Source of the DNA: a virus
Reading direction: 5' to 3' (one strand)
IMG/VR virus record: IMGVR_UViG_3300027865_000540
Span: 1-31,968 of that record
DNA length: 31,968 bases
Every line of letters starts with the position of its first letter. Position 1 is the stretch's first letter. Positions 1-31,968 of this stretch are shown here, piece after piece. The translations under genes and the position numbers were made by a program. The notes under the pieces are model-generated. The model was not told the DNA's origin, ran no database searches, and worked only from the letters and a program-made list of their open reading frames with translations.

Positions 1-1678
1 CTGGCTTTTTGGTCGATCCCCCTGTTACGACAGTCTCACCTGCAGCAATCTTTCGTCTTTTCTGTTCTGCAATGAGCGCCTCATGGAATTCAGCCTGCTC
101 CGGATCGTCCGCAGTTACCTCGGCAGCCATATCAAGGTCATCCTGACCTAAAGTCTCAACATAAGGCTTTTCCGGCACATTCGGTTCCACTGTTGCTTCT
201 ATCGCACTCTCAGGAGCCTCTGAGAGCCCTGTCTGGCCTGCTGGCGCTGTTATCTCTGCCTCGGGGGCATTTCTGCCCTCTGGACCATACAGAAGCTCGT
301 TTTCACGTCTAAGGGCATCCTCTGCTTCTGATTGCTTCTCTGCTTCTCTCTGTTCCCAGGCAGCGCCTTCCTGTTTCTCGACTTCTCTCTGCTGCCAGGC
401 TACAACTTCCTGCAGCTGCTCGATTGCTCGCTGATTCTCGGTCATACGCTCCTGGTCGGCTAAAGCGTCCCTGAACAGTTCAGACAACTGCGCACGCTCC
501 TTTGCGTTCCAACCGGAAACGCCCAACTCCTCTAAATCCTTCCGACTCGGATTCTCTTTCGCAGCTATCTCAGCTGCGACTTGCGGCGACATGGCTGCTA
601 CGGCCTCAGCTCCCTGCTTTGTCAATGCGAAGTCCTTGAAAGCCTTTTGTTTTTGAATATTCAGCTTTCGGCTTTTATTATTGGTTACTATTCCCTCAGC
701 TGCCGTCTTAGCTGCCATCCGGACAGTAACACCGCCACCCTTCATAACTCCACCGAGGAAAGCTCCGCCAGCCATCGAACTTAAAGTTCTTACCGATGCC
801 TCGCTCCAGTCCACATCACGGTAAATTTCTTCACCGGCTATCTGTGCAATTTCCTGGCCACCTTCCTCAAGAGCCTCAACTACCATTCCTATTCCGAATA
901 CGGTGCCGCCTTTTAATATCTTGTTCTTAAGATTTGCCGTTGCCTTTATCATCAACTCCTCGGCATACTTGCCGCCGAACGACTCGATAGCACCACTGAT
1001 AATACCTACGCCAACACCTATTGCCCTCGCATCTGCTTCCGGAACACCAAAACCAAGAGCAGTCCGATATGAAGTATTGCCCTCTACTATTGACCCAACT
1101 GCAAACCCACCAGTAGGACCAAAGGCTATGTACGCTGCAGTTGTTGCCGTTATATATGGTAAAGTCTCTCCAATTAAGTTTAAGCCCTTACTCGTTAGGT
1201 CCGTGTTCTGAGCTGCAAGATTGGGGTCTCTGGAAAGCTCCCACAAGAAAGACGCTTTATCATGCCAGATTTCAGCCTGTTCTGCGTCAATCTTCTTCTG
1301 GCTCTCAGTTTTAACAGTAGGTCTTGCAAAGGGACTACCTATGTCACGCTCGCTCATTCTGCCCATAAACTCCGCTCCGGCAGAAGCGGTCGTTGCTAAT
1401 CCTCTTGCAGATGCGTCAATCAATTCTAAAATCCTATTCCTATTAACTTGTTTTTCCGGCTTAAGGCCGACATCTGCAGGGTCAGCTATTCCCATTCGAC
1501 CAACGGGCGGGATTTCATTGGGTACATAACTGAGAGGCGCGTCGGGTTCTGCGTTTACATCACGCCAGATGTCCTCAAAACTCGGTACCGTCCTTTTCTG
1601 CCAGATGTCCTCAAAACTCGGTACCGTCTTGCCCTGCCAGATGTTATTGAAAGGTACTATTTCCATTTCTTTATCCAT
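1..1678 (-). CDS. Large internal/ejection-type virion protein, 3' end cut by window edge
   Basis: The minus-strand frame is open from an ATG at 1678 to the left edge, so about 559 residues are visible and the C-terminus is missing. It starts inside the last codons of the upstream gene (22-nt overlap); an in-frame ATG at 1666 is an alternative start. The N-terminus has three copies of a 12-residue unit with the core FxxIW followed by TVPS. Residues of roughly 150-330 are rich in Gly/Ala with hydrophobic stretches (GETLPYITATTAAYIAFG; AIGVGVGIISGAIESFGG), followed by a Gln/Glu-rich probable coiled coil and an acidic Pro/Glu linker. This pattern (membrane-active middle, coiled coil, position at the end of the virion operon) fits proteins ejected with the DNA by podoviruses. 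That assignment is inference; no catalytic motif is visible in the portion present. Confidence 0.7.
   Translation of the reverse strand, partial: MDKEMEIVPFNNIWQGKTVPSFEDIWQKRTVPSFEDIWRDVNAEPDAPLSYVPNEIPPVGRMGIADPADVGLKPEKQVNRNRILELIDASARGLATTASAGAEFMGRMSERDIGSPFARPTVKTESQKKIDAEQAEIWHDKASFLWELSRDPNLAAQNTDLTSKGLNLIGETLPYITATTAAYIAFGPTGGFAVGSIVEGNTSYRTALGFGVPEADARAIGVGVGIISGAIESFGGKYAEELMIKATANLKNKILKGGTVFGIGMVVEALEEGGQEIAQIAGEEIYRDVDWSEASVRTLSSMAGGAFLGGVMKGGGVTVRMAAKTAAEGIVTNNKSRKLNIQKQKAFKDFALTKQGAEAVAAMSPQVAAEIAAKENPSRKDLEELGVSGWNAKERAQLSELFRDALADQERMTENQRAIEQLQEVVAWQQREVEKQEGAAWEQREAEKQSEAEDALRRENELLYGPEGRNAPEAEITAPAGQTGLSEAPESAIEATVEPNVPEKPYVETLGQDDLDMAAEVTADDPEQAEFHEALIAEQKRRKIAAGETVVTGGSTKKP
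1564..1646 (-). repeat. Tandem 36-bp repeat (two full copies plus partial) in the ejection-protein gene
   Basis: The unit begins GCCAGATGTCCTCAAAACTC on the plus strand and recurs at 1564 and 1600, with a diverging third start at 1636. The period is exactly 36 bp, so the reading frame is kept and 12 residues with the core FEDIWQ are repeated. Near-identity of the first two copies suggests a recent duplication. Confidence 0.9.
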
Positions 1679-2715
1679 TCGTCATAGTATTTCTTAGCCC
1701 TTGCTTTGTTTGTCATGCTTTGGATTCTCTGAATGAAATCCTCTTTACTCTCCGGTTCCTTCTCCAGCTCCAGTTGTTTCTTTTCCCGCTCTTTCTCCGT
1801 TTTCGCTGCTTCGTATTCTTGTTTTAACTTCAAAACTCTCTCGGCTCTTTCCGGACTGATGCCCATGTTCTTTTCCGCATTTTGCTGCTGAGTTTGTTGT
1901 TCTTGATCCCGCTGCTCCTGAATTGTTTTCTTCCGAAAACCTATTTCTTCCGCCCGAGCTGCTAAGCCCTGAATCGTTGCATAGTCTCTCATTGTCTCAT
2001 CAGCAAATTCCTTGGCCTTCTTATGATCTACTACAGAATTGCCATTAGCATCTATCGATGTAAAAGCCTTAACAGCCTCAGCTCGCAAATCTGCATACTC
2101 CTTAAACCCTATACCGACAGGCTCAAATCCGCCCTTTTCGTTCATTCTGTATTGGGCCCCGGTTGTTCTATCTGTAACGATATTGCTTTCGTATCTTTCC
2201 TGTGCCGTAGCTGTGTCATCGTAAACCGGCAAAGGTATTATCGAGTGGTATTTTTTCCATAATTGGGCCTCCGCCTGTTCTGCCTGTTCTGCTGTCCATT
2301 TGCCGGAAGATACCTGATTTCGCAGCCACCCAATACCCGTGGTGACTTTTGCCATTTCTCTTTTTTGGCCTTCATCGTATTGCAAGCTAACTTTACTTTG
2401 CAATATCTTCTGTTGCTGCAAGCCCTGCTCTAATTGACGTGCCGGCTCATCTTCCCACTGCTGTTTTCTAAACCCTAATTCGTCCTGTCGCAAATCATAA
2501 TTCCGCTCGCTCTCTCTGTCTCGCTGTGCAGTCGCATCCGCCCTCGCTTTAGCTTGATTTCCTACGCTCGCAGCCTGTATATCCAATCCCTGCTGTTTCA
2601 GGCCAACCTCGGTATTAAAACGATAGTCACGCTCTATTCTCTGGCCCCTGCCGACCGTATATGCACTTCCACCAATGGCGGCGGCTTTTACACCATGTTT
2701 AACTTTTATTCCCAT
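1657..2715 (-). CDS. Gln/Glu-rich coiled-coil virion protein, probable ejection protein
   Basis: 352 residues. A short N-terminal Gly/Ala segment (residues about 9-23) is followed by long Gln/Arg/Glu-rich helices, and the C-terminal third is highly charged (EREKKQLELEKEPESKEDF). The start has a good ribosome-binding site, AAGGAG, which lies inside the last codons of the upstream homing-endonuclease gene. Its place between two other virion proteins at the end of the structural operon, its size and its helical composition fit an internal core or ejection protein. I recognise no specific family, and a tail-fibre chaperone cannot be excluded. Confidence 0.65.
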   Translation of the reverse strand: MGIKVKHGVKAAAIGGSAYTVGRGQRIERDYRFNTEVGLKQQGLDIQAASVGNQAKARADATAQRDRESERNYDLRQDELGFRKQQWEDEPARQLEQGLQQQKILQSKVSLQYDEGQKREMAKVTTGIGWLRNQVSSGKWTAEQAEQAEAQLWKKYHSIIPLPVYDDTATAQERYESNIVTDRTTGAQYRMNEKGGFEPVGIGFKEYADLRAEAVKAFTSIDANGNSVVDHKKAKEFADETMRDYATIQGLAARAEEIGFRKKTIQEQRDQEQQTQQQNAEKNMGISPERAERVLKLKQEYEAAKTEKEREKKQLELEKEPESKEDFIQRIQSMTNKARAKKYYDEWIKKWK

Positions 2716-2716
2716 A

Positions 2717-3238
2717 TTAGGCGCTCCTTCGTTTTCTGTTATTCGCCTGCTCTTTTGGTGTCGCCCAACGACAATTTTCCGGTTCGTAGTTGCCGTTATT
2801 ATCTATCCTGTCAATTGTTTTGCCTTCTGGACGTTCTCCCATATCAGCAAGGAAGTTCTCAAATATAAGCCACCGCTTACAGATGGTAATCCCGCAACCA
2901 CCATAGCTCTTGTATCTTGGTGAGCTATGTCTCAAACACCGGCTTTTCATGCAGTCCCAGCTAACATAAGTGGGAGTCCTTTTTTCGTTTATGCAATGGC
3001 CATGATTTTTAGCCATTTTGCCCTTTTTGTGACCTTCGTCTTTTCGGTAACATCCACAACTTTTAACATGCCCCGTTTTCAGGTTGTTCCCTCTTACAAC
3101 TTTAATATTTCCACAATCACATCTGCATTTGAAGATGCTTTTGCGTTTTCCTCTTAAAGGTGAAGGGGTACTAAAACCTTCAAACTCAATTACAGTCAAC
3201 CGACCGAATTTCTTCCCTATCATCATTTCTGTTTTCAT
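2717..3238 (-). CDS. Freestanding homing endonuclease, AP2-like DNA-binding plus HNH-type
   Basis: 173 residues. The N-terminal part has the pattern seen in phage AP2/HNH homing endonucleases: GRLTVIEF, then CRCDCGN, then SCGCYR (roughly residues 12-62), a cysteine-rich DNA-binding module. The C-terminal part has W-x-x-M-x-x-RC, a [19 protein letters not shown] stretch, [19 protein letters not shown] and EQANN, which is the typical HNH nuclease region. It has its own site, GGAGGT, lying in the last codons of the upstream gene. It carries the AAGGAG of the next gene in its own last codons, so insertion leaves flanking genes intact. It probably moves itself into related phages lacking it and has no virion role. 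Family assignment is confident; the cut site is unknown. Confidence 0.9.
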
Positions 3239-3239
3239 A

Positions 3240-3950
3240 TTAACTACCTCCGAGCCCCTGCATTAGTTGCACATAAAGAGATTCACTGGGGTAGTCGTCC
3301 TCCCTTCTCTCCATGAAATCAAGCTCCTCTTTCTTGAGGCCTGTCCTTGTCATCAATTCCTGTGCGCTTAATTCCTTCAAAGCAGTCAATTCCTGTGCGC
3401 CAAATTGAGAGATGTACCTTAATTTCTCTCTGCGCAGCCGCTCCTGTGCTTCACCAACAGCATACCCTTCACGCTTTGTAACGCCGCCCAGGACAGCAGG
3501 TGCCACGGTAGTCGAATGAAGGCCGGAACTTATCAATCCCTGTGCGACAGACGCCCTCTCTTTCGTATATTGCCTGCCGATACCAGCTAATTCTGCGTCA
3601 CCAAGTCCCTGAAGGTTGGACATGACTTCTGCTCGGTTCGAAGCAAGCTTACCTGTAACGGCTGTACGTGTCGAGGCTAAGGTGTCCTGAGCTGTATTGT
3701 ACCTTGACTTATAACCGGTCAGTATCTCTTGATATCTGGTTTCGTTGGCTGTCTTTGCTTCGTTGTAGGCAGTCTGATACTCTTTCGAAAGCGTTCTCGC
3801 TTGAGCAGCTCGCTGTGCTTGTAAGACAAAAGGCTGTTTAGCCTTCCAAACATCCGCTTCGTATTTTTTCCGTAAACTCTCGTTATATGGTCCATAATTC
3901 ACATAGCCTGTGCTCTGCATATATGTAGGCTCTACTACTCCGTATGCCAT
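3240..3950 (-). CDS. Helical virion protein, probable internal/ejection or tail component
   Basis: 236 residues, Ala/Gln/Arg/Glu-rich. The Tyr/Gly-rich N-terminus ([20 protein letters not shown]) is followed by a long predicted coiled coil (residues about 25-130), a Gly/Ser/Thr-rich turn ([16 protein letters not shown], about 147-162) and a second helix. This architecture is common among unnamed minor virion proteins of environmental phages just before the large ejection proteins. No enzymatic motif is seen. It is followed directly by the homing endonuclease gene, whose ribosome-binding site overlaps its last codons. Confidence 0.6.
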
Positions 3951-3952
3951 TA

Positions 3953-4183
3953 TTAGCTCCCTTTAACTTCTAACTTGTTTTTCGTCTTGTCATTTTTGTC
4001 AATTTTGATTTTGTGTGTTTTGTCAAAATCCGGCGGAGGGCTGCCTTGCTCACCGCCACGTTCACTCGGGGGGATTACATGAAGATTTTCCCCTGCTGCT
4101 ATTCGGTCAGCAAAAGAAACCTTATCTGTCCGCCCAAAGCTAAGTATTTTTCCATCAACATCGTATTTTGCAAAGTGTGGCAT
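3953..4183 (-). CDS. Small protein downstream of tail fibre, unknown
   Basis: 76 residues. The first half (HFAKYDVDGKILSFG) resembles short fibre-associated proteins that begin with a Y-x-x-x-G-x-I motif. The second half is very polar and Lys/Asp-rich, probably disordered. The start at 4183 shares its position with the stop of the fibre gene, indicating translational coupling. It might be a fibre assembly accessory or a virion tip peptide; this is inferred from position only. Confidence 0.5.
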   Translation of the reverse strand: MPHFAKYDVDGKILSFGRTDKVSFADRIAAGENLHVIPPSERGGEQGSPPPDFDKTHKIKIDKNDKTKNKLEVKGS

Positions 4184-5982
4184 TACTTTCCCTTTGATTC
4201 ATCGACAGATATTGACCGTTTTTTAGCTTCGATAAGGTCACTCACAGCAGTATCGTATTTGGCTTTAGCATAAAATGTATTAGACCCGGAGGATAAATAT
4301 ATCGGAGTTGAAATGCTGCAAGCCATTTCAGCCGTTGGTGTATAGTTATATGTTCCGTCCCATTGTCCAATAAGAGTCGAGCCATGATATAAATAAAAAT
4401 GTACTGCGACAGAGCCACTACCCGCTCCTGTGTAATCCCATGTCATTGTGGCACTTATAACAGACATACCACCTAAGCTGGTATATGTTAAAGTTTGTAC
4501 TGTGATTTCAGTGCTTACCTGTAGGTTAATATTGCCGGATGTATATTCCGAGGGAGATAGTCTTGTAGCATCATCGTCAATAACAATTGTTGTTACTATG
4601 AGGCTCTCAAAGGTAGCATTTACGGCAGTCAGGTTGTAAGTGCCGATTGAAGCTGCAAGGATAGTACCTGTCGTTATATTCCCGCCGTCTATTATGGTTA
4701 AATCGACATTCTCCCATTCGCCTGCAGTTACTTGGTCATCACCAGCAGAAGTAGCACGATACATTTTGTTGCCATCGTTGGTGTCATACCATATATCACC
4801 TGCATTTAGAGCTGTTGGCACAGCATCCTGGAAAAATGTCGTTATCCCACCGGCAGCGTCAGCAGTAGCCTGAGCTGTATCGGCAAGGTCCTTAGCTGCC
4901 GAAGCGATTGCGTTCAACAGTTGCGTCCGTTCATCATAGTAGTTTTTCCACGGAGTATCCCAATCAGTGCGAGTTATCGTAGTTGTCGTTGACATACTAC
5001 TGAAGACGCTGATTGTGGTATTAAGATATAAATCCAGCGCAGCATAAGCGGTGTCAAAGTCTGTGTCAGCTACACTGAATAGTGTTGCAGAAACAGGGAT
5101 CGTGCCGGTTGTCGGCGTACCTTCTACAACGATAGCATCCCATCGCTGCTTAGCTTCCAGCTTCTCTACTGGCGTTACTTTTGTATCGGCAGCGATATCG
5201 TCTAATTCGCCTTGAGCTGTTGCTGCGTCTGCTATTGCTGTAGTTGCATCGCCTTGAGCTGCATCGGCAGCAGCCTGGGCTGTCGCAGCATCAGCAATCC
5301 CCTGTGCAATATCTGCATTTACACCTGCAGATAATTCTGTGTCCGTAACTGTCCCGGCAATTATCACGGTAGAGGCTGTTACGCTGTCAGCCTGAATCAG
5401 ACCGCCGAGTATAATTCTGTGTGCAACCGCAGGTGTGGCCTTGCCGGTATCGTTAATACATACCATCCAATGATTAGCTGCTATGGCCGTTGCATACGAA
5501 GCGGTTGTCTTAAAGGTTGTCTGGCTATCGGCATCGTCCCAATATATGTATGCGTTTGTATCGGCATCGCCAACGGCCACGGCTGTTATTGCATACGAAT
5601 TACCGCCGTATTCTACTGTGCCGGTTGACCAGCCAACTTTAGATGCTCCGTCACCAATGAAGGATATCTGCACAAGTTTGGGAATGTCTGCGGATATGCC
5701 TACGCCTGCAGTCTCGGTTCCCTGCAGGCCGAACACTCGTACAGGTGTGCCCCATGTCCCTCCTGTATCTTTAAGGGCAGTCTTTACGCTCATCCAGTTT
5801 GAAGCTTCTGTCGGCATCCTGTGCCATCCACCTATCGCTCCGTTACCTACCGGATCAGATGGTGTGGCTGCTAAGTTGCTGTCATGGTAGGTCGCATAGA
5901 CCTGCATACCTTCGACCAGGCCAGACTCCATCTTCTGCAAAAACTGCCTGATCCTTATCATGTCTTGTTCGACAAGCGGCAT
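4183..5982 (-). CDS. Tail fibre / host-attachment protein
   Basis: 599 residues. The N-terminal part is beta-rich ([33 protein letters not shown]). The centre, about residues 230-265 and again 370-390, is an Ala/Asp coiled coil ([20 protein letters not shown]) typical of trimeric fibre shafts. This is followed by [16 protein letters not shown] and [13 protein letters not shown], motifs common in central tail fibre proteins. The C-terminus is beta-sandwich-like ([19 protein letters not shown]). It follows the nozzle gene and precedes a small coupled gene. A receptor-binding role is inferred from composition and position. Confidence 0.75.
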
Positions 5983-5985
5983 CTA

Positions 5986-7905
5986 TCAGGCCCTCCCTGC
6001 CGGCTTTACCTCGATTAGACATCGCTCTATGCCGAAAGTTTCATCTGCAGTATTATTGCCAAGCCGTACAGCCATGAACACACCACGGGCTTTCCTGCGC
6101 ACCCGTTTGGCTCTGCCTGGTGCCGGAATAACACCGCTAAAGATAGGTGTGTCTGCATCCGCTTTTTCCATAACAGTCTCGGCATCATCACCGACATAGA
6201 CGGCATAATCAACATCGTTCGAGTCCGGAACGGTCCCACCAGCCTTTCCCCCTGCAGTTACAACTGTTAAAGAGTTCGATCTTCCATAGTGATTGTGGTT
6301 TGGCGCAATCATCACGGGCCCGAGTAAAACATAGCTGTCTATAGCTGCGGATGCAGGGATAGCCATAGAACCTGTATCATCGCTGGTAGCAGCAGAATCC
6401 CGGACTCTCATGTGGCCATCATAACAGCCAAACAATAACCTTCTCTGTTCGGGATCATCGGCATCGTAATAATAACTGCACATAATAGCGTCCTGAACAG
6501 GATAGTCGTTACAAGGGAAAAAACCTTCCGACTGCATATCGTAAACGTAGTTGGAGTTTGCTCCGGTTTCTATCGTAGTGACACTTACTACTATACATTG
6601 CTTATCAGGATCGAATGATAGTACAATCCTCTGTGTCTCCGGATTAAGAGCCAGGTCCTTGGCAAAATTCGGTATCTGATCGCTGGTCATCGGTTCTATG
6701 CCTGCCAGACCTTTGGTAATTTTATACATTCCCTTTAAATCGAGAATATACAGATTGTCCGCATCATCAAAACACCAGGCCCACTGTGATATTATCCCTA
6801 TGCCCTCTATGAGCTTGTCTAAAGTTCCTCCAGCCGCAGGATCACCACGCAACAGCCACAAATCTCCGATAGAACCATAAATCTTGTAATCTTCACTATA
6901 TGGTACCGATGCAGTTACGATATCGCCCACCCTGCCGGCCCTGGCATCTGTGCCGGCCACGGCTGATTGCTCATCATCCTCGCCATACTTCATATCATAA
7001 GGATTCAACTGTCTGGAGAGATACCATTGATGAGGGTCTATCGAGTTACCTGTCAGTCCAGCGTGGCCCCGCCAATTATCTCCGATAGTCGCCCTGGTCG
7101 GCATTGCCCCGAATTCATCCGCAGAAACAACATCGGCATAAACTCCCCATGTGTAATGATGCGGAATTGTGGGCAAAACTACAGCCGTTGGATATCTTGT
7201 GGTCGGTGACATCGTATCACCTGACAACGTATCGGCTCCATTTGTCGTAAAGGTCCCGGAAGTAACACGGCCATAAATAACCGTCAATGCTCCCTTAGCG
7301 ACATAATCGACAATCATCGTAGCGTTGCTGTTCAACTGAGTGATTTCCTGTCCCCGCCTGGGCGGTACAGTCATTGTAGTATCCAGTGTTATTTTCGCAT
7401 TAACAAAGTCCACCACTTTTAAGATAGTATCATTGGCGATATATACCTTTTGGTCGAGTTCGAACGTAGAGATGGCCTTGCTGGTATCGAGCGTTAGGCC
7501 TGCAAGCACTATCTGCTTTGGAGGCGAATCGTCATTGTCATACCAGAACCCATTATTAGCAACGCTGTATAATTTCTTCTGATACTTTTTTCCGTCTGGC
7601 AGAGCAGCCGCTTCAGCGACAACTGTAAAATCCCAAACAGCACTGTCCACATCGCTGTAGCCGGCTCGAACCGCTGTGATTAGCCAGAAGTATTCGGCGC
7701 CATAAATCAAATCCATTCGCGGATCGTAGGCTTCAGTGGTAACATCCCCCCTGTAAACATTCACACTTTTGGCCGTTACCTCGGATTCGTTGGTGCCGAA
7801 ATAGACTTTATAAGAATCACTCGCTACACTGTCCACCCATGTTAAGGTAGCATTGTTAGCAACCCCTGTTACTTCGTGAGCTGGACTTGGTGTTGACAGT
7901 GACAT
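5986..7905 (-). CDS. Tail nozzle-like beta-propeller protein with N-terminal Fn3-like domain
   Basis: 639 residues. Residues about 3-90 look like a fibronectin-III-like module (PSPAHEV, TLTWVDSVASDSYKVYFGT, AEYFWLITAVRAG). The rest is a long beta-rich region with repeated short strands and turns (LYSVANNGFWYDND; DQKVYIANDTILKVVDF; RRLLFGCYDGHMRVRD), as in propeller-forming tail nozzle/stabilisation proteins such as P22 gp10 or T7 gp12. Its start follows the stop of the 83-residue gene immediately (TAA then ATG), so the two are probably translated in tandem. The nozzle call rests on architecture and order, not on a recognised signature; a general tail-tip protein is the alternative. Confidence 0.6.
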   Translation of the reverse strand: MSLSTPSPAHEVTGVANNATLTWVDSVASDSYKVYFGTNESEVTAKSVNVYRGDVTTEAYDPRMDLIYGAEYFWLITAVRAGYSDVDSAVWDFTVVAEAAALPDGKKYQKKLYSVANNGFWYDNDDSPPKQIVLAGLTLDTSKAISTFELDQKVYIANDTILKVVDFVNAKITLDTTMTVPPRRGQEITQLNSNATMIVDYVAKGALTVIYGRVTSGTFTTNGADTLSGDTMSPTTRYPTAVVLPTIPHHYTWGVYADVVSADEFGAMPTRATIGDNWRGHAGLTGNSIDPHQWYLSRQLNPYDMKYGEDDEQSAVAGTDARAGRVGDIVTASVPYSEDYKIYGSIGDLWLLRGDPAAGGTLDKLIEGIGIISQWAWCFDDADNLYILDLKGMYKITKGLAGIEPMTSDQIPNFAKDLALNPETQRIVLSFDPDKQCIVVSVTTIETGANSNYVYDMQSEGFFPCNDYPVQDAIMCSYYYDADDPEQRRLLFGCYDGHMRVRDSAATSDDTGSMAIPASAAIDSYVLLGPVMIAPNHNHYGRSNSLTVVTAGGKAGGTVPDSNDVDYAVYVGDDAETVMEKADADTPIFSGVIPAPGRAKRVRRKARGVFMAVRLGNNTADETFGIERCLIEVKPAGRA

Positions 7906-8157
7906 TTATAACTCCACGAATGTTACTTGACCTATTGCCACGACAGGCACGTTCGCAGCTAATACATAACCCATGTGCTGATTATAGGCTTTCTTCCATC
8001 CCGGCTCCTGTCCTCCTCGGGCCCTGAAATCCAGAGAATCCCTTGCTACAACCCTATTCATGCGCGGGGAAGTGAAGGATGGCTGCGTTGTTGCAGCGAA
8101 GTTCGTGGACTTTCCACGCATGGGAAACTGTAATATTATCGGTTTTGGCAATGCCAT
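7906..8157 (-). CDS. Short virion protein resembling the N-terminus of tail nozzle proteins
   Basis: 83 residues, with AGGA seven bases before the ATG. The stretch TSPRMNRVVARDSLDFRARG followed by GQEPGWKKAY recalls the N-terminal motif of many phage nozzle proteins, where a list of early residues leads to an RxRGGxxPG turn. The next gene, a beta-propeller-like protein, begins at the very next base after the stop. Either this is an ancestral nozzle N-terminus split off as its own gene, or a small independent connector protein. Confidence 0.6.
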   Translation of the reverse strand: MALPKPIILQFPMRGKSTNFAATTQPSFTSPRMNRVVARDSLDFRARGGQEPGWKKAYNQHMGYVLAANVPVVAIGQVTFVEL

Positions 8158-8175
8158 TAAAGTATCCTGTTCATT

Positions 8176-8490
8176 TTAGACATCTACCGGAATACCGGAA
8201 ACCAACTTACCCGTCCACGCAATACGCCTGCCGAACGATGGTGCATCCGAATCTGCCGGAACAGCGGCATCATAAAATAGGAGATCGTAGTCACCGGGCT
8301 CCAATTCTTCCGGGATGGTCACAGGGATACCGCCAATTATAGCATCTTTGGCCAATGCGGTAAAACTTGTGGCCCATGAGGTTGTTAATGATAACGCCCC
8401 TGTCACAGTTACCATAACGGCGCCATCGCCAACCCTGACAATGCGATAGTAAGGATTTGTTATTGTCTGATACACTATCAAACTATACAT
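8176..8490 (-). CDS. Small beta-rich virion protein, unknown
   Basis: 104 residues with GGAG seven bases upstream of the start. The sequence alternates hydrophobic strands and Gly/Thr turns (YYRIVRVGDGAVMVTVTGAL) and ends in GRRIAWTGKLVSG. No known family recognised. Its position between two fibre- or tail-type genes suggests a small head-tail or tail-decoration subunit. Confidence 0.6.
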   Translation of the reverse strand: MYSLIVYQTITNPYYRIVRVGDGAVMVTVTGALSLTTSWATSFTALAKDAIIGGIPVTIPEELEPGDYDLLFYDAAVPADSDAPSFGRRIAWTGKLVSGIPVDV

Positions 8491-8502
8491 ATTCAGTCTC
8501 CA

Positions 8503-10302
8503 TTATGATGAATAAATTGAATTTCCGCCACCGCTTTGCTGTATTTCATAGCCGGCCTGGCCTTCCGTTACTATACCGGACACATCGTATTCGTGGACTT
8601 GTTGGGCCGTTGCCCCTCCACCTGCAGCAGCGGTCGGGCTGTATTTGTTCCACAGGATAAATGTGTCCACTCCATCATCTACCGGGAATGTTAATGCTTC
8701 ATCTACAGTGGCCCTGCCGCTTGCTCCGACAAAAGCCTCCACTTTTCGCGTCTCTAAGACACTGCCTGAAACATCGAGGAAGGTAATCACCATGTTGACA
8801 CAAGAATCATTGTTGGTTGATAATGTCCCCGTTACGGCTGTTAAGTCAAAAATGGTGTCTGTGCCGGGATTATTGACAACCACCGTTCCCGATACGGATC
8901 GCTGCCAGTCTGTCATTACCTTGATGGCATCGAGTAGAAGGTCGAGTCTTCCGCCATTGGCCCAATCCGTTTGAAGTTCGTTTGAATCGCCAAGAATGGC
9001 ATCGATTATTAAATCAAGCCTTCCACCATCTATCCAGTCTGTTAATACAGCAGCCCTTGCCGCGGTCAGGCGTGCCGCGTCTGTTGCTATCGTATTGAGT
9101 GTCGTATCGTCATCAGCACCGTCTGATGAACCCATGAATTTGTTCGTAGGCAGCTTTCCCTGAATTTCATTTGAATCTGTAAGAATGGCAGCAATATCCG
9201 CCCTCTTGTCATAAACCGCACCTGTCACCAGGCTGTTCATGCCGGCCGTGTTGTCGGTAATCGTCAGATTCCCGCGCATCGACACGTTTGCGTTTACGTT
9301 GCAGTCGGCAGTGAAGATAACCTGTCCGTCCGTTTCCACCGATACGTTGTGTGACGCTGACAATGTAGATAGTTCGATACCACCAGTATAATGCCTGATT
9401 GAAATAGTTCCTGATACTCCGGTCGCTACAATGATAGGTGCCGCGGTTCCCGCAACAAGGGAGTAGCATTGGTCGAAGACATTATCCGCCGAAGTATCCA
9501 CTTCAATCGTGTCTTTAATCCCGCAACTACTGGCGAAGATATGCAGTGTCGTAGCGCCCGCACCAGGGTCCTGAAGGGCACAGCCACTGGCGAAGATGCG
9601 CCCAGTGCCGCCCTGCGTACCCTCAATAGTCAGGTTGTAGAAAGCACTGCGGTCCACATCCTGCGAACCGAGATTAACGATATTGCTGGTCAACTCCCCG
9701 ATGCCAATAAACTCATAGTCCTCCATAGTCGCCGCAAGTGTGATGTCCGAGTTGCCTACGAGGTATATGCGGTCAAGACTAAGTGCATCCGCAATCGTCT
9801 TGGCCGCAGCGATTGTACTGACCGGGTTCAGCCACGTCCCATCTACGCCGCTGGCCGTGTTGGTATTGCCTGCTGCATCGTTGAGGTAAACGCCGGGGCC
9901 GCGGGGACCAGCATAGGCTGGAGCAAATCCCTCTGATCCATCAAATAATAACAGAAGGTTGGCCGGTAGAGCCGTGTTCAAGTCAAAGGCGTGCATCGCT
10001 GAGGCTTGGCCGTAAGTTTCGATGATGATAACTTTATCGAGGAATACTTTTGTAGCAGCATCCACAATTTTTAATACTAATCTTGCTGCTTGCAATTCAG
10101 TGGCAGTCAAAACTACAGAGTAGGTAGAACCCTCATCGGTGGCGGTATTCGTACACTGTGTACTGGCACCCTCGTCTTTCATCACTTCACAATCTGCCGC
10201 CGCCGGAACCCAATCTACCCGCAAGTCAACTCCATCAACTTCATAGAGTTCAAAGTCTATCGTTGTCTGTACGCCATATTTTCTAAGGTGAACACCCTGC
10301 AT
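8503..10302 (-). CDS. Tail/appendage structural protein with beta-helix-like centre
   Basis: 599 residues. The N-terminal ~105 residues form a beta domain ending in FLDKVIIIETYGQASAMHAF, a module often found at the front of phage appendage proteins. The centre (about 160-350) contains Gly/Asn/Thr strand repeats like a right-handed beta helix (TLHIFASSCGIKDTIEV; NVNANVSMRGNLTITDN). A downstream segment repeats TDW-x-x-GGRLDL-x-x-DAI twice, with a third partial copy. The C-terminus has a TFILWNKYSPTAAAGG segment. The start follows the upstream stop directly, with GGGAG spanning the junction. Specific function unknown. Confidence 0.65.
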   Translation of the reverse strand: MQGVHLRKYGVQTTIDFELYEVDGVDLRVDWVPAAADCEVMKDEGASTQCTNTATDEGSTYSVVLTATELQAARLVLKIVDAATKVFLDKVIIIETYGQASAMHAFDLNTALPANLLLLFDGSEGFAPAYAGPRGPGVYLNDAAGNTNTASGVDGTWLNPVSTIAAAKTIADALSLDRIYLVGNSDITLAATMEDYEFIGIGELTSNIVNLGSQDVDRSAFYNLTIEGTQGGTGRIFASGCALQDPGAGATTLHIFASSCGIKDTIEVDTSADNVFDQCYSLVAGTAAPIIVATGVSGTISIRHYTGGIELSTLSASHNVSVETDGQVIFTADCNVNANVSMRGNLTITDNTAGMNSLVTGAVYDKRADIAAILTDSNEIQGKLPTNKFMGSSDGADDDTTLNTIATDAARLTAARAAVLTDWIDGGRLDLIIDAILGDSNELQTDWANGGRLDLLLDAIKVMTDWQRSVSGTVVVNNPGTDTIFDLTAVTGTLSTNNDSCVNMVITFLDVSGSVLETRKVEAFVGASGRATVDEALTFPVDDGVDTFILWNKYSPTAAAGGGATAQQVHEYDVSGIVTEGQAGYEIQQSGGGNSIYSS

Positions 10303-11109
10303 TTATGCATACTCCCTTCTTCTTCGCAATATTGGTATGCCAGAAGCCGGCGATCCACCACTAACCCATCCAACAACAATCTGAGTCTTAGGCTTCCATA
10401 CCTGACAGGACGGCTCTTGGTAAAGTAAAGCAATTTCAGATGCGGAAAAGGCACGGTTGTAAATGTAAGTAAAGTAAATATGCCCATCAAAGCCTTCGCC
10501 CGCATTGTTATCATATCCAATCCTTACCGTCGTAGGAACGTTCATTGATTCGTCGTGCTGGCCTGTGTACCATAATACTCCGTTTACATAAACCCTTGTC
10601 TGATTTGCTCCAGTGCCGTCCCGGACAAAAGCAACTTGATAGTCAATACCGTTTGAAAGTGCCGTCCCGCCGACTAGAGTATCATGGCCATCATAAATCC
10701 AGGGTACACCATTGTAAAATCCCCACTGGGGGTCGTAAAGGTCATAATCAAAAACAGTAACTGCGTTGGTCCTGTCTGTAATGTTAATTTTGCATACGAT
10801 AGTATATGGGTCACTACCAGACGGAAACACAGAGGCATTAGGCGGAGTAACGTCTATGCCGTCATTATCATCTTTCTCAAAAAGTATGCGGTCTGCTGTC
10901 CATAATGGCGTATTTACAAAAACACCATGATTCCCATTCCCGCCCAAATCGGCAACGGCATTGCCTGTGCCTTCATTCATCAGCCAGTAGCCGACGAGAC
11001 CTTCAAGACTGACTTTGGCATTTTGCCAGTCCAGTCCATATCGCTGAGTCCATTCAAACGATGGTTTCTCATAAGGTTTTAATATTCTCGTATCGGGTAA
11101 TAAAAGCAT
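10303..11109 (-). CDS. LamG-domain (concanavalin-like) virion protein
   Basis: 268 residues. Residues about 34-225 carry the LamG/ConA-like signature: LVGYWLMNEGTGNAVADLGG near the front, then GNGNHGVFV, VAFVRDGTGANQTRVYVNG, a GYDNNAGEGFDGHI stretch and IYFTYIYNRAFSASEI at the end. Such domains bind glycans or proteins on cell surfaces. In a phage structural operon the likely role is a virion-surface adhesin or decoration protein. The start codon overlaps the previous stop (TAATG). Confidence 0.85.
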   Translation of the reverse strand: MLLLPDTRILKPYEKPSFEWTQRYGLDWQNAKVSLEGLVGYWLMNEGTGNAVADLGGNGNHGVFVNTPLWTADRILFEKDDNDGIDVTPPNASVFPSGSDPYTIVCKINITDRTNAVTVFDYDLYDPQWGFYNGVPWIYDGHDTLVGGTALSNGIDYQVAFVRDGTGANQTRVYVNGVLWYTGQHDESMNVPTTVRIGYDNNAGEGFDGHIYFTYIYNRAFSASEIALLYQEPSCQVWKPKTQIVVGWVSGGSPASGIPILRRRREYA

Positions 11110-11591
11110 TAAGCAGTTACCAAGTTAAGATTATATGTTCGGTAATAAAGCACATTGAGAGTTGCTCCAAAAGCAGCTCCGGTAAGATTTCGTAAACCGA
11201 GTTTGAAATGTCCGGGAGCGATAATAAGTCCTGTCTTAACGGCATATTTTGCCTCTGAACCCGTATCGATACGCAATCCGAGATTAGTAATTATTTTATC
11301 CTGTGTTGGAACATCCGATTCAGCACTCACTCCATCCTCATTGGTATCATAAAGCGTACCCCCATCTATACTATCAAACATATAAATAGGGACAGTCGGA
11401 TTTGATTGTGCGGACAGGTCAAGTGATGCTAATTTCAGAGCTACGTCCATGTGAGTACAAAGATTTGAAGTATTGTCAATGGCAGCACCCACCTTGAACA
11501 CATTATTTGCCAAAGCATTTAATTGTGTAGTTAAATAACCTGACCCTATAGCGACTACTATCGACGACCATTTTGTTGGATTATTAGCCAT
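11109..11591 (-). CDS. Virion protein, unknown beta-rich
   Basis: 160 residues, AAGGAG nine bases before the ATG. The first residues MANNPTKWSSIVVAIGSGYL and the Asn/Ala-rich NALANNVFKVGAAIDN are followed by beta-type sequence (HMDVALKLASLDLSAQ; KTGLIIAPGHFKLGLRN). It sits with two other 120-340-residue structural genes upstream of the LamG protein. Possibly a tail or decoration subunit; no family recognised. Confidence 0.6.
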   Translation of the reverse strand: MANNPTKWSSIVVAIGSGYLTTQLNALANNVFKVGAAIDNTSNLCTHMDVALKLASLDLSAQSNPTVPIYMFDSIDGGTLYDTNEDGVSAESDVPTQDKIITNLGLRIDTGSEAKYAVKTGLIIAPGHFKLGLRNLTGAAFGATLNVLYYRTYNLNLVTA

Positions 11592-11602
11592 TTATCAGCT
11601 CC

Positions 11603-11968
11603 TTATGATGAGTGTCCTAAAAACTGCAGAGTCACTTGCAAGTCAGCCCAAATCTTATCTTTTGCATTACTATACCAAGCGGTAATCTCCGAATTCTTCT
11701 CGGCGGTATCCAAGCCAATCCTGCGGAACCTGTACGTCTTACCTATCTCGTAAACCGCACCGGCCTTCATGTCTGCTTCTTCTTGTGTCCCCTGCACCTC
11801 TGGAATGATTGATGATATGTTTGCAGTACCGCCAAGATGGGAAACAAGAACCGTTCGCCATTGAATAACAGCACTATTATTGCCAGAGGCAGGGACGTTT
11901 ATATGGCAAACAACTCTTATCGTCTTTTGGTCTAACGATTGCTCTCTTATGTAAAATTTGTTCGCCAT
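11603..11968 (-). CDS. Virion protein, unknown
   Basis: 121 residues with AAGGA well placed before the ATG at 11968. Mostly predicted beta strands (KTIRVVCHINVPASGNN; AVIQWRTVLVSHLGG), ending in WADLQVTLQFLGHSS. Separated by 11 bases from the next gene of similar type. Likely a small tail or head-tail component from its position after the adaptor; otherwise unassigned. Confidence 0.6.
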   Translation of the reverse strand: MANKFYIREQSLDQKTIRVVCHINVPASGNNSAVIQWRTVLVSHLGGTANISSIIPEVQGTQEEADMKAGAVYEIGKTYRFRRIGLDTAEKNSEITAWYSNAKDKIWADLQVTLQFLGHSS

Positions 11969-11987
11969 TGTGTATTCCTTAATAATA

Positions 11988-12236
11988 TCAACTTATTGGT
12001 CGTTCTCGGATAGTTTTTATCTTAACATTCTCCCTTGATTTGCATAGCGGACATATCTTTCTATGGATCGACTTAGCCTCTCCACCCAATTTATCGAGCC
12101 ACAGGTTCCATTTTGACCGCCATTTCCCAATTTTTGTCACTGGTACATAAAATTCGTGCTTGCCAGTCTTTGACTTCGAGCAAGGATTGCATACCTGAAG
12201 CCATAGTAATTTTTTCTGTACTTTTGGCTTAGCCAT
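11988..12236 (-). CDS. Small basic zinc-ribbon-like protein in the structural block
   Basis: 82 residues, Lys/Trp-rich, with two CxxC pairs: CNPC at about residue 17 and CPLC at about 64, spaced for one zinc site. Its start overlaps the stop of the adaptor gene by one base (TAATG), so it is translationally coupled to it. A basic zinc-binding protein is unusual among tail genes; it could bind DNA at the connector, act in assembly, or be a passenger gene. Confidence 0.55.
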   Translation of the reverse strand: MAKPKVQKKLLWLQVCNPCSKSKTGKHEFYVPVTKIGKWRSKWNLWLDKLGGEAKSIHRKICPLCKSRENVKIKTIRERPIS

Positions 12237-13255
12237 TAAGTGTTCCCGTTATATGTCACTAAGAATGTCTGTGGATGCCGCCGACTGCCGGAGCTATGAA
12301 TACCATCGCTTCCGTCCCGATTGTAACCGAAGTAATCGGCGCTTATCATTTTTTTGTCTATCTGGATACTGGCAGCCAGGCGATCCTGAAATTCCTTCCA
12401 CCTTACGTTTCGCACTTCATCTTCCTGCGATTCCACAATCGCCAGGCAACTTGCTATGATCGTTTCTGCGTGCGTGGCCCCGCCGTATGGATATTCTATA
12501 GAAGTAGCTACCAGCAATTCCGGCAAAACCAACATCCTGTAACTTAAAGTGCTTGCAACGGAAGGTATGGGAAAGAACATGACCTCGAACCTCTGGCCGG
12601 TCGTTGTGACCTGTACTTTGGGCCTTATTGCATAATACTCAGGATCGGTACGAGAAGTTGTTCCTGCTCGCAGACTTCGTATCTTGCCTTCGCCAATGAG
12701 TCGAACGTCCGGCTTGTTGCTTCCTTCATCACGAATCATGCTGCCCTCGATGCCGCCGAAATCGTCCGGAAGATCGTAATTGCCGTTATGCCGCAAAGTA
12801 TAGCTGGCAGCCGTCTCCGTATCTTCCGTCCAGGCATCTGAAAGCTCTATGTGGGTATCGTCTGTCCTGGATGCAATCTCATACGCCACATTATCAACAA
12901 CTAATGTACCATTCGTGGCTGTCCAGCTCGGCCAAACACCAGTAGTTAAAGTGACGGTTGTACCCGTAATCGTAATTGCTATTGTCCCTGTCGAGTATGA
13001 ACCGATAAGGGTCAGTTCAGTTATGGGTTTTAGAAAACTCCATTCGTGAGCCGGCAAGGATATTCCGGTCCTCTGTCCACTTTGCACAATGCTTGGAGGC
13101 GGAAAATAAAACTGCCGAAGCCCCCGCTTAAGAATTAAATTTATAATTGCCGTTTGGTCAGCGTCCCAATTGGTAGGGTCAACATCTATCGCCATACAAT
13201 GAGCGATGGCCAAACGAATTTCCGTAAACGTAGTGGAAAGAGTGCTCTCTGTCAT
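12236..13255 (-). CDS. Head-tail adaptor, T7 gp11/P22 gp4-like
   Basis: 339 residues. The N-terminal helix-rich part (IRLAIAHCMAIDVDPTNWDA; IINLILKRGLRQFYFPP) and HEWSFLKPITELTL are followed by a beta-rich insert (about 75-160), then YDLPDDFGGIEGSMI and a C-terminal helix with HAETIIASCLAIVESQEDE. The W-x-FL-x-P and DLPDDFGG signatures are characteristic of gatekeeper/adaptor proteins that sit beneath the portal in short-tailed phages. The start overlaps the upstream stop (TAATG). Family-level call is fairly sure; the exact homologue is not. Confidence 0.75.
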   Translation of the reverse strand: MTESTLSTTFTEIRLAIAHCMAIDVDPTNWDADQTAIINLILKRGLRQFYFPPPSIVQSGQRTGISLPAHEWSFLKPITELTLIGSYSTGTIAITITGTTVTLTTGVWPSWTATNGTLVVDNVAYEIASRTDDTHIELSDAWTEDTETAASYTLRHNGNYDLPDDFGGIEGSMIRDEGSNKPDVRLIGEGKIRSLRAGTTSRTDPEYYAIRPKVQVTTTGQRFEVMFFPIPSVASTLSYRMLVLPELLVATSIEYPYGGATHAETIIASCLAIVESQEDEVRNVRWKEFQDRLAASIQIDKKMISADYFGYNRDGSDGIHSSGSRRHPQTFLVTYNGNT

Positions 13256-13860
13256 TAGTCTGCTTCTACCTCAGTTTCATCGAAAGTTTCGGTTTCTCCG
13301 CCCTCGAATTCTACTGTTAGCTTTGTCATGGAAGCATTGTCGCTCTCGTCTCGCGGAACAATACCGACAATCTTCCCTTGCTTAAGCTCCTCATCGTGCA
13401 ACACAATCACAGGCATACCCGGGGACCATAGATTCCCGATTGGCTTCTCGACCGCTTGCCCGGTTGCACCACTGACTTCTTTAGGGTGCTCAAGAGGCAC
13501 ATCTTCTTCAGGATGCTCATCGGGCACTTCAGGTTCGTCTGGAGCCTCGGTCTTTTCCTCGATGACCTTATCATCCTCAACTGGCATAAAGGAAGTTCCA
13601 CCCATTGCTACAGCAGGCGGCTCAGATGGGTTTTTTTCCTGTTGGGGTAGAAACGTCTTTGTTGCCGGATCGTAGCCGGCTGCCAATGCAATAATGGCCA
13701 GCTCACCTACCGTTATAGCGCCATCAACCACATCCACCATTAGTTTTACTTTTTTGTATTCCACAAGCAAACATAACGGCAACTGTTCAGTCCTAACCAT
13801 CCGACAAAGACTTGCTCGATGTGTCGGGTTCATCTTTTCCTGGAAAACTTCTCCATTCAT
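13255..13860 (-). CDS. Unknown acidic protein after a terminator, before the adaptor
   Basis: 201 residues from the ATG at 13860. A longer frame exists from 13905, but that ATG lies inside the terminator stem, whereas 13860 is preceded by AAAGGA at correct spacing. The N-terminal region (residues 1-70) includes AITVGELAIIALAAGYDPAT. The middle is a Pro/Glu-rich linker, and the C-terminus (GMPVIVLHDEELKQGKIVGI) looks like a small SH3-like barrel. Function unknown. Confidence 0.65.
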   Translation of the reverse strand: MNGEVFQEKMNPTHRASLCRMVRTEQLPLCLLVEYKKVKLMVDVVDGAITVGELAIIALAAGYDPATKTFLPQQEKNPSEPPAVAMGGTSFMPVEDDKVIEEKTEAPDEPEVPDEHPEEDVPLEHPKEVSGATGQAVEKPIGNLWSPGMPVIVLHDEELKQGKIVGIVPRDESDNASMTKLTVEFEGGETETFDETEVEAD

Positions 13861-13885
13861 AATACGTCCTTTCAGTTTAGGTTTT

Positions 13886-13923
13886 GTAAAAAGCAGCCCT
13901 GCCACGATAGCAAGGCTGCTGCT
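13886..13923 (-). terminator. Intrinsic terminator after the ConA-like virion gene
   Basis: Read on the minus strand, an 11-bp stem beginning AGCAGCC closes on GGCTGCT (one G-T wobble) with a 7-nt loop and is followed by TTTTT. Only 26 bases separate the T-run from the next start codon, too few for a promoter, so downstream genes seem to depend on readthrough. Confidence 0.85.
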
Positions 13924-13932
13924 TTGAACTTA

Positions 13933-15036
13933 TTAGACTCTTGGAGTCTGTACTATTCGGACCCAATCAACGCTTAACTCTGCATCGGCGGAAGTCTGTT
14001 CGACCTGGGCAACATAAGACAGTGACATGGCTGCGTTTGCTATATTAGCTGTCACTGAGCTTGTGTGAACTAAAACTCCGTTCACATACCATTTCACAGT
14101 CGTAAGACCATCGATGACAAATCCGAGTTTGACGAAAGTGTTGTCTGCGATATCGCCTTTGTCTGCGTCAACGTCTTCGGCGGAAGTCCTCGCAGTTACA
14201 ACGCTAATCTTGTCTGCCGTTGAAGCTGCTATTCGGAAGAATCCGACCTTATCAACAACATCGTCCAATATACCGGCAGCAATAAGCGTAGTGTCTATCG
14301 CAGCAAGGCCTATGAAGTACTGGTCATCGCCGGTATCTACCATCGCAACCCGTGCTTCGAAATATATTGTTTTACCGGCTGCCGGCAGGACCGCGCAGTT
14401 AGGAAGCTGTACGTTTACACCATCGTCAGCAGACGCATTGCCCTGCGAATCCACTAAGAGTTGACCCCCTTGAGTAGATTTTGCGGATATTCCTCCTGAA
14501 GTTACTGCTGTGATAATATATCCATCGGCAGAGGTTACGTCTATCGGACCCATGTAATCCTCGAAGTAATGGAATCCGACAGTGGGATCGACCAGCATTT
14601 CAAGGATTGGGCAAGCATCCCAAATGAGAGGACTCGGGCCTAATCCTGCTGCTGCTCCTGATGGCCGGAACAACAACTCGCCAAGTTCTGCCAGGATAGC
14701 TTCGACTGTGGTGGCTGTCCAATAACCTACTGTGTCGAAAACACCAACCTTGGATGCCCCGCCTGGAGTTGTCGCCAACGCCAATGCTGTTTCTAACGCT
14801 GCTGCTGCTGCTGAAGAAGCTGCGTTAAAATCACACGAAGACAGCGAACCTTCGTTTACATATAGACAGGTAGCTGCTGCTCCGTCAACATGCTGAAAAA
14901 TCGCACCGATTGCGTAATCTGCTGTGCCGTCTGCAGGCACCGTTTCTCCCCAATCAAAGAGGATGCCGACACCTTCGACATAATATGTTCTGCCGCGACT
15001 ATATATTGCTTCGTCGCCCTTTCTGGCTGTACCCAT
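13933..15036 (-). CDS. Virion protein with C-terminal concanavalin-like domain
   Basis: 367 residues. N-terminal ~65 residues form a beta module (GRTYYVEGVGILFDWGETVP; GAIFQHVDG) that recurs in phage proteins encoded next to the capsid gene. An Ala-rich stretch follows, with a C-terminal ConA/LamG-like domain (FHYFEDYMG at about 157; TIYFEARVAMVD; VKLGFVIDGLTTVKWYVNGV; ELSVDWVRIVQ). A weak ribosome-binding site (AGGT) precedes the start. Likely a capsid decoration protein or abundant head-associated protein, inferred from its place just after the capsid gene cluster. Confidence 0.65.
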   Translation of the reverse strand: MGTARKGDEAIYSRGRTYYVEGVGILFDWGETVPADGTADYAIGAIFQHVDGAAATCLYVNEGSLSSCDFNAASSAAAAALETALALATTPGGASKVGVFDTVGYWTATTVEAILAELGELLFRPSGAAAGLGPSPLIWDACPILEMLVDPTVGFHYFEDYMGPIDVTSADGYIITAVTSGGISAKSTQGGQLLVDSQGNASADDGVNVQLPNCAVLPAAGKTIYFEARVAMVDTGDDQYFIGLAAIDTTLIAAGILDDVVDKVGFFRIAASTADKISVVTARTSAEDVDADKGDIADNTFVKLGFVIDGLTTVKWYVNGVLVHTSSVTANIANAAMSLSYVAQVEQTSADAELSVDWVRIVQTPRV

Positions 15037-15095
15037 TTTATACCTACTTTCTACGCCCTATGGCGGGCTGATATTTTAGTTTAATGAACAGTTCA

Positions 15096-15125
15096 GGTAT
15101 CCCCCGCCCCAAAGGACGGGGGTAC
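15096..15125 (-). promoter_or_regulatory. Very GC-rich hairpin between structural genes
   Basis: On the minus strand CCCCCGTCC pairs with GGGCGGGGG across a TTTG tetraloop, extended by GGTA/TACC with one bulged A. There is no T-run, so it is not a standard terminator. It may stabilise the upstream mRNA 3' end or mark a processing site. Confidence 0.75.
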
Positions 15126-15152
15126 CCGAGCAACAAACCCAAACTGACTCTA

Positions 15153-16334
15153 TTACGCAGGCACGATGCCAGCATCGGAGAATCCGGTTGGATGCCACGA
15201 TCCGTAGGTTGTTCCTGCAGGCCCGAACTGATGCCATACAAAAGTCGCCCACTCCCCGGCCGTATTGAACTCGACCGTGGATAGTACAGTCCCTGCAATG
15301 GCTCCACCTGCCGGTGTCCATCCACTTGTGATGTTTATGAGCATTTCCTTCGTGACCAATGTTGCGAGCTGGTAGAAGCCCAGCCGCATACCATCAATCG
15401 TGCCGTCATTGATAACGGGTTCACAGTCGGCTGCCATTGTAAGGCCACCGAGAACTATAATCATACCGCAATCGATTACAGGCGTGATTACCGCCGCTGT
15501 TTCCGGCAGGAAGTAAGCACTGAGGCCGGATTCCGGTCCGTCCATCAGATATGCCATCTTCAGCAGGTTCTTTTTGGTGATTGTAACGGTACAAGCACCA
15601 TCGCCACAGTCGCCTGTTACGGTGAACGTGGTGGCTCCAGTTGCCTGAACGACAGGATAGACGCCCGAGGGACATCTTTCCGAAGTGGAGTCGGCTTCCG
15701 TGGCCCCGCCCCATACGGTTACTTCGTAGTCGGAAGCGTCAACTGCCGCTGAAACATAGCCCATATACGTCCCCGGCGTTCCCGTTGCGCTGGTAAAGGT
15801 TGTCAGCCCTGTACCGGAAGCATAAACAGATGTACTTACACCTGTAATTTCTTCCATAGGCATATCGCCTTCATCTGCCACAGCCAATGTCTGGAGCGGG
15901 ATAGCAGAGCCTCTGCCAGCGAATCCGCCCATCCCAAAGAGGCCGTTGATGGCCGTTTTCACGCCAGCATCGTTTTCGCCGACAACACAGGTCAATAGAC
16001 CTTGGTTGATGACGGACGTTGCTCGTTGTGCGATTCTTGCACAACCACCCGGCAAAGCGAGCTCTATCATCTGCCTGCCAGAGCTTCTTGCTGGATAGTT
16101 CTGTGTGAGAACGCCGGCAAAGGCATAGTTGTTGGAATTGCTCGGCTCCTCAACAACTTTCAGACCCCGGGCCCCAAAGGGATCGGTTGCGGTCTGGCCC
16201 GTCTCTGTAGTGAGATAATCCAGGTTAAAGCACATGCCATAACCTTTTTTCAGTGCCGATGTGCCGAGATAAACAAACATCGCTTTCTTGGCATAGGCCT
16301 GATTCTGATACTGTATGATATTACGATCTGTCAT
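15153..16334 (-). CDS. Major head-associated structural protein, unknown
   Basis: 393 residues with AAAGG before the ATG and a leader containing two small hairpins. The protein is Gly/Thr/Ala-rich and beta-type (YAFAGVLTQNYPARSSG; VTVWGGATEADSTSERC; TTFTVTGDCGDGACTVTIT), with a C-terminal region ending in WHPTGFSDAGIVPA. Position directly after the capsid gene fits a capsid decoration or cement protein; an appendage protein is possible. No catalytic motif visible. Confidence 0.65.
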   Translation of the reverse strand: MTDRNIIQYQNQAYAKKAMFVYLGTSALKKGYGMCFNLDYLTTETGQTATDPFGARGLKVVEEPSNSNNYAFAGVLTQNYPARSSGRQMIELALPGGCARIAQRATSVINQGLLTCVVGENDAGVKTAINGLFGMGGFAGRGSAIPLQTLAVADEGDMPMEEITGVSTSVYASGTGLTTFTSATGTPGTYMGYVSAAVDASDYEVTVWGGATEADSTSERCPSGVYPVVQATGATTFTVTGDCGDGACTVTITKKNLLKMAYLMDGPESGLSAYFLPETAAVITPVIDCGMIIVLGGLTMAADCEPVINDGTIDGMRLGFYQLATLVTKEMLINITSGWTPAGGAIAGTVLSTVEFNTAGEWATFVWHQFGPAGTTYGSWHPTGFSDAGIVPA

Positions 16335-16353
16335 TTTTTTAACCTTTCATGCT

Positions 16354-16392
16354 AAAACATACTCTAATGTTTTGCGAACGCTAATGTGCGTT
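16354..16392 (-). promoter_or_regulatory. Two small hairpins in the leader of the decoration-like gene
   Basis: AAAACAT (16354-16360) pairs with ATGTTTT (16367-16373), and AACGC (16377-16381) with GCGTT (16388-16392), in the short gap after the capsid gene stop. Neither has a T-run in minus orientation. They could be RNA-stabilising elements; no promoter hexamers of quality are seen. Confidence 0.4.
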
Positions 16393-16402
16393 ATCGATTC
16401 TG

Positions 16403-17482
16403 TTATTTTGAGATAACAAAGTTGTTGCGCCTGTTGGTGCATATCGTCTGATGCTTATGATCGAGATGCGCAGCAAATACTCGGTGCTGAGTCGGTGCCC
16501 GTGCGAAATCGCCGAGACGCATATTGTCACCCTGCTGTGTCATGGCATGGAAGGTGTGCATATCCAGGCCGTACATCGGGTCGGTCGTATCGTCATCGAG
16601 AGGACGTGCATAGACCAACGGATGACGTTTAATCAAAATCTCCCCGTCTGGCGTTTGCCTTATGCCCGTGCCCCTGAAGCTGTTTGTTCCGGCATTCATA
16701 GAAGCAACGTCCCTGCCAAGGTTCTCGTTTTGGGCCTCACCGATATTCTCAACGGCTTCCACAACGTCCTCGTTGGTCAGTAGCAGCCGTCTCGGGCTGG
16801 TATTACCTTCAACACCCGGGTCCTTCCGGGGACTTCGCCAGTTCGTTCTTCGAAGTGCCCGCCGTATTTTCACAATTAAATCGGCCTTCGATATGGCGGT
16901 ATAATTATCGGTGTAATTCTTGAATTGCGGCACTTCCGTCAGGTTGATATTCGCAACGCGGGTAAACCCGGCCGCATAGCCGCCATTGAAACCTGCTGTC
17001 GAATTTTTGACAATCCAGTATTTCAGGCCCCACGGAGTCAAATCATCATCGGCATCCGGAGTCTGGAAGAAATTCACCTCCATCGTTTCGGCGACACGCA
17101 AATACATCGCCCGGCGCCTCGGCTTAATGATGTTGTTGATACGCTCTTTACCTCTGTTGTTGAGGATTTCGCTGCGAGTATAGGCCAGGTTGTCGGTCAG
17201 AAGCGAGTAGAACAGCTTCATCTTCTTCAAGTGGTCGATTACAACGATCACATCCTCGTCATATTCTCCGACAAACCTTGAACGGCCGCCATGCTCGACC
17301 ATCAGGGTTTCTTCAATTCCAACACCGCCCTTTTTGACCATAAGGCCACCGCGCTGTGTTAGAAGATAGGGAACGACAATGTATTCTGTCAGCTCCTGCG
17401 ACATATCGATAAACTTTTCCTTCCGGACGGTGTTGAGTGTCGATATCAACAGGTCCGCTATATCCTGATCTCTTATAGGCAT
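16403..17482 (-). CDS. Major capsid protein (probable HK97 fold)
   Basis: 359 residues with AAAGGTGG before the start. The order portal, scaffold, this gene, and the C-terminal pattern (TTDPMYGLDMHTFHAMTQQG then APTQHRVFAAHLDHKHQTIC then NRRNNFVISK) match a widespread group of phage capsid proteins with an HK97-type fold. The N-terminus (DIADLLISTLNTVRKEKFID) is helical, and an Arg-rich segment (IKPRRRAMYLRV, about 120-130) follows. Confident as the capsid subunit from position, length and C-terminal motif. Confidence 0.88.
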   Translation of the reverse strand: MPIRDQDIADLLISTLNTVRKEKFIDMSQELTEYIVVPYLLTQRGGLMVKKGGVGIEETLMVEHGGRSRFVGEYDEDVIVVIDHLKKMKLFYSLLTDNLAYTRSEILNNRGKERINNIIKPRRRAMYLRVAETMEVNFFQTPDADDDLTPWGLKYWIVKNSTAGFNGGYAAGFTRVANINLTEVPQFKNYTDNYTAISKADLIVKIRRALRRTNWRSPRKDPGVEGNTSPRRLLLTNEDVVEAVENIGEAQNENLGRDVASMNAGTNSFRGTGIRQTPDGEILIKRHPLVYARPLDDDTTDPMYGLDMHTFHAMTQQGDNMRLGDFARAPTQHRVFAAHLDHKHQTICTNRRNNFVISK

Positions 17483-17530
17483 ATTGCCACCTTTCTGGAA
17501 GGAAAGTCAGAGCCGACTTTACTGAAGGCT

Positions 17531-18556
17531 TCAGTCATCGTCAATTTTGCTGTCGAAGTCCTTATTAGTCTGCAATGCTTGCTCTTCCGCTGATTCTGCA
17601 GATACCCTATTGCTACCACCGCCCAAAGACTCTTTTGCTCTTGCTTCGAGTTTGGCTTTAGTTTTGGCATCTGCTTTTTTGGTTGATTTTCCTTTATGTA
17701 ACGCTTCGATTGCCAGATTGAAAAGTCTGTTCCGGGAAGGGACTGTCTTATTGGCTTTGCGGAGGTCGGCTGCCATCTTTGAGATTTGCGTATCAAGAGC
17801 GGCTCTGGCCTTGTATTCCGGGCTTTCTGCCTCAAGGTCATCGCATTCACCTTTTCCGTAAACCTTGACCAAATCATCGTCCGTCAGATGATTAACTTTC
17901 GAATCGAGCCAATCCGTGTGCGCCGTGACACGGTTACTCCTAAGAGAATCCGTATTTTTGGTATGGCCTGATTCGAGCGACACAACTCTCTTTTTCAGCA
18001 TTGTGCCAAGCTCATTGAAAGCTTTGATTAAACCCTCATCGTACTCTGCCGGGTCTAACTTGCAGTCGTAATCTGCTTCATCTTCTTTGGCCTTAGCTTC
18101 GGCTTCCTCTTTGGCCTTTGTTTCAGTCTCTATTTCTTCCGGAGCTTTTCCCGTTTTCGACTGGCTTTCCTCAAGCAACTGTACTGTGAGCTCAAGGAGA
18201 CTACCGTATTCTTTGGCCTTTTCCAAACTCAGGCCAGCCCTTACTGCTCTCTCAAGAAGGCTCTCGTCAACTTCCTGCTCAGAGTCTTTTTTGCCGGCTT
18301 CCTCATCGGCTTTGGCTTGCGCCTCTTTTGTCTTTACTTCGGCCTCTGTCTTGGCTTGCGCCTCTTTGGCCTTATCGTCATCCGTATAGGCGGTATGGTC
18401 ATCGCCTTCATCAGCTTTCTTATCGAAGTCAGCTCCCAGGGTTTCTGCCTTGGCATCTGCCTCGGTCGCAACCTTTTCTTCTGAAGCCTTCACTTCATCG
18501 ACTTTAGTTTCTTCTGTTTCTACCGCCAGCTCTGTTTTGTTCTCAACATCTTCCAT
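17531..18556 (-). CDS. Scaffolding-like protein, Lys/Glu/Ala-rich
   Basis: 341 residues from the ATG at 18556; an ATG nine bases earlier overlaps the ribosome-binding site AAAGGA and is unlikely. The first half is acidic and extremely Glu/Lys/Ala-rich (KEAQAKTEAEVKTKEAQAKA), consistent with an extended coiled coil. The second half is mixed helical, ending in a basic region (KGKSTKKADAKTKAKLEARA) and an acidic tail. It lies immediately upstream of the capsid gene, as scaffold genes do. An alternate reading frame inside this gene (17473-17877) is a shadow. Confidence 0.75.
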   Translation of the reverse strand: MEDVENKTELAVETEETKVDEVKASEEKVATEADAKAETLGADFDKKADEGDDHTAYTDDDKAKEAQAKTEAEVKTKEAQAKADEEAGKKDSEQEVDESLLERAVRAGLSLEKAKEYGSLLELTVQLLEESQSKTGKAPEEIETETKAKEEAEAKAKEDEADYDCKLDPAEYDEGLIKAFNELGTMLKKRVVSLESGHTKNTDSLRSNRVTAHTDWLDSKVNHLTDDDLVKVYGKGECDDLEAESPEYKARAALDTQISKMAADLRKANKTVPSRNRLFNLAIEALHKGKSTKKADAKTKAKLEARAKESLGGGSNRVSAESAEEQALQTNKDFDSKIDDD

Positions 18557-18579
18557 AATACGCATCCTTTCAGTTTGGG

Positions 18580-18951
18580 TTATCTACAATTCGCCGGCAC
18601 CGGGTCACTGTAACCAGCGTTACGATCAAATATACCATGAGCCTCGCAGTATTTTCTCCTGTGAGTTGGACTCGTAAACGAGGGATCACCGTCTCCCGAG
18701 TAATGGGTAGGCACCCCATGCTCTTTGTCGAATTTCTCCATCTCTGGTATCTGCTTCGGATGGACTCCGGCTGCATAAGAAGTCATCGGCCAATTACCGC
18801 AATGACTCCGCGCACCGAAATCAGTCTGGAAATCCCTTTTCATAACGAAAGAGCATTTATCGCACAACACGGGCAGTTCCTCATCATTCATCCCACGGGC
18901 AACTTCCTGCTTATTTCCACAGGCCAAACACATATAGGTATAGATTACCAT
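18580..18951 (-). CDS. FmdB-type zinc-ribbon protein of phage structural operons
   Basis: 123 residues. The N-terminus has two CxxC pairs (CLAC at about 9 and CDKC at about 30), as in the FmdB-like zinc ribbon, followed by VMKRDFQTDFG. The remainder (GVHPKQIPEMEKF; HRRKYCEAHGIFDRNAGYSD) matches small zinc-ribbon proteins common near phage portal/scaffold genes. A GGGGA element precedes the ATG. It probably binds zinc; its biological role is not established. Confidence 0.7.
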   Translation of the reverse strand: MVIYTYMCLACGNKQEVARGMNDEELPVLCDKCSFVMKRDFQTDFGARSHCGNWPMTSYAAGVHPKQIPEMEKFDKEHGVPTHYSGDGDPSFTSPTHRRKYCEAHGIFDRNAGYSDPVPANCR

Positions 18952-18955
18952 CTTA

Positions 18956-19147
18956 CTACGTCCCCATTTTTGACTTTATTAACCAACCGATTACCAAAAA
19001 GCACACTGACAATAATATCGTTGCCCAATTCGGCAATCGGTTTCTTACCTTGTCCAGAATTTCATATAAAGTCCCAATATCCTTTTCGGTCTGGCCCACC
19101 CTGGCATCAACTCCTGAATGTTCTGTGCAGTCTTTACATTCTGCCAT
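18956..19147 (-). CDS. XhlA-like small membrane protein, holin candidate
   Basis: 63 residues with AAAGGA before the ATG. A short Cys/His N-terminus (CKDCTEH) is followed by a coiled coil (residues about 13-40) and one C-terminal transmembrane helix (WATILLSVCFLVIGWLIKS, about 41-59). This matches the XhlA hemolysin/holin-associated pattern, in which the helix anchors a cytoplasmic coiled coil to the membrane. Location between portal and zinc-ribbon genes, apart from the lysis operon on the right, is atypical. Confidence 0.65.
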   Translation of the reverse strand: MAECKDCTEHSGVDARVGQTEKDIGTLYEILDKVRNRLPNWATILLSVCFLVIGWLIKSKMGT

Positions 19148-19156
19148 AATATTCCT

Positions 19157-20932
19157 TTATCCTGCTGGTCGTAGCAGAGACTCGGTTTCACTTTTTTGCG
19201 GCTGTTTGCCAAATAGGGCCTGCTGTAAGATGGCCGACTTGCCCGTGTTCGTGGCTCCCGGAATGGAGCGTCTGTTATAATTTCTCGTAGTCGTTGCCGG
19301 CTTGCCTGCTGCCGCGGCCTGCTGCGGTTGAGGTTCATGCTGTGGGTTCGAATAAATAATAATATCATTCAGCTCAGGTATGTTCCCGAGCTTGCCTATT
19401 TTCCTGAACAGTTGTTCCATATCGACAGCAATGCCCTGTGACTGCATCATCGGAAGGAATGGAGCAACGAATTCTGTGAAGATGGTACGCAATCCCTGCA
19501 GCTTTGCTTCCGGTGTCGTGTGCTGCATGGAGTAAGGCTCGATGTCGATATTGAGTCTGAGAAATTCTGCCTGTCTTTCCTCGGGACCGAACGGTACCTG
19601 TACCGATACGTCATCGAACCCTTTTACTTTCTTAGTGACAGTGGGATTGTGGAGCGGATCCTCCCACATATACATAAAGATATCCTCGATGATGCCCCGG
19701 ACAAAAGTTATCGTGGTCTTTTGCATCTTTTGGATTCTCATGGATGCAGAGGCGTTTAACATTTTGTCCTGACCGAGTGTTTCTGATTGCGGTCCCAATC
19801 CACCGAGCACATCAAGATTACCGGCCATATAACTAAACAGGTCCCGGACCATCACAAGAAAGCCCAGCGACTCAGGTTGTATGCCGCCGTATTTGTATTC
19901 TTTCGTTGCCTGGGGATCATCCAGCTTAATCATTTCACCATCGTTAGAATTTACTATACGATTCCCGTCTTTATCCGCACCCGCCCGAACGCCTGTTACC
20001 GTTTTCTGTCTATCCGCCTGGCGTCCGAGCTTGCGGAAAAGACGATTACTTAAATCATGGATATCTTTCCAGTGCATCGCCGGCGCAACTGGTATCGCAT
20101 TGTTGTCGATTTTCATAAAGGCCAGCTTGTGGTAAGGCCCTCTTTTTCGCTTGCTCCAATCGATAACTCCCAAAACATCCCGGATGGGGTCCTCATCATC
20201 ATCGTTTGTGGAACATCGCAAAACTTTCTTTTGTTTCTTCAAGTAAATATCTATAAGCCGTACCCTTGGTCTGAATTCTTCTCGCTGGCCTCCGCCGCCT
20301 TCTGATATATCGTGTGCCTTCTCTTTATTGTCCTGGGTTTGCTTGTCGAGTTCCTCAAATTTCCCTGCATACTCCGGAAACATTTTCTCCGCTTCTTCGA
20401 TTGTCGTATAATAAAAATTGCCTTCGTATTGACTGCCTTCATCGTCCGAAGCGGTCATGTCCTGAACCCAATCATCCAGAGAAACGTAGGCAGCAAAAGC
20501 TTTGCCGCTTTGAAGGGATTCCCCGCCCACTTCCACATTTTCGAGATTCAAACCCGTCTTGACAATACCCTGGCACATGATACCACCCATAACCACACTT
20601 TGAAGTGTATCGCCAAGATTCATATCATCGAGGAGTTGATTGCCGCTGATCTCGGTCCGGGTACATATTTCCTTGAGCTGCGGATAATCTGTTGTCACTT
20701 CCGCCTGCGGAGCCTGTGCAGCCAGACGCTGCATGTAAATATTGATTGCCAGTTCGAGAAGGTTAATAGGAACTTTATCATCCGCGCCATTGTCCGAATA
20801 GTGATTACCGACAAGCTGGCGCAGAATATCTATTCTGTTTTTGCGATATACAGCCAGGCACTTTCGGCTATAGCCAACGGCCTTTGATAGCTGTTGGATG
20901 TCATCTGCAAGTTCGTGATTAAACGCTGCCAT
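19157..20932 (-). CDS. Portal protein
   Basis: 591 residues with AGGA eight bases before the ATG. Portal-like features include LLDDMNLGDTLQSVVMGG near residue 95, a central region RLFRKLGRQADRQKTVTGV (about 290), GGLGPQSETLGQDKM then a long helix (ASMRIQKMQKTTITFVRGI, about 400), and a Gln-rich, probably disordered C-terminus. Size and position between terminase and scaffold genes fit a P22-class portal, the ring at the capsid vertex through which DNA enters and leaves. An intrinsic terminator sits directly upstream of its ribosome-binding site. Confidence 0.88.
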   Translation of the reverse strand: MAAFNHELADDIQQLSKAVGYSRKCLAVYRKNRIDILRQLVGNHYSDNGADDKVPINLLELAINIYMQRLAAQAPQAEVTTDYPQLKEICTRTEISGNQLLDDMNLGDTLQSVVMGGIMCQGIVKTGLNLENVEVGGESLQSGKAFAAYVSLDDWVQDMTASDDEGSQYEGNFYYTTIEEAEKMFPEYAGKFEELDKQTQDNKEKAHDISEGGGGQREEFRPRVRLIDIYLKKQKKVLRCSTNDDDEDPIRDVLGVIDWSKRKRGPYHKLAFMKIDNNAIPVAPAMHWKDIHDLSNRLFRKLGRQADRQKTVTGVRAGADKDGNRIVNSNDGEMIKLDDPQATKEYKYGGIQPESLGFLVMVRDLFSYMAGNLDVLGGLGPQSETLGQDKMLNASASMRIQKMQKTTITFVRGIIEDIFMYMWEDPLHNPTVTKKVKGFDDVSVQVPFGPEERQAEFLRLNIDIEPYSMQHTTPEAKLQGLRTIFTEFVAPFLPMMQSQGIAVDMEQLFRKIGKLGNIPELNDIIIYSNPQHEPQPQQAAAAGKPATTTRNYNRRSIPGATNTGKSAILQQALFGKQPQKSETESLLRPAG

Positions 20933-20943
20933 CCTTGGTTCCT

Positions 20944-20987
20944 ATAAAAAAAACGGCGGTCAAGTGGTCGAGCACTCGACTGCCGCC
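20944..20987 (-). terminator. Intrinsic terminator/attenuator between large terminase and portal
   Basis: On the minus strand GGCGG pairs with CCGCC, then after a 3-nt bulge TCGAGTG pairs with CACTTGA (one G-T) around a CTCGAC loop, followed by GTTTTTTTT. The T-run ends 12 bases before the portal start codon, leaving no space for a promoter, so portal and later genes must be reached by readthrough or antitermination. Confidence 0.85.
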
Positions 20988-21061
20988 CAAAGTATAGAGG
21001 TTAGCCAAATCCAGTATATATCACTATATTCGGCGTTTATCTAACTAAAAATATAAAAAAT

Positions 21062-22960
21062 TTACCATTCTTTTCCTTTTCGCTTTTTTTGCTCAGCTTC
21101 ACGCTTCCTTCCAGCCCAACAATTTGCCGATTCGTTCTCAGTCGCTTCTGGAAGATTTTTCGCCCCGAGAAATTCTAAACACTTGTTAGCACAGGCATCT
21201 GCGACACATCGGTCGCCGTGACTATCACCAGCGCCTGAGGGGTCAACCGAGCTGACAGCCTTCGTATGCTCGATTTTATTTCCGGTAGTATAAATATATG
21301 CGAGACACTCCTGATTTGCTTCGTGGCTACGCTGCACGAATGATTTTTCCTTCAAAGACTTGCGATATTTACCGAAGATTGCTCGCTTCTCTTTTGGATT
21401 CAAGAAGACACCAGGCTTGTCTGATACTCTCTTTTTCAGCCCAACCTCATCCCGCCTGAAATATAGGTTCCGGTACCCAAGTGATATGAGCTCATCGCAA
21501 TACGTCCGGCCGGGTCCGGCGCCATCAGGTACCTCAAAGGCATCGTTGAACCATCTATTCAATGCTATACCAACTTTGGCAAATGCTTCCGGCTTAATAA
21601 AGGGATTTGCATATTCTGCTATCTTCTCTCCGGTCCGTAAATTAACGTAGCTCCTGGCTGAATTGCTGGCCCCGGTACCCGCCGAAATATCAACGCCGAC
21701 GCCGACCTGCAGATCGATGGGGAACCTTCCGTACATATCCGGATGAATCCATAATTTCAGCGGGCCATTCTTGCCCTCGATAAATTCGAGAGCGTCCAGA
21801 GAGTCCTCGTCAAATTCGAGCATACCCACATGGTACGGCTCTCTCACATCTTCCGTCTCAATCTCCTGAATCTGCGTACCGTCAAAATACTGGAAGTCGG
21901 CAGCGAACGGATCCATGTCAAGCTCTTGAGCTATTTCCATCGGGTGAACTGCCCGAGAGCATTCGTTGTCATACCAGGGACTGCGGAGCTTGCCGTCGAG
22001 AATGAAAGGATATTCGTCCGGGAAATTATATGTCTTGTCCTGAATCCAGACTATGTTTTTATAATCGTCCAGTCTGATCAGTTTTTTGTTTTTGGAGTAA
22101 TAAAGGCCACGATTGTTAAGCGGATGAAGTGACCAATGGACCGTCAGTTTGCTTATACTGCCCTGAGACAATCTATAAAACGCCGAACCCGCCCCATGGT
22201 GGGTAGAATTGAATAGCCGGCATTGAGTAACGTCTCTGGTCGATGCCAGCATACCATCGCCGTCTGGGACCGCTGCGAACTCATCAGGAAACATCGCCGT
22301 ACACCGTCCGCCACGAGCCGCGTCACTTGTTGTTGTGCAGCCGTCTATCGTTGCTTCGTTGTCGAGATTCTTTATGTGAAGATGAACATCGTTGTACTCA
22401 GGTTTGAGGAACTCCGGCAAATGATCGAGCGCAAACTCTATCTTCCAGAACAGGCAATCGGGGTCCTCGTCTTTATCTACTAAATCCTCATTCCTCGACA
22501 ATAACCGGAAAGCCGCATAGGGTACGAATATGAACATCCATGTAAAGACCATCAGGTACTTCCAGGTGGCACCCATCGCCCGGGACTTCTCTGTTAGCTG
22601 GTCATGCTTATTGGTTATCGCCATCAGGATTCTATCAAAGGCAACATCCTGATATTCGAAGGTGATAAAGGGTATCTCTGGAATCTTTTGCGGTATCAAC
22701 CGGGGATCATAAGTGAAGATAAAGGTATTAACAAAAAAAAGCAGGTCCCTGGAACACATAATCCAGAGTTGTTGTGCGTAATCCTCCTTCTCAATCGCTA
22801 ACTCAAGGACTCTCTTGCGAAAGAGCAGATTGCCCCGCCGTGTCTTGTAGCCCGCCACGTTCCGGCAACACCACTGATAAAACGGATACTTGCTTTGAAC
22901 TTTCTGAGCACTCTGCGAGTAATCGGTCAAGGAGGTCAAAAGTTGTTCGACCGTCATCAT
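21062..22960 (-). CDS. terL: Large terminase subunit
   Basis: 632 residues. The ATPase domain has a Walker-A-like KSRAMGATW at 125-133 and a Walker B FPDEF at 224-228. The C-terminal nuclease domain has GVDIS (Asp424), CDE at about 488-490 and HGDRCVADA (Asp583), consistent with the metal-binding acidic triad of RNase-H-type terminases. It pumps DNA through the portal and cuts concatemers. The reading frame overlaps the end of the small-terminase gene by 158 bases, which is long for a phage. ATG-ATG at 22960/22957 is the only plausible start before the conserved N-terminal region, and no strong ribosome-binding site is seen there. Confidence 0.93.
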   Translation of the reverse strand: MMTVEQLLTSLTDYSQSAQKVQSKYPFYQWCCRNVAGYKTRRGNLLFRKRVLELAIEKEDYAQQLWIMCSRDLLFFVNTFIFTYDPRLIPQKIPEIPFITFEYQDVAFDRILMAITNKHDQLTEKSRAMGATWKYLMVFTWMFIFVPYAAFRLLSRNEDLVDKDEDPDCLFWKIEFALDHLPEFLKPEYNDVHLHIKNLDNEATIDGCTTTSDAARGGRCTAMFPDEFAAVPDGDGMLASTRDVTQCRLFNSTHHGAGSAFYRLSQGSISKLTVHWSLHPLNNRGLYYSKNKKLIRLDDYKNIVWIQDKTYNFPDEYPFILDGKLRSPWYDNECSRAVHPMEIAQELDMDPFAADFQYFDGTQIQEIETEDVREPYHVGMLEFDEDSLDALEFIEGKNGPLKLWIHPDMYGRFPIDLQVGVGVDISAGTGASNSARSYVNLRTGEKIAEYANPFIKPEAFAKVGIALNRWFNDAFEVPDGAGPGRTYCDELISLGYRNLYFRRDEVGLKKRVSDKPGVFLNPKEKRAIFGKYRKSLKEKSFVQRSHEANQECLAYIYTTGNKIEHTKAVSSVDPSGAGDSHGDRCVADACANKCLEFLGAKNLPEATENESANCWAGRKREAEQKKRKGKEW

Positions 22961-23624
22961 GTAATTTGTCCGCCAATTTCTGTATAGTTCCTTTGGCCGG
23001 GATCAGCCGGGGATAGACCTTCGTGAAAAAATCGGTCATAGCCTCCGGTGTGCTCCGGTGATATTGAAGGTGGGCCCAGGCACCCGGACTCGGAGCGTCT
23101 TCGGCCGTAACGTCTTCCACCATCAAGTTGTTGTATATCCAGTTAATATCGCTGATGGTATCGATCTTCCCGTCCCAATTCGAAAAATCAGCCTTTTTCG
23201 CCTTTATCTCCAGTTTTCCTTTTGTAGCCTTCGGATTCTGCAGGGAAGTCTCGGATATGACGGGGCCCGGCAGAGGAACCGGCTCACCCCGGGCACGCTG
23301 AAACAAATACCTGTCTATCATTACCTGTGCCAGACGATGAGCTATCTCATTGTAAACATAGCCCTTATAATCAGTGCAAAGCAACTTCGCACTCCGCTTG
23401 ACAGCCAGAAATGCCCGCTTGACCTCCTCATCCTGATATGTGTCCAACTTTATCCGCCAGCCATTATCAGTAGTCGTCTGAAACTTGCCAATTCCACGTT
23501 CTCGCAACTGCAACTCAGTGTACTTACCCTGAAGCCCAACCGAAGGCTTACCTGAAGGCTTACCTGAAGGCTTACCTGAAGGCTTACCTGAAGGTGAAAC
23601 GATTTTTTTTTCGGGTTCTGCCAT
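22803..23624 (-). CDS. Probable small terminase subunit
   Basis: 273 residues with GGGGA before the ATG. The N-terminal ~30 residues are a low-complexity tail of GKPS repeats; the middle (DEEVKRAFLAVKRSAKLLCT; GYVYNEIAHRLAQVMIDRYL) is helical. Its position immediately before the large terminase supports a DNA-recognition subunit, but I see no certain helix-turn-helix, so the call is positional. The last ~52 codons overlap the large-terminase gene in another frame. An A9 run near the start is a possible slippage site. Confidence 0.6.
   Translation of the reverse strand: MAEPEKKIVSPSGKPSGKPSGKPSGKPSVGLQGKYTELQLRERGIGKFQTTTDNGWRIKLDTYQDEEVKRAFLAVKRSAKLLCTDYKGYVYNEIAHRLAQVMIDRYLFQRARGEPVPLPGPVISETSLQNPKATKGKLEIKAKKADFSNWDGKIDTISDINWIYNNLMVEDVTAEDAPSPGAWAHLQYHRSTPEAMTDFFTKVYPRLIPAKGTIQKLADKLHDDGRTTFDLLDRLLAECSESSKQVSVLSVVLPERGGLQDTAGQSALSQESP
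23547..23594 (-). repeat. Tandem 12-bp repeat x4 encoding GKPS units
   Basis: The unit CTTACCTGAAGG (plus strand) occurs four times without interruption. Each copy encodes Gly-Lys-Pro-Ser in the N-terminal tail of the small-terminase-like protein, so copy-number changes would keep the frame. Confidence 0.95.
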
Positions 23625-23625
23625 T

Positions 23626-23645
23626 TTATCCCCAACTTATCCACA
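23626..23645 (+). promoter_or_regulatory. DnaA-box pair upstream of the packaging operon
   Basis: TTATCCACA at 23637-23645 is a perfect DnaA box, and TTATCCCCA at 23626-23634 differs by one base, spaced 11 bp start to start. They lie beside AT-rich noncoding DNA. Chance occurrence cannot be excluded. Confidence 0.4.
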
Positions 23646-23881
23646 ATTCCTACCCCCCATAAAAATCCCCCCCATAACCATAACCCGTATTCAAACAAAC
23701 CCGCTCCAGTAGCCGCTCGTAACCCGGCCTGTTAGCTGTGAATATTCTATCTGTGCATTTTTCGTAGGCCAATATAAAGCATGCCATATTTTAATAAGCA
23801 GGGAACCGCTCGGATATAAGCACCATCCAAACTTCCAGCCAAAAAACGTCAAGTTAATTATTTTCGTGTCACTACCAATGA

Positions 23882-23911
23882 CAAAATCCCCTATAATAAT
23901 CCAAAATCCCC
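23882..23911 (+). repeat. Direct repeat CAAAATCCCC, 20-bp period
   Basis: CAAAATCCCC is found at 23882-23891 and again at 23902-23911, with TATAAT between. A 20-bp period puts both on nearly the same face of the helix, as in tandem operators. On the minus strand TTGACT lies upstream, but its spacing to TATTAT (19 bp) is poor for a promoter. Confidence 0.55.
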
Positions 23912-24655
23912 GATTTTAGTCAAGTCCTTTTCGAGAAATACGAACAGTTCGCCGAATACAAAAAAACTATTCCCAATTTTTCGCCAAAAACCACCATAAA
24001 CTCAAATATATATTAGATTTATAAAATGCCACTTTTGTCACTATGTTCCTTTATCCTTAAATTCCTCCTTGGAATTGACAATGCGGGCGGTTCGGATTGA
24101 AAGACGACCTGTAACCATTTCTCCATTATATCATCATCGGCTATATATACGCAAGCCTATTCTTAAATTCTACCAAAAATGGGGAAAAAATTGAAATTTA
24201 GATCGCTCTGAGGACGGGTAAGTAAGGTTCATTCGACAGCGGGGGGCGGGGGTGCGGTAACATTCTGGCGCGATGTCCTTCCTTTTTTTCTCTCACACCG
24301 GCCTGGCTCACCATCGATGCCAACCCACGCTTCACTCCAGCTCATGCCCTGTGTGTGCTCTACAGCCTGTGTGTGTGCATTATACGCTGTCATAGAGCGA
24401 ACACATGCTAACGTCATGCTACCACAGGGGTTACGCATCACACACCACCACTCAAGATGGAACATTGACTCGGATGCTGTGTGCTTGTTCGTCTGCTCTA
24501 CCAGGCAAGCCAGCCGTCAACACGAAGGCTTCATTCCTTAATCTTTCCCATTGTTAAGTGATTTGCACGAACGGCGTAAACACACAACCGCATCTACGCC
24601 TTGGCTTACCGTCTCTCCCTCTCTTGTGGTTAGACTGTTTCGGAGCTTTGTTCGG

Positions 24656-24666
24656 TGAACTGTTCA
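24656..24666. repeat. Odd palindrome TGAACTGTTCA, one of four related sites
   Basis: The 11-mer TGAACAGTTCA, or its complement, occurs exactly at 472-482, 15085-15095 and here; CGAACAGTTCG at 23941-23951 is a close relative. Two of the four are in the divergent intergenic region. Possible operator for a dimeric regulator. Confidence 0.5.
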
Positions 24667-24775
24667 GTTGTTAGGCTGCTGGAGGAACACACGCCAGACA
24701 CCACTCAGCTCTTTACTCTCTCGGTGATAGACTGTCGGGGGGCTTACGACCTGGAAGATTTACGTAAAGCCGTGT

Positions 24776-24803
24776 TTGCATCTGGCCGAGTAGTTCTTAT
24801 ACT
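24776..24803 (+). promoter_or_regulatory. Sigma70-type promoter for the lipoprotein gene
   Basis: TTGCAT at 24776-24781, a 16-bp spacer and TATACT at 24798-24803. The predicted start lies about 40 bases before the ATG at 24850. Confidence 0.6.
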
Positions 24804-24849
24804 ATAACTGTAAGCGGAACAACAACCCAAACAATTAGCGGAGGTTATT

Positions 24850-24996
24850 ATGAAAGATGTATTTATGAGAATGTTGGAAGTGGGGTTCATCCTCGGTATC
24901 CTGTACTTGGCTTCTGGTTGCCAGACTGTCAAGGGGATCACTGGCGACGGCGCTTGGCTTCTTCAGAAGGCCAGCGACAACATCACAACTAAGTAA
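24850..24996 (+). CDS. Entericidin-like small lipoprotein
   Basis: 48 residues, preceded by an excellent GGAGG ribosome-binding site at 24840-24844 and its own promoter. The N-terminus is a short lipoprotein signal peptide (VGFILGILYLASGC), with LASGC as lipobox and Cys24 as the predicted lipidated residue. After it comes QTVKGITGDG and an amphipathic tail, which matches the entericidin family pattern Cys-x-T-V-x-G. Entericidins are small bacterial membrane lipoproteins linked to toxin-antidote lysis in Escherichia coli. In a phage it could alter the host envelope, support lysis or exclude superinfection. Too short for certainty beyond the lipoprotein call. Confidence 0.75.
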   Translation: MKDVFMRMLEVGFILGILYLASGCQTVKGITGDGAWLLQKASDNITTK

Positions 24997-25070
24997 CAAA
25001 ATACGACGGGCATGGAGGCCCACATCATTTGCTGTCTCGGAAAATATTTATCTTTTTTTTTATTTTTTTG

Positions 25071-25098
25071 TTGACAAGTGTCGATGAGGGTATATCAT
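25071..25098 (+). promoter_or_regulatory. Strong sigma70-type promoter with upstream T-tracts
   Basis: TTGACA at 25071-25076 (perfect -35), 16-bp spacer, TATCAT at 25093-25098 (5 of 6). A T9-A-T7 tract immediately upstream resembles an UP element. The first ATG of the downstream frame (25097) overlaps the -10 box and so cannot be the used start; translation should begin at 25226. Confidence 0.75.
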
Positions 25099-25104
25099 GG
25101 ACGC

Positions 25105-25225
25105 TATGAGCACTGCAAGGCTATCACCGAAATCTAACCTGTTAATGACTGGCCCTGTCGGATTCTCCGCACCTTGCAGTGATGTTCTCGGATTCGATAG
25201 GGCCATCTATTTTGGAGATTACACA
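25105..25225 (+). ncRNA. Pseudoknot-forming 5' leader, candidate regulatory RNA
   Basis: From the predicted start, CACTGCAAGG (25111-25120) is perfectly complementary to CCTTGCAGTG (25172-25181). A second helix pairs 25150-25165 with 25190-25205 over 16 positions (perfect 7-bp core TGGCCCT/AGGGCCA, three G-T wobbles elsewhere). The second strand of the first helix lies inside the loop of the second, so both together form a pseudoknot. Eight bases later is GGAGA, the ribosome-binding site of the next gene; TCTCC at 25164-25168 could alternatively mask it. I could not match it to a riboswitch class from memory. DNA-level repeats (operator or recombination site) are an alternative. Confidence 0.6.
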
Positions 25226-25807
25226 ATGAACATTCACAAGAGTATTACACAAACGAGAATCGAAAGAGCAGTCAAGGCAGAGCGGCACGGCCTTGAATTA
25301 GAAAGTGAGGATATTATGAAGCCAATAAAAGAATTGGACAATGTGGTTGTGGTTGACAAAGACGAATACGCCAAACTTAAAGCCTCGCATGATGGGCTTT
25401 TCAGTGCGTTGCGAGACTTGGTTTGTGACTATACCTGCCAAGTACCAAAAGACCAGCACAACGCCAAGACGAGAGAGAAGGTCAGGCAAGCCCTTGCCGA
25501 AGCCCAAACAGAATATCCCAAACAGCTAAGCCCAGAGGATGCACATGGCATAGCTGCTACAATGCCTGAGACTGGCAGGGGAGAAATCGAAAGCGTCAAA
25601 TTATCGATATTGGCATGCGTAGAAGAGGAGCCGGTTTTGATATGTAAGTCCCTCTTATTAGATTGGGCGGATAGGTTAGATAAGGCTCTTAATCTCCCCG
25701 ACTGCCAGGGCCAAGAGCGGCCAGAGGCTAAATGTAGAAATTGCGGTAAGCTATTCTATTGCGAGGATGATTACAATGAACCAGAAGAAGAAACAAAGAA
25801 GTCCTGA
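25226..25807 (+). CDS. Unknown early protein with C-terminal zinc-binding motif
   Basis: 193 residues from the ATG at 25226, which has GGAG eight bases upstream; the in-frame ATG at 25097 is inside the promoter. The N-terminus is helical and charged (SITQTRIERAVKAERHGLEL), the middle helical (LFSALRDLVCDYTC; REKVRQALAEAQTEY), and the C-terminus has CRNCGKLFYC, a CxxC-x4-C zinc-knuckle-like end. The first gene after the structured leader, and overlaps the next gene by 32 bases. No family recognised. Confidence 0.6.
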   Translation: MNIHKSITQTRIERAVKAERHGLELESEDIMKPIKELDNVVVVDKDEYAKLKASHDGLFSALRDLVCDYTCQVPKDQHNAKTREKVRQALAEAQTEYPKQLSPEDAHGIAATMPETGRGEIESVKLSILACVEEEPVLICKSLLLDWADRLDKALNLPDCQGQERPEAKCRNCGKLFYCEDDYNEPEEETKKS

Positions 25808-26003
25808 GCAGATCATAAAGCTGTATAACAGGATTTGGAACAGGGCTGTTAAGAGCGACCACCCGCCGTTCTCTAACCTCAAGCCCAAGACATTGACTGC
25901 TCGTTGCATTGTGCGGCTCACACTGCCAATGGCGCGTATCCGCGAGGCTATGAAGTCGAAGGAGTATATGGACACTGTAACGAATATAATTCACTCAAAC
26001 TAA
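25776..26003 (+). CDS. Small basic protein, unknown
   Basis: 75 residues from the ATG at 25776. GAGG nine bases upstream favours this start over 25767, where the ribosome-binding site would abut the codon. The sequence is Lys/Arg-rich (QKKKQRSPEQIIKLYNRIWN; ARCIVRLTLPMARIREAMKS). Overlaps the preceding gene. Possibly a small DNA- or RNA-binding protein; not assigned. Confidence 0.5.
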   Translation: MNQKKKQRSPEQIIKLYNRIWNRAVKSDHPPFSNLKPKTLTARCIVRLTLPMARIREAMKSKEYMDTVTNIIHSN

Positions 26004-26017
26004 TAAGGAGAATGATT

Positions 26018-26365
26018 ATGAAATTAGAATATAGCGTTGATAGCAATACGAAAATTCCAGCAACACTTTATATGCTGGACGAAGATGAATGCGAAATAGA
26101 TATTGCTACGTTTGAGTCTTGGGAAGGCAACGCATCAACCGAACTAAACGAACATGCCACACGCGTTTGTGACCGATATAATAAATACGACGCCCTGCTC
26201 GCCAGCCATGAGAATCTCAAGAAAGAGGTATCTGCATCAAACAATAGGCTTAAAACAGTTTTCGCTGTATTGCCGGAAGATTACAGGAAAAGCGTAGAAA
26301 TACAAATGCGTTTTAATGAGCAAGCCCTCGCCGAAGCAAAGGAGATAGAGAAATGGAGCCAATAA
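26018..26365 (+). CDS. Unknown acidic/helical protein
   Basis: 115 residues from the ATG at 26018 with AAGGAG seven bases before. Upstream in-frame ATGs at 26012 and 25904 have poor spacing or lie in the previous gene. N-terminal beta-type residues (EYSVDSNTKIPATLYMLDED) lead into a long helix (residues about 48-115; LLASHENLKKEVSASNNRL). No recognised domain. Part of the accessory operon. Confidence 0.5.
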   Translation: MKLEYSVDSNTKIPATLYMLDEDECEIDIATFESWEGNASTELNEHATRVCDRYNKYDALLASHENLKKEVSASNNRLKTVFAVLPEDYRKSVEIQMRFNEQALAEAKEIEKWSQ

Positions 26366-26397
26366 AAGAAATAAGGAGAAATTAGAATGGAGATAAA

Positions 26398-26475
26398 ATG
26401 AAGACTTGCTCGAAATGCAGAGAAGCCAAGGCGAGAACAACCAAAACAGGAATAGAAAGGGGATTGTATGAATGA
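26398..26475 (+). CDS. Tiny CxxC peptide, unknown
   Basis: 25 residues beginning MKTCSKCREAKARTT, with GGAG six bases upstream. The CSKC pair suggests a half zinc ribbon or a remnant of a larger protein. Overlaps the next small gene. Confidence 0.35.
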   Translation: MKTCSKCREAKARTTKTGIERGLYE

Positions 26476-26647
26476 TTACTACGAACGGAAGCGAATCGAC
26501 AGTGTGGAGCAGACCAAGCTGTTGATGTGGCTGATTAAGTGGCTGGTGATAACTGTCGTAGTCTTAGGCGCTTGTCAATGTGCCTATAACTGGGTAGAAC
26601 GCAACCGCCCAGGAACTACAACCGATACTGTATTGAAAGGAAAATGA
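26468..26647 (+). CDS. Small single-span membrane protein
   Basis: 59 residues with AAGGGG eight bases before the ATG. A polar N-terminus of about 19 residues precedes a hydrophobic helix (LLMWLIKWLVITVVVLGA, about 18-35), then a polar Cys-containing tail (CQCAYNWVERNRPG). Predicted one-pass membrane protein, function unknown. Its stop overlaps the first ATG of the next frame. Confidence 0.55.
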   Translation: MNDYYERKRIDSVEQTKLLMWLIKWLVITVVVLGACQCAYNWVERNRPGTTTDTVLKGK

Positions 26648-26649
26648 CT

Positions 26650-27282
26650 ATGAATGTTGGAACAATCGTGAAGTTAAAAGTAAACTGCCTGGGTAACAAG
26701 GCAGGGACATTGGGCGTGGTATTTAATGTCTATGGTGATGGCGTTCAGGTGATATTCGAGAACGGCAGGTATGATGGTTTTTCGGCGGTCAACAAAATGG
26801 GCACGGGACACGAGGAGATAGAAATCAATTTCTTTCTTGAGGAGGTCGGGTTCGAGGTTTCGTTGGATGACTACCGATTCCAAAATGTTCATACGCTCTC
26901 TGAGGATTACAGGCAAGGTAAGTTCGACAAAGCATGGAGTGAGTTTTGGAAAAAAGGAGCAATTCAGATAGAGCTGGCAGAACAGACAACGCTAACGCAG
27001 ACTGGGCGAACGTGCCTTATCTGCGGATGCACTGACAGCAATGCCTGTGAAGGCGGTTGTGAGTGGCTCAGGTTCGAAGAAGTCCTTCACGGCACACCAG
27101 ATATATGCAGCAAGTGTATTACAAGAGAAGTGCCGGAGTGCATCAGCCTGTTGTGCGAGGTAATTTTATTGACGCACACACCAGATGAAATCGACAAAAA
27201 CCATCACGGAGACAAACATCCCTGCTCAACGTGCGAGCTGGTAAAAACCGCTCAGACGATGGCAGAATCGTTACGACAATGA
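26650..27282 (+). CDS. Two-domain protein with cysteine-rich CGC-type zinc module
   Basis: 210 residues from the ATG at 26650 (AAGGA nine bases upstream; an ATG at 26644 is too close). The N-terminal ~60 residues look like a small beta barrel (VGTIVKLKVNCLGNKAGTLG). The middle-to-C-terminal part carries CLICGCTDSNACEGGCEW then CSKC, a compact zinc module seen in many small phage proteins. A last HPCSTCELVKTAQTM adds another CxxC. Ends with ATGA overlap to the methyltransferase gene. Possible nucleic-acid binding, not demonstrated. Confidence 0.6.
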   Translation: MNVGTIVKLKVNCLGNKAGTLGVVFNVYGDGVQVIFENGRYDGFSAVNKMGTGHEEIEINFFLEEVGFEVSLDDYRFQNVHTLSEDYRQGKFDKAWSEFWKKGAIQIELAEQTTLTQTGRTCLICGCTDSNACEGGCEWLRFEEVLHGTPDICSKCITREVPECISLLCEVILLTHTPDEIDKNHHGDKHPCSTCELVKTAQTMAESLRQ

Positions 27283-28091
27283 CAAAAAAGAAAAAGCGTA
27301 AACCTAAAGCAATAGACCTGTTCGCTGGTGCTGGTGGATTTTCCCTGGGGTTGCAACAGGCCGGCATCGATGTTGTGGTTGCAGTTGAAAAGAACCGCTC
27401 ATGCTGTGAAACATTACATGCGAACAAGGCGTCATTTCCGAAAATGCAAATAATCGAGGCCGATATTTGTGGCTTGAGCGGAGACTATCTTTTGGAGAAG
27501 GCAGGCGTGGCTAAAGGTAAGCTTGATATGCTTGTGGGCGGCCCACCCTGTCAGGGATTTACCTATGCCAGTTCAAAGCGATCTCCAAACGACCCTCGCT
27601 CGAAGCTGATGTGGCAGTTTGTCCGGATGGTGAAAGAAATTCAGCCTCGGTTCTTTTGTATCGAGAACGTCCGGGGACTGTTGAGCTTCAAAGACTTCTT
27701 TCGGGATTTACTGAAATGCCTTGAGAAGTGTGGGTATGTAGTGAGGTTCAATCTGTTGGACTGTTGCAGCTATGGAGTGCCACAGCGCAGGCTTAGAGTT
27801 CTGATAGATGGCGCACGGAAAGACCTGAATGTTATTCCAGCCTATCCTTCACCTACGCATTTTTCACCAGCTCAACTCAAGGGCAAAAAAGACTCTATCC
27901 CCCCCGCACTTGTCGCAGAGAAGTGCTTTGCAACACACGGCTTTGACCGTTCAGAAGTCGATGATGTATGGTTTAATGCCAAGTTGGGGATTATGATGAA
28001 TAAGAAAACGGCAGCCGGTGAAATCAATATGGCTGTCAGTATGATTATAGCAGAATCTATCTCTGTAGTTTTTGACGAAGGGAATAAATGA
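27279..28091 (+). CDS. Short C5-cytosine DNA methyltransferase
   Basis: 270 residues from the ATG at 27279, which overlaps the upstream stop (ATGA). Motif I is AIDLFAGAGGFSLGL (11-25), motif IV GGPPCQGF with catalytic Cys91, motif VI CIENVRG (127-133), and motif VIII QRRLRVL (169-175). Only about 95 residues follow, with PSPTH near 190 and a degenerate motif X (AGEINMAVSMIIAESIS), so the target-recognition domain is very small or absent. No restriction gene nearby, so a solitary phage methyltransferase protecting phage DNA is likely. Activity is uncertain because of the short C-terminus. Confidence 0.9.
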   Translation: MTKKKKRKPKAIDLFAGAGGFSLGLQQAGIDVVVAVEKNRSCCETLHANKASFPKMQIIEADICGLSGDYLLEKAGVAKGKLDMLVGGPPCQGFTYASSKRSPNDPRSKLMWQFVRMVKEIQPRFFCIENVRGLLSFKDFFRDLLKCLEKCGYVVRFNLLDCCSYGVPQRRLRVLIDGARKDLNVIPAYPSPTHFSPAQLKGKKDSIPPALVAEKCFATHGFDRSEVDDVWFNAKLGIMMNKKTAAGEINMAVSMIIAESISVVFDEGNK

Positions 28092-28092
28092 T

Positions 28093-28164
28093 ATGGCTAA
28101 AAATAAGCGAGTAGGGAAATATAATCTTTACATTCATGGAGTAAATGATTATGGAAAAAGATAA
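28093..28164 (+). CDS. Possible 23-residue peptide
   Basis: ATG at 28093 with AGGGA nine bases upstream (MAKNKRVGKYNLYIHG...), overlapping the recombinase start. No other support; it may be just leader sequence. Confidence 0.25.
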   Translation: MAKNKRVGKYNLYIHGVNDYGKR

Positions 28165-28885
28165 AAGACTTGGTGTGATTTATGCCCGTTTTTCGCCCAG
28201 GCGTAACGTTGATGAATGCGAGTCAATAGAGGCTCAAATGGACTTCTGCAGGAAATGGTGCGGGGAGAACAACATCGACATCGTAGGCGAATTTGCAGAC
28301 AAGGCTCTGTCTGGTGGCGATGAGGATCGTCCGGAGCTGTGGGCGGCCATATCGGCGCTCGAGCCTGGCTATGTGCTGGTAGTCTATCGACTCGACAGAC
28401 TGGCTCGCAGCGTTTACCTCAGCGATATTATCGAAAGGTCAATCCACGCAAAGAAAGCGACTTTCCTCAGTACAGGTGGCGAGGGAACATGGAGCGATAG
28501 CGATGAGGATTTTCTTGTTCGCAAAATACTACAGGCCCTGGCAGAGTACGAACGCAAGGTGATTTCAGCGAGAACAAGAGCAGCTATGCTCAGGCACCAG
28601 GCTAACGGCAGATTGATGGGAAGCATACCGCAGTACGGCTGGAAGCTGGACCCGGAAAACCCCAAGCGGGTTATCAAGAATCCACAGGAGCGTATAATCA
28701 TCAATCAGATAAAACGACTTCACAGCACAGGGCTATCTCTGCGCAAGATGGCTGCGAAGCTGCATGAGTTAGGTTACGAGCCGCGCAAAGTAAAAAAGAC
28801 ATTCAGAGGTAAACCCGTGTGGGTAAAGGGCAAATGGCAAGCCGGAACACTTCACGTTATATTGAAAAGGCTGAAAGGGGAATAA
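28151..28885 (+). CDS. Serine site-specific recombinase (resolvase/invertase type)
   Basis: 244 residues from the ATG at 28151 (GGAG nine bases upstream; the ATG at 28145 is too close). The N-terminal resolvase domain has VIYARFSPRRN with catalytic Ser15, YRLDRLARS near 77-85 and LAEYERKVISARTRAAM (about 135-150). A GLSLRKMAAKLHELGY region resembles a helix-turn-helix, and a short C-terminal end (about 210-244) is present. Shorter than large serine integrases (usually 450-600), so it is more like a resolvase, invertase or transposon-type enzyme. No partner site was identified. Confidence 0.88.
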   Translation: MEKDKRLGVIYARFSPRRNVDECESIEAQMDFCRKWCGENNIDIVGEFADKALSGGDEDRPELWAAISALEPGYVLVVYRLDRLARSVYLSDIIERSIHAKKATFLSTGGEGTWSDSDEDFLVRKILQALAEYERKVISARTRAAMLRHQANGRLMGSIPQYGWKLDPENPKRVIKNPQERIIINQIKRLHSTGLSLRKMAAKLHELGYEPRKVKKTFRGKPVWVKGKWQAGTLHVILKRLKGE

Positions 28886-28888
28886 AAC

Positions 28889-28951
28889 ATGGAATTAACA
28901 AAAAGTCAACGAGAGATACTTGACCACACAGCACATAGGGCAAAGCCCTGA
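28889..28951 (+). pseudogene. 20-residue ORF, possible gene remnant
   Basis: ATG with AAGGGG nine bases upstream; encodes MELTKSQREILDHTAHRAKP and stops. The beginning looks like the N-terminus of a longer phage protein, with no continuation before the next gene. It may be a decayed gene or a tiny real peptide. Confidence 0.35.
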
Positions 28952-28962
28952 AAGGTTAAACA

Positions 28963-29166
28963 ATGACTGAGCCACATGGACAACGAGTTAAGCCGTGTCC
29001 TTTCTGTGGTGGACCGGCTAAAGTGCATAAGCAGTTCGATGGCTTCCAAAGAGTGAGAGGCTTCTATATAAATTGCAGCAGCAAGGGCTGTCCGGTATTT
29101 TCTTCTACCAGAGTCAAAAGGGATCAGGACTTGGTGATAGAAGAATGGAATAATCGGAGCAAATAA
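28963..29166 (+). CDS. Lar-family-like zinc protein (restriction alleviation)
   Basis: 67 residues with AAAGG upstream of the ATG. The pattern KPCPFCGGPAKVHKQF, then CSSKGCPVF, then IEEWNNRSK matches small Lar/restriction-alleviation proteins, which bind zinc and modulate host restriction. Last gene of the plus operon, ending at a convergent terminator. The family is easily recognised, but the restriction-alleviation function in this phage is only inferred. Confidence 0.8.
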   Translation: MTEPHGQRVKPCPFCGGPAKVHKQFDGFQRVRGFYINCSSKGCPVFSSTRVKRDQDLVIEEWNNRSK

Positions 29167-29209
29167 AAAACCTGCTCCCAACGAAGTGGTTGATAACGCC
29201 GGGAGCAGG
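29165..29209 (-). terminator. Convergent intrinsic terminator
   Basis: CCTGCTCCC (29171-29179) pairs with GGGAGCAGG (29201-29209), a 9-bp stem with a long loop. Read on the minus strand it is followed by TTTTTT, ending the lysis operon. On the plus strand there is no T-run, so it works best for leftward transcripts. Confidence 0.85.
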
Positions 29210-29227
29210 AACAACTAAGGGATACCT

Positions 29228-29821
29228 TTATTTAACACCGAGGACGGCTCGTGCATCGCCAATAGCCCGATATAATTTAGCACCAAGCTGATTCAATTCT
29301 TCGTTCGCACTTGCCGGCATCTCTTTTATCGTCCTCTCGACTCCCTGTTTGTGAGCCTGGTATTTTAGCTTTTGCTTAGAAGCCTCTGCGCCGTTTCGTT
29401 GGGCCAGCCAGGCAAGTACCATACTCAATACTGACAAGCCGGCCCCGATAGGAACCATGTACGGATTGACAGGAGCTGACGCAGTGTTAGCCGCCTGTAA
29501 CTGCGAAATAAAGTCCTGAGCTGCATCGCCGGTCAAAGGAACACCTTCCAAGGCTTTGGCATATACTTTTATTTGTGCCTGAAGCCTGTCGATTTCCTTG
29601 TTTATTTTGGCCAGTTTGGCGACTGCAACATCGTCCACAATCTCAGCAGCTTGTATCTCCGCCGCTATTTCCACTGCATCAGCCTGCATTTCGTCAACCT
29701 GCTTCTGCAGGACTTCGTTTTGCGCCGCAAGCTCCTGCAACTGGTCCGGCGTGAAGTCTTCCAGACATCCGCCAAGCATCAATGCAGCAACCAGCACAAT
29801 TCCAAACAATACCCTTTTCAT
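29228..29821 (-). CDS. Lipoprotein with coiled coil and transmembrane helix, unimolecular-spanin candidate
   Basis: 197 residues. Lipoprotein signal MKRVLFGIVLVAALMLGGC, with Cys19 as the lipidation site, is followed by an acidic coiled coil (about 24-90), a Pro-containing linker, and one transmembrane helix (YMVPIGAGLSVLSMVLAWLA, about 121-140) with a cytoplasmic tail of about 57 residues. Lipidation at one end plus an inner-membrane helix further on is the architecture of u-spanins, which fuse the inner and outer membranes at the end of Gram-negative lysis; the long tail is atypical. Next to a holin- or endolysin-type gene the case would be stronger; none is seen here. Confidence 0.65.
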   Translation of the reverse strand: MKRVLFGIVLVAALMLGGCLEDFTPDQLQELAAQNEVLQKQVDEMQADAVEIAAEIQAAEIVDDVAVAKLAKINKEIDRLQAQIKVYAKALEGVPLTGDAAQDFISQLQAANTASAPVNPYMVPIGAGLSVLSMVLAWLAQRNGAEASKQKLKYQAHKQGVERTIKEMPASANEELNQLGAKLYRAIGDARAVLGVK

Positions 29822-29843
29822 AAGACGTTCCTTTCTAAAATGA

Positions 29844-30137
29844 TTAACAATCCAGTTCTGTTATTGCCAATCTCAAACAACTATGCGCCACAACAGGTCT
29901 ATTTGCAAGTAACGCTTTGTCTGCTTCCTGTAATATCGGCAGGATATCACTGTCAGGTTTAACAGGCTCTTGGCTCTTTGGCTGGCACTTGGGACAGGGG
30001 GCCAGTATGGTTGTTCTGCTGTTTATGCCATCATTTACAGTTTTGGGGAATACTTGAGTCCCTTGACACTTTTCACAAGTCCTGAAATTAGGCTGGTCCC
30101 CGCTCTCCGAGGTCGGTTGTTTCGAGTTGGTATCCAT
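29844..30137 (-). CDS. Small zinc-binding protein, unknown
   Basis: 97 residues with AAGGAG nine bases before the ATG. CEKCQG at about 21 and CPKC at about 48 form one zinc site, similar to DnaJ-type cysteine repeats (CxxCxG). The C-terminus is helical (ADKALLANRPVVAHSCLRLA). Overlaps the preceding gene by 50 bases. Function unknown. Confidence 0.55.
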   Translation of the reverse strand: MDTNSKQPTSESGDQPNFRTCEKCQGTQVFPKTVNDGINSRTTILAPCPKCQPKSQEPVKPDSDILPILQEADKALLANRPVVAHSCLRLAITELDC

Positions 30138-30639
30138 TTTTCGCGGCTCCTTCCAGTCTTTTAATTATTTCCAACAACTCATCGTTTTTGGGCTTGACGC
30201 TTGGATTGTCCCGGTGGACCTCGAACCAAACCCATTGCTGCTTGTGGTTTTCCAACATCCAATCTCGGAACCTGTCTGTAACGTCTGTAGCGCCGTGTGC
30301 TGAGATTTTAGATCCCAATGTGTGCCAGCCACTATTCAGGCAGATACCGTTCCTGATGGTCCACCTGTGCGTGTAATTGCCCCTCCTGATCAGGTGATGT
30401 GATTCCAGGTTGTCGGTTTTGTTGCTTATAGCGCACTTCCAGCCAAACCTGACTTTGACAGCAGCGGACCATAGTTCATCGGCCAGGTTAATCAAATATT
30501 TTCTTATGACGGCATTTATGCTGATTTTGGTTATTTTGGGAGTTTTGACTTTGACCTTGTCTCGGATTGCGTCAATACCGGCGCCAGCTTTGTAGAGCTT
30601 GACGATCCATCCCTTCGTCCCTGAAGATAATTTTGCCAC
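30088..30639 (-). CDS. NinG/Rap-like HNH-type protein
   Basis: 183 residues starting at GTG 30639, with AAAGGA eight bases upstream. Residues about 54-115 (LWSAAVKVRFGWKCAISNKT then LESHHLIRRGNYTHRWTIRN and GICLNSGWHTLGSKISAHG) resemble NinG/Rap recombination endonucleases, with HH and a later W-H/SAHG motif at the catalytic position; the cysteines usually bound to zinc are largely absent here. A role in recombination-dependent replication is inferred. The gene begins 109 bases inside the previous frame. Confidence 0.7.
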   Translation of the reverse strand: MAKLSSGTKGWIVKLYKAGAGIDAIRDKVKVKTPKITKISINAVIRKYLINLADELWSAAVKVRFGWKCAISNKTDNLESHHLIRRGNYTHRWTIRNGICLNSGWHTLGSKISAHGATDVTDRFRDWMLENHKQQWVWFEVHRDNPSVKPKNDELLEIIKRLEGAAKNGYQLETTDLGERGPA

Positions 30640-30848
30640 GTTGAATCCTTTCGTTTACGTTTCTTGATCATATCCCACATCACAGCAGGTAGTTCATCCG
30701 GCGTCCGGCATCGCAGAGCATAACACAAATCCCACACCTGTTTCAAGTCAAGATGTCGTATATGAGTCCGAACGCCCGACATTATTCCGCATATCGGATT
30801 GTTCAAATGCCATAGCAATCTCTCTCGGCTCAATGGTTTAGTTTCCAT
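30531..30848 (-). CDS. Small protein, unknown, overlapping the HNH gene
   Basis: 105 residues with AAGGAG before the ATG. The first ~60 residues are Leu/Arg-rich (LSRERLLWHLNNPICGI; LDLKQVWDLCYALRCRTPDE). The last ~35 (KKRKRKDSTWQ onward) lie over the start of the HNH gene and are low-complexity Ser/Lys. The overlap of 109 bases is long, so the C-terminal end may be an unselected extension. Function unknown. Confidence 0.5.
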   Translation of the reverse strand: METKPLSRERLLWHLNNPICGIMSGVRTHIRHLDLKQVWDLCYALRCRTPDELPAVMWDMIKKRKRKDSTWQNYLQGRRDGSSSSTKLAPVLTQSETRSKSKLPK

Positions 30849-31002
30849 CTTGCTCCTTTGGCTTACAGCATTTCGGCCTTCTGCTAAAGACCTCCTCGGC
30901 TGTACGAGTTTCGGGTACAGTCGTGAAATTGTCTATGAATTCACCTTTAATGATTCTGTATTGTGGCCCACGCTTCAATCTCTCTTGAATTCTCTGGCTC
31001 AT
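30838..31002 (-). CDS. Small basic protein, unknown
   Basis: 54 residues from the ATG at 31002, with AAGGA seven bases upstream (MSQRIQERLKRGPQYRIIKG...). Stops 11 bases into the following gene, whose ribosome-binding site (AAGGAG) lies in its final codons. Ends in a Cys-Cys pair and Lys/Glu-rich tail. Real gene by spacing; function unknown. Confidence 0.6.
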   Translation of the reverse strand: MSQRIQERLKRGPQYRIIKGEFIDNFTTVPETRTAEEVFSRRPKCCKPKEQDGN

Positions 31003-31180
31003 TTTTCAATCCTTGCTGTGTTAGTTATGCCTAACAATTGTGGACAAAAAATATTTTATTTTTTTAAGTCCTTATCTTGATGTCGATTTATGCGCTGTGG
31101 CCTCTTGTGGATTAACATTTTTCCCTTGACAAAATTCCAACTTTTGGTATAATGCCCTGCATCGGGCAATAATATTCTTC
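31003..31180. other. AT-rich intergenic region with DnaA-box-like sites
   Basis: 178 bases between leftward genes. TGTGGACAA (31039-31047) and TGTGGATTA (31106-31114) each differ by one base from the DnaA box complement TGTGGATAA; between them lies a run of A/T such as ATTTTATTTTTTTAAG. GTTAG/CTAAC at about 31023-31036 is a small palindrome. Could be an origin or regulatory node; no repeats of a typical iteron type seen. Confidence 0.4.
31126..31153 (+). promoter_or_regulatory. Perfect-consensus sigma70 promoter, antisense to the operon
   Basis: TTGACA at 31126-31131, 16-bp spacer, TATAAT at 31148-31153. Immediately after it TGCCC (31153-31157) and GGGCA (31064+100, i.e. 31164-31168) form a palindrome over the predicted start, as an operator would. 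The transcript would run rightward, antisense to the genes from 31181 on. Confidence 0.75.
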
Positions 31181-31378
31181 TTACCTTTTAGTCTTGTTAC
31201 TTTCCTGTGTAAATAATCCTTGTTCCTGTTTTGGTAAGTGTTGTGCCGTAACCACCATTATAACCTCCCAAACCGTAGCTAAATCCTTTTCTCCGCATCT
31301 CGGGCAGTAGTTCACATTCAGGATATATTTACATTTCAGACAAATATATGAACTTTCTGCTGGTCGTAGCTCACTCAT
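31181..31378 (-). CDS. Small zinc-ribbon protein, unknown
   Basis: 65 residues. Two CxxC pairs (CLKC at about 13 and CPRC at about 25) make a classic short zinc ribbon, followed by a hydrophobic segment (TVWEVIMVVTAQHL) and a polar tail. Start overlaps the stop of the upstream gene (ATGA). No function assigned. Confidence 0.6.
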   Translation of the reverse strand: MSELRPAESSYICLKCKYILNVNYCPRCGEKDLATVWEVIMVVTAQHLPKQEQGLFTQESNKTKR

Positions 31379-31590
31379 AGCCTTTTCTTTCTTCTATACT
31401 TCCTCTTAGAATACCCCTCAAGCCACTGTTCCACAAGCTCTGGGTCTGCTTTTGCGAACACATCATCAGAAGTAGCTACGATAGCACCACTGAACCGCTC
31501 TGTGTTCGGTAGTTCCGGGTGGCATCTGTAAACAGTCATAAAAGCCCTAACCTGTAGTGTATCTCTTGGTTTCATAAAGAAGTTCGGCAT
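31375..31590 (-). CDS. Small basic protein, unknown
   Basis: 71 residues from the ATG at 31590, preceded by AAGG six bases upstream; an upstream in-frame GTG at 31605 has no ribosome-binding site. Begins MPNFFMKPRDTLQVRAFMTV and ends in a strongly basic tail (EGYSKRKYRRKKRL). Not recognised. Confidence 0.5.
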   Translation of the reverse strand: MPNFFMKPRDTLQVRAFMTVYRCHPELPNTERFSGAIVATSDDVFAKADPELVEQWLEGYSKRKYRRKKRL

Positions 31591-31598
31591 CTTTCGCC

Positions 31599-31766
31599 TT
31601 AGCACTTATGGTCATAAATACGGTTAATCACTTCAATCTGTTTCTCTGAATATTCCTCTGGCGGGTTATCAATCAAGTCTGCGATGAAATCGACTTCCCA
31701 CTTAGTAAGCTTTTTGCCAAACGAATCAATGTGTTCGACTAATACTTTGGGGTCAAATTCGCTCAT
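31599..31766 (-). CDS. Small acidic protein, unknown
   Basis: 55 residues from the ATG at 31766, with GAGG seven bases upstream (MSEFDPKVLVEHIDSFGKKL...). Predicted helical. Ends in HKC just before the next gene's ribosome-binding site. Too small to assign. Confidence 0.55.
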   Translation of the reverse strand: MSEFDPKVLVEHIDSFGKKLTKWEVDFIADLIDNPPEEYSEKQIEVINRIYDHKC

Positions 31767-31774
31767 CTTCTACC

Positions 31775-31968
31775 TCACAAGAACTTCGCATTCTTAACCA
31801 ACGCCATAACAGCGGCCCGAGTACAGCCAGCCTGATACCAGGCCCGGATATCTTTCTTCTGTGGCGGCTTAATCAGCCTAACGCTACGAACAAACGGCTT
31901 GATGGAGCGAGCCAGTTTCAAACCGCCATCATGCCCCGGGAAAAACCTTTTGCCATCCGGAGCATATT
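31775..31968 (-). CDS. Gene continuing beyond the right edge (C-terminal 64 residues visible)
   Basis: The minus-strand frame is open from the edge to a TGA at 31775-31777. Visible residues include YAPDGKRFFPGHDGGLKLAR, then IRAWYQAGCTRAAVMALVKN. The basic, helical character of the end resembles small DNA-binding proteins, but the start is missing and no family is recognised. Confidence 0.55.
   Translation of the reverse strand, partial: YAPDGKRFFPGHDGGLKLARSIKPFVRSVRLIKPPQKKDIRAWYQAGCTRAAVMALVKNAKFL

Follow-up and report, generated by a model that had tools for sequence, protein, structure and literature searches.

What do two inverted repeats that cross one another do when they lie between an early promoter and the first gene of an accessory operon? 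The question is raised by a locus near 25 kb of a 31,968-base IMG/VR virus record, which is probably a fragment; this whole stretch of DNA was analyzed and is referred to here as the window. On the − strand, the left three quarters encode structural and packaging functions, including the terminase large subunit (PHROG 5989) and the major head protein (PHROG 9953). From ~25 kb, a + strand accessory operon holds gene 25226, small genes without assigned function, a C5 cytosine methylase (27.2 to 28.1 kb, + strand), and a serine recombinase (28145 to 28885, + strand; 28.1 to 28.9 kb; Pfam Resolvase). The host is likely a planctomycete bacterium, because terminase relatives sit in Planctomycetota assemblies, Sedimentisphaerales included; one more distant terminase relative was found in Cerasicoccus. 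Adjoining the methylase/recombinase operon, a Lar family restriction-alleviation protein is encoded at 28963 to 29166 (TIGR03655; E value, 2e-11), a probable anti-restriction gene.

Promoter and crossing helices

The early promoter (25071 to 25098, + strand) consists of TTGACA (25071 to 25076), a 16-nt spacer, and TATCAT (25093 to 25098), and 11 of 12 consensus positions were matched in a consensus scan. The syntenic relative L008 (terminase identity, 82%; accessory genes in the same order) retains TTGAC, TGTC, GAGGGT, and TATCAT at the same spacing. Since this conserved promoter lies directly 5′ of the first helix (P1), the transcript should start just before it; the start was predicted at ~25104 to 25106, and P1 begins ~5 nt later. 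An operator-like palindrome covers the −35 element (25071 to 25084; TTGACaagtGTCGA) and is perfect in L008 (TTGACttctGTCAA), with the form TTGACNNNNGTC(A/G)A in both records. Allowing up to one mismatch, TTGACNNNNGTCAA was matched once in each of the two records, which is also the chance expectation, so that position alone is telling; it suggests that the early promoter may be under repressor control.

All parts of the leader were mapped on the + strand. The P1 5′ arm (CACTGCAAGG, 25111 to 25120; inverted repeat I4) is 100% complementary to its 3′ arm (CCTTGCAGTG, 25172 to 25181), giving 10 of 10 pairs (stacking energy, −20.3 kcal/mol). The second helix (P2) joins TGGCCCTGTCGGATTC (25150 to 25165) to GGATTCGATAGGGCCA (25190 to 25205), with all 16 positions paired without interruption (13 Watson-Crick and 3 G·U pairs; −31.4 kcal/mol); the 3′ arm is followed by TCTATTTT. 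Loop 1 (29 nt, 25121 to 25149) spans P2 and contains a possible anti-Shine-Dalgarno segment (25123 to 25133), loop 2 (6 nt, TCCGCA, 25166 to 25171) lies between the helices, and loop 3 (8 nt, 25182 to 25189) spans P1. The knot ends 8 nt 5′ of the Shine-Dalgarno sequence of gene 25226, which lies outside it, 8 nt 5′ of ATG 25226, a normal spacing; positions 25164 to 25169 (loop 2 plus 25164 to 25165) are complementary to the Shine-Dalgarno region at 25213 to 25218. An earlier note on this DNA had described both inverted repeats as crossing helices flanked by a TTGACA/TATCAT promoter and a GGAG; both repeats lie where it had placed them and do cross, and the flanking elements are present at 25071 to 25098 and 25214 to 25217. 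Two crossing helices, as in an H-type pseudoknot, are present in the sequence, and the RNA knot is predicted. With the helices modeled as an ideal coaxial A-form stack, loop 3 would have ~29 Å to span with 48 Å reachable, loop 1 would have ~50 Å to span with 174 Å reachable (ample slack), and the loops would be long enough for both helices.

Candidate knots were scored as the summed stacking energy over every pair of crossing uninterrupted helices. The leader scored −51.7 kcal/mol, against a mean of −23.2 for 10,000 dinucleotide shuffles, none of which reached it (best shuffle, −38.7; the leader lies 13 kcal/mol beyond), and this bears out the suspicion in the earlier note that such helices are very unlikely by chance. 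The leader ranked first among 1,062 scanned segments of the record (runner-up, −42.3). Scored on the weaker helix only, it reached −20.3, against a next best of −19.6 in 239 kb of phage and prophage sequence, including related and control sequence, on both strands. The short helix on its own is not outstanding; the long helix, the crossing, and the position are convincing jointly.

The P2 arms mismatch as DNA at three places, all three of which become G-U wobbles in the + strand transcript, and the best crossing pair on the opposite strand of the same stretch reached just −35.0. For both reasons + strand RNA is favored, and this small sample points to a fold that would belong to the + strand RNA rather than to the DNA. 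Helices, strand, and promoter are features supported by computation. Because the best nested fold reached −34.7 against the helix sum of −51.7, the knot would beat it only if its entropic cost were below ~17 kcal/mol, an estimate taken outside any pseudoknot model; the nested fold by itself is unremarkable (z, −1.33).

Relatives and known RNA classes

Searches of IMG/VR, phages, plasmids, and as many as 392 Planctomycetota genomes turned up no homolog of the leader. As DNA, the leader gave just 21-nt chance matches in phages and no homolog in plasmids, and a single-sequence covariance model (R1) found none in 25 sources or in genomes from the order (161) and the phylum (392). In IMG/VR, the exact P1 arms with a variable gap were matched three times, each time in one and the same stretch of other contigs that is apparently protein-coding and has no P2, and the promoter pattern was matched in the contig of L008 only. 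Relatives found via the terminase mostly stop before the leader (L002 to L006 and L030). A strong crossing pair in L010 was considered as a distant counterpart and rejected, as it is not conserved in L011 and has the opposite orientation.

Rfam 15 returned no family above the gathering threshold on the record (riboswitches, STAXI, HDV-like ribozymes, and others), and the best matches at E values up to 10 were two irrelevant families (4.6 and 5.1), in agreement with the earlier note, which had arrived at no matching class. Pseudoknotted riboswitches such as preQ1-II and SAM-II have crossing helices in the 5′ untranslated region (UTR) before the Shine-Dalgarno sequence; unlike these riboswitches, the leader has no Rfam match, its Shine-Dalgarno sequence lies outside the knot, and no recognizable metabolic gene follows. 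HDV-like ribozymes have a short joining region (J1/2) and, after the P2 5′ arm and before the P1 3′ arm, a P3 hairpin; with only 6 nt at the P3 position and 29 nt at J1/2, the leader differs from them.

Closer likenesses were found among leader RNAs. In phages T4 and RB69, a pseudoknot 5′ of the ribosome site of gene 32 serves protein-mediated translational control (PMC535899), and the present leader shares with that operator its place in a phage mRNA leader, with the pseudoknot 5′ of the Shine-Dalgarno sequence of the controlled gene (PMC535899). In T4, the pseudoknot takes up ~28 nt, and UUAAA/UAAA repeats cover the ribosome site after it, whereas the leader here is ~95 nt with 10 + 16 bp; no such repeats occur in 25206 to 25225, which sets it apart from the T4 gene 32 type of operator. 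The product in the T4 type binds single strands, and gene 25226 has no Pfam or PHROG match to a nucleic acid binder. The mycobacterial rpsO (uS15) mRNA has a 5′ UTR pseudoknot 5′ of the initiation site, with proposed protein-mediated control of ribosome entry (PMC10931766); the position is alike, but here there is no ribosomal protein gene and no evident sequence relation. The put RNA of phage HK022 (two stem-loops, ~70 nt; PMC9378689) is likewise a structured RNA straight after a phage early promoter, but the helices here cross. From this sample of one, the leader is an orphan in sequence and ordinary in kind (a pseudoknotted leader RNA); a single sequence does not yet raise a general question.

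Proposed role and competing readings

Our preferred reading, to which we give a probability of roughly 45%, is that an H-type pseudoknotted 5′ leader controls gene 25226 at the RNA level, through translation or mRNA stability. This role is a well-grounded conjecture rather than a finding, in that we infer the folding in cells, translation or stability as the target, and the regulator. The reading in the earlier note, translational control of the accessory operon, is partly supported: the crossing helices, the sense strand, the promoter, the lack of an Rfam class, and loops of sufficient length speak for it, and translational control itself stays a proposal. The first ~100 nt of the early-operon transcript would fold into the pseudoknot (P1, 10 bp; P2, 16 bp; loops, 29, 6, and 8 nt) and act in cis on gene 25226. 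Once folded, the leader could keep the ribosome site open, could shield the 5′ end of the transcript, and could offer a docking site for a regulator (the gene 25226 product or a different protein of phage or host), which when bound would block or permit ribosome entry, comparable to T4 gene 32 and the mycobacterial rpsO leader.

Structured leaders are known to us for phages of a few model hosts, and we know of none for phages of Planctomycetota. If real, the leader would offer an RNA element amenable to experiment that controls the early operon in a planctomycete phage.

An ON/OFF translational switch through the loop 1 anti-Shine-Dalgarno segment was considered and dropped. In the nested fold, 25123 to 25133 pairs with 25209 to 25219 in a stem that crosses P1 and closes the Shine-Dalgarno sequence (mean openness, ~0.18). 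When P2 was formed and neither the P1 arms nor the loop 1 segment could pair elsewhere, openness was 0.68 to 0.81 at four of the five Shine-Dalgarno bases, and the first remained mostly paired. This was the only competing stem found, and we claim no switch because 23% of shuffled loops paired equally well with the Shine-Dalgarno region.

Gene 25226 (25226 to 25807, + strand; 193 amino acids), the first after the leader, has no relative in IMG/VR, phages, plasmids, or 392 Planctomycetota genomes. It has no match in Pfam, PHROG, or NCBIfam, nothing there ties it to RNA binding, and its AlphaFold model, built without an alignment, is uninformative (pLDDT, 38.5). In L008, the promoter is followed by ~30 nt and then the orthologue of gene 25767, so that leader and gene 25226 are both absent while the promoter elements and operon are retained. 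Because both are missing, they look like one cassette, gained or lost together, as would be expected if the leader belongs to gene 25226; the joint absence fits a leader serving that gene and equally fits one longer gene. A bolder version, which we consider improbable, is that the leader represents a novel class of regulatory RNA in phages, pseudoknotted and mobile together with its gene as a cassette; it would enter the early operon behind a promoter that stays unchanged and under repressor control, and in planctomycete phages it would act as an ON/OFF switch gated by a ligand or a protein.

The main rival to RNA-level control of gene 25226 is that the segment is coding, with translation starting at ATG 25097 (Shine-Dalgarno GAGG, 25086 to 25089) or without a leader at ATG 25106, which coincides with the predicted transcript start. 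The repeats would then fall in the first 40 codons, either fortuitously or as structure embedded in coding sequence, and the leader may be partly coding; there is a T4 precedent for such overlap, the gene 32 pseudoknot lying partly over the segG reading frame (PMC535899). The in-frame extension of gene 25226 in the open reading frame list (25097 to 25225, + strand), which the earlier note does not mention, is open for 43 codons to ATG 25226, as are ~15% of random 40-codon frames. It outscores both other forward frames, and its composition-corrected score is above that of 98.7% of intergenic 40-codon stretches. Among stop-free stretches, however, it is nearer non-coding (19% of wrong-frame stretches score higher and 3.6% of coding stretches lower), ATG 25097 falls inside the −10 element and is ATT in L008, ATG 25226 possesses its own GGAG, and coding alone leaves the helices unexplained. 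With the codon score of 25106 to 25225 intermediate between coding and non-coding, and allowing for the ~15% chance of an open frame, the sequence evidence for and against coding appears about even; we judge a coding segment unlikely.

Shielding of the 5′ end and action on RNA polymerase are live alternatives, as a group somewhat less likely than coding: the leader would be a put-like antiterminator or a 5′-terminal mRNA-protecting structure of the early operon and not a translational regulator of gene 25226. Its structure begins ~5 nt past the predicted early-operon start, much as HK022 putL directly follows PL (PMC9378689), and mRNA is stabilized by 5′-terminal stems (references in PMC3997798). 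Against this, the HK022 put RNAs are described as two stem-loops with no mention of a pseudoknot (PMC9378689), and L008 lacks the leader yet shares the promoter and operon, so the operon does not require it. An attenuator, in which P2 (16 bp) and the following TCTATTTT form an intrinsic terminator hindered or allowed by P1, would account for the GC-rich stem, for the 6 T among 8 bases right after it, and for the P1 3′ arm within the P2 loop; we find it quite improbable, given a 24-nt loop, an interrupted T run, no sensor element seen, and no hit in a terminator scan that permits loops of ≤8 nt only. Marginally less credible still is a functionless chance arrangement. Elsewhere (L004, L010, and L013) there are crossing pairs whose weaker helix reaches −19.4 to −19.6, and the L010 pair is lost in its relative L011, but no shuffle in 10,000 matched the leader, and it is located exactly between promoter and ribosome site.

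Least probable is a DNA-level element, either operator arms or a recombination site of the serine recombinase encoded in the same operon (28145 to 28885). The enzyme (230 to 247 amino acids across this record and L011) is probably the integrase of this phage family; its L011 counterpart (L011:3836-4528) lies at the prophage edge and adjoins host genes (an SSF symporter and a tRNA-Thr editing domain). For that reason the attachment site is expected at the recombinase, 3 kb from the leader, and it is the recombinase rather than the leader region that borders the host in L011. The P2 mismatches, all G-U on one strand, and the lack of further repeat copies in the record beyond chance also speak against it. 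The earlier note would have abandoned a regulatory leader had the repeats proved to be a recombination site, an outcome that the L011 junction and the absence of extra copies disfavor.

Neighboring features

Directly 5′ of the leader promoter, a small open reading frame (24850 to 24996) encodes a lipoprotein-like product (MKDVFMRMLEVGFILGILYLASGCQTVKGITGDG...) reminiscent of entericidin; it has no match in Pfam, PHROG, or NCBIfam and is missing from L008. A G-rich non-coding stretch 5′ of the terminase genes (24212 to 24298; GGGTAAGTAAGGT...CGGGGGGCGGGGGTGCGGTAACAT) is conserved at ~70 to 79% in L003, L004, L008, and L030, and its location hints at a cos or pac packaging site. The contigs L002, L003, L004, L006, and L030 all stop ~0.3 to 1.8 kb 5′ of the terminase, just short of the leader, and these shared ends suggest a hypervariable region.

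The two planctomycete prophages L010 and L011 share ~1.1 kb of largely non-coding sequence 5′ of the terminase (L010:1301-2400 and L011:8749-9856; 82% identity), the first part of which holds a near-identical promoter (TTGAC...GGGGGTGTATAAT); we read it as a long conserved leader or packaging region. In the window, a perfect-consensus promoter (TTGACA-16-TATAAT; 31126 to 31170, + strand), with a hairpin (GCCCTGCATCGGGC) immediately after it, points antisense into − strand open reading frames.
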